From Dyella thiooxydans (lineage in GTDB: Bacteria > Pseudomonadota > Gammaproteobacteria > Xanthomonadales > Rhodanobacteraceae), in NCBI RefSeq assembly GCF_001641285.1, contig NZ_CP014841.1, positions 2,108,001 through 2,172,000 of the forward strand: 64,000 nucleotides of DNA, in the 5' to 3' direction. Below, in pieces: positions 1 through 64,000 of this stretch (the stretch's first letter is position 1; every line of letters starts with the position of its first letter). The notes below the pieces were generated by a model. It did no database searches, was not told the origin of the DNA, and saw nothing but the letters and a program-made list of their open reading frames with translations. Made by a program: the position numbers and the translations under genes.

Positions 1-407
1 AGGCCGAAGCCGATCAGGCCGTCCTGCGGGTAACCCGCCTTGCCGGTGTCTCCCACCAGTTCGTTGCCGTCGAACTGCGTCGCCGTGAGCGCGCCGGCCT
101 CCAGATCTGCGGCGCGGAAGATGCGCGACGTGAAGACATGCCCGTCGGCATCGCGCCACGATTCGCTGTCGCCAGTGAACTTCACCGGCAGGCGCGCCAG
201 AACGGCAGTCTTCAGGCCCACGACCTGGTAGTTGCCCACATCGATGAACAGCGTGACCGGCTTGCCGCCGATGGTCGCCGGGGTGGTCGGCAGGCCGGCC
301 TGCAGGTGCAGCGGCACGCGCATCGGCTGCAGTGCGCCCGCGGCAGCCGGTGCCGCCGGAAAAGCAAAGGCCAGCACCAGGCTGGCCCGAATGATGGAAC
401 GTCGCAT
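1..407 (-). CDS. Secreted protein, aspartyl-protease-like (5' part only)
   Basis: The reading frame starts at the ATG at 405-407 and runs off the left edge of the window, so only the first 135 residues are present. They begin with a basic n-region and an Ala-rich hydrophobic stretch ending near AAPAAAGA, a likely Sec signal peptide. The mature part contains GGKPVTLFIDVGNYQ, which resembles the first active-site strand of pepsin/retropepsin-like folds (usually DTG or DSG, here DVG), and ends near QDGLIGFGL. An AGGGAGG ribosome site lies close before the ATG. The family assignment is tentative because the second lobe is outside the window; an inactive binding protein with this fold is possible. 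Confidence 0.5.
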   Translation of the reverse strand, partial: MRRSIIRASLVLAFAFPAAPAAAGALQPMRVPLHLQAGLPTTPATIGGKPVTLFIDVGNYQVVGLKTAVLARLPVKFTGDSESWRDADGHVFTSRIFRAADLEAGALTATQFDGNELVGDTGKAGYPQDGLIGFG

Positions 408-490
408 CGTGTTCCTCCCTGGACGCGCGTCGCCGGGCGGCAGGCCTTCCCTGCCCCGACCGCGAAGTCCCGGCACGATGCCAGAACCGG

Positions 491-511
491 CCCGGCGCCA
501 CCAGCGCCGGG
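491..511 (-). terminator. GC-rich hairpin after the STAS gene
   Basis: An 8-bp perfect stem (CCCGGCGC/GCGCCGGG) with a 5-base loop lies just beyond the stop codon of the 518-823 gene. No long T run follows on the minus strand, so it would be a weak or Rho-assisted terminator at the end of the chemosensory operon. Confidence 0.4.
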
Positions 512-517
512 ACCGTC

Positions 518-823
518 TCAATGCAATACGAACAGCTTGTCGAAGCCGGCCACCTTGAAGGTGTTGCGCTGCTCGCTGCCGGCATTGACGATGCGGATCT
601 CCGCCTTGTCGGAACCGGCGTGCTCGCGCAGCAGCAGCAGCATGCCCAGCGCGGAGCTGTCCATGCTGGTGACGTCGCTCATGTCGACGATATAGCTGCG
701 CGCGCGCACTTGGGCACCCAGGCAGGCGTCGTGGAAATCGCGGTGCACGGAGAAGTCGAAGCGCTCGCCCAGCTGCAGGGTCAGGCTGTCGTTCTCGCTG
801 TCGTGGTGGACGGTCAGGCTCAT
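518..823 (-). CDS. STAS-domain protein (anti-sigma factor antagonist type)
   Basis: Encodes 101 residues that are almost entirely a STAS domain: an N-terminal beta segment, the strand YIVDMSDVTSMDSSALGMLL with the conserved serine region (DSSA) that is phosphorylated in SpoIIAA-type antagonists, and a C-terminal FDKLFVLH. The start at 823 is chosen because TGAGGTAATAG precedes the ATG and the STAS fold begins there; a longer in-frame extension to 961 would overlap the upstream gene and is Arg-rich. It is the last gene of the chemosensory operon, 10 bases after the MCP-like gene. A partner kinase is not visible; a role in partner switching or in scaffolding the receptor array is inference. Confidence 0.8.
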   Translation of the reverse strand: MSLTVHHDSENDSLTLQLGERFDFSVHRDFHDACLGAQVRARSYIVDMSDVTSMDSSALGMLLLLREHAGSDKAEIRIVNAGSEQRNTFKVAGFDKLFVLH

Positions 824-833
824 GGCTATTACC

Positions 834-2033
834 TCAGAACAGTTCGATTTCGCCGGCATCCATCGAGCTCTGCAGCGCCGGTCCGCGCGCACGCAGGCGG
901 GCCTTTTCGCGCTGGATCGCCAGCCGGCTGCGCACCTGCTCGGCGCGCTGGGCGATCGCATCGTCCTCCACGCCGCCGCAGGCCAGGTCCTCGATGTCGC
1001 GGGTGCTGTCGGAGATCACCTCCTGCAGCTCGACCAGGCGGGTGCGGGTCTGGTTGATCAGCTGGCTGAGGATGTCCTCGAACTGCAGCGAGCGGATCGT
1101 GGTGGACACGTCGCTGCCCAGCCCACGGTTGATCTCCACCACCTGGTCGGCCACCGCGCTGGTGCGCGCGTCGGACTCGGTGACGTGGCTCATCATCGCG
1201 TCGATGCCGCCCTTGGCGGACAGCGCCACGTTGAGGTCCTGCGAGGCCATCGTGCCGACCAGGCCGCGCAGCTGCTCCATCGCGCCGCGGGCGCGCTCGA
1301 CGTGGCTGCCGATCTGGTCATTGAACTGATTGGAGTGGCTGGCCAGGTTGCGGATCTCGCCGGCGACCACCGCGAAGCCGCGACCGGCCTCGCCAGCACG
1401 CGCCGCCTCGATCGAGGCGTTCAGTGCCAGCAGGTTGGTTTCCTCGGCGATGGTGTTGACGTTCTTCAGCAGACCGAACACCGCGTCCATCTCCTTGGCC
1501 ATGCCGTCGATGCGGTAGACGATGCGCAGGCTCTCGCGCGACATCTGCACGATCATGCCGACGAAGTGCTCCAGCAGGTCGGAGGTGCGACCGGCGAAGT
1601 CCTGCACCGACACCTCGCCGTTCTGTACGTCGATGATCTGCTTGAGCAGCGACTGCTGCTGGCCGGTCTTGCGCGACAGGCCATCGAAGCCGCCGCCGAG
1701 CTCCAGCACCGCGTCGCGCAGCAGGTCCATCGCCTGGTGCAGCTCGCGGGTGGCGTGGCCGAGCTCGTCGACGAGCGCGCTGCGCACGTCTTCCAGTGCC
1801 TCACGCACCGGCTCGACGTGGGCCGGCGACGTAGCCTCCACCTCCGGTGCCGGCGGCACGCGACGGCTCTCGACAATCCACACCGCGGTGAGCAGTACCA
1901 CCAGCAGCGGCGCGAGCCAGGCCGGATGCCAGAACAGGCTGACCAGCAGAGCCACGATGCTGGCCGGCAGGCCAACGGCGAGGCGCGAATGGAAGAAGCG
2001 GAGGATGGCTTGCATGGGATTGGGCTCGATCAT
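834..2033 (-). CDS. Membrane-anchored MCP-like signalling protein without sensor domain
   Basis: Encodes 399 residues. A short N-terminal hydrophobic hairpin (about residues 16-47) is followed by a soluble helical region and an MCP cytoplasmic signalling domain whose hairpin tip reads [20 protein letters not shown], the CheA/CheW contact site. There is no periplasmic ligand-binding domain and no evident HAMP. The start at 2033 overlaps the cheB stop as ATGA, showing translational coupling; a much longer frame reaching 2471 is only a shadow of cheB. The C-terminus ends GEIELF, nearly the same as the CheD tail GEVELF two genes upstream. It may sense the membrane or cytoplasm, or act as an adaptor within the array. 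Confidence 0.85.
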
Positions 2034-3121
2034 GCGCCGACGGCGCTCTTGAGGGGTTGGCGCGCCATCTGCAGCAGGCGCGCGGCGATTTCGTCCAGCG
2101 GCAGCGCCTCGCGCGCCGCACCGAGTTTCCAGGCGGCGCCGGGCATGCCCCACACCACCGAGGTCGCCTCGTCCTGCACCAGGGTGCGGGCGCCGGCCTG
2201 GCTCAGTTCCAGCAGGCCGCGCGCGCCGTCGTCGCCCATGCCGGTGAGCAGGGCCGCCACCGTGGCCGCGCCGGCGCTGGCCGCCATCGAGCGGAACAGC
2301 ACATCGACGCTGGGCTTGTGCCGGTTCACCGGCGGGCCGTCGTGCAGGCGGCAGACATATTTGGCGCCGTCCCACATCACCAGCAGATGCTGGCCGCCGG
2401 GCGCGATGTAGGCGTGGCCGGGCTGGATCGGCTGGCCATCCTGGGCTTCGCACACGCGCATCGCCGAGCAATGGTCCATGCGGGTCGCGAAGGGGCCGCT
2501 GAAGGCCGCCGGAATATGCTGGGTGATCAGTACCGGCGGCGCATCCGGCGGCATCTGCTCCAGCACCACGCGGATCGCCTCGGTGCCGCCGGTGGAGGCG
2601 CCGATCGCGATCAGCGGGCTGCCGCCACGGGTACCGGCGCCCTGGGCGCGCGGCAGCACCGCATCGGCCGAGAGCCGCGGCGGAACGTCCAGCTTGCGTA
2701 CTTCGGTGCGCACGCGCGGCTTGGCGCCGGCGGCGGCGATCACCTTGGCGCAGATCTCCTGCGCCCCGTCGGAGAACGTGCTGGCCAGGTCGCTGTTCGG
2801 CTTGGTGAAGAAGTCCACCGCGCCCAGCTCCAGCGCGCGCAGCGTCACCTCGGCGCCCTGCTCGGTCAGCGAGGACACCATCACCACCGGCATCGGCCGC
2901 AGCCGCATCAGGTTCTCGAGGAAGGTGATGCCGTCCATGCGCGGCATCTCCACGTCCAGCGTGAGCACGTCGGGGTTGAGCTGCTTGATCTTCTCGCGCG
3001 CGATCAGCGGGTCCGGCGCGGTGCCGACCACCTCGATGCGCGGATCGCTCGAGAGCATGGTCGACATCAGCTTCCGCACCAGCGCGGAATCATCGACCAC
3101 CAGGACTCGCACTTTTTCCAT
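2030..3121 (-). CDS. cheB: Chemotaxis response regulator, protein-glutamate methylesterase/deamidase CheB
   Basis: Encodes 363 residues. The N-terminal receiver domain has DD at 10-11, the phospho-acceptor Asp at about 56 ([11 protein letters not shown]) and FFTKP. The C-terminal methylesterase domain shows the catalytic set: Ser in GASTGGT (about 176), His in TQHIP (about 202) and Asp in MGDDGA (about 297). It removes methyl groups from receptors in opposition to CheR and is activated by CheA. The start at 3121 ([11 protein letters not shown]) is chosen because the receiver begins there; the 27 residues upstream in frame are Arg-rich and unlike CheB. It is the only cheB in this window although two cheA genes are present. 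Confidence 0.95.
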
Positions 3122-3227
3122 TGCCCGTTCTCTCTCGACTTTGTCTCGTCTGCGCCGCGACTGCGGCCGACCGATCGGCTGCTCCGGCGCCATCGGCGCC
3201 ACACCGGGACCCCGCAGGGATCCCCGC

Positions 3228-3905
3228 TCAGAACAGCTCGACCTCTCCCTTTATCGGATCGTTTGCCAACTGCTTGAGGTACTGCTTCTCGCGATCGACC
3301 AGGGCCGCCTCGTCGCGACCGCGCATCTGGCGCACGCGTGCCTTGCCGGTGGTCGGGAAGAACTGCACCTGGCGCGGATAGATGTCGCCCAGGTCGGACG
3401 CCGCCACCGGCAGTCCCTCGGTTTCCAGGTAGCGCTTGACGAAGGCGATGTTGCGCTGGCCCACGTCGGTCATCTGGGTCAGCACCTTGCCGCCGCCGAA
3501 GATCTTGATTTCCCAGTCCTCGCGCCGGCCACCCGCCTTCAGCAGGGCGTTGATCAGGTGCTCCATCGCGTCGTTGCCGTAGCGCGCGGCGCGGCCGACG
3601 GTGGCCGACCAGCTGTCGCGCTCGGCGCTGCGCTCGCCGGTGGGCTCGGGCAGCATGAAGTGGTTCATGCCACCCAGCCGCAGTCGTCGGTCGTAGATGC
3701 AGGCCGATACGCACGAGCCGAGCACGGTGGAGATCATCTCGTCCTGCCGGCTGATGTAGTACTCGCCTGGCAGCACCTTCACGTTGTAGCGCGACAGCGA
3801 CGGGTCCCAGAACCGGCGCATGTGCTCGAAGCCCGGCATGACCCGGCCGGGGTCGAAATGACTCAGTGCGGGAACGACGGTGGCAACCTGGGCGACAGCG
3901 CTCAT
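3228..3905 (-). CDS. cheD: Chemoreceptor glutamine deamidase CheD
   Basis: Encodes 225 residues. The CheD core is clear: [14 protein letters not shown] with the catalytic Cys, the catalytic His in GGMNHFMLP, and the FGGGKV strand. It deamidates glutamines of chemoreceptors and in some bacteria binds CheC. The start at 3905 overlaps the cheR stop (ATGA). An N-terminal extension of about 35 residues precedes the core, longer than in short CheDs. The protein ends IKGEVELF; a near-identical tail closes the MCP-like protein encoded at 834-2033. The 106-base gap to cheB is the largest break in this part of the operon. Confidence 0.95.
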
Positions 3906-4795
3906 GTGCGCTTCCTGTAGACGGTGCGTCCGATCAGTTCGAAATCGTTGCTCAGTCCGTGCATCGACTCGGAATGGCCCAGGAACAGGTAGCCGCCGGA
4001 CGGCAACATGCGTGCGTACCGGGCGAACAGCTTTTCCTTGGTCGGCTTGTCGAAATAGATGACCACGTTGCGGCAGAAGATCGCGTCGAACGGACCCTGC
4101 ATCGGCCAGTCGTGCAACAGGTTCAGCGGCAGGATGGTGACCAGCTCGCGCAGGCGCGGATGCACCGAGGCCAGCCCGTCGTACTCGCCCTGCCCGCGCA
4201 GGAACCAGCGCTTGCGGCGCTCGTCGCTGACCCCGCCCAGACGGTCGAAGGCGTACACGCCGCGGCGTGCCTGCTCCAGCGCCTGCGGCGACAGGTCGGT
4301 GGCGAGGATCTTCGCGTCGATCTTGGCGCCGGTGCGCTCGAGCGCCTCGGCCAGCACCATGGCGATGGCGTAGGGTTCCTCGCCGGTGGAGCAGCCGGCG
4401 GACCAGATCCGCAGGCGTCCGCCGTCGCGACGCTTCTGCTCGATCCACTCCGGCAGCAGCTTCTCGATCAGCAGGTCGTAGTGATGCATCTCGCGGAAGA
4501 ACGCGGTGACGTTGGTGCTGATCGCGCTGGCCAGCTCACCCAGCTCGGAGGCCGGGTCGTGCTTGAGCAGCTCGCAGTACTCGCTGAAATCGCGCAGTCG
4601 CAGGGCGCGCAGGCGCCGCTGCAGGCGGCCCTGCACCAGTTGCCGCTTCTGGTCGCTCAGTGCGATGCCGCACTGGTCGTAGACGAACTGGCGCAGGAAG
4701 GCGAACTCGGTGTCCTGCAGCGTCGGCCCATTCAGGCCCGCCGCCGAGGAACCCGCCGAGGCGACGCGATCATCGGTCATGACGGGCGCGGCCAT
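3902..4795 (-). CDS. cheR: Chemoreceptor methyltransferase CheR
   Basis: Encodes 297 residues. An all-helical N-terminal domain (FAFLRQFVYDQCGIALSDQKR region, RNA/receptor-tail type) is followed by a SAM-dependent methyltransferase domain with SAGCSTGEEPYAIAM and the FCRNVVIYFD strand typical of CheR. It methylates glutamates of chemoreceptors. It starts 3 bases after the stop of the upstream mcp gene and overlaps cheD by ATGA. A second start, MTDDRV five codons in, is possible. The upstream receptor ends in a W-x-x-F tail suited to tethering CheR. Confidence 0.95.
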   Translation of the reverse strand: MAAPVMTDDRVASAGSSAAGLNGPTLQDTEFAFLRQFVYDQCGIALSDQKRQLVQGRLQRRLRALRLRDFSEYCELLKHDPASELGELASAISTNVTAFFREMHHYDLLIEKLLPEWIEQKRRDGGRLRIWSAGCSTGEEPYAIAMVLAEALERTGAKIDAKILATDLSPQALEQARRGVYAFDRLGGVSDERRKRWFLRGQGEYDGLASVHPRLRELVTILPLNLLHDWPMQGPFDAIFCRNVVIYFDKPTKEKLFARYARMLPSGGYLFLGHSESMHGLSNDFELIGRTVYRKRT

Positions 4796-4798
4796 GGC

Positions 4799-6532
4799 TC
4801 AGAACTCCTTCCAGGCGCCGGAATCGACCGCCTCGGTCGAGCGCGGGGCAGCCTTCGGGGCGGCCGGCTGGGCCGGGGTGCTGCGCACTGCGGCGAACAC
4901 CGCCTCGGCCTCGGCCGCCACGGCCTTGGCGCGGGTGGTCACCGACGGCGCCACCTGGCTGACCGACTCGTCGAGCTGGAAGAAGCCCACCTGCTGCGAC
5001 AGCTCGCCGGCCTGCTCCTGCATGGCGCGGGCAGCGGCGGCGGCCTGCTCCACCAGCGCGGCGTTCTGCTGGGTCATCTCGTCCATCTGCATCACGGCGT
5101 GGTTCACCTGGTCGATGCCGGCGGACTGCTCGGCGCTGGCCGCCGCGATCTCGGCGACGATGTCGGTCACCTTCTTCACGCTGTCGACGATCTCGGCCAG
5201 CGACTTGCCGGTCTGGTCGACCAGCGTGGTGCCGTTGTGCACCTTCTCGGCGCTGTCCTTGATCAGGCCCTTGATCTCCTTGGCCGCATTCGCGCTGCGC
5301 TGGGCCAGGTTGCGCACCTCGGTGGCCACCACCGCGAAGCCGCGGCCCTGCTCGCCGGCGCGGGCCGCCTCGACGGCCGCATTCAGCGCCAGCAGATTGG
5401 TCTGGAACGCGATCTCGTCGATCAGGCTGACGATGTCGGAGATCTTGCGGCTGGACTCGTTGATCGCCTTCATCGCGACCACCGCCTGGGTCACCACCTC
5501 GCCGCCGCGCTCGGCCTGTTCGCGGGCACCGCGGGCCAGCTGGTTGGCGTGGCTGGCGTTCTCGGCGTTCTGCTTCACGGTGGAGGTCATCTCCTCCATC
5601 GACGAGGCGGTCTCCTCCAGCGAGGAGGCCTGCTCCTGGGTGCGCTGGCTGAGGTCGTCGTTGCCGCGGGCGATCTGCTGCGCGGCCGTGCTCACCTCGC
5701 CCGAACCGCTGCGCACCTCGCTGACGATCGAGGACAGGCGCAGGTCCATCGTGCGGAACGCGTCGAGCAGTTCGCCCAGCTCGTCCTTACGGTTGACCTG
5801 GATGTCGTGGCCCAGCTTGCCCTGCGCGATCTCGCGGGCGATCTTGCCGGCGTAGGCCAGGGTGCCGATGATCGAGCGGCTCAGCGCCAGTGCCAGGAAC
5901 AGGGCGAACGCCATGCCCAGGCCCAGTGCCACCAGGCTGAAGGCCCGCACCACCTTCACGCGGGAAATCTGCGCCTCGTAGATGCCCTGGGCCTCGCTGC
6001 GCTGCAGGTCGATCAGCTTGCTGAGCTGTTCCTGGCGGTCCATCAGGAACGGACGCACCTCCATGTCCAGCACGTCGCCGGCGCCGGTATCGCCGTGGTT
6101 GAGCGCATCGATGATGTCCTTGATGCCGCTCTGGTAGTCCGAATCGCTGGATTTGTACTTGGCGTACTGCTTCTTGATCGCGTCGCTCTTGGGCACCGCA
6201 TCGAACGCCTTTTCGTCGGCGGCAATCTGCTCCGCCTCCTTCTGGTAGTCCGCGATCTTCTGCTTGACCTGGTCCGGCTTGGCTACGCTGCTCACCGCCT
6301 CACCCAGCGTCACGAACGACAGCAGCGAATGACGGTTGAGCGAACTGATCACGTTGGCCGGAATCAACTCTTCCTGGTACGTGCGACGCAGCGCCTCGTT
6401 CTGCAGCTGCATCGAACCGAAGCCGATGACGGCGCCGATGACCAGCATCAGCATCAGCAGGCCGAGCACCAGCCGCAGGCGCCAGCGCAGGTTGAGGGAA
6501 GGGAGCTTGAACGAGAGCTTGGGCAGTTTCAT
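4799..6532 (-). CDS. Methyl-accepting chemotaxis protein with C-terminal tether peptide
   Basis: Encodes 577 residues. Layout: a basic cytoplasmic start, first membrane segment about 20-42, a periplasmic four-helix-bundle type domain to about 195, second membrane segment ([20 protein letters not shown]), HAMP, and a long signalling domain with the tip [20 protein letters not shown]. The tail SGAWKEF fits the aromatic pentapeptide (NWETF in E. coli receptors) that recruits CheR and CheB, both encoded directly downstream. The ligand cannot be read from the sequence. The start [12 protein letters not shown] at 6532 is 11 bases after the cheW stop. Confidence 0.93.
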
Positions 6533-6543
6533 GGAATTTCCTG

Positions 6544-7050
6544 TCAGGCAACGGCTTTGACTTCAGCGGCCGGAGGAAGCGCGGCCTCGAGCATCTGCGC
6601 GTCCTGCGGTTGCAGCAGCTTGTCCACGTCCAGGAGCAGCACCATGCGGTCCTCGACCGCGGTGAGGCCCTTGAGGTACTCGGTGTCCACGGTGGTGCCC
6701 ATGTCGGGCACCGGGCGCAGCTCGGAGGTCTTCACGTCCAGCACGTCGGACACGGCGTCGACCACCACGCCGAAGTTGCGCCCGCTCACGGCGACGATCA
6801 CGGTCACCGTATTGGGGGTGTACTCCTCGCGCGGCAGGCCGAAGCGCAGGCGCATGTCGATCACCGGCACGATCGCACCGCGCAGGTTGAGCACGCCCAG
6901 CACGTAGGGCGGCGCCTGGGGAATGCGCGTGACCGGCGTCCAGCCGCGGATCTCGCGCACGGCGAGGATGTCCACGCCGTATTCCTCCTGCGCGAGGTTC
7001 AGGGTGAGGTATTGCGACGTCGGGGCGTCGTGGGATGCAGCGTCAGACAT
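6544..7050 (-). CDS. cheW: Chemotaxis adaptor CheW
   Basis: Encodes 168 residues of a single CheW domain: [21 protein letters not shown] at the start, [18 protein letters not shown] in the middle and a VDAVSDVLD segment near the receptor/CheA-binding face. It couples receptors to CheA. The start at 7050 (MSDAASHD) is preceded by GAGGTCCTTCC; the in-frame extension upstream to 7248 is Arg-rich and runs through the intergenic hairpin. It is one of two cheW-type genes in this operon and the better conserved of the two. Confidence 0.93.
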
Positions 7051-7134
7051 GGAAGGACCTCGTGCGGGGGAGCGCGCAGGGCGCTTGGCGCTTGTTGCTA
7101 TCAGGGAGCAGATCGGCCGCAGGGCGAGGAACTT

Positions 7135-7156
7135 GAGTGGCCGCGAGCGGCCACTC
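7135..7156 (-). other. Perfect 10-bp stem-loop between the two cheW genes
   Basis: GAGTGGCCGC, a 2-base GA spacer, then GCGGCCACTC. It lies 12 bases downstream of the stop of the divergent cheW (7169) and about 85 bases before cheW. No T run follows, so mRNA processing or partial attenuation inside the operon is more likely than full termination. Confidence 0.5.
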
Positions 7157-7168
7157 GAGACAGCAAAA

Positions 7169-7666
7169 TCAGGCCGCGCGGGCCCGATCGGCCGCGATCG
7201 CAGCATCCACCGCCGCACGGTCGGCGGGCGCGACCAGCTGGTCGACATCGAGCATCAGCACCATCCGGTCGGCGGCCGCCGCGGCGCCGCGCAGCCACGC
7301 CAGGTCGGCGCGGGCATCCGGCCCCTCGGTCGTGCCCGGCTCGTCGGGAATGCCCAGGTCGACCACATCGGCCACCGCGTCGGCACGCACCACCAGCGGG
7401 CGCTTGCCGCGCTCGAGCAGCACGTGCACCGACGGCGCGCCGGCGTGCGCCTGCGGCATGTCGAGCCGGCGACGCAGATCGACCACGGGTGCGGCCACGC
7501 CAGGCTGGTCGAGTCGACCGACGACGTAGGGCGGCACGCCCTCCAGCGCCACGCTGGCGCAGCTGCCACGGATCTCCTTCACCGCACCCAGCGGCACGGC
7601 GTACAGGTCGTCGCCCAGGATCAGGGTGAGGTACCGGGTGCGCAGGGTGTCGGGGGTGTCGCTCAT
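7169..7666 (-). CDS. Divergent CheW-like adaptor
   Basis: Encodes 165 residues with the CheW fold (RYLTLILGDDLYAVPLGAVKEI at the start, then PYVVGRLDQPGVAAPVVDLRRR and ADAVADVVDLG). The central NLRGxIVPVIDxR signature is eroded to RLDQPGVAAPVVDLRRR, and the protein is richer in Ala and charged residues than the CheW encoded next to it. It is flanked by hairpins on both sides (7135-7156 and 7695-7720). It may be a receptor-specific adaptor, or a copy losing the CheA contact. Confidence 0.85.
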   Translation of the reverse strand: MSDTPDTLRTRYLTLILGDDLYAVPLGAVKEIRGSCASVALEGVPPYVVGRLDQPGVAAPVVDLRRRLDMPQAHAGAPSVHVLLERGKRPLVVRADAVADVVDLGIPDEPGTTEGPDARADLAWLRGAAAAADRMVLMLDVDQLVAPADRAAVDAAIAADRARAA

Positions 7667-7687
7667 GAGCTGTCCTCCTTGGGGCCG

Positions 7688-7720
7688 AAAAGCGGCACCG
7701 CCGGACCCGGCCGGCGGTGC
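7688..7720 (-). terminator. Intra-operon hairpin with short T run
   Basis: Stem GCACCGCCGG/CCGGCGGTGC (10 bp, 6-base loop) at 7695-7720, followed on the minus strand by CGCTTTT. It lies just after the stop of the mcp at 7732 and before the divergent cheW. A partial terminator that lowers expression of the downstream genes is the simplest reading. Confidence 0.5.
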
Positions 7721-7731
7721 TTGAAGCGGAT

Positions 7732-9441
7732 TCAGAATTCCTGCCAGGCGCCGGCGGCGACCGGCTGCGTGACCGGTGCCCGGGGTGCCGCGGGCACCCG
7801 GGCCGCCCGTGTCACCGGCGGAGCCGGTGCCCGGGCGGGGATGTCCTCCCGCATCGCCGGGACGTCGGCCTCGCGGGTGCGGAAGTAACGCATCTGCTCG
7901 GCCAGCACGGCTGACTGTTCCTGCATCGCGCGCGCCGCGGCGGAGGCCTCCTCCACCAGTGCCGCATTCTGCTGGGTCACCTCGTCCATCTGCGTCACCG
8001 CGTGATTCACCTGGTCGATGCCGGTGGACTGCTCCTGTGCCGCCGCGGCGATCTCCGCCACGATGTCGGTCACCCGCTTCACGCTGCCGATGATCTCGCC
8101 CAGCGCCGCCGCCGATTCGTCCACCAGCGTGCTGCCGGCCTGCACCTTGTCCACCGTGGTGTTGATCAGCGTCTTGATGTCCTTCGCCGCCGCCGCGCTA
8201 CGCTGGGCCAGATTGCGCACCTCGGTGGCGACCACCGCGAAGCCGCGGCCCTGCTCGCCGGCACGCGCGGCCTCGACCGCCGCGTTCAGCGCCAGCAGGT
8301 TGGTCTGGAAGGCCACCTCGTCGATCAGCTGCACGATGTCGGTGATCTGCCGGCTGGCCGCCTCGATCTCGCGCATCGCCTCGCTGGCCCGGCCGGCCAC
8401 TTCGCCGCCGTGCTCGGCCTGCTTGCGGGCACTGGCTGCCAGTTGGTTGGCGTGGCTGGCGTTCTCCGCGCTCTGCTTCACGGTGGAGGTCATCTCCTCC
8501 ATCGAAGCGGCGGTCTCCTCCAGCGAGGAAGCCTGTTCCTGCGTGCGCTGGCTCAGGTCGTCGTTGCCGCTGGCGATCTGCTGCGCGGCGGTGGACACCA
8601 CCTGCGAGCCGCGCTGCACCTCGTGCACGATGCCAGTGAGCTTGTCGCGCATGCGCTGCAGTGCGCCGAGCAGGCTGTCGGCGCCGAACGCCGGCTCGTC
8701 CGCCGGTCGCCGCAGGTCGCCATCGGCGATCCGCGAGGCCATCGCCACCGCGAAGCGCGGCTCGCCGCCGATGTTGTTGCGGATCGAGCGCATCGACTGC
8801 CACACCACCAGGATCACCAGCAGGCCGATGATGCCGGCGCGCAGCAGCTGCGACTCCAGGTTCGCGCGGTACGCCGCGTCGATATTCACGTAGTAAGCAC
8901 CGGTACCGAAGTGCAGGTCCCACGGCTTGTACCAGACGGTGTAGCTGATCTTGGGCGCCTGCTCCTTCGTGTCGGGCAGCGGCCACACATACTCGGTCAG
9001 GCCCGCGCCGCTCTTCTGGTCCACTGCCAGCATGGCCTGGAACAGCTTTTTGCCATCCGGATCGGTCTTGCCACCCACGTCCTGACCGACGAGGGCCGGC
9101 GATACCGGGTGCATCCGCATGAACAGCTTGGAGTCGAACGCAAACAGGTAACCGGTGCCGTTGTCCCAGCGCATCGCCTGGATGGCGGCCAACGCACGCT
9201 TTCGCGCCTCGGCATCGTCGAACTCACCCGCGGCGGCACGCTTGTGGAAGCTGTCCGCCACCGCAACCGCACTCGCCACGTGATTGGCCAGGTCCACTTC
9301 CAGCGAGGCCATCTGTTGCTTGCGGATTTCCATCGCCGTGACGACCGTCAACGCGGCCAAACCGGCGATCACCAGGACGATCACCAGCCAGACCCGCGCA
9401 TTGAGGCTCAGGCGGTCGAGAAAATGGGAAAGCTTACGCAT
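7732..9441 (-). CDS. Cache-domain methyl-accepting chemotaxis protein with C-terminal tether peptide
   Basis: Encodes 569 residues from the ATG at 9441, which has GGTGGA just upstream; an in-frame GTG at 9450 would add three residues. Membrane segment 1 is about residues 18-38. The periplasmic part is a single-Cache type sensor ([39 protein letters not shown]). Membrane segment 2 is [14 protein letters not shown], then a HAMP-like stretch and the signalling domain with tip [20 protein letters not shown]. The tail AAGAWQEF fits the CheR/CheB-binding pentapeptide. Single-Cache domains often bind small organic acids or other metabolites; the ligand here is unknown. Confidence 0.92.
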
Positions 9442-9525
9442 TGTGTCCACCAGCGGTTTTCATGAGCGGGGTGATGCGCATACCCCGGGTGTTCCTTGCG
9501 CACGCAAGACCGGACCGAGCCGGTT

Positions 9526-9547
9526 GCCGTCGTTTTCCGACGACGGC
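9526..9547 (-). other. Stem-loop between cheA and the Cache mcp
   Basis: GCCGTCGT/ACGACGGC with a 6-base loop sits in the 156-base gap between the cheA stop (9598) and the mcp start. No T run follows on either strand. It may be a processing or attenuation site; nothing else is evident in this gap. Confidence 0.35.
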
Positions 9548-9597
9548 AGATTCCCCCAACGAGAAACCGCGGCGCCCCCACGCCACATCGCGCGATG

Positions 9598-11574
9598 TCA
9601 GGCCGCCTTGCGACGGCTCTGCAGACGCACCAGTCCCGCGATGTCCACGATCAGCGCCACCGAGCCGTCGGCCAGGATGGTGGCGCCCGAGACGCCCTGC
9701 ACCCGCCGGTAATTGGCCTCCAGCGACTTCACCACCGCCTGCTGCTGGCCGTTCAGGCCGTCGACGAACAGGCCCACGCGGGAGCCGTCGCCCTCGACCA
9801 CGATCATCAGGCCGTCCTCGATCTTCCTGACCGCGCCGGCACAGCCGAACACCTCGTGCAGGCGGATCACCGGCAGGTACTCGCCGCGGAAGCGGAACAG
9901 CTCGCCGCCGCCGGCCACGCTGCGGATCGCCTCGGTCTTCAGCTGGACCGATTCGACGATAGACACCAAGGGAACGATGTAGCTCTCCTCGCCCACCGCG
10001 GCGCTGAGGCCATCGATGATGGCCAGGGTGAGCGGCAGCACGATGGTGAACACACTGCCCTTGCCCGGCGTGGAGCGGATGGTCACCGAGCCGCCGAGAT
10101 CGGCGACGTTGCGACGGACCACGTCCATGCCCACACCGCGACCGGAGAGGTCGGTGGTGACGGCGGCGGTGGAGAAGCCGGGCTGGAAGATCAGCTCCGC
10201 CACCGCCTCGTCGCTCATGCCCTCACCCGAGGAAATCAGGCCGCGCTGGACCGCCTTGGCGACGATCGCCTCGCGGTTCAGGCCGGCGCCGTCGTCGGCC
10301 ACTTCCACCACGATGGAGCCACCGCGATGGAACGCCTCCAGGCGCAGCGTGCCCTGCTCGACCTTGCCGGCCGCACGCCGCTTGTCGGGCATTTCCAGGC
10401 CGTGGTCGATGGCGTTGCGCACCAGGTGGACCAGCGGATCGCCGATCTTCTCCAGCACCGTCTTGTCCAGCTCGGTGTGTTCGCCGTGCATGTCCAGGCG
10501 CACGTTCTTGCCCAGCTTGGAGCTGAGGTCGCGCACCAGGCGCGGGAAGCGGTTGAACACCGAACCGATGGGCAGCATGCGGATGCCCATCACGCTCTCC
10601 TGCAGCTCGCGCGTGTGGCGCGCCAGCTGGGTGAGCCCTTCCTGCAGCATCGCCAGCTTGGCGATGTCGAAATTCTCGCGGAACTGGTCGAGCATCGACT
10701 GGGTGATCACCAGCTCGCCGACCAGGTCGATCATGCTGTCGATCTTGTCGATCGACACGCGCACCGAGCTGGACTCGGCGCTGGCCGCCGGGGCGCCCTC
10801 GCGCGCGGCACGCGCGGTGGCTACGTCGGCCACGGCCGCCTTCGGCGCCTCGGCGGCGGCCGGCGGGGCCACCACGTGCAGCGGTTCGATGGTCAGGTCG
10901 CACTCGTCCTCGACCCAGTCGAACACGCTCTTGATCGCGTCGCGCTTGGTCTGGCCACGCAGCTCGATGGTCCAGCCGATGTGGCACTCGCCCGGCTCGA
11001 GCTTGTCCAGCGTCGGCAGCTTGTCGAGCTCGGCGGTGACCTTCATCTCGCCCAGCGCCTTCAGCTCGCGCATCAGCCGCAGCGGGTCGTTGCCGCTGGC
11101 CGCCATGCCCGGGTGGGGGCGGAAGCGGATCACCCAGGCGTCGGCGTGGTCGCCGGAGCGACGCGCCTTCACCTCGGTGGCCGCCTCGCGCCCCATCGCC
11201 GCCGCCAGCTCCCCGCGCAAGGCTTCGGCCGCCTCATCATTCAACGGCTGCCCGGCCTGGGCACGCGCGAACATGCCGCGCAGGCAGTCCACGCTGCGCA
11301 GCAGCAGCTCGATGATCGGTTTGTCGATCGGGCGACGGCCGTCGCGCAGCTCGTCCAGCAGGGATTCGGCCTCGTGGGTGAAGGCCGACATCTCCGGGAA
11401 GCCGAACGTGGCCGCACCGCCCTTGATCGAGTGGGCAGCGCGGAAGATGGTGTGCACCAGCTCCTTGTCGCCGCCCTCGTCCAGCGCCAGCAGCGCCGTT
11501 TCCATGTTGTCGAGTCCTTCCAGGCTCTCCTCGAAGAACACCTGGTGGAACTGCGCCATGCTGACATTGGCCAT
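9598..11574 (-). CDS. cheA: Chemotaxis histidine kinase CheA (first system)
   Basis: Encodes 658 residues. P1/HPt with phospho-His about 48 (RAAHSIKGGA), a P2-like CheY/CheB docking region near residues 145-235, P3 dimerisation helices (SMIDLVGELVITQSML), P4 ATPase with the N box (HLVRNAIDHGLEMP), G1 (VADDGAGLN) and GRGVGMDVV, and a C-terminal P5 CheW-like domain. It autophosphorylates and passes phosphate to CheY and CheB. It lies in order cheY-cheA-mcp, with 14 bases from cheY, and is distinct in layout from the second CheA (22188-24188), which lacks a folded P2. Confidence 0.95.
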   Translation of the reverse strand: MANVSMAQFHQVFFEESLEGLDNMETALLALDEGGDKELVHTIFRAAHSIKGGAATFGFPEMSAFTHEAESLLDELRDGRRPIDKPIIELLLRSVDCLRGMFARAQAGQPLNDEAAEALRGELAAAMGREAATEVKARRSGDHADAWVIRFRPHPGMAASGNDPLRLMRELKALGEMKVTAELDKLPTLDKLEPGECHIGWTIELRGQTKRDAIKSVFDWVEDECDLTIEPLHVVAPPAAAEAPKAAVADVATARAAREGAPAASAESSSVRVSIDKIDSMIDLVGELVITQSMLDQFRENFDIAKLAMLQEGLTQLARHTRELQESVMGIRMLPIGSVFNRFPRLVRDLSSKLGKNVRLDMHGEHTELDKTVLEKIGDPLVHLVRNAIDHGLEMPDKRRAAGKVEQGTLRLEAFHRGGSIVVEVADDGAGLNREAIVAKAVQRGLISSGEGMSDEAVAELIFQPGFSTAAVTTDLSGRGVGMDVVRRNVADLGGSVTIRSTPGKGSVFTIVLPLTLAIIDGLSAAVGEESYIVPLVSIVESVQLKTEAIRSVAGGGELFRFRGEYLPVIRLHEVFGCAGAVRKIEDGLMIVVEGDGSRVGLFVDGLNGQQQAVVKSLEANYRRVQGVSGATILADGSVALIVDIAGLVRLQSRRKAA

Positions 11575-11588
11575 CGGTGTTCTCCGGA

Positions 11589-11951
11589 TCAGCCCAGGAC
11601 GCGGTTGACGGTGGCCAGCAGCTGTTCGGGATCGAACGGCTTGACCAACCAGCCGGTGGCACCGGCGGCCTTGCCTTCCATCTTCTTGTCGGTATGCGAC
11701 TCGGTGGTCAGCATCAGGATCGGCACGCCCTTGTACTCGGGCAGCGTGCGCAGCTCGCGCACCATGGAGATGCCATCCATCACGGGCATGTTCACGTCGG
11801 CCAGCACCAGGTCGTACTTGCCGCCCTTGGCCTGGTCCAGCGCCAGCTGGCCGTTCTCGGCCTCGCTCACCTCGTGACCGGCGCCACGCAGGGTAAAGGC
11901 CACCATGCCGCGCATCGACGCCGAATCATCCACTGCAAGAATCTTTGCCAT
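11589..11951 (-). CDS. cheY: CheY-type single-domain response regulator
   Basis: Encodes 120 residues that form only a receiver: MAKILAVDDSASMRGM, phospho-acceptor Asp 52 in LADVNMPVMDG, the Thr in MLTTES and the Lys in WLVKPF. The start at 11951 is preceded by GAGGTGGAAG. The EVSEAENG and TDKKMEGKAAGATGWLVKPF segments are typical of CheY proteins encoded beside accessory cheA genes. It probably relays the signal of the 518-12288 system; whether it binds the flagellar switch or another target is not shown. Confidence 0.93.
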   Translation of the reverse strand: MAKILAVDDSASMRGMVAFTLRGAGHEVSEAENGQLALDQAKGGKYDLVLADVNMPVMDGISMVRELRTLPEYKGVPILMLTTESHTDKKMEGKAAGATGWLVKPFDPEQLLATVNRVLG

Positions 11952-11964
11952 CTTCCACCTCGTT

Positions 11965-12288
11965 TCAGGCCGACCGCACGGCCGGCAGATCCAGTTCCGC
12001 ACCCAGCCCCAACAGGCTGGCCGCCTCGTGCAACACGTCGCTCGCCCCGGCCCAGGCCACGCTGCCGCCGGCGGCCACCGCCGCCCGGCGGAACGCCACC
12101 AGCAGCTGCATCGCCGCGCCGTCGACCTTTTCCACCGCCGCGCCGTCCAGCGTCGCGGCACTGCCATCGGCGGCCTCGCGCAACTGCGGCGCCAGGGTGT
12201 CGAGCGCGCCCAGCCGGCAGTCCGCCGGAAGCACGATGCCCGTCGCGGCCGCGGCCGCCTTGCCCTTGGATGACGCCTTGCTGCCCAT
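11965..12288 (-). CDS. STAS/MlaB-like domain protein, first gene of the operon
   Basis: Encodes 107 residues. After a short Lys/Ala-rich lead (MGSKASSKGKAAAAA) comes a STAS-like fold: LPADCRLGALDTLAPQLREA, a strand ATLDGAAVEKVDGAAMQLL, and a C-terminal helix. Only one small residue stands where phosphorylatable serines often lie (VDGAA), so regulation by phosphorylation is doubtful. The start at 12288 has CGGGGCAAG upstream. It is the promoter-proximal gene and pairs with a second STAS gene at the far end of the operon. Confidence 0.75.
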   Translation of the reverse strand: MGSKASSKGKAAAAATGIVLPADCRLGALDTLAPQLREAADGSAATLDGAAVEKVDGAAMQLLVAFRRAAVAAGGSVAWAGASDVLHEAASLLGLGAELDLPAVRSA

Positions 12289-12334
12289 GCACTTGCCCCG
12301 TTGGCCGGTGTGGCCGGTGATTTCGCTCGGGGGC

Positions 12335-12361
12335 TTATCGGCGGCTTCGGCCGGGGCTTTA
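12335..12361 (-). promoter_or_regulatory. Sigma-28 (FliA) promoter for the chemosensory operon
   Basis: Read on minus: TAAAGCCC, an 11-base spacer, GCCGATAA. The -10 part is a perfect match to the FliA consensus and the -35 keeps TAAAG. It lies about 47 bases upstream of the first gene (12288). The cognate sigma factor gene fliA is in this window at 25392. Confidence 0.85.
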
Positions 12362-12394
12362 GGGCCGGGTTTCGTGCGGTTGCGCACACGGGGC

Positions 12395-12421
12395 TAAAGT
12401 TCCCGCGCGCGCGGCCGTTAG
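12395..12421 (+). promoter_or_regulatory. Sigma-28 (FliA) promoter for the fliK-like gene
   Basis: TAAAGTTC, an 11-base spacer made of CG repeats, then GCCGTTAG. It matches the FliA consensus (TAAAGTTT-N11-GCCGATAA) at 13 of 16 positions and faces away from the divergent sigma-28 promoter at 12335-12361. The downstream start codon is at 12480. Confidence 0.75.
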
Positions 12422-12479
12422 CCCTCGACAAGCCGCCGTCCGACGGCCTGATTTCCGCCGTGGGGCGAAGGAGCCTCGC

Positions 12480-13763
12480 TTGATCATCCAACCCACCAGC
12501 CTTGCCGCACTGACCTGGCTCGGCGCCGCCTCCGGCACCACGGCCGAGAGCTGGCGCATCGGGGTAGTGCTGTCCGCGCGACCGCTGGGCACGACCGACC
12601 AGGGCAAGATCCTGCTGCAGGTGGGCGGGATGACCGTGGAGGCGGACCTGTCCGGCCAGGCCGGCGGTGGCACGCCCGACCCGCGCTCGATGCTGCTGCC
12701 CGGCCAGGCCCAGGGGCCCTTGCCGGCGCAGTTCCAGGTGCGCGTGCTCAGCCTGGGCAGCCAGCCCACGCTGGAGGTGATGCTGCCGCAGGTGGCCGAG
12801 TCCACCGCGCAGATCGCCATGCGCGAACGGCTGCCCCAGCAGAACGGCTTCGCTCCGCTGCTGGCCTCGGTGCAGGCGCTTTCGCAGCGGCCGGTGATGC
12901 GACAGATTCCGGCCGAGCTCCGCCCGGTGCTGGCCCAGCTGGAGCAGGCGATCCGTACGCCGGCCGACGTCACCACCGGCGCCGGCCTGCGCGAGGCGAT
13001 CGTGCGCAGCGGACTGTTCATGGAATCCAGCCTCACCCAGGGGCCGCTGCTGGCCTCCCACGTGGGCGAGGAGGACTGGAAAGCGGTGCTGCTGAAGCTG
13101 TCCAACCTGCTTGCCAGCTACGCCCCGCCACGTGCCAGTGCCAGCGCCAGCGCCAGCGCCAGCGCCAGCGCCAGCGCCAGTGCTCAGACCGCGCGACCGG
13201 CGCTGCCCGGATCCGAGCTGGACACACCGCCACCGCTGCTCCAGCGTGGCGTGCAGCCGCAGGCACGCGCGGCCGAGCTGACCCACCAGTTGATCCGGCT
13301 CGGCAGCGAGGACGATCCGGCGCCCCTGCTGTCGCAACTGCACACCGCCGTGCGCGCCGCGCTGGCCCGGGTGGAGGTGGCACAGCTCGAAGCCACCACC
13401 GTGCCGGCCTGGATGACCGAAATCCCGATCAAGGGCCGCGACGGCAAGGACGTGCTGCAGATGCAGCTGGACTACGTGCCCGGCCCGGAAGGCGAACCGC
13501 CGCGACAATGGACACTCGGCTTCGCCATCGACCTGCCCACGCTCGGACCGGTGCAGGGCGAGCTGCACCTGCACGACCTGCGCCTGTCGGTGCGGCTGTG
13601 GGCCGAGCGCGCCAGCACCACCGACCGTCTGGAGCAGCAGTTCACCGCCCTGCGCCAGCGGCTGGCCGCCTGCGGCCTGCTGCTCGACCAGCTCACCTGC
13701 CAGACCGGCCTGCCGCGCGGCACCGGCCGCCCGACCGCCAACCTGCTGAAGGCCCAGGCATGA
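12480..13763 (+). CDS. FliK-like flagellar hook-length control domain protein
   Basis: Encodes 427 residues from a TTG codon; GAAGGAG lies 7 bases upstream and no better ATG or GTG fits the fold, so TTG is preferred. The N-terminal part is rich in Leu, Gln and Pro, the middle carries an eightfold Ala-Ser repeat, and the C-terminal part (about 300-415) looks like the FliK C-terminal domain: a secreted-substrate switch region with QWTLGFAIDLPTLGPVQ and GELHLHDLRLSVRLWAE. FliK measures hook length and switches export specificity through FlhB, and the next gene encodes an FlhB-C-like protein. A hook-length role is inferred; a second fliK may lie elsewhere. Confidence 0.75.
   Translation: MIIQPTSLAALTWLGAASGTTAESWRIGVVLSARPLGTTDQGKILLQVGGMTVEADLSGQAGGGTPDPRSMLLPGQAQGPLPAQFQVRVLSLGSQPTLEVMLPQVAESTAQIAMRERLPQQNGFAPLLASVQALSQRPVMRQIPAELRPVLAQLEQAIRTPADVTTGAGLREAIVRSGLFMESSLTQGPLLASHVGEEDWKAVLLKLSNLLASYAPPRASASASASASASASASAQTARPALPGSELDTPPPLLQRGVQPQARAAELTHQLIRLGSEDDPAPLLSQLHTAVRAALARVEVAQLEATTVPAWMTEIPIKGRDGKDVLQMQLDYVPGPEGEPPRQWTLGFAIDLPTLGPVQGELHLHDLRLSVRLWAERASTTDRLEQQFTALRQRLAACGLLLDQLTCQTGLPRGTGRPTANLLKAQA
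13134..13181 (+). repeat. Eight-unit hexanucleotide repeat (Ala-Ser)8
   Basis: Eight in-frame copies of gccag[c/t]: six gccagc units flanked by one gccagt at each end. It encodes (AS)8 in the linker of the FliK-like protein. Because the unit is 6 bases, gain or loss of units changes linker length without frameshift. Confidence 0.95.
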
Positions 13764-14032
13764 CCCAGTCGCTACCGAACCCGCAACGCCGCGTCACCCT
13801 GCGCCTGGGCACCGGCGGCAAGGACGCGCCCGCTGCGCCGCGCGTCCCGGCCGAAACCCTGGATCTGCTGCTGGCCCGCGCCCGCGACCAGGGCATCCCG
13901 CTGCATCCGGACCCGCAGATCGCCGCCCTGCTCGCCTCGCTGCGCCTGCGCGACGACGTGCCCGGCACGCTCTACGCCGCCGCCGCCTCGGTGCTGGCCT
14001 GCGTGTACGAAGCCTCCGGCGAAAAGCTCTAG
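13760..14032 (+). CDS. Stand-alone FlhB C-terminal-like protein (FhlB/FlhX type)
   Basis: Encodes 90 residues and overlaps the fliK-like gene by ATGA. After a basic lead, DQGIPLHPDPQIAALLASLRLRDDVPGTLYAAAASVLACVYE matches the part of the FlhB cytoplasmic domain beyond the NPTH cleavage site; NPTH itself and the membrane domain are missing. Such FlhB-like stand-alone domains (EscU/YscU/HrcU-like switch proteins) occur beside fliK in several proteobacteria and can replace the cleaved FlhB C-terminal piece. Role here is inferred from fold and coupling to the FliK-like gene. Confidence 0.8.
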   Translation: MTQSLPNPQRRVTLRLGTGGKDAPAAPRVPAETLDLLLARARDQGIPLHPDPQIAALLASLRLRDDVPGTLYAAAASVLACVYEASGEKL

Positions 14033-14045
14033 GCCACCTCATCCC

Positions 14046-14129
14046 TGTAGGAGCCCGCTCGCGGGCGATGCTTTTTTTGCTTCGATGTGGATCAGGGGCA
14101 GGAGCATCGCCCGCGAGCGGGCTCCTACA
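14046..14129. repeat. TAGGAGC-type interspersed palindrome, 26-bp perfect arms
   Basis: Arms 14046-14071 and 14104-14129 are exact reverse complements that begin TGTAGGAGCCCGCTCGCGGG and end GATGC; the loop carries a T7 run. Elements with the same TAGGAGC outer tag but different inner palindromes occur at 33219, 33349 and 61030, which fits a REP/BIME-like family. It lies after the fliK/flhB-like genes and may also end their transcript. Confidence 0.85.
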
Positions 14130-14200
14130 ACACCCGCGAAGACTGCGCAGGGCCGCATGCGCCAGCTCGTTTCTCTGCCGGACCGCGCGCGGCGATCCCC

Positions 14201-14226
14201 TGTGGGAGGGGCTTCAGCCCCCGACA
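14201..14226. repeat. Second type of short palindrome (GGGGCTTCAGCCCC)
   Basis: TGTGGGAGGGGCTTCAGCCC followed by CCGACA; inner stem GGGGCT/AGCCCC with a 2-base loop. It lies in the 231-base gap between the flagellar genes and the integron integrase and resembles another REP class seen in related bacteria. Only one copy was noticed here. Confidence 0.55.
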
Positions 14227-14263
14227 CCCTTTTCATCGCACCCCATCGCCCGGACCGCCACCC

Positions 14264-15235
14264 TCACCGATCCAGCGGACTGACCACGCCCATCCCACCC
14301 CGGTTGAGCACATGCGTATAGATCTGCGTGGTCGCCACATCCTTGTGGCCGAGCAGCTCCTGGATGGTGCGGATGTCCTGCCCCGCTTCCAGCAGGTGGG
14401 TCGCAAAGGAGTGGCGCAGGGTGTGCGCACTGATCGACTTGACGATGCCCGCGGACAGCGCAGCCCGCTTCAGAGCTCGCGACAGCAGACCGTCATCGAC
14501 ATGATGCCGGCGGATCAGGCCACTGGACGGATCAGTGGCACGCTGCACCGAAGGAAACACGTACTGCCACCCGGTCTCGCGCGCAGCATTCGGATATTTG
14601 CGGGCAAGCGCAAACGGAAGCCAGACCGCACCGAAACCCTCGGACAGATCCTGCGCATGCAGCAGGCGCGCGCGCTCAATCTCCCGTTGCAGCGGCTCGA
14701 TCAAGGACCGGGGCAACATGGTGCGCCGATCCTTGCCACCCTTGCCGTTGCGAATGGTGATTTCATTGCGGCCGAAATCGACATCCTTGATCCGTAGCCG
14801 CAGCGCCTCCATGAGGCGCATGCCGGTACCGTAGAGCAGTGAGGCGATGAGCCAGGGGCGGCCGTCCATCCTTGCCAGCAGCGCCTTCACCTCGCCGACG
14901 GAGAGCACGGTCGGAACCCGCTTCGGGCGCTTGGCGCGCACCACATCCTCCAGCCATGGCAGGTCGACGCCGAGCACGTCCCGATAAAGGAACAGCAGCG
15001 CGGACAGCGCCTGGTTCTGGGTACTTGCAGATACCTTGGCATCCACCGCCAGGTGCGACAGAAATGCCTCGACCTCCACTGCCCCCATGTCCCGTGGATG
15101 CTTGCGGCCGTTGGCCAGGACGAAGCGCCTGATCCACCCCACGTAAGCGTGCTCAGTCCGCAGGCTGTAGTGCTTCAGACGCAGCACACGGCGAACTTCC
15201 TCCAGCAGACGCGGCGCCCGGCTCCCCGACACCAT
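14264..15235 (-). CDS. intI: Integron integrase IntI (tyrosine recombinase)
   Basis: Encodes 323 residues. N-terminal core-binding domain with [20 protein letters not shown], then a catalytic domain with Arg ([19 protein letters not shown]), [12 protein letters not shown] (H-x-x-R), LLGHKDV and the nucleophile Tyr in [10 protein letters not shown]. The extra segment [20 protein letters not shown] before the HxxR motif is the integron-integrase-specific helix that separates IntI from XerC/D. It catalyses attI x attC cassette insertion. The start at 15235 aligns with known IntI N-termini; MSYQRESG at 15271, with GAGGCG upstream, is the main alternative. It points away from the cassette array, as usual. 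No LexA-type box was recognised upstream. Confidence 0.93.
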
Positions 15236-15432
15236 ACGGTTTATTTCCCCACTCTCGCGCTGATAAGACATAGCGCCTCGCTTCGCCAGATATGCACCGG
15301 GCATCTTGACCGCGCCAAGGCGCCCAAGATAGTCGGCAAGCGGCTGATTGAAGGTAGGAATTCTTCGCTTGACGAACTGCCCAAACAGCGCAGACCATCG
15401 ATGCATATGCCCCGATATGGGGTCTACTAAGC

Positions 15433-15439
15433 GTTAGGC
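15433..15439 (+). other. attI recombination core (GTTAGGC)
   Basis: The 7-base integron core site GTTAGGC lies between the integrase gene and the first cassette gene, 9 bases before that gene's ATG. It marks the array start. The rest of attI should lie in the upstream 15236-15432 stretch, where I recognise no further integrase-binding site. Cassette promoter Pc could not be assigned. Confidence 0.75.
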
Positions 15440-15447
15440 CGCCAAAG

Positions 15448-15756
15448 ATGCGCACATTCCACCGTGTCGTTGTTGGTTTCTTCGTCGCCTCGTTGGCGGC
15501 GTCGCTCGTGGCGGCGTCTGCTTTCGGTTCACGAGCAGCACTTTGTTGCGGCATGCCCGCACTTCTTATCTCGGCGTGGGCGGCACTGGGCCACCTCGTA
15601 GCACTTGACGACGAGGCGGCGGGCGGCTGGTCAAACACAGGTGACTCGTCGCAGGTTTGGTTCCAGTCGGTCGGCGAGCTGGCGATCAAGATTTTGGTCG
15701 TTCTGCTTGTCGCTTGGCTTGTCGTAGGCGCTCCGCTGGCACACCATGCGGCCTAA
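15448..15756 (+). CDS. Cassette gene 1: small membrane protein of unknown function
   Basis: Encodes 102 residues. A hydrophobic N-terminal segment (VVVGFFVASLAASLVAAS), a second hydrophobic stretch (MPALLISAWAALGHLVAL) and a C-terminal membrane segment (IKILVVLLVAWLVVGA) are visible; no known domain is recognised. The ATG is 9 bases from the attI core and the TAA stop lies inside the attC, both typical of integron cassettes. The start lacks a strong ribosome site, so expression may depend on upstream sequence in attI. Confidence 0.75.
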   Translation: MRTFHRVVVGFFVASLAASLVAASAFGSRAALCCGMPALLISAWAALGHLVALDDEAAGGWSNTGDSSQVWFQSVGELAIKILVVLLVAWLVVGAPLAHHAA

Positions 15757-15810
15757 CCAATCGTTCAAGGTGGACGCGCTGACGCGCGCCGCTTAACTCC
15801 AGCGTTAGGC
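15751..15810 (+). other. attC site 1
   Basis: A 60-base imperfect palindrome from GCCTAAC to GTTAGGC, with CGTTCAAGG and CTTAACTCCAG as inner boxes. It ends cassette 1. Closely similar to attC 3 (18168-18225). Confidence 0.9.
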
Positions 15811-15817
15811 CGCACAC

Positions 15818-16255
15818 ATGCAGCACCGCGATCTTGAGCTCCTTGCCGACTACTTCCAGTTCTATCTGCAAGACGAGCCAGCAAGCGGCGATTTGTCGGA
15901 CGCTTGGACAGAGGACGCGGTTGAGAGGTTGCTGGCTGTCGCGCCGGGGGTCGTGGGCGTCGGCACCATCACAAACGGTAATGTTCCAGTCACCATCCAA
16001 GTTCTTGACCATGAGCCGGCCCAGTCAGGCGCGAGCTACGACCAGATCAATGAGTGTTCTCTAGAAGTGGCGGAGGGTCCTCTTGTCGTAGCTGGGTGTA
16101 CGGACTACTTTCCAGAGGCAGTGCGTATCCCTATAGCTGCGCAAACCTACCGGGTCCGAGTGAGCTATTGCCTCTCCGGTGAGGAGAGCTATCTTGTACA
16201 GCTCTGGCCAGCGCCAGCTATTTTCCCCGTCGTGGTTAAGGCTCGTGCGGCCTAA
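15818..16255 (+). CDS. Cassette gene 2: hypothetical protein
   Basis: Encodes 145 residues, acidic and soluble: an N-terminal helix (LELLADYFQFYLQDEPASG), then beta-rich sequence with TVTIxVL-like strands (NGNVPVTIQVLDHEP) and YRVRVSYCLSGEESYLVQLW near the end. No catalytic motif or signal peptide is seen and the family is not recognised. The start is 8 bases after attC 1, and the stop lies in the left end of the disrupted attC 2. Its third-position GC is lower than in flanking chromosomal genes, which fits acquisition. Confidence 0.75.
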   Translation: MQHRDLELLADYFQFYLQDEPASGDLSDAWTEDAVERLLAVAPGVVGVGTITNGNVPVTIQVLDHEPAQSGASYDQINECSLEVAEGPLVVAGCTDYFPEAVRIPIAAQTYRVRVSYCLSGEESYLVQLWPAPAIFPVVVKARAA

Positions 16256-16261
16256 CAATTC
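16250..16261 (+). other. attC site 2, left part (split by the insertion element)
   Basis: GCCTAACAATTC, the left end of an attC. Joined to 17760-17819 it rebuilds a complete 72-base site ending GTTAGGT, without extra or missing bases. Confidence 0.85.
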
Positions 16262-16264
16262 CGT

Positions 16265-16275
16265 AAGAGACTTCC
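16265..16275 (+). repeat. Subterminal inverted repeat, left end of the IS
   Basis: AAGAGACTTCC, the reverse complement of 17742-17752. It lies at the end downstream of the transposase gene. Confidence 0.85.
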
Positions 16276-16464
16276 GATCAATCCCGGGTGCATGACGCTT
16301 TTGCCCCAGGCGTTCGGGCCACTGCCAATCATCATGTTGTCCTCCGATGGTGCGTATTGCGTGTCGATGCGATGCGGCTTCAACGGATGCCAGACTGCAT
16401 TTCCGTAAACGGTCTTGTGGGGTCGATGCTGCCGACCCGGACCAGGGTATAAACCGCACCCGGC

Positions 16465-16545
16465 GACCTCATTCATTCATCGGACTGACCGGCGTGCGGG
16501 GATCGGCCGCGACGCGGGATGGACGTCCAAATAGTTAGTCAGGTT
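16465..16545 (-). ncRNA. Candidate seekRNA/bridge RNA of the IS
   Basis: In the non-coding tail downstream of the recombinase stop, two short segments match the two halves of the rebuilt target. On the minus strand 16538-16530 reads CTAACTATT against target CTAACAATT (8 of 9). On the plus strand 16471-16479 reads ATTCATTCA, exactly as in the target across the insertion point. The two are in opposite sense, about 60 bases apart, as expected for guides that pair with opposite target strands. IS1111-group elements are known to encode such guide RNAs after the recombinase gene. Ends of the RNA are not known. Confidence 0.45.
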
Positions 16546-16604
16546 CTCGCCGGGTCGGTCTGACCCGTTGTCTACCGCGTCGCACGGACGGTGAAACGAA
16601 TCTC

Positions 16605-17675
16605 TCAAACGGTGACGATGGTTCGCTGATGCCTCGGATGCTGCAGGCAGGCGTGCGGGTCGTAGTCGACGTCCCGGGCGAGCATCGCCCACGCCTGCCG
16701 CGCATGCTTGTTGGCGATCGCCACCAGCACTTTGCCGAACGGCAATCGGCGATCCAGCGTGCGTATCCACAGTTGCTCCGGCGTGGCCTGCTCCGTCGCC
16801 ACCGCCTTGGCCCGCTGCAGGCTGCTGCGCGCGCCCTGGATCAGCAGCGTGCGCAGATAGGCATCGCCACGGCAGCTGATCGTGCCCAGACGCGCTCGCC
16901 CGCCCGTGGAGTGCTGCATCGGCACCAGACCCAGCCAGGCGGCCAGCTGCCGACCGTTGCGGAAGTCGGTCGCGGCGCCCAGCGTCGCCACCACCGCGTC
17001 GGCGGTGATCGGCCCAATGCCGACGATCGAGCGCAGCCGCATGCAGCGCGTATCGTCTCGCGCGTGGGCGTCGATACGGGCATCGCATGCCTCGATGCGC
17101 TCGCGCACCTGCGCCCAGTGGGCGGCCAGGTCGCGCAGCAGCTCGCGGAGCTCGCCGGGCAGTTCGTAGGCCTCCAGGTCGGCCAGCACCCGGCGTAACG
17201 CCACGTCGCTGTTGGCCACCACGATGCCGAACTCGGCCAGCAGGCCACGCAGCCGGTTGCCGATGGCCAGGCCCTCGGCCTTGTAGCCCTCGCGCACCCG
17301 GTGCCATGCCAGCCGAGCCTGCTGCTCCACCGACTTCACCGGCACGAAGCGCATGTTGCCCTGCCGGGCGGCGGTGGCGATCGCCTCGGCGTCGTTGCGG
17401 TCGTTCTTGGTGGTGCGGCTCTTGCGGAACGGGCCAACGAACTGGGCGGCGATGATCCTCGGCTGCAAGCCCAGCACCAGGCAGTGCCGGGCCCAATGAT
17501 GCGCTCCGCTGCACGCCTCCATCGCCACCACGGTGCCGGCCGGCTGCTGGCCGAGCCACGCGGCAAAGGCGTCGCGCTTCACCTCCTGCCGCCGCAGCAC
17601 GTGTCCGACGGCATCCATCTCGCACACCGAGAACACCCGCTTCGCCAGGTCCACACCCAGGGTTATAGTGCCCAT
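16605..17675 (-). CDS. IS110/IS1111-family transposase (DEDD recombinase)
   Basis: Encodes 356 residues. The N-terminal RuvC-like DEDD domain starts TITLGVDLAKRVFSVCEMD with the first Asp, followed by AMEACSGAHHWAR (Glu), and KNDRNDAEAIATAAR with the last acidic pair. A coiled middle region leads to the C-terminal Tnp2 domain with SIVGIGPITADAVVATLG, ATDFRNGRQLAAWLGLVP and the serine-bearing stretch HSTGGRARLGTISCRGDAYLR. It cuts and joins DNA guided by an element-encoded RNA. GGAGGAAGTC precedes the ATG. The frame is intact, so the element may be active. Confidence 0.95.
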   Translation of the reverse strand: MGTITLGVDLAKRVFSVCEMDAVGHVLRRQEVKRDAFAAWLGQQPAGTVVAMEACSGAHHWARHCLVLGLQPRIIAAQFVGPFRKSRTTKNDRNDAEAIATAARQGNMRFVPVKSVEQQARLAWHRVREGYKAEGLAIGNRLRGLLAEFGIVVANSDVALRRVLADLEAYELPGELRELLRDLAAHWAQVRERIEACDARIDAHARDDTRCMRLRSIVGIGPITADAVVATLGAATDFRNGRQLAAWLGLVPMQHSTGGRARLGTISCRGDAYLRTLLIQGARSSLQRAKAVATEQATPEQLWIRTLDRRLPFGKVLVAIANKHARQAWAMLARDVDYDPHACLQHPRHQRTIVTV

Positions 17676-17741
17676 GGAGACTTCCTCCTCTGCTGACGGT
17701 TGTGTCGCAACACCATCATGGCCCTCGAGGCCGAAAGGGGA

Positions 17742-17752
17742 GGAAGTCTCTT
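17742..17752 (-). repeat. Subterminal inverted repeat, right end of the IS
   Basis: GGAAGTCTCTT, partner of 16265-16275. A larger inverted pair, GAGACTTCCTCC at 17677-17688 and GGAGGAAGTCTC at 17739-17750, encloses the transposase start region and could fold to limit transposase translation. Confidence 0.8.
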
Positions 17753-17759
17753 TTTACTC

Positions 17760-17819
17760 ATTCAAGCCGACCGCCCACTGGCTACGCCAGCGGTCGGCGC
17801 CTTAATTCAAGCGTTAGGT
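17760..17819 (+). other. attC site 2, right part
   Basis: ATTCAAGCCGACCGCCC through the inner hairpin to GTTAGGT at 17813-17819. The inner boxes (ATTCAAGCC; CTTAATTCAAGC) differ from attC 1 and attC 3, so this cassette has a different origin. Confidence 0.88.
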
Positions 17820-17822
17820 GCT

Positions 17823-18173
17823 ATGGAACTACGTGCAACCCTAGATCCTGAGGTAGTCGCTGAATGGGAGCGGCGATGCGCCAAAAGTCGGCGCAGGTCA
17901 CGTGTTCTTTGGTACTTATTGGCCGTTCTTTTCCTTGTTGCGCTACTGCCGCCGCTCTTTGGCAGCACTGACTATTTCCCCTACGTGGGGTGGGTAGTTG
18001 GTTTTACTGTCTTCGCGGTCGCTATGCTGCATGGCGTCGCTCTTGCGAGCATCTCATGTCCAAACTGCGGTGAAACTCCAACTACCGCTGGGCAAATTCC
18101 GCTCAATCGCATTGATTTCTGTCCACACTGTAGGTTCTGGCTCGTCAATCCGTACGGTCGTGCTGGCACCTAA
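17823..18173 (+). CDS. Cassette gene 3: two-TM protein with C-terminal zinc ribbon
   Basis: Encodes 116 residues. An acidic/basic lead (MELRATLDPEVVAEWERRCAK) is followed by two membrane segments (VLWYLLAVLFLVALLPPLF and YVGWVVGFTVFAVAMLHGV) and then a Cys4 ribbon, CPNCG ... FCPHCRFWL, likely metal-binding. The ATG lies 3 bases after the GTTAGGT core and the TAA stop is in attC 3. A longer in-frame start at 17700 would run into the IS and is rejected. Function unknown. Confidence 0.78.
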   Translation: MELRATLDPEVVAEWERRCAKSRRRSRVLWYLLAVLFLVALLPPLFGSTDYFPYVGWVVGFTVFAVAMLHGVALASISCPNCGETPTTAGQIPLNRIDFCPHCRFWLVNPYGRAGT

Positions 18174-18225
18174 CCAGTCGTCCAAGCGGACGCCGTACCG
18201 GCGCCGCTTAACTCCAGCGTTAGGC
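18168..18225 (+). other. attC site 3
   Basis: ACCTAAC ... GTTAGGC, 58 bases, with CGTCCAAGCGGACG and CCGCTTAACTCCAGC boxes. Near-identical arms to attC 1, as in sedentary chromosomal arrays with uniform attC sites. Confidence 0.9.
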
Positions 18226-18228
18226 CAC

Positions 18229-18495
18229 ATGAAAAAGCTCCTCGCAAACTTGGCCGTAGCTTTGGGTGCAGTGCTAGCAGCCTGGGGCCTCATGGACACC
18301 CCAGCTGTCCAAGATCTGCTACCCGCCAGCTGGATGTTTCCCGCCGAGGATCGCGGCCTTCACCAGCACTTTCGAGCAGTGCCCACGGTGTCGCAGGGCC
18401 ATCACTACTTCCCCTACGCGCTGCTACTCACTGGCCTCGCTGTTCTTGTAACAGCCATAGTCATTCGCTGCGGGCTGCGCAACACTAAGGGGTGA
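18229..18495 (+). CDS. Cassette gene 4: small membrane protein
   Basis: Encodes 88 residues. An N-terminal hydrophobic segment (LLANLAVALGAVLAAWGLM) that may be an uncleaved anchor, a loop with several His (GLHQHFRAVPTVSQGHHYFP), and a C-terminal membrane segment (ALLLTGLAVLVTAIVI). No known family is recognised. The ATG is 3 bases from the attC 3 core; the frame reaching back to 17998 belongs to cassette 3 in another phase. The TGA stop precedes attC 4 by about 33 bases. Confidence 0.72.
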   Translation: MKKLLANLAVALGAVLAAWGLMDTPAVQDLLPASWMFPAEDRGLHQHFRAVPTVSQGHHYFPYALLLTGLAVLVTAIVIRCGLRNTKG

Positions 18496-18528
18496 ATTAA
18501 CACTCGAAGTACGACACACCGCGTAATT

Positions 18529-18584
18529 CACTGAGTCGTTCAAGCGGACGCGCTAAAGCGTGCCGCCCAACTGCAGCGTCAGGG
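18529..18584 (+). other. attC site 4, degenerate core
   Basis: Inner boxes CGTTCAAGCGGACGCG and GCCGCCCAACTGCAGC match attC 1 and 3, but the cores have drifted: CACTGAG on the left and GTCAGGG (not GTTRRRY) on the right. Probably a poor recombination substrate. Confidence 0.7.
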
Positions 18585-18609
18585 GTCAAGAACAAGGAAG
18601 GCGTCGGAA

Positions 18610-18855
18610 ATGAACGACTCAATAAAGCGATGGTTCCTGGTCGTGATCGGCGTGCTCGGGGCAATCTCCAGTGGCGCACTGATCATCGCGTCACTGAAGT
18701 CCGGTGCGACTCCAGGCCCGAGTCTCGCCTCATGGGTCACCGACACCCAATACTCCCGCACTGCGCATCCCTCGCAGTTTGGTTTCATGCTCTTCACGTA
18801 CATCGCCGGGTTCATTGGTTTTTGCTGGCTTGCGTGGCGCTCATACCGCAACTAG
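18610..18855 (+). CDS. Cassette gene 5: small two-TM protein
   Basis: Encodes 81 residues: membrane segment 1 WFLVVIGVLGAISSGALIIA, an exposed Ser/Thr-rich loop, and membrane segment 2 FMLFTYIAGFIGFCWLAW, ending in a basic SYRN tail. AAGGAAG lies 12-17 bases upstream of the ATG. It follows the degenerate attC 4 and no good attC is found after it, so it appears to be fixed at the array end. Function unknown. Confidence 0.7.
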   Translation: MNDSIKRWFLVVIGVLGAISSGALIIASLKSGATPGPSLASWVTDTQYSRTAHPSQFGFMLFTYIAGFIGFCWLAWRSYRN

Positions 18856-18979
18856 CCATTGGCGGGCACTACCCCGTCGCCATGGACACGTGGAAGAAGC
18901 CCCCAGACCCACAGACATATCCATGCCTTACGCCGGTGCTCCAATTGAGCATCGGCTATCAAATGAAAGGACTCGCCCA

Positions 18980-19438
18980 GTGAAGAAGCTTCTGCTCCCT
19001 CTTGTCCTCGGGCTCGCTGCCCTGTCCGGCTGTGCTTCGGCACCAAAACCGGCGGCAAGCCCGGCCTCGAGGGCCTGGATCACTCCTGTGCAGGCCATCC
19101 TTCTGGCGGCGGATGCGGCCCCTCGCGGCGTTCATGGCACCTTCGCCATGAGGGTCCAGGCCACGGGGGCCCAGGGCAACGGCACCTTCCTGAACTCGGA
19201 GCCGGACTACCGTGACCAGCGCAACCTGACCGTCGCACTCAGCCCGCGTGCCGCCGACCAGTTGTGGAAGCGTCTCGGCGCCGACCCGCTGGTCGCCCTC
19301 AAGGGCCGGAACATTCTGGTCACGGGGTCTGCGATCCGTACGAAGATCTACTTCTTCGCCGATGGGGAAATGACGGACAAGTACTACTACCAGACACACG
19401 TCAACGTCACGGACGCCAGGCAGGTGGTGGTCGAGTAG
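18980..19438 (+). CDS. Hypothetical lipoprotein
   Basis: Encodes 152 residues from GTG, with AAAGGA 8 bases upstream. The start VKKLLLPLVLGLAALSGCASAP has a signal and lipobox (LSGC), so it is probably lipidated. The mature part is beta-rich (GTFAMRVQATGAQGNGTFLNSE; GRNILVTGSAIRTKIYFFADGE), resembling OB-like or nucleic-acid-binding-like small secreted folds, but no family is named with confidence. The 124 bases before it (18856-18979) hold no gene or attC that I can support. Whether it belongs to the last cassette or the host backbone is uncertain. Confidence 0.75.
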   Translation: MKKLLLPLVLGLAALSGCASAPKPAASPASRAWITPVQAILLAADAAPRGVHGTFAMRVQATGAQGNGTFLNSEPDYRDQRNLTVALSPRAADQLWKRLGADPLVALKGRNILVTGSAIRTKIYFFADGEMTDKYYYQTHVNVTDARQVVVE

Positions 19439-19462
19439 AAACTGCGGCGAGTCCCCCACGCG

Positions 19463-19482
19463 GAGCGGCGGGCACGCCGCTC
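19463..19482 (+). terminator. Hairpin after the lipoprotein gene
   Basis: GAGCGGCG/CGCCGCTC with a 4-base loop lies 25 bases after the stop. No T run follows; a weak terminator is possible. Confidence 0.4.
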
Positions 19483-19513
19483 GGCCCAGGCGTCAGGTCA
19501 CCGGAGGAACCCC

Positions 19514-19927
19514 ATGCGCATCCCGCGAAACGCCCTTCTGATTGTTCTCGGGCTCTGCCCCGCTGGCCTGGCGTACGCCTCGTCGCCGCCATGCGACGGC
19601 AGCACGACGGAAATCCAGGTGTGCCTGGGGAAGAAGATCGATGCAGCCGACGCCCTGCTCGCCAGATACCTGGCCAAGGCACAAGCGCGGATAGACAGGG
19701 ATTTCGGCGGCAAACCCAGGCTCGGCGCCGCCCAGGCGGCGTGGGTCGCCTATCGCCGGATCGAGTGCGGGGATGTCTTCGACTACTGGGCCGAAGGCAC
19801 GTACCGGACGATCGCAGATGCCGAGTGCATGCTCCGGCTGACGCAGCAACGCACGCACGAGGTGTGGCAGGCCTATCTCACCTACCCGGATTCCACGCCT
19901 CCACTGCTGCCCGAACCGCCGCGATAG
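19514..19927 (+). CDS. Secreted LprI-like (DUF1311) protein
   Basis: Encodes 137 residues. A signal peptide (MRIPRNALLIVLGLCPAGLAYAS) is followed by a helical Cys-containing domain: STTEIQVCLGKKIDAADALLARYLAKAQ, AQAAWVAYRRIECGDVF and TIADAECMLRLTQQRTHEV. The Cys spacing and the AWxxYR-x-xC motif are those of the lysozyme-inhibitor LprI-like N-terminal domain, found in many periplasmic proteins. CGGAGG lies upstream. A role in lysozyme resistance is only suggested by family; it ends Pro-rich at the C-terminus. Confidence 0.8.
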   Translation: MRIPRNALLIVLGLCPAGLAYASSPPCDGSTTEIQVCLGKKIDAADALLARYLAKAQARIDRDFGGKPRLGAAQAAWVAYRRIECGDVFDYWAEGTYRTIADAECMLRLTQQRTHEVWQAYLTYPDSTPPLLPEPPR

Positions 19928-19979
19928 CTGCCCTCCGCCCCCCCCCTGCGTCTTCGACCTGCAGGGGATCCACCCAGCG

Positions 19980-20462
19980 TCACGCTTCGCCGGGCACCCG
20001 GCACAGCCTGGCGACATCCAGCAGCGCGACGAAGCCGCCGTCGACCGGCACCACGCCCTTGACCGGGTCGCCCGTGCGCGGGCCGCGGCCGGCGGGCGGC
20101 GGCTCGATGGCGTCGGCGGCGGGATGGATCAGCTCGCCGATCGCGTCCACCCGGAAGCCGACGGTCTGGCCGGCCACCTGCAGCATGACCACCCGGATGC
20201 TGGCGGCGTCGGCGGGCGGTTGCTGTGCCAGATCGAGGCGGCGACGGCCGTCCATCACCGGCACGATCTGTCCGCGCAGGTGGCGGATGCCGAGCAGGTC
20301 CGGCGCTGCGCCGGGCACGGGCGTGAGTTCGCCGTCGCGCAGGACTTCGCCCACCTGGGCCAGCGGTGCGGCATAACGCTGGCCGGCCAGGGCGAACACC
20401 AGCCACGACTGGTCGGTAGCCTCCACGGGCGGCATGCGGGTGCGGGGCGATGCGGTGTTCAT
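19980..20462 (-). CDS. cheW: CheW-domain adaptor of the motility operon
   Basis: Encodes 160 residues with the CheW layout: SWLVFALAGQRYAAPLAQVGEVL, PDLLGIRHLRGQIVPVMDGRRRL (the HLRGxIVPVxD signature) and VGFRVDAIGELIHPA. It starts within the motD stop (ATGA overlap), so it is translated with the motor genes and is the last gene of the long motility operon. It is the likely coupling protein for the CheA at 22188-24188. In pseudomonads two further genes (ParC- and ParP-like) usually lie between motD and cheW; they are absent here. Confidence 0.88.
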   Translation of the reverse strand: MNTASPRTRMPPVEATDQSWLVFALAGQRYAAPLAQVGEVLRDGELTPVPGAAPDLLGIRHLRGQIVPVMDGRRRLDLAQQPPADAASIRVVMLQVAGQTVGFRVDAIGELIHPAADAIEPPPAGRGPRTGDPVKGVVPVDGGFVALLDVARLCRVPGEA

Positions 20463-21451
20463 CGGGGTGACTCGCGGTTTGGCGGGTTGCTGGCCACCGC
20501 AACGCCGTCGCCGTGCACGGTGATCGTGGGGGCGACGGCGGCGGGGCCGGAGGCGGCACCGGGGGCGCCGGTTGCGGCAGCGCGGGCGGTGACATGGCCA
20601 TCGGCGGCGGCCGGACCGGCAGGCGGTGCGGCATCGGCCGACTGGCCCTTGGCGTCATCGGTGAAGCGACTGGGGCCGTCGCGATCGCTCAGCACCACCA
20701 CCAGTACGCGGCGGTTGCGGTTGCGACCTTCCTCGGTGCTGTTGTCGGCGATCGGGCGTACCTCGCCCCAGCCCATGATGCCGAGCCGGTCGAGCGCCAC
20801 GCCGCGGTCGGCGAACAGCCGCGCCACGCTCGCCGCGCGGGCCGCGGAAAGCTCCCAGTTGGAGGGAAACTGCGGCGTGCTGATCGGCTTGTTGTCGGTG
20901 TAGCCCTCGATCCGCAGCGGATTGGGAAACGGCGCGAGGATGCCGCCCAGGTTGTCCAGCACGCTCTGCGCCTGTGGCGCGATGCGGGCCACGCCGCTGG
21001 GAAACAAGATGTCGGTGCGGATCTCGATTTCCAGCCAGTTCGGCGCGCGGCGCAGCACCACCAGGTTCTTCTCGATCAGTGGCTTGAGCGCGTCTTCCAC
21101 GCTGTGCTGGATGGCCGAGAGATTCTTCTGCTCGTCCGAATGCGCCGGCTGTGCGGCCGAGCCGGGAAGCGGAATCGGCGTGAGCGCCGAACCGTGGCCG
21201 CTGGCCTGCGGATCCACGGCGGGCGCCACGGTAGCCGGCGCCTCGGGCGCCAGGTTGCTCGGGGCGATCACGCGACTGGAGCCGTGGAAGGCCTCCATCA
21301 TCGACTGCGACAGCACGCGATACTTGCCCTCGTTCACCGCGGACATCGCGTACATCACCACGAAGAACGCCAGCAGCAGGGTGATCAGGTCGCCGTAGGG
21401 GATCGCCCAGCGTTCGTGGTTCACGTGCTCTTCGTGGCGTTTGCGCCTCAT
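20459..21451 (-). CDS. motD: Flagellar stator protein MotD (MotB family)
   Basis: Encodes 330 residues. A short cytoplasmic start, one membrane segment (PYGDLITLLLAFFVVMYAMS) with the proton-binding Asp about 21, a periplasmic linker and an OmpA-like peptidoglycan-binding domain (LRIEGYTDNKPI, NWELSAARAASVARLF, NRNRRVLVVVL). A Pro/Ala-rich C-terminal tail of about 75 residues extends beyond the usual MotB length. It anchors the MotC ring to the wall. It overlaps motC by ATGA and cheW by ATGA. Confidence 0.95.
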   Translation of the reverse strand: MRRKRHEEHVNHERWAIPYGDLITLLLAFFVVMYAMSAVNEGKYRVLSQSMMEAFHGSSRVIAPSNLAPEAPATVAPAVDPQASGHGSALTPIPLPGSAAQPAHSDEQKNLSAIQHSVEDALKPLIEKNLVVLRRAPNWLEIEIRTDILFPSGVARIAPQAQSVLDNLGGILAPFPNPLRIEGYTDNKPISTPQFPSNWELSAARAASVARLFADRGVALDRLGIMGWGEVRPIADNSTEEGRNRNRRVLVVVLSDRDGPSRFTDDAKGQSADAAPPAGPAAADGHVTARAAATGAPGAASGPAAVAPTITVHGDGVAVASNPPNRESPR

Positions 21452-22188
21452 GGCAGGTAGCCCTGCAGCTTGCTCTCGATCTGCCGCGGGTTGTCACCCT
21501 GGGCAATCGACACCAGCCCCTCGATGAGGATCTCGCGCATCTCGCTCTGCTTGTGGATGGTGCCCTTCAGGCGCGAGGCGATCGGCAGCATCAGCAGGTT
21601 GGCCAGGCCGATGCCGTAGATGGTGGCGACGAAGGCCGCGGCGATGCCGTGGCCGAGCTTGCTGGGATCGGCCAGGTTCTGCATCACCGCCATCAGGCCC
21701 ATCACCGCGCCGATGATGCCCATGGTGGGCGAGTAGGTGCCGGCATTCTCGAACACCTTGGCCGCGTCGATGTCGCTCTGTTCGCGCGTACCCAGCTCCA
21801 CTTCCAGCACGCTGCGGATGGCTTCGGGTTCGCCGCCGTCGATGAGCAGTTGCAAGCCCTTGCGGGCGAAGCCGTCCTCGAGGCTGCCTAGTTGCGGCTC
21901 CAGGCCGAGCAGGCCCTGGCGGCGGGAGATCTCGCTCCAGCCGATGATCTGGCTGATCAGGTCCTGCGGGAAGTGCACCGGCGGCCGGTACACCATCGGC
22001 AGCAGCGCCGCGGCACGCTTGAGTACCTTGCCCGGGGTCTGCACCATCAGCGCGGCAAAGGTGCCGGCGAATACGATCAGGAAGGCCGCCGGATTCCACA
22101 GCGACTCCAGGGTGGACCCCTTGAGCACCGTGCCGACGGCCACGACCACGAAGGCCAGGATCGTACCGATGATGCTGACCAGATCCAT
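21448..22188 (-). CDS. motC: Flagellar stator protein MotC (MotA family)
   Basis: Encodes 246 residues with four membrane segments: two near the N-terminus (SIIGTILAFVVVAVGTVLKG and FLIVFAGTFAALMV) and two near the C-terminus (TMGIIGAVMGLMAVMQNL and GIAAAFVATIYGIGLANLLML), with the large cytoplasmic loop between them that acts on FliG. The start at 22188 overlaps the cheA stop (TGATG), which rules out the longer frame to 22794. It forms the proton channel with MotD. In related F6-type clusters a cheB lies between cheA and motC; here the two genes touch directly. Confidence 0.95.
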   Translation of the reverse strand: MDLVSIIGTILAFVVVAVGTVLKGSTLESLWNPAAFLIVFAGTFAALMVQTPGKVLKRAAALLPMVYRPPVHFPQDLISQIIGWSEISRRQGLLGLEPQLGSLEDGFARKGLQLLIDGGEPEAIRSVLEVELGTREQSDIDAAKVFENAGTYSPTMGIIGAVMGLMAVMQNLADPSKLGHGIAAAFVATIYGIGLANLLMLPIASRLKGTIHKQSEMREILIEGLVSIAQGDNPRQIESKLQGYLP

Positions 22189-24188
22189 CAGGCGGTCATC
22201 CTCATCGAGGGCAGCAGCTCGCCGCTGTCGTCGGCCAGCCCGGCCAGGTCGAGCACCAGCGCCAGCCGGCCGTCGCCGGTGACGGTGGCGCCGGCCACGC
22301 CTGCGACGCCCTCGAACAGGTGGCCGAGCGGCTTGACCATGACGTCCTCGCGGCCGAGCACCTCGTGCACCAGGCAGCCCAGACGCAGGTGGCCGATGTG
22401 CAGCACCACCACGTGCCGACCGGACGCGCCGGTGACACCGGCCCAGCCGGAAAGATCGCCCAGCACCAGCGCACGCCCGCGATGCGAGGCGACCATGCGG
22501 CCGTCGAGCAGGCTGTCCTGCCCCGGACGCAGTTCGAACACTTCGTCCACGTTGCTCAGCGGCAGCGCCAGCAGGCGGTCGCCCACGCGCACCATCAGCA
22601 CCCGCAGGATCGCCAGGGTCAGCGGCACCGCCAGCTCCAGCGTGCTGCCACGACCGAGCTTCGAGGTCACCTGCAGGGTGCCGCCCAGTTCGGTGATGCG
22701 GGTCTTGACCACGTCCATGCCGACGCCGCGGCCGGAGATGTCCGACACCGTCGCCGCCGTGCTGAAGCCGGCGCGGAAGATCAGCTCGTAGCACTCGTTC
22801 TCGGTCAGGCGAGCGGCCTGGGCCTCGTCGATAACGCCCTTCTCCACCGCCTTGCGCCTGAGCACGTCGGGGTTCATGCCGCGGCCGTCGTCGCTCACCG
22901 AGATGACGATGCGCTCGCCGCGCTGGGCGGCACCCAGGCGGACGGTACCGCGCCGCGGCTTGCCGGCGCGCTCGCGGTCTTCCGGCCCTTCCAGGCCATG
23001 GTCGAGGGCGTTGCGGATCAGGTGCACCATCGGATCGGCCAACGCCTCGACCAGGCTGCGGTCCAGGTCGGTGCCCTCGCCTTCGGTCACCAGGTCCACG
23101 TCCTTGCCGAGCTGGCGGGCCAGGTCGCGGACGATGCGAGGGAAGCGCTGGAACAGGCGACCGACCGGCTGCATGCGCATGCCGAGCACGGCGTTCTGCA
23201 GGTCGTCGGCGACGCGGTTGAGTTCGTCCACGGTGGACGACAGGGTGTTGTCGCCGTTGCGCGAGGCCAGCGTGAGCAGGCGGTTGCGCAGCAGCAGCAG
23301 CTCGCCGGCCTGGTTGACCAGGGCGTCGAGGCGGTGGGTGTCCACGCGCACCGTGGCCTCGGCCGCCGGCGCCGCGGCGCGGGCCGGTGCGGCGGCGGGC
23401 GCTGCCGGTGCGGGAGTGGGCGCCGGCACGGGAGCGGGTGCCGCGGCCGGCGCGGATGCCGCCGCAACCTGGCCGGGAGCACCGGTGCCATGAATCGAAT
23501 CGAGCAGCGCCTCGAACTCGTCGTCGTTGATCGCGCCGGAGGCGGTCGCCGCGGCCGCGGCAGCGGCGGGCGGTTGCCCCCCCGGGACGGCGCCACCGTG
23601 CAACTGGTCCAGCAGGGCTTCGAACTCGTCATCGCCGATGCTGCCGGACGGCGCGGCAGCGACCGGTTCGGGCGTCACCGCGCCGGGCGCGGCGGTGCCG
23701 TAGAGCGAATCGAGCAGGGCCTCGAACTCGCTGTCGTCGATGGTGCCGTCACCCGCCTGGGGCGGCGGCGCCACCGGCTTGGGCGTGGGCGCCTGGGCGG
23801 GCTTCGCGGTGCCGGGCGTCAGACGCGCCAGCAGGTCGGCCGGCGGCATGTCCATCGATTGGCCCGCGGCCAGCGCGGCCATCATCGCCTGCAGCAGGTC
23901 CAGCGCCTCGAGCAGCGCGTCCATCCGCGGCGGATCGATCAGCAGCGCACCGTTGCGGGCGGCGTTGAGCAGATCCTCGGCGTGGTGGCACAGCTGCACC
24001 ATCGGCTCGACGTTGAGGAAGCCGGCACCGCCCTTGACGGTATGGAACGCGCGGAACACCGCGTTGAGCAGCTCGGCATCCTGCGGCGTCGCCTCCAGGT
24101 CCACCAGCTGCTCGCCGAGACGCTCGACCAGCTCACCGGCTTCGACCAGGAAGTCGTCGCGCAATTCGGCATCGAAGGAGGGATCCAT
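22188..24188 (-). CDS. cheA: Chemotaxis histidine kinase CheA (flagellar system)
   Basis: Encodes 666 residues. P1/HPt with His about 49 (RAFHTVKGGAG). Instead of a folded P2 there is a long Ala/Pro linker carrying three repeats of (D/N)D(S/D)EFEALLD at about 149-164, 183-198 and 219-234. P3 (RLDALVNQAGELLLLRNR), P4 ATPase (HLIRNALDHGLEGP, VSDDGRGMN, SGRGVGMDVV) and P5 follow. It phosphorylates the neighbouring CheY. The repeats resemble the FliM EIDALL peptide and probably dock CheY. It lies between cheZ and motC. Confidence 0.95.
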   Translation of the reverse strand: MDPSFDAELRDDFLVEAGELVERLGEQLVDLEATPQDAELLNAVFRAFHTVKGGAGFLNVEPMVQLCHHAEDLLNAARNGALLIDPPRMDALLEALDLLQAMMAALAAGQSMDMPPADLLARLTPGTAKPAQAPTPKPVAPPPQAGDGTIDDSEFEALLDSLYGTAAPGAVTPEPVAAAPSGSIGDDEFEALLDQLHGGAVPGGQPPAAAAAAATASGAINDDEFEALLDSIHGTGAPGQVAAASAPAAAPAPVPAPTPAPAAPAAAPARAAAPAAEATVRVDTHRLDALVNQAGELLLLRNRLLTLASRNGDNTLSSTVDELNRVADDLQNAVLGMRMQPVGRLFQRFPRIVRDLARQLGKDVDLVTEGEGTDLDRSLVEALADPMVHLIRNALDHGLEGPEDRERAGKPRRGTVRLGAAQRGERIVISVSDDGRGMNPDVLRRKAVEKGVIDEAQAARLTENECYELIFRAGFSTAATVSDISGRGVGMDVVKTRITELGGTLQVTSKLGRGSTLELAVPLTLAILRVLMVRVGDRLLALPLSNVDEVFELRPGQDSLLDGRMVASHRGRALVLGDLSGWAGVTGASGRHVVVLHIGHLRLGCLVHEVLGREDVMVKPLGHLFEGVAGVAGATVTGDGRLALVLDLAGLADDSGELLPSMRMTA
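23487..23744 (-). repeat. Three coding repeats (EFEALLD peptide) in the cheA linker
   Basis: Three copies of a 16-residue unit: TIDDSEFEALLDSLYG, SIGDDEFEALLDQLHG and AINDDEFEALLDSIHG, spaced about 35 residues apart by Ala/Pro/Gly-rich sequence. The units diverge at DNA level, so they are not a recent slippage product. Confidence 0.9.
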
Positions 24189-24282
24189 CTAGATCTCCCT
24201 CCCCGACGGGCGCATCGCTTCGCCCCCCGCCGTGGCGGCGGTCGGACGTCGCGGCAAGGGCGGCATCGGCATCATGGGCGCC

Positions 24283-24927
24283 TCAGAAGCCGAATTCGCT
24301 GAGCAGGCGGTCGGCCTCGTCCTGGCTGTTGATCTTCTCGACCGCTTCTTCGGTCTCGCGACCGGACAGCGCGCCGGTGAGGCGCACCAGCTCGATCATG
24401 GCCGACTCCACCGAGCTGATGAAGCCGACCACCTTCTTGATGCGCTGGCCGGAAAGATCCTGCCAGGACTGCGCCAGCACCATGTCGTTGAGACCGGCGG
24501 TGCAGTGCTCGGCGAACTCGGTGGCCTGCTGCGCCAGTGCCTTCACCGGCGCGGACGAGATCTCATCGGAGGCGTCCAGCATGACCTTGGCGTCGTTGGC
24601 CAGCGACTCGGCCTCCGGGCGCATGCGCTCGGCGAAGTCGATGGTGCGGTGGGCCGCCTGCGAGCTCATCTCCAGCACGTCCTGCAGGTGCTTGCGCGCG
24701 TCGGTGACGTTGTCGGGATAGCCGTCCTGCACCAGGTCGCCGCCGAGGCGGCTGACCGCGTCGTGCAGGTCGCGGGCGAGTACGCCCAGGGCGCGGAACA
24801 ATTTCTGCTCGCGCTGGCGCACGAGGGAGTCGAGCGCGTGTTCGAACGCCGGGCCGTCCGGGCTGGTCAGCAACTGGTGCAGTTCGTCCGGCAGGGTCTC
24901 GCGGGTCAGGGAAAGTTGGGCGCTCAT
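24283..24927 (-). CDS. cheZ: CheY-P phosphatase CheZ
   Basis: Encodes 214 residues, mainly a long helical hairpin. The catalytic region [16 protein letters not shown] keeps the Asp and Gln (DLSGQ, DLTGQ in E. coli with D143 and Q147). The C-terminal peptide [12 protein letters not shown] matches the CheY-binding tail (LLxSLGF). It removes phosphate from CheY. It overlaps cheY by ATGA. The 94-base gap to cheA holds no recognisable gene or promoter. Confidence 0.95.
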
Positions 24928-25319
24928 GCGGCTGCTCCTGCGGCAGCCAGCCGCTCGAAGATCTTGGTGAGTTTTTCTTCCAGCGTGGCAGCGGTGAACG
25001 GCTTGACGATGTAGCCGTTCACGCCGGCCTGCGCGGCGGCGATGATCTGGTCGCGGTTGTTTTCCGCCGTGACCATCAGCACCGGCATGGTCTTGAGCGT
25101 GGGCTCGGCGCGGATCGCGCGCAGCAGGTCGATGCCGGTCATGTTCGGCATGTTCCAGTCGGTCACCACCATGTCGAATGGCTGGGCCTTGAGCATCGCG
25201 ATGGCCGCCTCGCCGTCGTCGGCTTCCTGGATCAGGTTGCCGGCGAAGCCGAGCTCGACGAGGAGGTTCCTCACGATGCGCCGCATGGTGGAAAAGTCGT
25301 CCACCACCAGGATTTTCAT
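24924..25319 (-). CDS. cheY: Chemotaxis response regulator CheY (flagellar)
   Basis: Encodes 131 residues from the ATG at 25319 ([20 protein letters not shown]), as in polar-flagellate CheY proteins; an in-frame GTG at 25349 and TTG at 25331 are less likely. Phospho-acceptor Asp about 54 ([12 protein letters not shown]), Thr in MVTAEN, Lys in YIVKPF. CheY-P binds FliM to reverse the motor. A short Ala-rich tail follows the receiver. It is next to cheZ and 72 bases after fliA. Confidence 0.95.
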
Positions 25320-25391
25320 GTTCTTGTTCAAGCCCGTCTCCACTTGCACGCCTCGCGGTCGTGCGCCAGCCCTAGTGTTTCCGTGCGTTGC

Positions 25392-26126
25392 TCAGTCGTC
25401 GTCCCGCCACCCGGTCATGCGCGCGCGCAACCGGATGATGGCCTGGCCGTGGATCTGGCAGACCCGCGACTCGGTGACGCCAAGCACCGCGCCAATCTCT
25501 TTCAGGTTGAGTTCCTGCTCGTAGTACAGCGACATCACCAGTTGCTCGCGTTCCGGCAGGGTGGTGATCGCGTCGATCAACGCCTGACGCAGACCCTGCT
25601 GCTCCAGTCCCTCCGCCGGACCGAGGCCACTGGCATCGGCCACGTCCATCGCCGGGCTTCCGTCGCCGTCATCCGGCGCCGTGAGGCTCAGCAACCGGGC
25701 GCTGGCGGCATCGGCCAGCACCTGGTGGTACTCGTCGGCGGTCATGCCCAGTCGCTTCATGACCTCCGCATCGTCGGCGTCCGCACCGGTCTCGATCTCG
25801 ACCTGGCGCACCACGTCGGCGACTTCACGCGCCTTGCGGTGAACCGAGCGCGGGGTCCAGTCGGTCCTTCGCAACTCGTCGAGCATCGCGCCACGGATGC
25901 GGATGCCCGCATACGTCTCGAAGCTGGCCGAACGATCCGTCGCGTAGTTACGCGCCGCCTCCAGCAGGCCGATCATGCCCGCCTGGATGAGATCGCCCAC
26001 GTCGACGCTCGGGGGTAGTCGCCCCATCAGGTGATAGGCGATGCGCCTGACCAGCGGCGCATGCGTTTTCACCAGTTCGTCGGCGCTTTGCCGTTGAAGT
26101 TGCAGATATTCCGTTGCCACGCTCAT
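25392..26126 (-). CDS. fliA: Flagellar sigma factor FliA (sigma-28)
   Basis: Encodes 244 residues. Region 2 (VDVGDLIQAGMIGLLEAARNY ... FETYAGIRIRGAMLDELR), region 3 (DAEVMKRLGMTADEY) and region 4 (LPEREQLVMSLYYEQELNLKEIGAVLGVTESRVCQIH) are all present. It directs late flagellar and chemotaxis genes; matching promoters are seen at 12335, 12395 and perhaps 54306. The start at 26126 has GGTGAG upstream and follows the fleN stop by one base. The longer frame to 26219 lies inside fleN. Confidence 0.95.
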   Translation of the reverse strand: MSVATEYLQLQRQSADELVKTHAPLVRRIAYHLMGRLPPSVDVGDLIQAGMIGLLEAARNYATDRSASFETYAGIRIRGAMLDELRRTDWTPRSVHRKAREVADVVRQVEIETGADADDAEVMKRLGMTADEYHQVLADAASARLLSLTAPDDGDGSPAMDVADASGLGPAEGLEQQGLRQALIDAITTLPEREQLVMSLYYEQELNLKEIGAVLGVTESRVCQIHGQAIIRLRARMTGWRDDD

Positions 26127-26127
26127 C

Positions 26128-27120
26128 TCACCACCCCGTCGCCGGTGCAGCCTGACCACTGAAGAAAGCGATGCGGCCGAGCCCCCGACGATCGGGTTCT
26201 GCCCATGTATCGGCCGCACCTGCCAATTGCTTGAATGCCTGTGACGAGCGACTGCCCGGGGCCATGTCCACCACCGCGTTCTGGCGGCGGATGGCCTGGC
26301 GCAGACGCTCGTCCTGCGGCACCCAACCCATGAAATCCAGCATCACATCGAGGAACCGGTCGGTCACCCGGGCCAGCTTCTGGTGCAGCGCGCGGGCTTC
26401 GCCCAGGTTGCGCACCATGTTGGCCACCATGTGCAGCCGCTTCACCCCGAAATCCCGGCTGAGCACCTTGGCCATCGCATAGGCGTCGGTGATCGAAGCC
26501 GGCTCGTCGCACACCACCAGCAGCACGTCGTCGGCCGCGGCGGCGAACATCGACACCGAGTCGGAAATGCCGGCGGCGGTGTCCACCAGCAGGAAATCCG
26601 GTACCTGCGGCAGCTCGTCGAAGGCGCGGATCACCGCGGCCTGCTCGCCCGAGCCCATCTGCGCCAGCCGACGCGCGCCGGAACCGGCGGGAATCACCTT
26701 CAGCCCGTGCGGCGCCTCCATCACCAGGTCCTGCAGGCTGCACTGGCCGTCGAGCATGTGGCCGAGGTGGCGCGAGGGCGCCAGGCCGAGCAGCACGTCG
26801 ACGTTGGCCAGGCCCACGTCGGCATCCAGCAGCAGCGTGTCGCGCCCCATCATCGCCAGGGTCATGCCCAGGTTCACCGCCACCGTGGTCTTGCCCACGC
26901 CACCCTTGCCGCCGCACACGGCGATGGTGCGGCAGCGGTGGCCGGAGATGCGCCGATCGAGATTGGCCGCCTGCGTCCCGACGCCATGGTCGGGGGTGAC
27001 GATGCCGGTGTCGGTGATCGACGAAACCATCTGCTTGAGTCCCCAGGCCTGATTCATGGAAGGCGCATGCGCATCCGCCGCGGCGCCGGAAAAGTCGTTG
27101 AGGGTGGACAACGCGCTCAT
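26128..27120 (-). CDS. fleN: Flagellar number regulator FleN/FlhG (MinD-like ATPase)
   Basis: Encodes 330 residues. A deviant Walker A GGKGGVGKTT at about 70-79, LLDADVGLANVDVLLG and DFLLVDTAAGIS place it in the MinD/ParA family. The N-terminal MNQAWGLKQM (about 22-31) resembles the DQAxxLR helix of FlhG that stimulates the FlhF GTPase. It limits flagellar number, in pseudomonads by restraining FleQ. It is coupled to flhF by ATGA. The region before the P-loop is longer than in typical MinD. Confidence 0.95.
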   Translation of the reverse strand: MSALSTLNDFSGAAADAHAPSMNQAWGLKQMVSSITDTGIVTPDHGVGTQAANLDRRISGHRCRTIAVCGGKGGVGKTTVAVNLGMTLAMMGRDTLLLDADVGLANVDVLLGLAPSRHLGHMLDGQCSLQDLVMEAPHGLKVIPAGSGARRLAQMGSGEQAAVIRAFDELPQVPDFLLVDTAAGISDSVSMFAAAADDVLLVVCDEPASITDAYAMAKVLSRDFGVKRLHMVANMVRNLGEARALHQKLARVTDRFLDVMLDFMGWVPQDERLRQAIRRQNAVVDMAPGSRSSQAFKQLAGAADTWAEPDRRGLGRIAFFSGQAAPATGW

Positions 27121-28724
27121 GCGTGGGCCACCTGGAAACCGAAGCGCTCGGCCAGCATGCCGTCGTCCAGCGGCGGCGCGGCTGTCTTCAGCGCGTGCGC
27201 GGCGCGCAGCACCAGCACGCGGGCGTCGGCCACGGCGAGGTCTTCCGGCACGCGCTGGCCGTCGGTGGTGTAGTCCAGCGGCAGCCTGTGGCGGATCAGC
27301 ACCGACAACGCGCCACCGAGGTTCGGCGCCTCGTCGAGCTTGGTCAGCACCACGCTGGCCGGCTCCAGCGGCATGTAGGCGCGCACCGATTCCTCCAGCG
27401 ACTGCGACTGCGAATTGGCCGCCAGCACCAGCGAGATGCGCAACGCGATGCCGTCGCTGTGGGCGACCTCGTTGAGCACATCCATCTGCTGCTCCAGCCG
27501 CGGATCGGTGCCGGACACGCCGGCGGTGTCGATCAGCACGGTGTGCTTGCCCTTCAACATCTCCAGCACCTGGCGCAGGCTCGCCGCGTCGTCGGCCGGG
27601 TACACGCGCACGCCCATCAGGCGGCCGTAGTGCTCCAGCTGGGCGGCGGCGCCGATGCGGTAGTGGTCGGTGCTGACCAGCGCCACGTTGGCGGCGCCGT
27701 GACGCACCACCGCCCTGGCGGCGAGTTTGGCAATCGTGGTGGTCTTGCCCACGCCGGTCGGACCGACCAGGGCGGTCATTCCGCCATCGCTGTCGCCGCG
27801 GCCGCTGATCGCCACGCTGCGGCTGAGCATGCCCAGCGGCAGGTAGCGCGCCTGTTCGGCACTGATCTGTTCGGGCAGGTCGTCGGCGAGCTTGCGGGCG
27901 ACGTCGGCGTCGATGCCCAGGCGGGTGAGTTCACGCAGTACGCGGGCGCGCAGCGGGTGGCGGCGCTCCATGTCGTTCCAGGCCAGGCTGGACAGCTGCA
28001 TTTCCAGCATCTCGCGCAGGAAGCCCAGCTCGGCGCGCATGCGCGCGGTGTCCTGCATGGCGCGCTCGATGGCCGGGTGCACGGTCGGGGCCTCGTTCGC
28101 GGCAGCCTTCGCCTCGGCCGGCGCCGGGGCGGGGACCGGAGCCGGGGCCGATGGGGTCGCCGCGGCAGGCTTCGGCGCCGGCGCGGTCTCCGCGGCCACC
28201 GGGGCGGCGCTGCGACGCGCCACCGGCATGGCGACGCGTGCCGGCGCGTTCGAGGCGTTCGATGCGGGTGCGGCCGGCGGGACCGGGGCACGGCGGACCG
28301 CCTGCGACAGGGCCACGGTGTCCTCCGCCACATCCTCACCATAGGGACGCGCCGGCGCAGCGGGCCGGGATGCCGGCGGCAGCCGATCGGCCGGCGCAGC
28401 GACGGCGGCGGGCGTTGCCTCGGCGGTCGGCTCCGGGGTGTCCTGCAGCAGGCGACGGCCGAGGCGACCGTGACGGGCGGCCGGCACGTGTTCGGCCGGC
28501 GTCGGCAGTTTGACTTCCGGCGTCGGTGCCACGTCACTGGCGGCCGGGGCGCCGTGGCGGGCAGCCTCGCGCACCAGCGCCTCGTCGTAGTCCAGTGCGG
28601 CGATGATCTCGATGCCTTCGGGCAGGCGACGGGTGGACAGGATCACCGCATCGGGGCCCTGCTCCTCACGCACCAGGCGCATGGCCTGGCGCATGTCCGG
28701 GGCGACGAAACGTTTGATCTTCAT
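27117..28724 (-). CDS. flhF: Flagellar placement SRP-type GTPase FlhF
   Basis: Encodes 535 residues. An N-terminal basic domain (MKIKRFVAPDMRQAMRLVRE ... GPDAVILSTR), a long Ala/Pro-rich linker (about 65-215), the N-domain helices and the NG GTPase domain with GPTGVGKTTTIAKLAA, STDHYRIGAAAQL, LIDTAGVS and TKLDEAP. It marks the cell pole for flagellar assembly. It overlaps fleN by ATGA and starts within the stop of a small frame at 28721-28909. Confidence 0.95.
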   Translation of the reverse strand: MKIKRFVAPDMRQAMRLVREEQGPDAVILSTRRLPEGIEIIAALDYDEALVREAARHGAPAASDVAPTPEVKLPTPAEHVPAARHGRLGRRLLQDTPEPTAEATPAAVAAPADRLPPASRPAAPARPYGEDVAEDTVALSQAVRRAPVPPAAPASNASNAPARVAMPVARRSAAPVAAETAPAPKPAAATPSAPAPVPAPAPAEAKAAANEAPTVHPAIERAMQDTARMRAELGFLREMLEMQLSSLAWNDMERRHPLRARVLRELTRLGIDADVARKLADDLPEQISAEQARYLPLGMLSRSVAISGRGDSDGGMTALVGPTGVGKTTTIAKLAARAVVRHGAANVALVSTDHYRIGAAAQLEHYGRLMGVRVYPADDAASLRQVLEMLKGKHTVLIDTAGVSGTDPRLEQQMDVLNEVAHSDGIALRISLVLAANSQSQSLEESVRAYMPLEPASVVLTKLDEAPNLGGALSVLIRHRLPLDYTTDGQRVPEDLAVADARVLVLRAAHALKTAAPPLDDGMLAERFGFQVAHA

Positions 28725-28909
28725 GCGTGCTTGCTCCGCGGCGAAGGCCGAAGGATCGGCGCCGGCGCACGGGTGGCGGCGCGGCGAACCGGGGTGTCGG
28801 TCAGGACGAGGATCCCGGCGGGATGACCCGCTACGCGGTGCCAGTCCTGCGCGGCCGGACGGCGGTGGTCCGCGTTCGGCCCGCTCGTGACGTGTCGGTC
28901 AGTGCTCAT
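28721..28909 (-). CDS. Possible 62-residue protein between flhA and flhF
   Basis: The frame MSTDRHVTSGPNADHRR ... SPRSKHA fills the otherwise empty 199-base gap between flhA and flhF. GAGGAA lies 6 bases before the ATG and its TGA overlaps the flhF ATG, which would give translational coupling. The product is basic, rich in Arg, Pro and His, and has no recognised domain. It may be a real small gene or a leader that couples flhF translation to flhA; codon statistics in GC-rich DNA cannot settle this by eye. Confidence 0.4.
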   Translation of the reverse strand: MSTDRHVTSGPNADHRRPAAQDWHRVAGHPAGILVLTDTPVRRAATRAPAPILRPSPRSKHA

Positions 28910-28923
28910 GTCGGATTCCTCGC

Positions 28924-31011
28924 TCAGCGTCCCAGCGCCTGCACCAGCCGCACCCGGCGGTTGTCAGGCACCTCGTTGTAAGCGAGTACGTGCAGGTTCT
29001 GTGCCACGTGGCGGGTGAAGCGCGCGAGCCACGGCCGCAGCGGCGGCGAAACGAGCAGCACGGCCGGTTCGCCGCTCATTTCCTGCTTGCGCGCGGCCTC
29101 GGCCACGCCCTGCTGCAGGCGGTCGGCCAGGCCCGGCTCCACCGCGGCGCCGGTGCCGCCGCTGCCGGTGAGCGACTGGGTGAGGATCTGCTCCAGCTCC
29201 GGCGCCAGCGTGATGACCGGCACCTCGGTGCCCAGCCCGGTGATCTCCTGCACGATCTGCCGGCCCAGGGTGACGCGGACGGCGGAGGTGAGGACGCCGG
29301 GATCCTGACTCTGGCTGGCGTGCTCCGCCAACGATTCGACGATCGAGCGCATGTTGCGGATCGGCACCCGCTCGGCCAGCAGGTTCTGCAGCACCTTGAC
29401 CACCGTGCCCAGCGGCAGGCGCTTGGGCACCAGGTCTTCGACCAGCTTCGGCGCGCTCTGCGCCAGGCGGTCGAGCAGCTGCTGCACGTCCTGGTGGCTG
29501 AGCAGCTCGTGGGCATGGTTGCCCAGGATGTGCGAGAGGTGGGTGGCGACCACGGTGGCCGGATCGACCACCGTGTAGCCGAGCGACTGCGCGTTGTCGC
29601 GCTGGCCCTGCTCGATCCACACCGCCTCCAGCCCGAACGCCGGATCGCGCGTGGCGATGCCGGGCACCTGGCCGTGCACCTGGCCGGGGTTGATCGCCAG
29701 CAGGCGCTCGGTGTGCACCTCGGCCTCGCCCATCGGCACGCCCATCAGGGTGATGCGGTAGGTGTTGGGGCCCAGGTCCAGGTTGTCGCGGATGTGCACC
29801 GGCGGCACCAGGAAGCCCAGCTCCTGCGACAGCTTGCGGCGCACCGACTTGATCCGCCCCATCAGCTCGCCGCCCTGGTGGGTGTCCACCAGCGGGATCA
29901 GCCGGTAGCCCACTTCCAGGCCCAGCGGATCGACGCTGGCGACGTCCTCCCAGCCCAGCTCCAGGCGCTCGGTGGGCGCGGCCGGTGCCGGTACGTCGGC
30001 GGCCTGCTGCGCCACGCGCGCGGCGGCATCGCGCTCGCGCCGGAGCATCAGCCATGCGGCCGCGCCACAGGTGCAGGCGAGCAGCAGGAAGGCGATGTTC
30101 GGCATGCCCGGCACCAGGCCCATGACGCCCAGCACGGCACCGGCCACCGCCAGCGCGCGCGGCTGGCCGAAGATCTGCGACACCAGCTGCTTGCCCATGT
30201 CCTGCGCCTTGGACACGCGGGTGACGATCACCGCGGCAGCGATCGACAGCATCAGCGACGGCACCTGCGCCACCAGGCCGTCGCCGATGGTCAGCAGGGT
30301 GTAGGTCCTGGCCGCCTCGCTGGCCGACAGGCCGTGCTGCAGCACGCCGACGAAGAAGCCGCCGACGATGTTGATGATCAGGATCAGGATGCCGGCGGTG
30401 GCGTCGCCGCGGACGAACTTCGACGCACCGTCCATCGAACCGTAGAAGTCCGCTTCCTCGCGCACTTCCTGGCGGCGCTCGCGCGCCTGTTCCTGGGTCA
30501 GCAGGCCGGCGTTGAGGTCGGCGTCGATCGCCATCTGCTTGCCGGGCATCGCGTCCAGGGTGAAGCGGGCGGTCACTTCCGACACGCGGGTGGCGCCCTT
30601 GGTGACCACCACGAAGTTGATGATGGTGAGGATCGCGAACACCACCAGGCCGACCGCGAAGTTGCCGCCGATGACGAACTCGCCGAACGCCTCGATCACC
30701 TTGCCGGCGGCGCCGGGGCCGTCGTGGCCGTGCATCAGCACCACGCGGGTGGAGGCGATGTTCAGCGCCAGGCGCAGCAGCGTGGCCATCAGCACCACGG
30801 TCGGGAAGGCGGCGAACTCCAGCGGCCGCATCACGTAGATCACCGCCAGCAGGATCACCAGCGACAGCGCGATGTTGAAGCTGAACAGCATGTCCAGCAG
30901 GAACGGCGGCAGCGGCAGCATGATCATCGCCAGCGCCGCCAGCAGGATCACCGGTGCCCCTATGCCACGTCGTCCGATCTGCTTGAGGTTATCGAGTGCG
31001 ACGGTGGCCAT
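28924..31011 (-). CDS. flhA: Flagellar export gate protein FlhA
   Basis: Encodes 695 residues. The N-terminal half carries about eight membrane segments and the FHIPEP signature around TRVSEVTARFTLDAMPGKQM; the C-terminal half is the cytoplasmic substrate-docking domain starting near residue 345. FlhA forms the nonameric export gate and uses the proton motive force. It follows flhB by 10 bases. Length matches the family. Confidence 0.97.
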   Translation of the reverse strand: MATVALDNLKQIGRRGIGAPVILLAALAMIMLPLPPFLLDMLFSFNIALSLVILLAVIYVMRPLEFAAFPTVVLMATLLRLALNIASTRVVLMHGHDGPGAAGKVIEAFGEFVIGGNFAVGLVVFAILTIINFVVVTKGATRVSEVTARFTLDAMPGKQMAIDADLNAGLLTQEQARERRQEVREEADFYGSMDGASKFVRGDATAGILILIINIVGGFFVGVLQHGLSASEAARTYTLLTIGDGLVAQVPSLMLSIAAAVIVTRVSKAQDMGKQLVSQIFGQPRALAVAGAVLGVMGLVPGMPNIAFLLLACTCGAAAWLMLRRERDAAARVAQQAADVPAPAAPTERLELGWEDVASVDPLGLEVGYRLIPLVDTHQGGELMGRIKSVRRKLSQELGFLVPPVHIRDNLDLGPNTYRITLMGVPMGEAEVHTERLLAINPGQVHGQVPGIATRDPAFGLEAVWIEQGQRDNAQSLGYTVVDPATVVATHLSHILGNHAHELLSHQDVQQLLDRLAQSAPKLVEDLVPKRLPLGTVVKVLQNLLAERVPIRNMRSIVESLAEHASQSQDPGVLTSAVRVTLGRQIVQEITGLGTEVPVITLAPELEQILTQSLTGSGGTGAAVEPGLADRLQQGVAEAARKQEMSGEPAVLLVSPPLRPWLARFTRHVAQNLHVLAYNEVPDNRRVRLVQALGR

Positions 31012-31021
31012 GCGCGTATCC

Positions 31022-32161
31022 CTAGAGCTTGTATGGACCCATCAGGTCCGGATCGATGTCCGGCTGGGGCGGCTTCGGCGGGGCGTCGCCCCGGGCCGTG
31101 GCCGTCTTCAGCTGGAAGACGTAGGCCAGAATCTGCGCCACCGCGACATACAGCGACGCGGGGATTTCCCGACCCAGCTCGGTCGTTGCATACAAAGCGC
31201 GTGCCAACGGCGGCGCCTCGACCAGCGGAATGCGATGGCCGCTCGCCACGGCGCGGATCTGCTGGGCCATCACGTCCACGCCCTTGGCGATCACGCGCGG
31301 CGCGCCGAAGCGGTTTTCGTCGTATTTCAGGGCCACCGCGAAGTGGGTCGGGTTGGTCACCACGACGTCGGCGGTGGGCAGGTCCTGCATCATCCGGCGC
31401 TGCGCCATCTGGTACTGCACCTGGCGGATGCGGCCCTTGAGCTCGGGGTTGCCCTCAGTCTCCTTGGCTTCGTCCTTCAGCTCCTGCTTGGTCATGCGCA
31501 GGCGCTTGTTGTGGTCGAAGCGCTGGTACAGCGCGTCGAAGCCGCCGATCAGTCCCAGGATCACCCCGAAGGTGAGCGCGGCGCGGCCCAGCAGGCCGAT
31601 CGCCGAGGCGATGCCGAAGCCGACATCGCCGCGGCCGGTCGTCAATAATTCGCCTTCCCAGTGACGTAAAAGCAGCACCAGCGCGAAGCCGATCAGGGTC
31701 AGCTTGACCAGCGCCTTGCCCAGCTCCACCACGCCGCGCATGGCGAAGATCCGGCCCAGGCCGGCGATCGGGTCCATCCGCTCGAACTTCGGCTGCAGCG
31801 CCTCGGCGCTGAAGTTGAGGCCACCGAGCAGGATCGGCCCGGCCAGGGTGGCCAGCACTGTGGCGATCGCCACCGGTGCGAACATCGCCAGCGCCTCGCT
31901 CAACGCCTCGTGCAGTGCCCGCCCGGGCAAGGCCTCGGAGAACAGCGCGTCGCGGCTGTAATGCAGTCCCAGGCCATAGATGGCCCGGGCGTGCTCCATC
32001 GCCGAGGGCGCGGTGGCCATCAGCGCGGCCACGCCGGCCAGCACCACCAGCGCACCGGACAGGTCGCGCGATCGCGGGACGTCGCCTTTTTCGCGTGCTT
32101 CCTTGAGGCGTTTTTCGGAAGGTTGTTCGGTGCGGTCTTCGGCGCTGCTCTCGTCGCTCAC
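31022..32161 (-). CDS. flhB: Flagellar export switch protein FlhB
   Basis: Encodes 379 residues. An acidic/basic start (EDRTEQPSEKRLKEAREKGDV), four membrane segments, and a cytoplasmic domain with the autocleavage motif NPTH at about 270-273 (VVVTNPTHFAVALKY). It switches export from hook to filament with FliK. A Pro-rich tail (PPKPPQPDIDPD) closes the protein. It overlaps fliR by 4 bases. A separate FlhB-C-like gene lies at 13760. Confidence 0.97.
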   Translation of the reverse strand: MSDESSAEDRTEQPSEKRLKEAREKGDVPRSRDLSGALVVLAGVAALMATAPSAMEHARAIYGLGLHYSRDALFSEALPGRALHEALSEALAMFAPVAIATVLATLAGPILLGGLNFSAEALQPKFERMDPIAGLGRIFAMRGVVELGKALVKLTLIGFALVLLLRHWEGELLTTGRGDVGFGIASAIGLLGRAALTFGVILGLIGGFDALYQRFDHNKRLRMTKQELKDEAKETEGNPELKGRIRQVQYQMAQRRMMQDLPTADVVVTNPTHFAVALKYDENRFGAPRVIAKGVDVMAQQIRAVASGHRIPLVEAPPLARALYATTELGREIPASLYVAVAQILAYVFQLKTATARGDAPPKPPQPDIDPDLMGPYKL

Positions 32162-32934
32162 GGCGCGCCCCTCGCCAGGTCACCCATCAGCGACCAGGCC
32201 TTGTCGGTCAACGATTCGAAGGCACCGGGTAGGCTGCGCAGCGACAGCCACAGCACCACCATGCCCAGCGTGACGGTGATCGGGAAGCCCACCGCGAACA
32301 GGTTCATCGACGGCGCGGCACGGCTGATCGCGGCAAAGCCGATGTTCACCACCAGCAGCGAGGTCACCGCCGGCAGCGCCACACGCACCGCTCCGGCGAA
32401 CAGCTGGGTGCCGAACATCACCACCGCATGCAGCGCGTCAGGCCCCAGCACGCCGTGCCCCGGCGGCAGCGTGCGGAAGCTCTCGGCCAGCAGCGCGACC
32501 AGCTGCAGGTGGCCGTTCATCGTCAGGAAGATCAGGGTCACCAGGATCATGTAGAGCTGGCTCAGCGACGGCGTGCTGCCACCGCCCTCCGGGTTCACCA
32601 CCTCGGAAAAGCCCAGGCTCATGCTCTGCGCCACCAGCTGGCCGCCAAAGGCGACCGCCTCGAACACCAGCCGCAGCACGAAACCGATCGCCGCGCCGAT
32701 CAGCACCTGGCCGACCATGGTGCCCACGCCGGCGGCCGACAGCGGATCGACCGCGGCCGGCGACAACGGGGCCATCACCAGGGTGAGCATCACGGTGATG
32801 CCGACGCGGATGCGCGCCGGCAGCATGGGGTTGCCGAATACCGGCGCCACCAGCATCAGGCCACCGACCCGACCCAGCGCCCACAGCAGCGAGCCGACCC
32901 ACTGCTGCAGCTGGACCAGGTCGATCTCGGTCAC
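32158..32934 (-). CDS. fliR: Flagellar export gate protein FliR
   Basis: Encodes 258 residues from GTG at 32934, which overlaps the fliQ stop (GTGA); the ATG at 33000 lies inside fliQ and gives a non-FliR lead. Six membrane segments and the conserved stretches RVGGLMLVAPVFGNPMLPAR and QLVAQSMSLGFSEVVNPEGG are visible. FliR joins FliP and FliQ in the gate core. Confidence 0.96.
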   Translation of the reverse strand: MTEIDLVQLQQWVGSLLWALGRVGGLMLVAPVFGNPMLPARIRVGITVMLTLVMAPLSPAAVDPLSAAGVGTMVGQVLIGAAIGFVLRLVFEAVAFGGQLVAQSMSLGFSEVVNPEGGGSTPSLSQLYMILVTLIFLTMNGHLQLVALLAESFRTLPPGHGVLGPDALHAVVMFGTQLFAGAVRVALPAVTSLLVVNIGFAAISRAAPSMNLFAVGFPITVTLGMVVLWLSLRSLPGAFESLTDKAWSLMGDLARGAP

Positions 32935-33200
32935 TTGATCGCCCCGGGCAAGCCGGTGATCAGGTCGTGGGTGAAGCGCACCAGGGTGCGCAGCATCCAC
33001 GGGCCGGTGATCAGCGCCACCGCGGCCATCGCGATCAGCTTCGGGATGAAGCTCAGCGTCATCTCGTTGATCTGGGTGGCCGCCTGGATCACGCCGATCA
33101 GCAGGCCGACGGCCAGCGCGGTGAGCAGCAGCGGCGCGGCGACCAGCATGGCGACGTACAGCGCGTGCTGGCCGAACTGGATGACCGATTCGGGAGTCAT
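32931..33200 (-). CDS. fliQ: Flagellar export gate protein FliQ
   Basis: Encodes 89 residues with two membrane segments (LYVAMLVAAPLLLTALAVGLLIG and LIAMAAVALITGPWMLRTL) and the conserved QAATQINEMTLSFIPKL. Length is normal. It has lost its usual overlap with fliP: 244 bases with two palindromic repeats and a relic of its own 5' end separate the genes, and only a weak ribosome site (CACGG) lies before the ATG. Confidence 0.96.
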   Translation of the reverse strand: MTPESVIQFGQHALYVAMLVAAPLLLTALAVGLLIGVIQAATQINEMTLSFIPKLIAMAAVALITGPWMLRTLVRFTHDLITGLPGAIK

Positions 33201-33218
33201 GGCCGTGCGATACCCCGG

Positions 33219-33290
33219 CAGGAGCCCACCCTGTGGGCGATGGATGGTGCTACGCAGCCAGTGCGGTCGCCCACACGGTGGGCTCCTACA
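33219..33290. repeat. TAGGAGC-type palindrome, copy A, beside fliQ
   Basis: Arms AGGAGCCCACCCTGTGGGCG and its partner ending GGGCTCCT (33220-33240 and 33267-33287, one mismatch). The loop is nearly the same as in copy B at 33349-33421. Confidence 0.9.
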
Positions 33291-33307
33291 AGGCGTGCGG
33301 GCATCGG

Positions 33308-33333
33308 GCCGAAATGCATGACGGATTCAGGAG
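33308..33333 (-). pseudogene. Relic of the fliQ 5' end between the two palindromes
   Basis: This stretch matches the first 26 bases compared at the fliQ start (33171-33196) at 22 positions, in the same orientation; in frame it reads PESVMHFG against fliQ PESVIQFG. Ten bases at the fliP stop (33439-33448) match the fliQ start at 9 of 10. Together they indicate duplication of the fliP-fliQ junction with the palindromes. Confidence 0.7.
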
Positions 33334-33348
33334 CGTCGCGACATCCCC

Positions 33349-33421
33349 TGTAGGAGCCCACCCTGTGGGCGATGGATGGTGCTGCGTAGCCGGAACGGTC
33401 GCCCACAGGGTGGGCTCCTAC
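33349..33421. repeat. TAGGAGC-type palindrome, copy B, beside fliP
   Basis: Arms TAGGAGCCCACCCTGTGGGC plus GA (33351-33372) and their exact complement (33399-33420). It shares the loop GATGGATGGTGCT[A/G]CG with copy A, so the two are recent copies. Confidence 0.92.
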
Positions 33422-33444
33422 CGGGCGTCGGTGGTGTGCGGGAC

Positions 33445-34281
33445 TCATGTGTAGAAGCTCCCGGCCAGGGTGCCGATGAGCAGCGTCCAGCCGTCGACCA
33501 GCACGAACAGCATGATCTTGAACGGCAGCGAGATGATCATCGGCGAGACCATCATCATGCCCATCGACATCAGCACGCTGGCCACCACCAGGTCGATGAT
33601 CAGGAACGGGATGAACAGCAGGAAGCCCATCTGGAACGCGGTCTTGAGCTCACTGGTGACGAAGGCCGGCATCGCCACGCGCAGCGGCACGGCATCCTTG
33701 CTGGCGTAGGGCTGGTCGCCGGCCAGGTGGGTGAACATCTGCAGGTCGGCGTCGCGGGTCTGGTCGAGCATGAAGCGCTTGAACGGCGCGGTGGCCGCCG
33801 GCAGCGCCTGCTCGGCGGTGAGCTGGCCGTCCATGTACGGCTTCACGCCGTCGGTGTACGCCTTGTTCATCACCGGCGACATCACGAACAGGGTCAGGAA
33901 CAGCGCCAGTCCCAGCAGCACCTGGTTCGGCGGCGTGGACTGGGTGCCCAGCGCCTGGCGCAGGAAGCCGAGCACGATGATGATCCGGGTGAACGAGGTC
34001 ATCATCAGCAGCACGGCCGGCAGCAGGGTCAGCACCGTCATCAGTGCCAGCACCTGCAGCGACAGGGTCCAGTTCTGGCCGCCGCCCGGTGCGGCCTTCA
34101 CGGTGAGCACCGGGATGCCGGCGCCGGTGGCGGACGGCAGGGTCGGCATGCTGATCGCCGACGTGGAGGGGGCGGTCGCCGGTGTGGACTGCGGCGCGGC
34201 ATGGCCAACCAGCGGCAGCAGCGCCAGCACCAGCAGCAGCACCAGCTGCGCGAGACGGAGGGAGAGGCGCGGCGCGATCAT
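33445..34281 (-). CDS. fliP: Flagellar export gate protein FliP
   Basis: Encodes 278 residues. A cleaved signal peptide ([19 protein letters not shown]), four membrane segments and the FliP signatures [34 protein letters not shown] and [20 protein letters not shown] are present. It nucleates the export gate with FliQ and FliR. It overlaps fliO by ATGA upstream; the downstream junction with fliQ is interrupted by repeats. A Thr/Ser/Pro-rich stretch follows the signal peptide. Confidence 0.96.
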
Positions 34282-34679
34282 GGCGTGCGCTTCCAGCGGT
34301 TGAGCAGTTCGGCGAAACCGGGCACCGGTACGGCCGGCGGAGCGGCCTCTTCCGGCGGCGGCAGCTCGCCATCGAACACGTGCAGGGTGCGCAACCCGCC
34401 CGGGCCGGCCCCGACCAGCAGGCGCTTGCCGTGGGCCTCGAGCAGCAGCACGCGGTCGCGCGCACCGACTGCCAGCGTCTCCACGCAGCGGATGCGCCGG
34501 CCGCCGGGCACGGTACGCGCCTGCAGGCGCTTGCTGAGCCAGCCGGCGGCGAAGATCAGGCCGATGATGCCGGCCAGGCTGAGCACCACGCGCAGCAGCT
34601 CGGCGCCGACGTTGAAGTCGGTCGCCGTGTTGGCGGCGGCGGCCGCGGCCGGCGCGGCCTGGGCAAGAAGGGTGAGCAC
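34278..34679 (-). CDS. fliO: Flagellar biosynthesis protein FliO
   Basis: Encodes 133 residues from GTG at 34679, with GAGGCGG upstream; it lies 13 bases after fliN. One membrane segment ([25 protein letters not shown]) precedes a small cytoplasmic beta domain ([29 protein letters not shown]), the FliO layout. It helps assemble the FliP ring. The C-terminus is Pro-rich. Confidence 0.93.
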
Positions 34680-34692
34680 GGTGCGGTCCGCC

Positions 34693-35022
34693 TCAGCGCA
34701 GCTTGCGCACGCGCTCGGCGGGGCTGATCACGTCGGTCAGGCGGATGCCGAACTTCTCGTTGATCACCACCACCTCGCCGTGGGCAACCAGGGTGCCGTT
34801 GACGAACACGTCCAGCGGCTCGCCGGCGGCTCGATCCAGCTCCACCACCGAGCCCTGGTTGAGCTGCAGCAGATTACGGATGCTGATGCGGGTGCGGCCG
34901 ACCTCCATCGCCAACGTGACCGGCACGTCGAGGATCATGTCGAGGTTGACGTCGTGGTGGTCCATGTTTTCCAGCGGAACGCGCTCGGCGGCGGCCTGGG
35001 CGGCTTCGGGCGTGGTGCTCAT
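34693..35022 (-). CDS. fliN: Flagellar switch protein FliN
   Basis: Encodes 109 residues. An acidic, Ala-rich lead is followed by a SpoA domain: ILDVPVTLAMEVGRTRISIRNLLQLNQGSVVELDR, GEPLDVFVNGTLVAHGEVVV and FGIRLTDVISPAERVRKL. It forms the lower C-ring and docks FliH. It overlaps fliM by ATGA. Confidence 0.96.
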   Translation of the reverse strand: MSTTPEAAQAAAERVPLENMDHHDVNLDMILDVPVTLAMEVGRTRISIRNLLQLNQGSVVELDRAAGEPLDVFVNGTLVAHGEVVVINEKFGIRLTDVISPAERVRKLR

Positions 35023-36035
35023 GACGGGTTCTGCTCCATGGAGAAATCACTGTTCAGGCGCGCCTCGCGGCGGCCGGCGGGGGCTTGGAATCGCACGGCC
35101 TTGTGGCCGTTGGTCTGGCCGTAGCGGCCGCGGAAGATCGGCACGTCCTCGGCGAATACGGTGGTCAGGTCGGGCATCGGCACCGGGATCACGTCGCCCG
35201 GGCGCAGCTGCAGGAAGTCGCCGATCGCCAGCTCGGTCTCCAGCAGCAGCGAGGTGATCTCGACCTCGGCATCGAGGATTTCCTCGTGCAGGGTCTCGCT
35301 CCAGCGGTCGTCGCGGTCGACGCGGTCGCTCTGCACGCCGGCGTCGAGCAGGGTGCGGATCGGCTCGACCATGGCGTACGGCAGGGTCAGGTGGATCTCG
35401 CCGCCGCCGCCGTCCAGCTCCACGTGGAAGCGCGACACCACCACCGTCTCGGTCGGGCTGACGATGTTGGCGAACTGCGGGTTGATTTCCGAATTGAGGT
35501 ATTCGAACTCCAGCGGCAGCACCGGTGCCCAGGCCTCGACCATGGCGGCGAACAGCTCGACCAGCATGATCTGGATCACCCGGTTCTCGGTGGCGGTGAA
35601 GTCGCGACCCTCGATGCGCGCATGGAAGCGTCCGTCGCCACCGAAGAAGTTGTCGATCACGGTGAACACCAGCCGCGGCTCCATCACCACCAGCGCGGTG
35701 CCGCGCAGCGGCTTGATCCGCACCAGGTTGAGGTTGCTGGGCACGGCCAGGCCGTGCACGTACTCGGCGAACTTGACCATCTTCACGCCCAGCACCGAGA
35801 CCTCGGCGGTCTTGCGCAGCACGTTGAACACGCCGGTGCGGAAGTAGCGCGCGAAACGGTCGTTGACCATCTCCAGCGTCGGCAGGCGGCCGCGCACGAT
35901 GCGGTCCTGCTGGGTGAAGTCGTACTGGATGACGGCATCGCGCGGCATCGGCTCGTCGGTCTCGGTCTCGACCGCGCCGCCCTCCACGCCGTTGAGGAGG
36001 GCATCGATCTCGTCCTGGGAAAGCAGGTCGCTCAT
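35019..36035 (-). CDS. fliM: Flagellar switch protein FliM
   Basis: Encodes 338 residues. The N-terminal CheY-P-binding peptide LSQDEIDALLNG is at 5-16, a CheC-like middle domain follows (FAEYVHGLAVPSNLNLVRIKPL ... NFFGGDGRFH), and a C-terminal SpoA domain is near 255-325. It controls rotation sense. The same EIDALL-type peptide appears three times in the CheA of this operon as EFEALLD. Confidence 0.97.
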   Translation of the reverse strand: MSDLLSQDEIDALLNGVEGGAVETETDEPMPRDAVIQYDFTQQDRIVRGRLPTLEMVNDRFARYFRTGVFNVLRKTAEVSVLGVKMVKFAEYVHGLAVPSNLNLVRIKPLRGTALVVMEPRLVFTVIDNFFGGDGRFHARIEGRDFTATENRVIQIMLVELFAAMVEAWAPVLPLEFEYLNSEINPQFANIVSPTETVVVSRFHVELDGGGGEIHLTLPYAMVEPIRTLLDAGVQSDRVDRDDRWSETLHEEILDAEVEITSLLLETELAIGDFLQLRPGDVIPVPMPDLTTVFAEDVPIFRGRYGQTNGHKAVRFQAPAGRREARLNSDFSMEQNPS

Positions 36036-36051
36036 CGCCGGTCTCCGTCGA

Positions 36052-36552
36052 TCACTGCATCACGAAACTGGTGAAGTACAGGGCATCGATGCCCGGCTTG
36101 CCGGTGCGCTCCTGCACGATCTTCTGCACCGCGGCCAGCGCCTGCGCCTGCAGCTTTTCCTTGCCGGCCGCATCGATCAGGCTGGTGTAGCTCTGGCCGC
36201 TGAACAGCAGCAGCAGCTGGTTGCGGATCACCGGCTGGGCCTCCTTGGCAGCGTCCAGCGCCGACTGCTCGTGGCTCATCAGGGTCACGCCCACCTGCAG
36301 GTAGCGCGCGGACTGGTCGTCGCGGAAATTGACCACGAAGGCCGGATCCAGCGGCAGGAACAGCTCGGGCTTCTTCTTTTCGGCGGCCTGCTCGGCGGCC
36401 TTGTCCGCCGGCGCGTGCTTGGGCCCGAAGGCGGCGTACAGACCGGCACCCGCACCACCGAGCACCAGCAGGGCGACGATGATGAGAATGATCAGCCGGC
36501 CGCGCTTCGGCTTGGGCGGAGCGCTGGCGGATTCGGGTGCGTCGTTGTCCAT
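36052..36552 (-). CDS. fliL: Flagellar basal-body protein FliL
   Basis: Encodes 166 residues from the ATG at 36552 with GAGG upstream. A short cytoplasmic start, one membrane segment (GRLIILIIVALLVLGGAGAGLYAAF), and a periplasmic stomatin-like domain (FLPLDPAFVVNFRDDQSARYLQVGVTLMS). It supports stator function. It is the first gene after the sigma-54 promoter. Confidence 0.95.
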   Translation of the reverse strand: MDNDAPESASAPPKPKRGRLIILIIVALLVLGGAGAGLYAAFGPKHAPADKAAEQAAEKKKPELFLPLDPAFVVNFRDDQSARYLQVGVTLMSHEQSALDAAKEAQPVIRNQLLLLFSGQSYTSLIDAAGKEKLQAQALAAVQKIVQERTGKPGIDALYFTSFVMQ

Positions 36553-36617
36553 GTAACCCTCGGATGGATGCGGATGTAACGGGTCCCGCGCCGGGCGGGA
36601 CATTCCGAGGGGAAATT

Positions 36618-36633
36618 AGCAAACGGCGTGCCA
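36618..36633 (-). promoter_or_regulatory. Sigma-54 promoter of the fliL operon
   Basis: On minus: TGGCAC, GCCGT, TTGCT, an exact match to the -24/-12 consensus (TGGCAC-N5-TTGCW). It ends 66 bases upstream of the fliL ATG, between fliL and queA. A FleQ-type activator is expected but is not in this window. Confidence 0.9.
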
Positions 36634-36764
36634 TGCGCGAGGAACCGCACGGGAATGCGCCATGGCGGCGGTCGCGGCAGTTTCTTGACGCCCGCCGGAA
36701 AGCCCGCGCGTCGACTTCGCGACGGTATCGCGCCGGACCCGGCAGGCCCGGCGTCAGCGTTCCG

Positions 36765-37808
36765 TCAGCGCAGCGCTTCGGGCACCGGCGGCAGGATCAG
36801 CATCGCGTCGCCGTAGGAGAAGAAGCGGTAGCGCCCGGCCACCGCATGGCGGTAGGCCGCCAGCATGAACTCGCGCCCGGCCAGCGCCGACACCAGCATC
36901 AGCAGGGTCGACTGCGGCAGGTGGAAATTGGTGATCAACCCGTCGATGCTGGAAAAGCGGTAGCCGGGGAAGATGAAGATCTGCGTCTCGCCGGCGAACG
37001 GGTGCAGCTCGCCGTCCACGCTGGCGCTTTCCAGCGCCCGGACCACGGTGGTGCCGACCGCGATCACCCGTCCGCCGGCCGCCCGCGTGCGGCGCACCTG
37101 TTCCACCAGGTGGGCGCCGACGTTGAGCCACTCGCGGTGCATGTGGTGGTCCTTGATGTCGTCGGCCCGCACCGGCTGAAACGTGCCGGCGCCCACGTGC
37201 AGCGTCACGTAGCCGGACTGCACGCCCTTCTCGCGCAGGCGCGCCAGCATCTCCTCGTCGAAGTGCAGGCCGGCCGTGGGCGCGGCCACGGCCCCCGGCT
37301 CACGGGCATAGACGGTCTGGTAGCGCTCCAGGTCGCTGGCCTCGGCACTGCGCTCGATGTACGGCGGCAGCGGCATCTCGCCGAGCTTGTGCAGCAGCTT
37401 CTCCAGCGGCTCGTGCGACTCGAAGCGCAGGCGGAAGAACGCATCTTCGCGGCCCAGCACCACCGCGTGGCTGCCGTCGCCCAGCTCGATCCGCCCGCCT
37501 TCCTTCGGCTTCTTGCTCACGCCCAGCTGCACCACCGCCTCGTGCGCACCGGTGACGCGCTCGATCAGGATCTCCACCGCGCCGCCGGTGTCCTTGCGGC
37601 CGTACAGCCTCGCCGGCAGCACGCGGGTGTCGTTGAACACCAGCAGGTCGCCGGGACGCAGGAACTCCGGCAGCTCGCGGAACATCCGGTCGCTCATCGT
37701 GCCGGCGGCGGCATCCAGATGCAGCAGGCGGCTGGCCGAGCGCTCGGGCAGCGGCGCCTGGGCGATCAGCGCATTGGGCAGGTCGAAATCGAAATCGGAC
37801 TTCTTCAC
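36765..37808 (-). CDS. queA: S-adenosylmethionine:tRNA ribosyltransferase-isomerase QueA
   Basis: Encodes 347 residues, full length for QueA. Signature stretches: [71 protein letters not shown] and [19 protein letters not shown]. It transfers the ribosyl moiety of SAM to 7-aminomethyl-7-deazaguanine in tRNA to make epoxyqueuosine. The partner gene tgt is not in the window. It is divergent from the MATE gene. Confidence 0.97.
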
Positions 37809-37924
37809 GGGTTACGTCACCAACAACCCCGCCGGGCGCGGGAAAGCGGGGATTATCCCGCACCGCGCCGTACGGGGCACGCACGCGTGGAACAATGCCC
37901 GCTGCCCCCGCCATTGCATGCCGC

Positions 37925-39271
37925 ATGTCCCGACTCTTCGCAGACTGGCGCGACCGCCCCACCCACCAACAGGTGTGGGCGCTGGCCGCGCCGATGATCG
38001 CCTCCAACCTCACCGTGCCGCTGGTGGCGCTGGTGGACAGCACCGTGGCCGGGCATCTCGCCCACGCCGGCCAGCTCGGCGCGGTGGCGGTGGGCAGCGC
38101 GGTGTATGGCTTGCCGATCTGGATCTTCGGCTTCCTGCGCATGGGCACGATCGGCTTCGCCGCGCAGGCCGGCGGCCGGCGCGACGGCGATGCGCTGCGC
38201 CGGCTGCTGGTGCAGGCGCTGGGGCTGGCGGTCGGCCTGGCCCTGCTCACGATCGGGCTCGCCCTGCCCCTGCTCGGCCCGCTGCTGCAGCTGATGAAGC
38301 CCTCGGCGACGCTGGATGCGCTGACCCGCAGCTACCTGCAGATCCGCCTGTTCGGCCTGCCCGCCGCGCTGATGAACGCGGCCCTGGCCGGCTGGTTCCT
38401 CGGCATGCACCGGCCTCGGCTGGCACTGCGGGTGACCGTGCTGACCAACCTGGCGAACATCGCGCTGAACCTGCTGTTCGTGCTGGGACTGCGCTGGGGC
38501 GTGCCCGGCATCGCGGCCGCCTCGGCCTGCGGCGAATGGCTGGGCGCGCTGGCCGGACTCGCCGCCATCCGCGGCCAGCTGCAACGCTTCCCGGGACATC
38601 TGCATCCGTCGGCGCTGCGTCGCTGGTCAGCCTGGCGGCCGCTGCTCGGGGTCAACCGCGACATCCTGATCCGCAGTCTGGCATTGCAGGGCGTGTTCTT
38701 CGCCGTCACCGTGCTGGGCACGCGGCTGGGCGACACGGTGGTCGCCGCCAACGCGCTGCTGCTGAACGGACTGATGGTCGCCGCGTTCGCGCTGGATGGG
38801 CTGGCCAATGCGGTGGAGGCGCTGGCCGGCCATGCCGTGGGTGCGCGCGACGGCAACGCGCTGCGCCGCGCGTTGGTGGTCGCCGGCGGCTGGTCGCTGC
38901 TCGGCAGCCTGGCGTTCGCCCTGCTGTTCGCGCTGGGCGGGCACGCGTTCGTCGACCTGCAGACCGACATCGCCCCGGTCCGTGCGGTGGCCTACGCCTA
39001 CCTGCCCTATCTCGCCGTGCTGCCGCTGGTCGGCGTGTGGAGCTACCTGTTCGACGGCCTGTTCGTCGGGGCCACCCGTGCCCGCGAGATGCGCGACACC
39101 ATGCTGTTCGCCGGTGCAGCGTTCCTGGCGCTGGCGACCGCCCTGCACCCGCTGGGCAACCACGGGCTGTGGCTGGCCTTCCTCGGCTTCATGGCGGTGC
39201 GGGCCGGCGCGATGGCGTGGATCGCCCGCCGCATCGCCCATCGCGGCGGCTGGGTGGCGCAGGCCCGCTAG
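37925..39271 (+). CDS. MATE-family (DinF-like) efflux transporter
   Basis: Encodes 448 residues with about twelve membrane segments in two similar halves. Family marks include WALAAPMIASNLTVPLVALVD near the start, PLVALVDSTVAGHL, and VNRDILIRSLALQGVFF opening the second half. DinF-like MATE proteins lack the long N-terminal tail. The start at 37925 (MSRLFADWRDRP) is preferred over 37895. It exports cationic compounds or drugs using ion gradients; the substrate is unknown. It ends 7 bases from the convergent regulator gene. Confidence 0.92.
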   Translation: MSRLFADWRDRPTHQQVWALAAPMIASNLTVPLVALVDSTVAGHLAHAGQLGAVAVGSAVYGLPIWIFGFLRMGTIGFAAQAGGRRDGDALRRLLVQALGLAVGLALLTIGLALPLLGPLLQLMKPSATLDALTRSYLQIRLFGLPAALMNAALAGWFLGMHRPRLALRVTVLTNLANIALNLLFVLGLRWGVPGIAAASACGEWLGALAGLAAIRGQLQRFPGHLHPSALRRWSAWRPLLGVNRDILIRSLALQGVFFAVTVLGTRLGDTVVAANALLLNGLMVAAFALDGLANAVEALAGHAVGARDGNALRRALVVAGGWSLLGSLAFALLFALGGHAFVDLQTDIAPVRAVAYAYLPYLAVLPLVGVWSYLFDGLFVGATRAREMRDTMLFAGAAFLALATALHPLGNHGLWLAFLGFMAVRAGAMAWIARRIAHRGGWVAQAR

Positions 39272-39278
39272 GAGCCGG

Positions 39279-39881
39279 TCAGAGCCAGCCTTTCTGCCGC
39301 GCCAGGCGATAGGCCTCGATGCGATTGCCGACACCGAGCTTACCGATCGCCTCGGACAGGTAATTGCGCACCGTACCGTGAGACAGGTGCAGCTGGGTGG
39401 CGATGTCGCTGGCGCTCTGCCCTTCGCCGGCCAGGCGCAGCACCTGGCGCTCGCGGTCGTTCAGCGGATCGGCCTCCGACCAGGCGTCCAGCGCCAGCTG
39501 CGGATCGATCGAGCGGCCGCCGCGATGGACCATGCGCAGCGCCTCGGCCAGGTTCTCGGCCGGCGCGTCCTTGAGCAGGTAGCCGGACACGCCGGCCTCC
39601 AGCGCACGACGCAGGAAGCCGGGGCGGGCGAAGGTGGTGACGATGATCACCTTGATCGGCAGCTCGTGGCGCTGGATGCGCTGGGCCAGCTCCAGCCCGG
39701 TCAGCCCGGGCATCTCGATGTCGGTGACCAGCACGTCCGGCTTCAGCCGCTGGATCTCGCGCCAGGCCGCCTCGCCGTCCGGTGCGCTGCCGAGCACCTC
39801 GATGTCGCTTTCCAGGTTGAGCAGCGCCGACAGCGCGCCGCGCACCATCGCCTGATCCTCGGCCAGCAGCACGCGGATCAT
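39279..39881 (-). CDS. NarL/DesR-type response regulator
   Basis: Encodes 200 residues: a receiver domain (MIRVLLAEDQAMVRGAL, Asp in VTDIEMPGLTG, Lys in YLLKDAP) and a LuxR-type helix-turn-helix (LNDRERQVLRLAGEGQSASDIATQLHLSHGTVRNYLSEAI). The start overlaps the kinase stop by ATGA. It is the only regulator beside two kinase genes and an ABC exporter, so all three probably form one control circuit. Confidence 0.93.
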   Translation of the reverse strand: MIRVLLAEDQAMVRGALSALLNLESDIEVLGSAPDGEAAWREIQRLKPDVLVTDIEMPGLTGLELAQRIQRHELPIKVIIVTTFARPGFLRRALEAGVSGYLLKDAPAENLAEALRMVHRGGRSIDPQLALDAWSEADPLNDRERQVLRLAGEGQSASDIATQLHLSHGTVRNYLSEAIGKLGVGNRIEAYRLARQKGWL

Positions 39882-41107
39882 GCGGCGCTCCCGGCCGCTT
39901 GACGACGCGTGCCAGCAGCGGCTGGCGGTTGTGCGGAGATCGCCATCGGTACGGCAACCGTGATCGTGGTGCCTTTGCGCAGCGGGGAATCGATGGCGAG
40001 GGTGCCTCCCAGCGCGCGCAACCGCTCGCGCATGCCACTGACGCCGTTGCCATGCGCGGCCAGACCGCCGCAGCCGTTGTCGCTGATCCGCATCCTGAAT
40101 TCGCCTTCCTCGCTGGAAATCTCGATGCGCGCCTCGGTGGCACGCGCATGCCGGTGGATATTGGTGACCGCCTCGCGCAGCACCAGCGCCAGCGGTGCCT
40201 CGACCTCGCGTGGCAGCGCCAGCGATTCGGGCGTACCGCCGCCGAGCAGGATGCCGGACGCCTCGAGCATCAGGCGCGCGGAAACCAGTTCGGCGGCCAG
40301 GTCGCCGCGGCGCATGCCGGTGACCGCCGCGCGCACTTCGCCCAGCGCGTGGCGTGCCACGCGCTCGACCTCCTCCATCTCGCGCTGCGCTGCGCTCGCG
40401 TCGCGCAGGGCCAGCTTGCGCGCCAGTTCCGACTTGATCGCCACCAGCGACAGCGTATGGCCGAGCAGGTCGTGCAGATCGCGGCCGATGCGCTCGCGCT
40501 CGGCCAGCGTGGCCAGCCGGCGCACCTCCTCCTGCGACAGCCGCAGCTCGGCGTCGCGGCGCACGCCGCGCATATAGATGAAATTGCTGAAGCCGCCGAA
40601 CAGCGAGGTCATCGGCACCACCAGCAGCAGGCTTTTCGGGGCGTCGATCAGCAGCACCACCGGCACGGCCAGCAGCGACGTCACCGCCACCGTAAGCAGC
40701 CACAACCGCCAGGAAGGATGAAGCGCCAGGTTGATGCTGGCGATCATCAGGTAGATGAAGGCGGCGCTGTTGAGCGGCCACAGCAACAGGCCGACCGCCA
40801 CCAGCCCGGCGGCATTCACCATCATCTGCCGCACCGGCATGATGTACATGCGGATGTAGAAGAACAGGTAGAGCACCAGCGAGAGCAGGGTCGGGGCCAT
40901 CCAGTGCCAGCTGAAGCCTTTCTCCAGGGGGAGCATGATCACCGCGATGAACGAAAACAGCTGCAGCCCGGCCTGCCAGCGCAGGTAGGTGGGCGAGCGC
41001 AACCGGCCGAGCAGCGACTCGGGATCGGGCCGGAACAGGCGGTGGAAGGCCGCGGCGAAAGGCCCTTGCCGCATGCACGGCGCCACGGAATGCATCGGCG
41101 TGCTCAT
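39878..41107 (-). CDS. DesK-like sensor histidine kinase 1
   Basis: Encodes 409 residues. About five or six membrane segments occupy 45-195, then a HisKA_3 dimerisation domain with ERERIGRDLHDLLGHTLS (phospho-His) and a GHKL ATPase domain (LREAVTNIHRHARA, DNGCGG, GVSGMRERL). It lacks a large sensor domain, as DesK, so it may read membrane state. It overlaps kinase 2 and the regulator by ATGA on each side. Confidence 0.92.
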   Translation of the reverse strand: MSTPMHSVAPCMRQGPFAAAFHRLFRPDPESLLGRLRSPTYLRWQAGLQLFSFIAVIMLPLEKGFSWHWMAPTLLSLVLYLFFYIRMYIMPVRQMMVNAAGLVAVGLLLWPLNSAAFIYLMIASINLALHPSWRLWLLTVAVTSLLAVPVVLLIDAPKSLLLVVPMTSLFGGFSNFIYMRGVRRDAELRLSQEEVRRLATLAERERIGRDLHDLLGHTLSLVAIKSELARKLALRDASAAQREMEEVERVARHALGEVRAAVTGMRRGDLAAELVSARLMLEASGILLGGGTPESLALPREVEAPLALVLREAVTNIHRHARATEARIEISSEEGEFRMRISDNGCGGLAAHGNGVSGMRERLRALGGTLAIDSPLRKGTTITVAVPMAISAQPPAAAGTRRQAAGSAA

Positions 41108-42321
41108 GCGGCGCTCCTGCCCGCGGCGGGGAGCGACACGATGGCCGATGCCTCTGCCTCGCCCTGTTCCGGCGCAACGATCGGCTCGACCGCCGGCGCG
41201 CGCACCCGGATGGTGAGATGGGTGCCGCGCCCGCGCGGCGAATCGATCGCCAGTTGCCCACCGAGCGAACGCACCCGCTCACGCATGCCGCGCAGACCGT
41301 TGCCGTCCTCGGCGATGCCGCCGCGGCCGTTGTCGCAGATCTCCATCACCACGTCGCCGTGGTCGCAGCGCAGACGGATCCGCGCCTCGCTGGCGCGGGC
41401 ATGCCGCACGATGTTGGTCGAGGCCTCGCGGATCACCAGTGCCAGGTGCCGTTCCACGTCTTCGGGCAACGCCGACACGCCCAGCTCGTAATCCAGGTGC
41501 ACCCGCGACGAGGCCAGCAACAGGCGCGCCGAGGCCAGCTCCGCGGCGAGGTCCGTGGCGCGGATACCGGTCACCGCCGCGCGCACCTCGGCCAGGGCAT
41601 GCCGGGCCACGGCTTCTGCCTCGCTCATCTCGCGCCGGGCCGCCTCGCTGTCGCGGTCGAACAGCTTGCGCGACAGCTCCAGCTTCAGGGTGATCAGCGA
41701 CAGCGTATGGCCGAGCAGGTCGTGCAGGTCGCGACCGATCCGCTCGCGCTCGGCAGTGGCGGCAAGCCGGCGCACCTCCTCGTGCGACAGGCGCAGCTCG
41801 GCATCCTTTTCGCTGCTGGTCGTCTCGGCGTTGATGATCAGGCCGATGATGTAGGTGACGATCGGCATCGTGAACGTGGCCTGCCACGGGTAGTGCAGCA
41901 GCCAGGCCTCGGCAAGCAAGGCCACGTTGAGCCCGGCGAGAGCCAGCATGTAGGTGCGGAACGACATCCGGCAGACGCGCAGCATCACGCAGCCGAACAC
42001 GAAGTAGGTCATGCCGCTGGGATACCAGGGCAGCAGCACCATGCACAGCACCAGCATGCCCGCCGCGTAGATGGGCGAAGCGCGGCGCGAGGCGATGCAG
42101 CACATACCGTACAGCGCCAGGAACACCGGGTAGGACAGCAGCGTGAGCAGTACCCAACGCAGGTTCCACGCGTCGCGGTCGAACACCGGGGTGATGAAGA
42201 TCCAGGCCGACCACAGCAGGTGCACCGCATCGGTCCACGGCGACTTGCCGCGAGACACGCTTTCGGCCACCAGCGAGTCGGGCGCCGGCTTCATCCAGGC
42301 AGGCAGGTTCGCAAGGCGCAT
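41104..42321 (-). CDS. DesK-like sensor histidine kinase 2
   Basis: Encodes 405 residues from the ATG at 42321, preceded by AGGGGA at good spacing; an in-frame ATG at 42363 overlapping the permease stop would add 14 residues. Several membrane segments, then ERERIGRDLHDLLGHTLSLI with the phospho-His and a GHKL domain (IREASTNIVRHARA, DNGRGG, GLRGMRERV). It is similar throughout the kinase core to the downstream kinase, so the pair looks like a tandem duplication, with divergent membrane parts. Confidence 0.92.
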   Translation of the reverse strand: MRLANLPAWMKPAPDSLVAESVSRGKSPWTDAVHLLWSAWIFITPVFDRDAWNLRWVLLTLLSYPVFLALYGMCCIASRRASPIYAAGMLVLCMVLLPWYPSGMTYFVFGCVMLRVCRMSFRTYMLALAGLNVALLAEAWLLHYPWQATFTMPIVTYIIGLIINAETTSSEKDAELRLSHEEVRRLAATAERERIGRDLHDLLGHTLSLITLKLELSRKLFDRDSEAARREMSEAEAVARHALAEVRAAVTGIRATDLAAELASARLLLASSRVHLDYELGVSALPEDVERHLALVIREASTNIVRHARASEARIRLRCDHGDVVMEICDNGRGGIAEDGNGLRGMRERVRSLGGQLAIDSPRGRGTHLTIRVRAPAVEPIVAPEQGEAEASAIVSLPAAGRSAA

Positions 42322-42362
42322 GGTCGATCCCCTGCCAGTCAGGCGTGCGGAGGCGGAAGCCA

Positions 42363-43124
42363 TCAGCCTACCCGGCGCAGGCGGCGGGCCGCCAGCACGA
42401 GGAAAGCCGCCGCGAACGCGGCCAGCGCCAGCACGTGCGGCCACAGTGCCCCGTGGCCCATGCCCACCGCCGCCAGGGTGAGCTGGTTGAGGTGGTAGCT
42501 CGGCCACACCGGCGCCATCGCCTGCAGCGGCTTGGGCAGCATGCTCAACGGCAGCCACAGGCCGGACAGGAAGGCCATCGGCAGGTACACCAGGTTGAGC
42601 AGGCCTGGCGCGCCCTGGCCCTTGATCAGGGTGCCGACGAACATGCCCAGCGCGCAGAACGGCAGCACGCCGAAGGCACCGGCGGCCAGCATCGCCAGCA
42701 CCCTCACCGGTGACAGGGTGACGCCACCGAGGGTCAGGCCAAGGGTGAGCAGCAGCGCCGCCACCAGCGTGGCCATGCCCATCGCCATCACCATCTTGCC
42801 GAGCAGGTAGGCCCCGGGCGGCATCGGCAGGGCGCGCTTGAGGGTGAGCAGGCCACCCTCGCGCTCGATCGCCAGCGAGGCGCCAAAGCCGAACAGGCCC
42901 GGACCGATCACGCCGAAGGTGGTGTAGCTGGCCAGCAGGTAGCGCGACGCATCGCTGCCGGGGTGGTTCAGCAGCACGCCGAACATCAGGTAGAACACGG
43001 TGGAGAACAGCGTCACCGGCAGGATGAACGAGGGTGCGCGCAGGTAGCGCAGGCACTCGCTGCGGATCTCCTGCAGGTAGGCGCCGGCGACGCGGCGCGG
43101 CGACATCGTGATCGTGGCGTCCAT
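42363..43124 (-). CDS. ABC-2 type exporter permease
   Basis: Encodes 253 residues with six membrane segments and the ABC-2 layout: FILPVTLFSTVFYLMFGVLL, FGFGASLAIEREGGLLTLKR (the conserved cytoplasmic EREGG motif), and VLAMLAAGAFGVLPFCALGM. The start overlaps the ATPase stop by one base. With the ATPase it forms an exporter similar to those beside DesK/DesR systems (lipid or drug export). Confidence 0.93.
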   Translation of the reverse strand: MDATITMSPRRVAGAYLQEIRSECLRYLRAPSFILPVTLFSTVFYLMFGVLLNHPGSDASRYLLASYTTFGVIGPGLFGFGASLAIEREGGLLTLKRALPMPPGAYLLGKMVMAMGMATLVAALLLTLGLTLGGVTLSPVRVLAMLAAGAFGVLPFCALGMFVGTLIKGQGAPGLLNLVYLPMAFLSGLWLPLSMLPKPLQAMAPVWPSYHLNQLTLAAVGMGHGALWPHVLALAAFAAAFLVLAARRLRRVG

Positions 43125-44029
43125 CAGGCGGCCTCCTTGTCCTGGCGGCTGAGTTCGACGAAGGCTTCGGCCAGGCCGGCGCGACGCACTTCCAGTTCCG
43201 ACAATGTGGTGTCGGCATCGAGCAGGCGGCGCAACACCGATTCGGCGGCGGCGGTGGTGACCACCAGCCGGCCCTCCTCGCGTCCGGCGGCAGTGACGTG
43301 GGTCCACCCGGCCACCGCATCGGCGTCGAGGTCGCTCAGGCAGCGGATGCGGGTCATGCCGACGCGACCGCGCAACTCGTCCACGCTGCCTTCGGTGAGC
43401 ACCCGGCCCTGCCCCATCACCACCACCCGCTGGGCCAGCGCCTCGGCCTCCTCCAGGTAATGCGTGGTCAGCACCACGGCGCAGCCCTCGCCGACCAGGC
43501 TGCGGATCGCCGCCCACAGCTTCTGGCGGGCCTCGATGTCCATGCCCACGGTGGGCTCGTCCAGGAACAGCAGGGCCGGTCGGCCGCACAGCGCCAGCGC
43601 AAACTGCACCCGGCGCTGCTGACCGCCGGAGAGCTTGCCGTAGGGCCGGGTCAGCAGGTCGTCGACGCCGGCCAGCGCGGCACTCTCGGCCAGCGGGCGC
43701 GGTGCGGGGTAGTAGCTGGCGGTCAGCCGCAGCAGCTCGCCCACGCGCAGGGTGGCGGGTAGCGCCGCCGACTGCAGCATCACGCCGATGCGCCGGCGCG
43801 AGACCACATCCTGCGGGTCGCCACCGAACAACCGCGCCTGGCCGGACTGCGGCCGCATCAGGCCGAGCAGCACGCCGATCGAGGTGCTCTTGCCGGCACC
43901 GTTGGGACCGAGCAGGGCCAGCAGCTCGCCCGGGCGCACGGCCAGGTCGAGCCCGTCCAGCGCGGTCAGCGCGCCGTAGCGCTGGGTGACGCCGACGAGT
44001 TCGGCGACAGGGGGCATCGAAGGGTTCAT
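43124..44029 (-). CDS. ABC exporter ATPase
   Basis: Encodes 301 residues. Walker A GPNGAGKST, signature LSGGQQRRVQ, Walker B LLFLDEPTVGMD and H-loop TTHYLEEAE are intact. The C-terminal extension (about 225-301) is typical of exporters of the DrrA/CcmA-like group. The start at 44029 has AAGGAGG at ideal spacing; the longer frame to 44104 lacks this. It opens the exporter-kinase-regulator operon and is divergent from the aminotransferase across a 292-base gap in which no further feature is recognised. Confidence 0.95.
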   Translation of the reverse strand: MNPSMPPVAELVGVTQRYGALTALDGLDLAVRPGELLALLGPNGAGKSTSIGVLLGLMRPQSGQARLFGGDPQDVVSRRRIGVMLQSAALPATLRVGELLRLTASYYPAPRPLAESAALAGVDDLLTRPYGKLSGGQQRRVQFALALCGRPALLFLDEPTVGMDIEARQKLWAAIRSLVGEGCAVVLTTHYLEEAEALAQRVVVMGQGRVLTEGSVDELRGRVGMTRIRCLSDLDADAVAGWTHVTAAGREEGRLVVTTAAAESVLRRLLDADTTLSELEVRRAGLAEAFVELSRQDKEAA

Positions 44030-44321
44030 GGGGCCTCCTTGGGATGGCCACAAAACTAGCCATGGCAGGCACTTGCGGCCACTCGCGGACATCAGCCGAC
44101 GCACCTGACAGCCGTCATGCGGGGTACCGGGAAATGGCCCCTCGCGCTATCCTTGAGGGATGCCTGAAGCCCGCCAACCCTTATGCGGCGGTGCGTCAGA
44201 CGGCCCGAAAGGGCAGCGGGAAGCGCGCCGTGCGCGGTGCGGCGTTCCCGCCCATATCACGAATCCACCGGCCTGCTTTGCGTTGGGAGCGAGGCGCCGG
44301 TGGAGGTTGAGGAGGAGCGTT

Positions 44322-45818
44322 ATGCACGTCATTGAACAGCTGCGCGAACTGCGCGATTTCGGCGGCAAGCCGCGGACCACCGGTCTGGACGATGCCACCA
44401 TCGAGCGCATGGCCGCGCAGGATCCGATGCTCGGGCAGGCGGTATCCGAGGCGGTGTCGCGCCATCGCGAACTGCGCGCGGACCTGGCCGACTTCCTGAA
44501 GCTCGACGAGGCCGAGCAGCTGGCCCGCGCCCAGGCCGGCTACGTCAACTTCTACCCGGACGACGCGATCAACCCGTACCTGCCGGCGGCTGCCCGTGGC
44601 CCGTGGATCGTCACGCTGAAGGGCGCCGTGGTCCATGACAACGGCGGTTACGGCATGCTCGGCTTCGGCCACAACGACCCGGCGATCCTGGAGGCGATGA
44701 GCCGCCCGCAGGTGATGGCCAACGTGATGACCCCGAGCATCGCGCAAATGCGCATGAACGAAGCGCTGCGCAAGGAAATCGGCCAGCGCCGTGGTGGCTT
44801 CCCGTACGACCGCTTCCTGTGCCTGAACTCCGGCTCCGAGGCCGTGGGCCTGGCCTGCCGCATCGCCGACGTCAACGCCAAGCTGATGACCGACGCCGGC
44901 GGTCGCTACGAAGGCCGTGCGATCAAGCGCCTGGCGGTGAAGGGCGCCTTCCATGGTCGCACCGACAAGCCGGCGCTGTTTTCCGACTCCTCGCGCAAGA
45001 CCTACCAGCAGCACCTTGCCAGCTACCGCCATGAGGACAGCCTGATCACCGTCGCCCCGTACGACGTGGAGCAGTTGAAGGCCGCGTTCGCCGATGCCGA
45101 CAGGCACGGCTGGTTCATCGAGGCGATGTTCCTCGAGCCGGTGATGGGCGAAGGCGACCCGGGCCGCTCGGTGACGCCTGAGTTCTACGCGGTCGCCCGC
45201 GAACTGACCAAGGCGCACGGCACCCTGCTGATGATCGACTCGATCCAGGCCGGCCTGCGTGCCCATGGTGTGCTGTCGTTCGTCGACTACCCCGGCTTCG
45301 AGAAGCTCGAGGCGCCGGACATGGAGACCTACTCCAAGGCGCTCAACGCCGGCCAGTATCCGATGTCGGTGCTCGCCGTGAACGCCCACACGGCCGGCCT
45401 GTACCGCAAGGGCATCTACGGCAACACGATGACCGCCAACCCGCGCGCGCTCGATGTAGCCTGCGCCACACTGGGCGAGCTGAGCGACGCGGTGCGCACC
45501 AACATCCGCGAGCGCGGCCAGGAGTTCGTGGCCAAGCTCAATGCGCTGAAGGACGAGCTGGGCGGCCTGATCACCAAGGTGCAGGGCACCGGCCTGCTGT
45601 TCTCCTGCGAGCTGGCCCCGCAGTTCAAGTGCTACGGCGACAACTCCACCGAGGAGTACATGCGCGAGCACGGCATCGGTGTGATCCACGGCGGCACCAA
45701 CTCGCTGCGCTTCACTCCGCACTTCCACGTCACCAGCGCGGAAGTGGACCTGGTGGTGGCGCACGTGAAGCACGCCCTGCTGCACGGGCCCAAGCGCGCG
45801 CAGGCCGAGGCGGCGTAA
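44322..45818 (+). CDS. Class III pyridoxal-phosphate aminotransferase
   Basis: Encodes 498 residues. PLP-fold marks: NSGSEAVGLACRIAD near 170, an Asp in LLMIDSIQAGLRAHG, and the presumed PLP Lys in METYSKALNAGQYPM. The N-terminal GFGHNDPAILEAM and C-terminal GTGLLFSCEL ... LRFTPHFHVT fit class III enzymes of the ornithine/lysine aminotransferase superfamily, but the exact substrate is not clear from sequence alone. TTGAGGAGGAGCG precedes the ATG. A strong terminator follows. Confidence 0.88.
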   Translation: MHVIEQLRELRDFGGKPRTTGLDDATIERMAAQDPMLGQAVSEAVSRHRELRADLADFLKLDEAEQLARAQAGYVNFYPDDAINPYLPAAARGPWIVTLKGAVVHDNGGYGMLGFGHNDPAILEAMSRPQVMANVMTPSIAQMRMNEALRKEIGQRRGGFPYDRFLCLNSGSEAVGLACRIADVNAKLMTDAGGRYEGRAIKRLAVKGAFHGRTDKPALFSDSSRKTYQQHLASYRHEDSLITVAPYDVEQLKAAFADADRHGWFIEAMFLEPVMGEGDPGRSVTPEFYAVARELTKAHGTLLMIDSIQAGLRAHGVLSFVDYPGFEKLEAPDMETYSKALNAGQYPMSVLAVNAHTAGLYRKGIYGNTMTANPRALDVACATLGELSDAVRTNIRERGQEFVAKLNALKDELGGLITKVQGTGLLFSCELAPQFKCYGDNSTEEYMREHGIGVIHGGTNSLRFTPHFHVTSAEVDLVVAHVKHALLHGPKRAQAEAA

Positions 45819-45842
45819 CGGCCCTCCCCAGCTGTTCCGACG

Positions 45843-45873
45843 AAGGGCGCGCCCGGCCGGGCGCGCCCTTTTT
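45843..45873 (+). terminator. Rho-independent terminator of the aminotransferase gene
   Basis: GGGCGCGCCCGG/CCGGGCGCGCCC, a perfect palindrome, followed by TTTTT. It lies 25 bases after the stop. Confidence 0.9.
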
Positions 45874-46029
45874 CATGCCCGGTACGGCACCGACGGGCGG
45901 CCGGCGGCATGGACCGGCCTCTTCGCCGGCGCCCCCGCCGTTCCGCATGAAATTGCGGTAGCGCGAGCCGGGCTTCCGGCGCGAGACTGCGCTGCCGGCA
46001 ACCGCCGGTCTCTTCGGGAGGATCGCACC

Positions 46030-46347
46030 ATGGGCAAACCGTTCCGTCTGCTGCTCGCCGCCTCGCTCACCGTCGCCGGCGCCCTCGTCCTGTCCACGCC
46101 GGTGGTCGCGGCCGCCAAGCCGATGACCACGCAGCAACAGCGCATGGCCGACTGCAACAAGCAGGCTGCCGGCAAGAAGGGCGATGAGCGCAAGGCCTTC
46201 ATGAAGTCCTGCCTCAAGGGTGGCGCCGCGGCGCCGGGCAAGATGACCCAGCAGGAAAAGATGAAGAAGTGCAACGCCGACGCCAAGGCCAAGGCGCTCA
46301 AGGGCGATGCCCGCAAGAGCTTCATGAGCACCTGCCTGAAGGGCTGA
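46030..46347 (+). CDS. PsiF-family periplasmic protein
   Basis: Encodes 105 residues: a signal peptide ([25 protein letters not shown]) and two PsiF repeats, [33 protein letters not shown] and [34 protein letters not shown]. PsiF is phosphate-starvation-inducible in E. coli; its role is unknown. GGGAGG precedes the ATG. Four Cys could form two disulfides. Confidence 0.9.
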
Positions 46348-46450
46348 GGTCATCCGCGCAGGCCGGTGCGGATGCACGCGCCGGCCTGCGTCGATAAGCT
46401 TGGGCGCTGCCCGCGACGCTCTGCGTCGCCCCACTGCCAGGCCCGCCCGC

Positions 46451-47095
46451 ATGCCCGTCGTCGAAGTCCGCCATCCGCTCATCCAGCACAAGCTCGGCCT
46501 GATGCGCCGGGCCGGCATCAGTACCAAGGAGTTCCGCGAGCTGGCCTCGGAAGTGGCCGCCCTGCTGACCTACGAGGCGACCAAGGACCTGGAGACGGTC
46601 GAGCAGGCGATCGACGGCTGGGCCGGCCCGCTCACGGTGCACCAGATCAAGGGCAAGAAGATCACCATCGTGCCGATCCTGCGCGCCGGCCTGGGCATGC
46701 TGCCGGGCGTGCTCGACCTGATCCCGGCGGCCAAGGTCAGCGTGGTCGGCCTGCAGCGCGACGAGGAAACCCTCAAGCCGGTCACCTACTACGAGAAGCT
46801 CACCGGGCGCATGGACGAGCGCATCGCGCTGATCGTCGATCCGATGCTCGCCACCGCCGGCACCCTGCTGGCCACCGTGGACATGCTCAAGGCGGCTGGC
46901 TGCAAGCGGATCAAGGGCCTGTTTCTGGTCGCCGCGCCGGAAGGCCTCGCGCGCATGGAAGCCGCGCACCCCGACGTCGAGATCTTCGCCGCCGCCATCG
47001 ACCAGCGGCTCAACGAGCACGGCTACATCCTGCCCGGGCTGGGCGACGCCGGCGACAAGATCTTCGGCACCAAGCAGTTGCCCGACAGGGACTGA
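46451..47095 (+). CDS. upp: Uracil phosphoribosyltransferase
   Basis: Encodes 214 residues. The PRPP-binding loop [21 protein letters not shown], the [15 protein letters not shown] region and the uracil site near the C-terminal [17 protein letters not shown] are all present. It makes UMP from uracil and PRPP. The start at 46451 ([19 protein letters not shown]) matches family N-termini. Confidence 0.97.
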
Positions 47096-47270
47096 ACCGA
47101 CACCCCCTTTCCTCCGCCGCCGACTCGGCGCAAAGTGTTGCGATGTCGACGGGCGTCGGCATCGCCGTACGCGACGCTCCGGGGGGAGCTTTAGCGAAAC
47201 TGTCGCAATAAGTTGCTAGCGTCCGGCGCGTCACGGATCCACAAAGGATCCCGCCAGAGGGGACTACAAC

Positions 47271-50087
47271 ATGCAGGGAATGAACGTGCGGCGCGCCGTG
47301 ATGGCGACGCTGACCGGATTGGCGTTGTCGTTTTCGGCCTACGCCAGCGATCTGGAAATCAACCAGTTCCGCGTCCGCGGACCGGCCGGTGGCAACGACG
47401 AATTCGTCGAACTGATCAATGCCGGCCCCACCGCCATCGACGTGTCGGGCTACAAGCTCAATGCCTCCAACGCCAGCGGCACGGTCGGCACGCGGCTGAC
47501 CTTGCCGGCCGGCACCCGCATCGCGCCAGGCTGCCACCTGCTGCTGACCAATGCGGCCAGCAGCGGCTATTCCGGCAGCGTGGCAGGTGACCTGACCTAC
47601 AACACCGGCGTCACCGACACCGGCGGCCTGGCCATCCTCGACGCCTCCGGCACCGTGCTCGACCAGGTCGGCCTGAGCAGTGGTTCGGCCTACCAGGCCG
47701 GCACGCCGCTGGCCTCGCTGGGTTCGAGCAACTCGGACACCTCCTACATCCGCACCACCAACGCCGCCGGCCTGCCGAACAACAGCGGCGACAACAGCGC
47801 CGACTTCGTCACGCTGAGCCCGAGCGCGCCGCACAACAGCGCCAGCCCGTGCGTGGCGATGGGTGCCAGCGTGTCGATCGCCGACGCCAGCGCCACCGTG
47901 ACCGGCGCCGGCGACGTGCAGATGCCGTTCACCGTGACCCTGTCCGAACCGGCTCCGGCCGGCAGCGGCGTCACCGTGCACGTGGCTACCGCCGACGACA
48001 CCGCCTCGGCGGCCGCGGGCGATTACGACGCGCTGGACACCGACGTCACCGTGGCACCGGGCGCGAGCAGCGCCAGCTTCGACGTCACCGTGCACGGCAG
48101 CAGCGTCGGCAAGACCGACCGCACGTTCACCGTGAGCCTCAGCCACCCGAGCGGCGGCTACACCCTGGCCCGTGCCAGCGCGATCGGCGCGATCCTCTAC
48201 GACATCCCGGTGAATGCCGAGCTGTACGAGATCCAGGGCCGCGAACAGACCTCGCCGCTGCTCGGCAAGCGCGTGATCACCCACGACAACGTGGTCACCG
48301 CGGTCGGCCCCGCCGGCTTCACCATGCAGACGCCGGACGCGCGCGCCGACGCCGATCCGCTGACCTCGAACGGCCTGTACGTGTTCACCGGCAGTGCCCC
48401 GACCGTGGCGGTCGGCGACATGGTCGACGTCAACGGCCGGATCGACGATTACTACCACCTCACCGAGCTGAAGAACCCGGAGATCACCGTGGTCTCGCAC
48501 GGCGCCAGGCTGCCCCGGGCGGTCGAGTTCGACGCCGGCACGCCGTCGATGGACCCGGACCATCTGTCCTGCGGCGCGACCAATTTCCAGTGCTTCATGA
48601 GCATGCGCGTACGAGTGCGCCACGGCATGATCAACACCGGCAACAAGCGCTTCAGCGGCGAGCCGTATGCCGAGGTGAGCATCACCGCCAACGGCCGGCG
48701 CTCGCTGCGCGAGCCGGGCGTGGTCTACGGCGTGCCGGTACCGGCAGGCGTGGACCTGCCGAACTGGGACGGCAACCCGGAAGTGTTCAAGATGAACACC
48801 GCCGACTTCGGCGCGGTGCCGTTGAACACGCCGTTCAACGCCGGCTCCACCTTCGAGGCCACAGGCGTCATCTCCTACGACTTCGGCGCCTACACCCTGA
48901 TCCCGACCACGTTCCGCCTGACCCATGCGGCCGAACTGCCGCGCCCGGTCGACAAGGCGCCGCCGGTCGCCCTGCGCATCGGCGCGCTCAACACCGAGCG
49001 CTTCTGCGACTCGACCTTCGACACCACCTACACCTGCAGCGGCGGCAGCTCCGAGCCGACCGAGGCCGAGGTGCAGCTGAAGATCGAGCGGCTGTCGGCC
49101 TATATCGGCGGCGTGCTGCGCCTGCCGGACGTGCTGTCGGTGGAGGAGGTGAAGAACCTGCCGCTGCTGCAGCGCCTGGCCAAGCAGCTCGGTGACGACT
49201 ATGGCGTCAGCTACGACGCCTACCTGATGGAGGGTCACGACCCCAGCGGCATCGATGTCGGCTTCCTGGTCCGCACCGACCGCGTGAAGGTGCTCTCGGT
49301 ACGCCAGCTGGCCGCCGACGAGACCTGGGACGACAACGGCAGCACGGCGTACATCCATGACCATCCGCCGCTGCTGCTGACCGCCCAGGCCGGCCTGATG
49401 CGCTTCCAGGTGATCTCGGTGCACACCAAGGCACGGCAGAAGGTCGATGGCAGCGGCAGCGCCACCGATCGCGACCGCGAAAAGCGTTTCCTGCAGGCCA
49501 AGTCGATCGCCACCCAGGTGCAGTTGCTGCAGCAGGCCTCGCCGCTGACCCCGCTGATGGTGGTGGGCGACTTCAACAGCTACCAGTTCAGCGACGGCTT
49601 CGTCGACATGGTCGGGCTGATCTCCGGCCGCTACCAGGACAGCCAGAACCTGCTGAAGCTGGGCGAGCCGAACATCGTGCATCCGGCGCTGTGGAATGCG
49701 GTGGAGTCGGTGCCCAGCAACGATCGCTACTCGTTCCAGTTCACGCAGAACTTCGGCGAGATCCAGGGCTACACCAAGGCCGGCTCGGGCAACTCCGGCC
49801 GTTCGGTGCCGACCTTCCAGGTGCTGGACCACGCGCTGCTGAACCTGCCGGCCCGCTGGCGCTTCATGCGCATGCAGTACGGCCGCGCCGACCTCGACGC
49901 GCCGGTGCAGACGGCCGATGACGCGGCCAGCGCCAGCGGTATCGACAAGGCGATCGGTGTCTCCGACCACGACGGTTTCGTGGTCGAGCTGCTCGATCCG
50001 TCGCTGATGATCGGCCACGGCCGCGGCCACGACCGCCACGACGACCACGGCAAGGCTCACGGGGATCGCGGACACCACGCCCACTGA
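47271..50087 (+). CDS. Large secreted nuclease/phosphatase with lamin-tail domain
   Basis: Encodes 938 residues. A signal peptide (to about SAYAS), a lamin-tail-like domain (LEINQFRVRGPAGGNDEFVELINAG, about 27-160), a Calx-beta-like module (ADASATVTGAGDVQMPFTVTLSEP), an OB-fold-like middle region (VGDMVDVNGRIDDYY) and a C-terminal endonuclease/exonuclease/phosphatase domain (LRIGALNTERFC; VVGDFNSYQ; SDHDGFVVELL) with acidic and His metal ligands. It ends in a His/Asp-rich tail. The layout matches ExeM/NucH-type extracellular DNases. Four Cys pairs fit secretion. A bidirectional terminator follows. Confidence 0.9.
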   Translation: MQGMNVRRAVMATLTGLALSFSAYASDLEINQFRVRGPAGGNDEFVELINAGPTAIDVSGYKLNASNASGTVGTRLTLPAGTRIAPGCHLLLTNAASSGYSGSVAGDLTYNTGVTDTGGLAILDASGTVLDQVGLSSGSAYQAGTPLASLGSSNSDTSYIRTTNAAGLPNNSGDNSADFVTLSPSAPHNSASPCVAMGASVSIADASATVTGAGDVQMPFTVTLSEPAPAGSGVTVHVATADDTASAAAGDYDALDTDVTVAPGASSASFDVTVHGSSVGKTDRTFTVSLSHPSGGYTLARASAIGAILYDIPVNAELYEIQGREQTSPLLGKRVITHDNVVTAVGPAGFTMQTPDARADADPLTSNGLYVFTGSAPTVAVGDMVDVNGRIDDYYHLTELKNPEITVVSHGARLPRAVEFDAGTPSMDPDHLSCGATNFQCFMSMRVRVRHGMINTGNKRFSGEPYAEVSITANGRRSLREPGVVYGVPVPAGVDLPNWDGNPEVFKMNTADFGAVPLNTPFNAGSTFEATGVISYDFGAYTLIPTTFRLTHAAELPRPVDKAPPVALRIGALNTERFCDSTFDTTYTCSGGSSEPTEAEVQLKIERLSAYIGGVLRLPDVLSVEEVKNLPLLQRLAKQLGDDYGVSYDAYLMEGHDPSGIDVGFLVRTDRVKVLSVRQLAADETWDDNGSTAYIHDHPPLLLTAQAGLMRFQVISVHTKARQKVDGSGSATDRDREKRFLQAKSIATQVQLLQQASPLTPLMVVGDFNSYQFSDGFVDMVGLISGRYQDSQNLLKLGEPNIVHPALWNAVESVPSNDRYSFQFTQNFGEIQGYTKAGSGNSGRSVPTFQVLDHALLNLPARWRFMRMQYGRADLDAPVQTADDAASASGIDKAIGVSDHDGFVVELLDPSLMIGHGRGHDRHDDHGKAHGDRGHHAH

Positions 50088-50106
50088 CCCGGCCGCGCCT
50101 CGACGC

Positions 50107-50141
50107 AAAAAGGCCACGCCCGGCGACGGGCGTGGCCTTTT
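50107..50141. terminator. Bidirectional terminator between the nuclease and pip genes
   Basis: AGGCCACGCCCG/CGGGCGTGGCCT with a 4-base loop, flanked by AAAA on the left and TTTT on the right, so it can serve both converging genes. Confidence 0.9.
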
Positions 50142-50181
50142 CCTTGCCTGCGACGACCGCGAACGGCGTCAGCCTGCTGGG

Positions 50182-51204
<1,023 letters not shown>

Positions 51205-51372
51205 TCATCGCGGCACGCGCAGCGCCGACTCCCGCAGCGCCTCGTCATGCCGTACCTCATCGGTTTCGGCCAGGTTCTCCGCTTCCAGCACCTGGGTGCC
51301 GGGCAACGGGTGGATACCGCCGTGCGGCGGGTGGACGCCCTCGATGGACTCGGGGTCGACGGGTGTCTTCAT
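51205..51372 (-). CDS. Small hypothetical protein (55 residues)
   Basis: MKTPVDPESIEGVHPPHGGI and onward to LRESALRVPR; acidic, soluble, no Cys, no known domain. AAGGAAG precedes the ATG at good spacing, and it sits alone in the gap between pip and the FAD oxidase, 41 bases from the latter on the same strand. The strong ribosome site and the codon pattern favour a real gene. Confidence 0.6.
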   Translation of the reverse strand: MKTPVDPESIEGVHPPHGGIHPLPGTQVLEAENLAETDEVRHDEALRESALRVPR

Positions 51373-51413
51373 GGTTGCTTCCTTGTCGGATCGGGTCAGG
51401 CCCTGAGCCGGCC

Positions 51414-52811
51414 CTAGGTCGGCTCAGGTGCGAACAGCTTGCCGGGATTGAGGATGCCCTGCGGATCGAACGCCCGGCGCACACCGCGCATCAGCGCGAT
51501 CTCGGCCGCGCTGCGGGTGCTCTCGAGGTAGGGGCGCTTGACCAGGCCGATGCCGTGCTCGGCCGAGATGCTGCCGCCGAAATCGTGCAGCGTGGCGGCC
51601 AGCCGCTTGGTGACCTGCTCGCACTGGGCGATGAAGGCCGCGTCGTCCAGGTCGTCCGGCTGGAGCACATTGATATGCAGGTTGCCGTCGCCGATGTGGC
51701 CGAACCAGACCACCTCGAACTGCGGGTACTCGCGGCCGAGCAGCTCCTGCATCGCCTGCAGGAAGGCCGGCACCGCGCTGATCCGCACCGACACGTCGTT
51801 CTTGTACGGCTTGCGTGGCGCCACGCTCTCGGTGATGCCCTCGCGCAGCCGCCACAGCGCAGCGGCCTGGGCCTCGCTCTGGGCAATCACCCCGTCGAGG
51901 ATCCAGCCCTGTTCCACGCCCGCCTCGAAGGCGGCCAGCGCGGCCTCCTGCGCCGCCTCGCCGGCGGCGTCGAACTCGGTCACCACGTAGTACGGATAGT
52001 CGCCCTCCAACGCACGCTGGGCGCCATGCGCCAGCACGTGGCGCAGCGCCACGTCGGTGAAGAACTCGAACGCCTGCAGCGACAGCCGCGACTGGAACAG
52101 CGCGAATACCTGCATCAGCGCGCCCAGGTCCGGCAGCGCCAGCAGCATCACCTGCGAGGGCGGCGGCGGACTGGTCAGCCTGACCGTGGCCTCGACCACG
52201 ATACCGAGCGTGCCCTCCGAGGCGATCATCAGCTGGCGCAGGTCGTAGCCGCTGGAGTTCTTGATCAGCCCGCGGTTGAGCTCCAGTCGCTCGCCGGCGG
52301 CGGTCACCACGGTGAGTCCGGCGATCCACTCGCGGGTGTTGCCGTAGCGGATCACGCGGATGCCGCCGGCGTTGGTGGCGATGTTGCCGCCGATGGTGCA
52401 CGAGCCGCGCGCGGCGAAGTCCACCGGATAGACCAGGTCGTGCGCCTTCGCCGCCTCCTGCACGGCCTGCAGCGGCATGCCGGCCTGCACGGTGAGCATG
52501 CGGTCGACCGGGTCGAAGGCCAGCACGCGGTTCATCCGCTCCAGGCTCAGCACCAGCTCGCCGTTCGCCGCCACCGCGCCGCCGGACAGCCCGGTGCGCC
52601 CGCCGGAGGGCACCACGGCCACGCCGTGCCCGCTGGCCCAGCGCATCACGCCCTGCACTTCCTCCACGCTCGCCGGCAAGGCGATGGCCAGTGGCGCCGG
52701 CGTCCAGCGACGGGTCCAGTCTCGGCCGTAGTGCTCCAGGTCCGCCGCGTCGGTAAGCAGGCGCAGGCCCGGCAGGCGGGTGGCAAGGTCGGCGAGTCGG
52801 GCATCGGTCAT
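51414..52811 (-). CDS. FAD-binding oxidase, D-2-hydroxyglutarate dehydrogenase-like
   Basis: Encodes 465 residues. The FAD_binding_4 domain carries PSGGRTGLSGGA and GGNIATNAGGIRVIRYGNTRE; the C-terminal FAD-oxidase domain has the metal-binding FGHIGDGNLHIN and the ISAEHGIG motif. These fit the GlcD/D2HGDH/DLD group. It is divergent from serA, and SerA is known in Pseudomonas stutzeri to release D-2-hydroxyglutarate that D2HGDH removes; that pairing makes D2HGDH the best guess. The start at 52811 (MTDARLADLATRLPG) is chosen over 52901. Confidence 0.9.
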   Translation of the reverse strand: MTDARLADLATRLPGLRLLTDAADLEHYGRDWTRRWTPAPLAIALPASVEEVQGVMRWASGHGVAVVPSGGRTGLSGGAVAANGELVLSLERMNRVLAFDPVDRMLTVQAGMPLQAVQEAAKAHDLVYPVDFAARGSCTIGGNIATNAGGIRVIRYGNTREWIAGLTVVTAAGERLELNRGLIKNSSGYDLRQLMIASEGTLGIVVEATVRLTSPPPPSQVMLLALPDLGALMQVFALFQSRLSLQAFEFFTDVALRHVLAHGAQRALEGDYPYYVVTEFDAAGEAAQEAALAAFEAGVEQGWILDGVIAQSEAQAAALWRLREGITESVAPRKPYKNDVSVRISAVPAFLQAMQELLGREYPQFEVVWFGHIGDGNLHINVLQPDDLDDAAFIAQCEQVTKRLAATLHDFGGSISAEHGIGLVKRPYLESTRSAAEIALMRGVRRAFDPQGILNPGKLFAPEPT

Positions 52812-52933
52812 GGGATCGTCCTGGCGCAGACGGCTAGGGTGACATCGGGCCGCGGGCCGGTCCAGTGGTGCGGTGCCGCATTCCCGCCGCGGCTCTGGCA
52901 TAGTGGTGACTTTCCCGCCTGTCCGGACCCGGC

Positions 52934-54166
52934 ATGAAGACCTCGTTCCCGAAGCAAGACATCAAGGTGCTGCTGCTCGAAGGCGTCAGCCAGAACGCCG
53001 TGGAAACCTTCCGCCAGGCCGGCTACACGCAGATCGAGTACCACCAGAAATCGCTGCCGGAGGCCGAGCTGAAGGCCCGCGTGGCCGAGGCGCACATCGT
53101 CGGCATCCGCTCGCGCAGCCACCTCACCGCCGAGGTGCTGGCCGAGGCCAAGCGGCTGATCGCGATCGGCTGCTTCTGCATCGGCACCAACCAGGTCGAC
53201 CTGCAGACCGCCAAGACGCTGGGCGTGCCGGTGTTCAACGCGCCCTACTCCAACACCCGCAGCGTGGCCGAGCTGGTGCTGGCCGAGGCGATCATGCTGC
53301 TGCGTGGCATCCCGCAGAAGAACGCGCTGTGCCACCGCGGCGGCTGGACCAAGTCGGCGCTGGGCAGCTACGAGGCACGCGGCAAGACGCTCGGCGTGAT
53401 CGGCTACGGCCACATCGGCACCCAGGTCGGCGTGCTGGCCGAATCGCTGGGCATGCAGGTGATCTTCCACGACATCGAATCGAAGCTGTCGCTCGGCAAC
53501 GCCCGCGCTGCTGCGAACCTGGACGACCTGCTGGAGCGGTCCGACGTGGTCACCCTGCACGTGCCGGAAACCCCGGCCACGCAGAACATGTTCGGCGCCG
53601 CGCAGATCGCGATGATGCGCAAGGGGGCGCTGCTGATTAATGCCTCGCGCGGCACCGTGGTCGACATCGACGCGCTGGCCGAGGCGCTGCGCGCCGGGCA
53701 CCTGGCCGGTGCGGCGATCGACGTGTTCCCGGTCGAGCCGAAGGGCAACGACGATCCGTTCGTCTCGCCGCTGGTCGGCATGGACAACGTGATCCTCACC
53801 CCGCACATCGGCGGCTCCACGCTGGAGGCGCAGGACAACATCGGCATCGAGGTGGCGGCCAAACTGGTGCGCTACAGCGACAACGGCTCGACCCTGTCGG
53901 CGGTGAACTTCCCCGAGGTGTCGCTGCCGGAGCATCCGCGCAGCCGCCGCCTGCTGCACATCCACCGCAACGTGCCCGGCGTGCTCTCGCGCATCAACGA
54001 GCTGTTTTCGGCCGGCAACATCAACATCGACGCGCAGTTCCTGCAGACCGATCCGGACGTCGGCTACGTGGTGATCGACGTCTCGGCGGACGAGGCCCAG
54101 GCCAGCGCGCTCAAGGACCAGTTGGCCTCGATCCAGGGCACCTTGCGCACGCGGGTCCTCTACTGA
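52934..54166 (+). CDS. serA: D-3-phosphoglycerate dehydrogenase
   Basis: Encodes 410 residues, the short SerA type with one ACT domain. NAD-binding GVIGYGHIGTQVG, the active-site stretches INASRGTVVDIDAL and ILTPHIGGSTLEAQ with the catalytic His, and a C-terminal ACT domain (LHIHRNVPGVLSRINELFSAGNINI), the likely serine sensor. It opens serine biosynthesis. It is divergent from the FAD oxidase with 122 bases between. Confidence 0.97.
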   Translation: MKTSFPKQDIKVLLLEGVSQNAVETFRQAGYTQIEYHQKSLPEAELKARVAEAHIVGIRSRSHLTAEVLAEAKRLIAIGCFCIGTNQVDLQTAKTLGVPVFNAPYSNTRSVAELVLAEAIMLLRGIPQKNALCHRGGWTKSALGSYEARGKTLGVIGYGHIGTQVGVLAESLGMQVIFHDIESKLSLGNARAAANLDDLLERSDVVTLHVPETPATQNMFGAAQIAMMRKGALLINASRGTVVDIDALAEALRAGHLAGAAIDVFPVEPKGNDDPFVSPLVGMDNVILTPHIGGSTLEAQDNIGIEVAAKLVRYSDNGSTLSAVNFPEVSLPEHPRSRRLLHIHRNVPGVLSRINELFSAGNINIDAQFLQTDPDVGYVVIDVSADEAQASALKDQLASIQGTLRTRVLY

Positions 54167-54305
54167 CGCCGGTTGCCGGACGCCGCCCCGCGAGGCACGG
54201 CATCCGGCACCATCCATCGGCGTATGGTGCGGCCACGGTCACTGGCCGGAAGCGCCGGAAACCGGGATGTGGCTCACACAGGCACGTCGTTCCTGGCTCC
54301 GGGAT

Positions 54306-54333
54306 TCAAGCCCGGGGCGGCGCATGCCGATAG
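54306..54333 (+). promoter_or_regulatory. Candidate sigma-28 promoter of the 54365 mcp
   Basis: TCAAG at 54306-54310 and GCCGATAG at 54326-54333, the latter one base from the FliA -10 consensus. The spacing is one base longer than ideal. It lies about 31 bases before the start codon, on a transcript that would be short-leadered. Confidence 0.5.
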
Positions 54334-54364
54334 GCCGTCTCCCCCGCTTTCCTGCGATCTCCCC

Positions 54365-55966
54365 ATGCGTTTCCGCTTTCGCGACCTCCGTATCGCCGTA
54401 CGACTGAGCCTGCTTGGCCTGATCATGCTGATCGCCACCGCCCTGGTCGGCATCGGTGGCTGGCGTGGCCTGGTCCGGACCCACACCCTGCAGCAGGACT
54501 CCGCCAGGACCGCCGCGGCCTTCGCCGCTGCGGTAGACACAGCCCGCGTGGCCCAGGTGGATTTCAAGAAGCAGGTGCAGAACTGGAAGGACACGCTGCT
54601 TCGCGGCAATGACCCGGCTGCGTTCACCAAATACCACGGCGAGTTCACCTCCCAGAGCGAGCGCGTGGACGCCGATCTGGCATCGCTGAAGAAGCAGATG
54701 GCCGCGCTCGGCCTGGACACCCGCGGCGTCGACGCCGCCTTGGCCACCCACGGCGAGCTGCAGAAGCGCTACGAGGATGCCCTGCAGCATTACGACGGCC
54801 GCAAGCCGGAAAGCGTGCATGTGGTCGATGGCCTGGTCAAAGGCATGGACCGACCGCCCACCGATGCGATCGACGCGCTGGTCAACGGCATGAAGACCGC
54901 GGCCACGGCGGCGAGCCGCCGCATCGACGTCCAGAGCGAGGACGCCTATCGCAGCGCCGGCCGGCTGCTCGCCATGGTCGTGCTCTGCGCGCTGGTCGCC
55001 TGCGCCGTGCTGATCTGGCTGCTGGCGTACAGCATCACCGCGCCGATCGGTCGTGCCGTGAAACTGGCCGAGGCGGTCGCCGAAGGCGACTTGAGCATGC
55101 AGATCGAAGCGACCACCCGCGACGAGACCGGCCAGCTGCTGGCGGCACTGGATCGCATGGTCGAGCAGCTGTCGGGCGTCGTGGGCACGATCCGCAAGGG
55201 CTCGAACGAAATCTCCGCATCGACCCGGCAGATCGCCAGCGGCAACCAGGATCTCTCTGCGCGCACCAGCGAGCAGGCCGCCGCGCTGGAAGAGACCACC
55301 GCGTCGATGCAGGAATTCACCGGCAGCGTGAATGCGAATGCGCTGCGGGCCCGCGAGGCAAGCCAGATCGCGGCTTCCGCCTCGGACATCGCGCGCCAGA
55401 GCGGCATGGCAATGACCGAGGCGGTCGACGCCATGGCCCGTGTGCAGGGCGTGGCCGACCGCATCGCCGAGATCACCGCGACGATGACCCGCATCGCCAG
55501 CCAGACGCACATCCTGGCCCTCAATGCCTCCGTCGAGGCCGCCCGTGCCGGCGAGGCGGGCAAGGGCTTCAGCGTGGTCGCGTCCGAAGTACAGGCGCTG
55601 GCCCGCAGCTCACGCTCGGCGTCCGATGAGATCAAGGCGCTGATCGAGGAGTCCGTGGACATCATCGGCGGTGGCAGCCGGATGATCGGGCAGGCCGAGT
55701 CGATGGTAGGCAAGCTGCTGGACAGCGTCGGGCAGGTGGTCGACACGGTCGGCGCGATCGCCTCGCAGAGCCAGGAGCAGGCGGCCGGCATCCAGCAGGT
55801 CAACCGGGCGATCGGCCAGATGGACGAGGTCACCCAGAGCAACGCAGCCCTGGTCGAAGAGGCCGCCGCCGCCGCGGACGCGGTCCAGCAGCGTGCCCGC
55901 TCGCTGGTCGACAGCGTGGCGTTCTTCAGGGTCCAGGACCATGGCGGACTGGCAAAGGCCGCCTGA
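54365..55966 (+). CDS. Methyl-accepting chemotaxis protein (stand-alone)
   Basis: Encodes 533 residues. Membrane segment 1 ([20 protein letters not shown]), a periplasmic helical sensor domain to about 195, membrane segment 2 ([20 protein letters not shown]), HAMP, and a signalling domain with tip [21 protein letters not shown]. No aromatic pentapeptide tail is present (ends GLAKAA). No clear Shine-Dalgarno precedes the ATG at 54365. It is far from both che operons and perhaps serves the flagellar array. The ligand is unknown. Confidence 0.92.
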
Positions 55967-55987
55967 GGATTGACCCACGGAAACGAA

Positions 55988-56012
55988 AACGGCGCCCTCT
56001 GGGCGCCGTTTT
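55988..56012 (+). terminator. Terminator after the stand-alone mcp
   Basis: AACGGCGCCC, TCT loop, GGGCGCCGTT and TT. It lies 21 bases after the stop codon. Confidence 0.9.
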
Positions 56013-56027
56013 CCTTGAGCGGTTGAT

Positions 56028-56104
56028 TGGTCGGGGCGGCCGGATTCGAACCGACGACCCTCTGCCCCCCAGGCAGATGCGCTACCAGGCTGCGCTACGC
56101 CCCG
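56028..56104 (-). tRNA. tRNA-Pro (anticodon GGG)
   Basis: A 77-base cloverleaf with acceptor CGGGGCG/CGCCCCG, the anticodon loop CTGGGGG giving anticodon GGG (reads CCC/CCU), the T arm GGTTCGAATCC and an encoded CCA end. It follows the merR gene of the translation cluster. Confidence 0.97.
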
Positions 56105-56155
56105 ACGATCAAACAAGCTGGCAAGTCTAACAGCTTGCCCGGTGGTGCCGGAAGC

Positions 56156-56512
56156 CTAGCGGCGCAGCAGGCCGAGAATCTCCTCCAGCTCCATGCGCAC
56201 CTGGCGCACGATCTGGTGGGACATGCTGGCCTCCATTCGCGCCTGCGGACCTTCCAGACGGGCGCGCGCACCGGTAATGGTGAAGCCCTCGTCGTAAAGC
56301 AGGGAGCGGATCTGGCGGATCATCAGCACGTCATGGCGCTGGTAGTAGCGGCGGTTGCCCCGGCGCTTGACCGGATTGAGGGCAGGAAACTCCTGCTCCC
56401 AGTAGCGCAGGACGTGCGGCTTCACCCCGCACAGGTCGCTGACCTCACCGATGGTGAAATAGCGCTTGGCCGGGATGGCTGGAAGCTCGGTGTTATTCCC
56501 TTGGTCCAGCAT
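56156..56512 (-). CDS. MerR-family transcriptional regulator
   Basis: Encodes 118 residues. An N-terminal winged helix ([29 protein letters not shown]) and the second basic stretch [19 protein letters not shown], then a coiled-coil dimer helix ([20 protein letters not shown]). No Cys or effector domain is present. Homologues commonly follow ihfA in this family of bacteria; the target is unknown. Its 5' end overlaps ihfA by 20 bases. Confidence 0.92.
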
Positions 56513-56792
56513 AGCCCTCGACCCGCACCTTGAGTTTCTGACCCGGACGGAACGTCACCACCCTGCGGGCGGAGATCGGAATCTCTTCGCCCGTCTTCGG
56601 GTTGCGTCCCGGACGCTGGTTCTTCATGCGCAGGTCGAAGTTGCCGAAACCGGACAGCTTGACCTGCTCCCCCTTTTCCAACGCTTCGCGGACCACCTCG
56701 AAGTAGGCGTCCACGAACTCCTTCGCCTCACGCTTGTTGAGGCCCACCTCGAGGAACAGGCGCTCGGCCATTTCCGCCTTGGTCAGCGCCAT
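56493..56792 (-). CDS. ihfA: Integration host factor alpha subunit
   Basis: Encodes 99 residues, the size of IHF-alpha: [60 protein letters not shown] with the arm proline ([10 protein letters not shown]) that kinks DNA. It bends DNA and assists sigma-54 promoters such as the one at 36618. It starts one base after the pheT stop. Confidence 0.97.
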
Positions 56793-56793
56793 T

Positions 56794-59184
56794 TCAACCC
56801 CGCAACCTTGCCTTGCATGACTTCTCCAACGCAGAGACCGCATCACGTACGCAGCGGTCCGCGTCGTCGTCGGTAAGCGTGCGTGAAGCGTCCTGCAAAA
56901 TCAAGCCCATAGCGAGACTCTTTCGGCCGGCTTCGACCCCCTTGCCGCTGTACCGGTCGAACAGCCGGAGCTCGCGCAGCAGCCCGCCGAGGGTGGCACG
57001 GACCACCTGTTCGATCTGTGACCAGGCGACCGCTTCAGGCAGGTCCACGGCAATGTCGCGCCGGACCGCCGGGAAGCGCGCCACCGCCGTGGCACGGGGC
57101 AGGCGACGGGCCAGCAGCGGCTCCAGCGCCAGCTCCAGGACATGGACGTCGGGGCCCAGGTCCAGCGCCCTGGCCAGCTGCGGATGCAGGGCGCCGAGGT
57201 AACCGACCGTCGCGCCGTCGCGGGCGACCCGCGCACCGCGCCCCGGATGCAGCCAGCCGGGCAGGCCGTCCGCGTGAATGCTCCAGCGCTGCGGCTCGCC
57301 ACCCCAGGCGACCAGGGCATCCAGCTCGCCCTTCAGGTCGAAGAAATCGAACGGGCGACCCGGCTCGCCCCACTGCTCGGCGCGCGCGCTGCCGCAGGCG
57401 GCGATCGCCAGGCTCGGCGTCTCGACCGGCGGATCGCCGGCGGCGAACACGCGGGCCAGCTCGAACAGACGCACGCGATCCTGCTGGCGGGCGCGGTTGT
57501 GCCGCAGTGCCTCGATCAGCCCCGGCAGCAGCGACGGCCGCATCACCGCGAGATCCGCGGAGAGCGGATTGGCCAGCGGCACCAGATCGCGGTCGAAGCC
57601 CCAGCGCGCCAGCAGCTCGGCCGGCACGAACGACAGGTTCACCGCCTCGAAGTAGCCGCGGGCGGCCAGTTGCTCGCGCACGGCCAGTTCACCGAGGCGT
57701 GCTTCGGGCTCGGCCGCCAGTGTCAGGGCACCGGCCGGCGTGGCGGTAGGAATATGTTCGTAACCGAAGATGCGCGCGACCTCCTCGATCAGGTCCTCCT
57801 CGCGCTCGATGTCGAAGCGGCGGCTGGGTGCGGTGACCTGCCAGCCCTCCGCCAGGGACTCGACCCGCATGCCCAGCGCCGTGAAGATGCGCGTGACCTC
57901 GGCGTCGGCCACCTTCAGGCCGAGCACGCGCTGCAGCCGGGCACGCCGCAACACGATCGGCTGCGGCTCGGGCAGGTGTCCCGGCAGGGTCACGTCGAGC
58001 AGGGGACCGGCCACGCCGCCGGCCACGTCGAGGATCAGCCGGGTGGCGTACTCGATCGCGATGGGTGGCAGGCTGGGGTCGACGCCGCGTTCGAAGCGAT
58101 GTCCGGCGTCGGTGTGCATGCCGAGCCGGCGGCTGCGGCCGATGATCGCCGACGGGATCCAGTGTGCGGCCTCGAGGAACACGTTGCGGGTGACGTCGGT
58201 GACGCGCGTATCCGCGCCGCCCATGATGCCCCCCAGCGCCACGGCACGCGCGCCGCCGCCGCCCTGGCTGTCCGCGACGACGAGGAAATCGGCATCGAGC
58301 TCCACGCTGCGGCCGTCGAGCAGCTTTAGCGATTCGCCCGCGCGTGCCGGGCGCACGACGATTCCGCCCTCCAGCTTGTCCTTGTCGAAGGCATGCATCG
58401 GCTGGCCAAGTTCCAGCATCACGTATTGCGTGACATCGACCAGGAAGCTGATCGGACGCAGCCCGCTGCGCCGCAGGCGTTCGGCCATCCACACGGGCGT
58501 CGCCGCATGGGCGTCGATGCCTTCGATCACGCGACCGGTGAAACGCGGCACGCGCGGGCCGGCTTCGAGGGCGACCTCCATCGCAGAGGCGCTGCCCGCG
58601 GGAACGGCCACGGCATCGAGCGCGCGCACCTCGCCGCCAAGCGCGGCCGCGACGTCGAACGCGATGCCACGCACGCTGAAGCAGTCGGCGCGATTCGGCG
58701 TGAGCTTGATCTCGATGCTGGCATCCGGCAGGCCGAGATAGTCCGCCAGCGGGGCGCCCACCGGCGCATCGGCCGGCAGCTCGAACAGGCCCGAGGCATC
58801 CGCATCGATGCCCAGTTCCCTGGCCGAGCACAGCATGCCGGACGACTCGACGCCGCGCAGCCGGGCCGCCTTGATGGCGATGCCACCAGGCAGCGTGGCG
58901 CCCACGGTGGCCAGCGGCGCCACCAGGCCGGCGCGTGCATTCGGCGCGCCGCAGACGATCTGCACGAGGCCCTTGCCGGTGTCGACCTCGCACACCTGCA
59001 GGCGGTCCGCCTCGGGATGCTTCTGCGCGTTGACGATGCGCGCCACGATCACGCCATCGAGCGAGTCGCCCAGCGCCGTGACGTCCTCGACCTCCAGGCC
59101 GATCGCGGTCAGCGTGGCGGACAGTTCATCGCGCGAGGCCTCGATCGGCACATGGTGGCGCAGCCAGTTCTCGGAGAATTTCAT
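56794..59184 (-). CDS. pheT: Phenylalanyl-tRNA synthetase beta subunit
   Basis: Encodes 796 residues with the full domain order: EMAP-type tRNA-binding domain ([15 protein letters not shown]), B3/B4 editing region ([17 protein letters not shown]), B5, the catalytic-like domain and a C-terminal ferredoxin-fold anticodon-binding domain ([18 protein letters not shown]). It makes the alpha2-beta2 enzyme with PheS. It lies 21 bases after pheS. Confidence 0.97.
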
Positions 59185-59205
59185 GCGTATCGGTTCCTGC
59201 CGCGT

Positions 59206-60273
<1,068 letters not shown>

Positions 60274-60304
60274 TCATATCGCCGGCGCGCGAGCGCCTCG
60301 ACGA

Positions 60305-60664
60305 TCAAGCGGCCAGACTGGCCTTCGCCTTTTCCGCGATCGCGCCAAAGGCCTTGATGTCGTGCACGGCGATGTCGGCCAGCACCTTGCGGTCGACCGT
60401 GATGCCGGCCTTGGCCAGACCGTTGATCAGGCGGCTGTAGGACAGGCCGAACTGACGGGCAGCCGCATTGATGCGCACGATCCACAGCGCACGGAACTGG
60501 CGCTTGCGCTGCTTGCGGCCGATATAGGCGTACTGACCGGCCTTGATGACGGCCTGGTTGGCAACGCGGAAGACCTTGCGGCGGGCGTTGTAGTAACCCT
60601 TGGCGCGGCCGATGATTTTCTTGTGACGACGACGGGCGGTGACGCCACGCTTTACACGAGCCAT
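60305..60664 (-). CDS. rplT: 50S ribosomal protein L20
   Basis: Encodes 119 residues, the normal length: [30 protein letters not shown] and the globular C-terminal domain ([22 protein letters not shown]). It binds 23S rRNA early in assembly. It is 15 bases after rpmI. Confidence 0.98.
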
Positions 60665-60679
60665 GGTAGGTCTCCTGCC

Positions 60680-60877
60680 TTAGAGGTACGGCAACATGCG
60701 AGCCACACCCTTGGTGTCGCACGCCTTGACGTGGTTGGTGGCACGGAGACCGCGCTTACGCTTGGTCGACTTCTTGGTCAGGATGTGCGACTTGAACGCG
60801 TGGCCTGCCTTGAACTTGCCGGATGCGGTCTTGCGAAAACGCTTCGCCGCCGCCCGGTTGGTCTTGATCTTGGGCAT
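60680..60877 (-). CDS. rpmI: 50S ribosomal protein L35
   Basis: Encodes 65 residues: [38 protein letters not shown]. The start at 60877 matches the family; the frame to 60973 is a shadow of the leader. The 259 bases up to infC hold an interspersed palindrome, unusually long for this operon. Confidence 0.98.
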
Positions 60878-61029
60878 GGGAATGCTTCCTGGGTGGGCCC
60901 GGGGGCCCGGTTTCTGACTGAGCCGGCGGCGGCCTTGCGGGCCACGCTTTCCATCCTGCCGGGATCGGTGCACGACCCGTCCTGGTGGGTCGAACCGGCG
61001 ATTATACGGGCTTGTGGTCCCCGATACCA

Positions 61030-61103
61030 GTAGGAGCGCACCCTGTGCGCGAATGCTCTTCGTCGCCTGACGGAAAGCGTTCGCGCACAGGGTGCGCTCC
61101 TAC
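61030..61103. repeat. TAGGAGC-type palindrome in the infC-rpmI gap
   Basis: Arms GTAGGAGCGCACCCTGTGCG plus CGAA (61030-61053) and the exact complement (61080-61103). Same outer tag as the copies at 14046, 33219 and 33349, with different inner bases. In RNA it would form a 24-bp stem inside the operon message. Confidence 0.9.
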
Positions 61104-61136
61104 GGGAAGCCACCGGCGCCCGGGGCGCCGACGTAC

Positions 61137-61661
61137 TTATTTCTTCTTCGGCCCGATCATCATGACCATCTGGCGACCTTCCAGACGCGGGAAGGACTCG
61201 ATCTGGCCATTCTCGCCGACGTCTTCCTGGATGCGCTTGGCCAGCGCCTGGCCAAGGTCCTGATGGGACATTTCGCGGCCGCGGAAGCGGATGGTCACCT
61301 TGACCTTGTCGCCCTCTTCCAGGAAGCGGAGCATGTTGCGCAGCTTGATCTGGTAGTCGCCGATGTCGGTGACCGGGCGGAACTTCACTTCCTTGATTTC
61401 GACCTGCTTCTGCTTCTTCTTGGCGGCCGAAGCCTTCTTCTGGGCCTCGAACTTGAACTTGCCGTAATCCATGATGCGGCAGACCGGCGGGTCGCCGTTC
61501 GGCTGGATCTCGACCAGGTCGAGGCCGAATTCCTCGGCAGCACGCAGCGCCTCGTCACGCGTGAGGATGCCCATCTGCTCGGAATCCGGACCGATGACTC
61601 GAACCCGCGGGACGCGGATTTCGAGGTTGCGGCGGTTGCCCTTAGTGTCGGTGGTAGCGAT
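61137..61661 (-). CDS. infC: Translation initiation factor IF-3
   Basis: Encodes 174 residues if started at the ATC codon at 61659-61661, which has GGAGG 8 bases upstream and gives the lead (M)[20 protein letters not shown], as expected for IF-3. The first ATG, at 61574, would delete 29 residues of the N-terminal domain. Rare AUU/AUC starts are a known autoregulatory feature of infC. Core marks: [22 protein letters not shown] and [19 protein letters not shown]. Confidence 0.93.
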
Positions 61662-61706
61662 ACCACTATCCTCCAGAAGAAGTTTCGGTTGACCGGGAGG
61701 AGCGCC

Positions 61707-63608
61707 TCAGCGCTCCACTTCGGCCTTCAGGTGCTCGACGAAGGCGGCCAGCGGCATGCTGCCCAGATCCTCGCCCGAACGGGTACGCACGGAAACGGCG
61801 CCGGCCTCCTTCTCGCGATCACCCACGACAAGCAGGTACGGCACCTTCTGCAACGTATGCTCGCGGATTTTATAGCCGACCTTCTCGTTGCGCAAATCGG
61901 CCTCCACCCGGAAACCTTTGTCGACAAGGGTTTGCGTGACCTCGCGGACGTAATCGGCCTGGGCGTCGGTGATCGAGAAGACCGCCGCCTGCACCGGGGC
62001 CAGCCAGGCCGGCAGCAGGCCGGCATGGTGTTCGATCAGGATGCCGATGAAGCGCTCCATCGAGCCGACGATGGCCCGGTGCAGCATCACCGGATGGCGC
62101 TTCTGCGAGTGCTCGTCGACGTATTCGGCCCCCAGCCGCTCGGGCATCATGAAATCCACCTGCATGGTGCCGACCTGCCAGGCACGGCCGATCGAGTCCT
62201 TCATGTGGTACTCGATCTTGGGGCCGTAGAAGGCGCCCTCGCCCGGCAGCTCTTCCCATTCGACGCCGGCCGAACGCAAGGCGGCACGAAGCGCCTCCTC
62301 GGCCTTGTCCCAGACCTCCTCGGCGCCGATCCGCTTCTCCGGACGCAGGGCGATCTTCAGCGCGATGTTGTCGAAACCGAAGTCGGCATAGACCTGCATC
62401 GCCTGCTGGTGGAAGGCGGTGACCTCCGGCTCGATCTGCTCGGGCGTGCAGAAGATGTGGCCGTCGTCCTGGGTGAACGCGCGCACGCGCATGATGCCGT
62501 GCAGCGCGCCGGAGGGCTCGTTGCGGTGGCAGCCGCCGAACTCGCCGTAGCGGATCGGCAGGTCGCGGTAACTGTGTAGCGTGTGGTTGAAGATCTGCAC
62601 GTGGCCCGGGCAGTTCATCGGCTTCAGCGCGTAGGTGTGCTTCTCCGACTCGGTGAAGAACATGTTCTCGGCGTAGTTGTCCCAGTGGCCGGACTTCTTC
62701 CACAGCGACACGTCCAGCACCTGCGGACAGCGCACTTCCTGGTAGCCGGACTTGCGGTACACGTTGCGCATGTACTGCTCGACCTGCTGCCAGATCGCCC
62801 AGCCCTTCGGGTGCCAGAACACCATGCCCGGACCCTCCTCCTGCTGGTGGAACAGGTCCAGTGCCTTGCCGATCTTGCGGTGGTCGCGCTTCTCGGCCTC
62901 CTCCAGCTGGTGCAGGTAGGCTTTCAGGTCCTTGTCGTTGAGCCAGGCGGTGCCATAGATGCGGCTGAGCATCTGGTTGTTCGAATCGCCGCGCCAGTAG
63001 GCGCCGGCCACCTTCATCAGCTTGAACGCGCGCAACTTGCCGGTGTTGGGCACGTGGGGGCCGCGGCACAGGTCGGTGAACTCGCCCTGCGAGTACAGCG
63101 ACAGCTCCTCGTTCGACGGGATCGATTCGATGATCTGCGCCTTGTACTCCTCGCCAAGGCCGCGGAAGAACGCGATCGCCTCGTCGCGCGACTTCACGCT
63201 GCGCGTCACCGCCAGCTGCTCGTCGACGATCTTGTGCATCTCCGCCTCGATCTTCGGCAGGTCCTCCGGAGTGAAGGGCCGCTCGTAGGCGAAGTCGTAG
63301 TAGAAGCCGTTCTCGATCACCGGACCGATGGTCACCTGCGCGCCCGGGAACAGCCGCTGCACGGCCTGGCCCATCAGGTGCGCGGTGGAGTGGCGCAGGA
63401 TCTCCAGCGCCTCCGGACTCTTGTCGGTGACGATCTGCAGGCTGGCGTCACGGTCGATGAGGTGGCTGGCGTCAACCAGCTTGTCGTCCACCTTGCCGGC
63501 CAGGGTGGCCTTGGCCAGGCCGGCGCCAATGGAGGCGGCCACGTCCTGCACGGTCACGGGATGGTCGAACGGCCGCTGGCTGCCGTCGGGAAGGGTGATC
63601 TGGATCAT
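61707..63608 (-). CDS. thrS: Threonyl-tRNA synthetase
   Basis: Encodes 633 residues. A TGS domain ([20 protein letters not shown]), the editing domain with [16 protein letters not shown] and a conserved YYDF, class II motif 2 ([21 protein letters not shown]) and motif 3 ([19 protein letters not shown]), then the anticodon-binding domain. Full length. A leader hairpin at 63630-63652 may take part in autoregulation. Confidence 0.98.
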
Positions 63609-63629
63609 GGGAAGCTCTCGCAGAAAGCA

Positions 63630-63652
63630 GAAAAGGGCACGCGGCCCTTTTC
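63630..63652 (-). promoter_or_regulatory. thrS leader hairpin with CGU loop
   Basis: On minus: GAAAAGGGC, loop CGCGT, GCCCTTTTC, 22 to 44 bases before the thrS ATG. The RNA loop contains CGU, a threonine anticodon sequence, as does the E. coli thrS operator that binds ThrRS. It could also be read as a terminator; the position favours control of thrS. Confidence 0.5.
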
Positions 63653-63832
63653 ATCAAAGACTCGAAGTGCGCGGAAAGTCAGCGTTGGGAGCTAATAGTG
63701 GACATGTCGCACGCTCGGCCGGCGCTTGGCGCGGGCCACCCTGGGCCTATGAGGAAGGTGGAAGACGGTTGCTAGTCTAACCCGGAACCGGCCCGGCTTC
63801 GCCACCGCCGGGGAAGGCGCAGTGCACGGCGG

Positions 63833-63838
63833 TACAAT
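63833..63838 (+). promoter_or_regulatory. Probable -10 box of the epimerase gene
   Basis: TACAAT, one base from TATAAT, 30 bases before the ATG at 63868. No convincing -35 at 17 bases was found, so an activator may be needed. The rest of the 259-base divergent gap shows no gene. Confidence 0.45.
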
Positions 63839-63867
63839 GATCGGATAACGAAAGGAAATCCTGTCGC

Positions 63868-64000
63868 ATGCGTATCCTCGTCACCGGAACGGCCGGCTTC
63901 GTCGGCGCCGCCCTGGCGCAACGCCTTCTCGCACGGGGCGACGAGGTATGGGGGCTGGACAACCACAACAATTACTACGACCCGGCGCTCAAGGAAGCCC
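63868..64000 (+). CDS. NAD-dependent sugar-nucleotide epimerase (5' part only)
   Basis: The first 44 residues, [20 protein letters not shown] and onward, carry the NAD-binding TGTAGFVG loop and the [17 protein letters not shown] segment that is typical of UDP-glucuronate 4-epimerases (GalE/CapI relatives). AAAGGA precedes the ATG. The gene runs off the right edge. It probably works in surface polysaccharide synthesis. Confidence 0.85.

What the first reader, a model, noticed from the sequence alone, without database searches (positions are those of the whole stretch)
16465..16545. Candidate two-part guide RNA that explains attC targeting
Downstream of the recombinase stop, CTAACTATT (minus, 16538-16530) matches the left target half CTAACAATT at 8 of 9, and ATTCATTCA (plus, 16471-16479) matches the sequence across the insertion point exactly. 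The two matches lie in opposite sense about 60 bases apart, as expected for a seekRNA/bridge RNA with left and right target guides. If correct, the guide for attC is readable directly from the element.
Basis: partly seen in the sequence, partly recalled or inferred. Interest (0 to 1): 0.75.

Follow-up and report, generated by a model that had tools for sequence, protein, structure and literature searches.

The report
Guide RNA of an integron-targeting insertion sequence
A jumping DNA element sitting in an integron carries, just behind its enzyme gene, the code for a folded RNA with two short stretches that appear to read the integron site it jumps into and, further along, a stretch that appears to read the element's own end; the kind of system is known, and the end-reading stretch is the part of most interest.

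Summary
Window 16262-17759 (minus) is a 1498-bp IS1111-type insertion sequence inside an attC of a chromosomal integron. Its 3' noncoding region encodes a covarying fold whose large internal loop holds both reported segments, on opposite strands. Among 110 related copies (73 usable for one segment, 50 for the other) the variable bases track the insertion site: CUAAC+2 nt at 16538-16532 and UGAAU(GA) at 16479-16473; the outermost bases of the reported matches do not. The order is that published for IS1111. Two relatives have changed guides and sit at fitting sites lacking the attC left edge. RNA-guided attC targeting was shown experimentally in 2024 (ISKpn4, ISPst6; PMC11187229), so this is a new member of a known kind. 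Beyond the finding, the RNA carries a further segment, UUACG(GA) at 16408-16402, equal to the element's right end and tracking it over seven sequence types (56 of 62 lineages exact; 0 of 10000 permutations as good). It looks like a donor guide and bears on the role of the long IS1111 RNA, which that paper leaves open. Expression is untested.

The parts
16262..17759 (-). Whole insertion sequence, 1498 bp, IS1111 type; inserted in attC, transposase gene against the cassette direction
   Evidence: Ends from the 11-bp subterminal inverted repeat and 7/3-bp extensions; same ends in the two other copies of the genome (L002 has one extra A in the left end)
16605..17675 (-). DEDD transposase gene, 356 aa
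   Evidence: Pfam Transposase_20 2.3e-24 and DEDD_Tnp_IS110 5.3e-14; NCBIfam NF033542 'IS110 family RNA-guided transposase' 313 bits, cut-off 140; IS621 transposase 1.7e-5; GL-P----S(t)G motif of IS1111 transposases reads GLVPMQHSTG
17742..17759 (-). Left end: 7-bp extension GAGTAAA (17759-17753) and repeat AAGAGACTTCC (17752-17742)
16262..16275 (-). Right end: repeat GGAAGTCTCTT (16275-16265) and 3-bp extension ACG (16264-16262)
16371..16575 (-). Stretch modelled as the guide RNA (target half then donor half); true 5' and 3' ends unknown
   Evidence: RNAalifold on 57 sequences, 41 pairs, 180 doubly changed cells against a shuffled mean of 53.6 (200 shuffles) and a largest value of 72 (another 200)
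16532..16538 (-). Target guide 1, 5'-CUAACUA: complementary to the top strand (IS orientation) right of the insertion point
   Evidence: CUAAC conserved; next two bases track the target, 1.17 of 2 against 0.86 +/- 0.069, n=56 lineages, 0/4000
16473..16479 (-). Target guide 2, 5'-UGAAUGA: same sense as the top strand left of and across the insertion point
   Evidence: positions -5 to -1 track, 4.14 of 5 against 3.67 +/- 0.094, n=38 lineages, 0/4000
16447..16453 (-). Proposed donor guide 1, 5'-UUUAUAC: complementary at 6 of 7 to GTAAAAA of the left end
   Evidence: 7-mer census in the 40 copies where the search pattern fitted; the left end does not vary, so no tracking test is possible; inference
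16402..16408 (-). Proposed donor guide 2, 5'-UUACGGA: same as right end TTACG plus the GA that begins the left end
   Evidence: tracks the right end, 4.887 of 5 against 3.953 +/- 0.079, 62 lineages, 0/10000; 60 of 62 agree at -5..-2; on a rough tree 15 changes of RNA type, 17 of end type, 17 of the joint state
16250..16261 (+). attC, left fragment (R'' GCCTAAC and AATTC)
   Evidence: joined site folds as a hairpin of attC layout, z -4.5
17760..17819 (+). attC, right fragment (ATTCAAG ... R' GTTAGGT)
14264..15406 (-). Integron integrase gene intI
   Evidence: NCBIfam TIGR02249 integron integrase 488 bits, cut-off 265

Best explanation
The segments are the two target guides of the noncoding (seek/bridge) RNA of an IS1111-type element. 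Shown by comparison: the 3' noncoding region encodes a conserved, covarying fold in which CUAAC+2 nt and UGAAY+GA face each other in one internal loop, and their variable bases track the target bases right and left of the insertion point. Inferred from the published IS1111/IS110 work: the RNA is made and binds the transposase; [quoted passage not shown] the element is joined there in one orientation from a circular form with abutted ends. Shown by comparison: a further segment, UUACG+GA, equals and tracks the element's right end. Inferred: it is the donor guide that reads the abutted right-left junction, so the full RNA reads both partners, as a bridge RNA does.
For: Coordinates and matches. 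IS1111 anatomy: 11-bp subterminal repeats, 7/3-bp extensions, 3' noncoding region. The three copies in the genome sit at the same edge, CTTGnnn left and GTTAG right. Covarying fold. Larger set, also with permutation only within close relatives (guide 1 bases 1-2 0/4000; guide 2 -5..-1 p 0.0013). Changed guides with changed sites: L054 CCGACA equals its left flank 6 of 6; genome G125, eight sites, target A opposite guide U in 8 of 8, guide 2 24 of 40 bases against 10 expected. Donor segment. Order of guides as published for IS1111.
Against: No expression, processing or binding data; no Rfam family matches. The window's own guide mismatches its target at tracked base 1 (T:T). With attC targets only, the whole-scan test does not exceed its null (0.39 against 95% level 0.46), although the directed tests remain (guide 1 bases 1-2 0/4000, guide 2 p 0.0065). 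Many attC bases are nearly constant, so much of the match cannot be tested by variation. The distance from insertion point to G[TC]TAG is 4 or 6 instead of 5 in three of the eight G125 sites and 4 in L054. The donor half cut out alone (16390-16470) folds no better than shuffles (z 0.57). The donor guide sits uneasily with the report that an 82-nt seekRNA suffices for ISEc11.
Confidence: 0.93

Rival explanations
1. The transposase protein itself recognises attC (its sequence or its folded hairpin), and the RNA matches are coincidence or remnants of attC captured in the element.
For: The three copies in this genome sit at the same attC edge; attC folds well; CTAAC in the RNA is nearly constant.
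Against: Variable bases track the target; a relative with 77% identical transposase and changed guides sits at a matching site with none of three attC marks (L054), and eight G125 sites lack the CTTG edge, though two of them have a YTAAC 61-67 nt away; the segments lie in a covarying loop.
Confidence: 0.03
2. The two matches are chance hits in a 340-nt noncoding region.
For: An 8/9 match alone is expected in 19% of randomised regions.
Against: Both together 0.3%; the same register tops an unbiased scan over 31 lineages; tracking 0/4000.
Confidence: 0.02
3. The segment equal to the right end (16408-16402) is not a donor guide but a regulatory or processing copy of the end, kept similar by sequence exchange within the element.
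For: An 82-nt RNA supported ISEc11 transposition; the two stretches lie within 150 nt of each other; donor half alone does not fold better than shuffles.
Against: Only the 5 bases at the very end plus GA are shared, whereas exchange should carry longer tracts (base -6 agrees in none of 62 lineages); 52 divergent IS1111-like elements also show an end-matching segment above permutation (5.79 of 7 against 5.40 +/- 0.071, 0/5000); same geometry as the published IS621 donor loop.
Confidence: 0.2

Closest known systems
ISKpn4 and ISPst6 seekRNA (IS1111 elements that target attC; Siddiquee et al. 2024, PMC11187229, parts 1-5 of 9 of the text read)
   Same: IS1111 transposase, downstream noncoding region, two short target matches with the top-strand complement first, target at one end of attC
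   Different: Sequences of ISKpn4/ISPst6 were not obtained here, so guides and insertion point could not be compared base by base; in the parts read, that paper reports target matches only and leaves the long RNA's role open
IS1111-attC group (Tetu and Holmes 2008; Post and Hall 2009; both seen only as cited references)
   Same: IS1111-type elements inserted in attC of integrons
   Different: The close relatives found here are mostly Lysobacterales; membership by sequence not checked
IS621 bridge RNA (Durrant et al. 2024, PMC11208160, passages read)
   Same: Target loop and donor loop each with two guides, core dinucleotide in both; the paper also predicts donor-binding bases by inspection in three IS1111 elements
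   Different: Here the RNA lies 3' of the gene instead of 5'; guide order reversed; long subterminal repeats

Membership tests
IS1111 family | Subterminal inverted repeats of usually 11-13 bp with 7-bp left and 3-bp right extensions | tested here: met
   AAGAGACTTCC/GGAAGTCTCTT, GAGTAAA and ACG; definition
IS1111 family | DEDD transposase with GL-P----S(t)G motif | tested here: met
   motif definition
IS1111 family | Longer noncoding region downstream of the transposase gene | tested here: met
   343 bp, 16262-16604
IS1111 family | Transposase phylogeny places it with IS1111 | not tested
   no tree with named IS1111/IS110 references was made
seekRNA of IS1111 type | Two segments matching opposite target strands, top-strand complement 5' of the bottom-strand match | tested here: met
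   order
seekRNA of IS1111 type | RNA expressed and co-purifying with the transposase | not testable with these tools
   needs RNA data
IS1111-attC group | Insertion at a fixed place and orientation in attC | tested here: met
   three of three copies in the own genome at the same R''-L'' edge and orientation; for L003 the R' mark used (YTAAC) is absent, the stretch reading CCAACG
IS1111-attC group | Sequence relation to named members (ISKpn4, ISPst6, ISPa21, ISPa25) | not tested
bispecific bridge RNA | Segment that matches the right-end side of the abutted ends (donor) | tested here: met
   by tracking; binding itself not testable here
bispecific bridge RNA | Second donor guide for the left end | tested here: inconclusive
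   6 of 7 complementary, but the left end is constant

The most novel reading that the evidence does not exclude
The long RNA of IS1111 elements is a true two-partner bridge RNA: besides the target guides it carries a donor guide that reads the element's own right end and is kept matched by selection whenever that end changes (seven end types; up to about 15 co-changes on a rough tree). The short target-only RNA that suffices in the ISEc11 assay would then be a processed or partial form, and both target and donor specificity of IS1111 elements could be read from sequence.
Probability: 0.7. Interest if true: 0.62.

Novelty: new member of a known kind. Interest (0 to 1): 0.5.

Why it matters
It shows that the attC guide of such an element can be read from sequence and delimited by natural variation to about 7 nt per side, and that relatives with changed guides sit at other sites. 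The donor-end segment gives a direct test of an open question about the long IS1111 RNA and of whether IS1111 and IS110 elements share one mechanism.

Tried and rejected
Rfam: three matches, all microRNA models far below their gathering scores; no guide-RNA family. Mutual information between all noncoding columns and target columns was dominated by gappy columns, shared descent and the many G125 copies and was replaced by permutation of pairing scores. The first donor test used a register one base off and showed nothing except at -4 (36 of 10000); in the right register it is nearly exact. In the class-wide search with the RNA model 1 of 369 genomes matched, the own one (strict filters), so the model appears to cover only this clade. 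Six plasmid neighbours fetched to look for named attC elements (H12, H61, H63, H64, H73, H80) had no integron in their annotation within 900 bases; their sequences were not examined. Rejected: recognition by protein alone, and chance (see rivals).

Dropped rows. (basis): only relatives of at least 60% identity with a left end and a right end found; seven rows without a right end were left out (L038, L004, L022, L047, L056, L055, L064). A2 took 33 of 35 distinct RNA stretches. L127, L065, L133, L023 left out for doubtful flanks (31 lineages left); 165 hits, 110 rows after removing duplicates; at least one copy (L127/L234) is still listed twice; guide 1 used 73 of 110 rows (17 without the anchor in the RNA, 10 without right flank, 10 right flank without the anchor); guide 2 used 50 of 110 (49 without left flank, 9 without the segment, 2 with another IS end as flank); 78 of 110 (26 without the donor motif, 6 without right end); 52 of 71 divergent loci; ends were set automatically and some are probably wrong (for example L081, L100); of the 11 alike G125 copies, eight were used; L127 abuts another IS end, and no left end was found for L196 and L197.

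Full report
Setting. The window lies in a 4.23-Mb single-contig genome. Lysobacterales is inferred: a same-genus genome (G003) carries the copy also held in a named Lysobacterales record, and the closest transposases are from Rhodanobacter, Frateuria and Dyella. The window holds an integron integrase (14264-15406 minus; TIGR02249, 488 bits), then gene cassettes. Between the cassette gene 15818-16255 and the next cassette lies an IS: transposase 16605-17675 minus, subterminal repeats AAGAGACTTCC/GGAAGTCTCTT with 7-bp and 3-bp extensions, so 16262-17759, 1498 bp. Leaving the IS out gives GCCTAACAATTC^ATTCAAGCCG..., which folds as a hairpin of attC layout (z -4.5). The IS is between R'' and L'', with the transposase gene against the cassette direction.

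Observation. Both matches are present at the stated coordinates. Finding both by chance in the noncoding region has a probability of about 0.3% by a Markov control, while the 8/9 match alone is common (19%).

Order of the guides. In IS orientation the target top strand is CTTGAAT|GAATTGTTAG. The RNA carries first CUAACUAUU (complement of the right side, 8 of 9), then UGAAUGAAU (same as the left side and across the junction). This is the order reported for IS1111 seekRNAs and the reverse of IS110 (PMC11187229, parts 1-4). That paper reports by experiment that the transposases of ISKpn4 and ISPst6, which target attC, purify with such an RNA; so the principle is published.

Comparative set. Transposase searches gave 98 of 233 family genomes with a match, many partial, and 80 loci (the best of 249) from named genomes. 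A covariance model of the RNA (R1) matched 49 of 233 family genomes and 1 of 369 class genomes, the own one. After removing duplicates there are 110 rows, with at least one copy still listed twice.

Structure. RNAalifold on 33 sequences gives 22 pairs, 99.0% of cells paired, 48 doubly changed cells against 12.5 +/- 2.7 in shuffles, none of 500 as high; slid controls at most 9. Guide 1 and guide 2 lie opposite each other in one internal loop. With the downstream part, 57 sequences give 41 pairs and 180 doubly changed cells against a shuffled mean of 53.6 (largest 72), with a second loop holding the donor segments; one row is nearly all gaps in the paired columns. The donor part taken alone is not better folded than shuffles (z 0.57).

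Guide-target tracking. With attC targets only (29 lineages), guide 1 still ranks first but does not exceed the whole-scan null (0.39 against 0.46 at 95%), and guide 2 is not among the fourteen listed. On the larger set, guide 1 bases 1 and 2 after CUAAC track (1.17 against 0.86 +/- 0.069, 56 lineages, 0/4000; also 0/4000 within close-relative clusters and with attC only, n=54); bases 3 and 4 do not. Guide 2 tracks at -5..-1 (4.14 against 3.67 +/- 0.094, 38 lineages, 0/4000; p 0.0013 within clusters; p 0.0065 attC only, n=36); position by position only -1 and -5 are clear (p 0.0008, 0.0020). At -1, U opposite C (a G-U pair with the bottom strand) is common (8 of 38), C opposite T rare (3 of 38). 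Beyond GA, +3 does not track and +4 weakly.

Changed guides. L054 (77% identical transposase): guide 2 reads CCGACA and its left flank is CCGACA (6 of 6); the site shows none of the three attC marks. Genome G125: guide 1 CUAACCU, guide 2 AAGAC; eight of its 11 alike copies sit at sites without the CTTG edge, with G[TC]TAG at the right, the base opposite the new U being A in 8 of 8, the base opposite C being G in 5 of 8, and guide 2 matching 24 of 40 bases (10 expected, binomial 2.8e-6, not corrected for base composition). In three of the eight the distance to G[TC]TAG is 4 or 6 rather than 5, and two have a YTAAC 61-67 nt away, about as often as chance would give (my estimate). Of the 48 rows with both ends, 24 show all three attC marks; most of the rest lack only the YTAAC mark. 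In the own genome, L003 has guide base C opposite target G where the window has T opposite T. The own genome holds 13 uninterrupted attC-like edges matching the pattern with at most one mismatch.

Donor guide. Downstream, the RNA reads UUACG-GA, the same as right end TTACG followed by the GA that starts the left end. In 62 lineages the five bases agree at 4.887 of 5 against 3.953 +/- 0.079 (0/10000; also 0/10000 within clusters); 56 of 62 are exact, over seven types (TTACG, CTAAG, CCAAG, CTACG, TTATG, TTGAG, CTAGG). A scan of 2844 combinations peaks there (0.95; largest of 300 permuted maxima 0.31). On a rough tree of about 200 nt per tip, RNA type changes 15 times, right-end type 17 and the joint state 17, consistent with every RNA change falling together with an end change; 60 of 62 tips agree at -5..-2. 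Tip-shuffled labels change 19.6 times (least 17), so the tree holds little signal for the type and 15 may be an overcount. A partner UUUAUAC/UUUUUAC is complementary at 6 or 7 of 7 to GTAAAAA of the left end, which does not vary. In 52 divergent IS1111-like elements (36-51% identity) own-end, own-left-flank and own-right-flank matches all exceed permutation (0/5000 each; exact 7 of 7 in 6, 14 and 14 of 52, against 3.2, 2.9 and 5.5% for other elements' sequences).

Literature. Durrant et al. (PMC11208160; passages) predicted donor-binding bases in IS1111 RNAs by inspection (three IS1111 elements shown). Siddiquee et al. state that the role of the long RNA remains to be established and that 82 nt suffice for ISEc11. 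In the searches made and the passages read I saw no covariation test of an IS1111 donor guide; supplements, subscription papers and preprints were not seen.

Verdict. The finding is real and correctly read; it is a further case of a published mechanism. The added value is the delimitation of the guides, the two redirected relatives, and the co-changing donor segment.

Noticed in passing
window 17666-17757 (minus), arms 17677-17691 and 17736-17750: The left-end repeat occurs again, inverted, over the likely ribosome-binding site and start of the transposase gene, giving a stable hairpin (-38.7 kcal/mol, z -3.6) that would cover AGGAGG and end next to the ATG; a 51% relative (L074) shows the same layout. 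Possibly translational control of the transposase.
   Followed up: partly
window 14046-14129: Perfect 27-nt inverted repeat (TGTAGGAGCCCGCTCGCGGGCGATGCT) with a 30-nt spacer beside intI; looks like a REP-type palindrome (recalled, not tested).
   Followed up: no
G000:C1 about 545-547 kb, 1046 kb, 2124 kb, 2843 kb, 3234-3235 kb, 3643 kb: attC-like edges occur at several separate places of the chromosome (13 matches with at most one mismatch, control pattern 0), so cassettes may not be confined to the array next to intI.
   Followed up: partly
L196/L197 (G125:C2 409-416 kb): Two copies with the redirected G125 RNA have attC-like right flanks (GAATGGTTAGG, GAAATGTTAGG), and a left end 822 nt downstream of the L197 RNA has flank CTTGGAC, so one guide set may be found both in attC and elsewhere.
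   Followed up: partly
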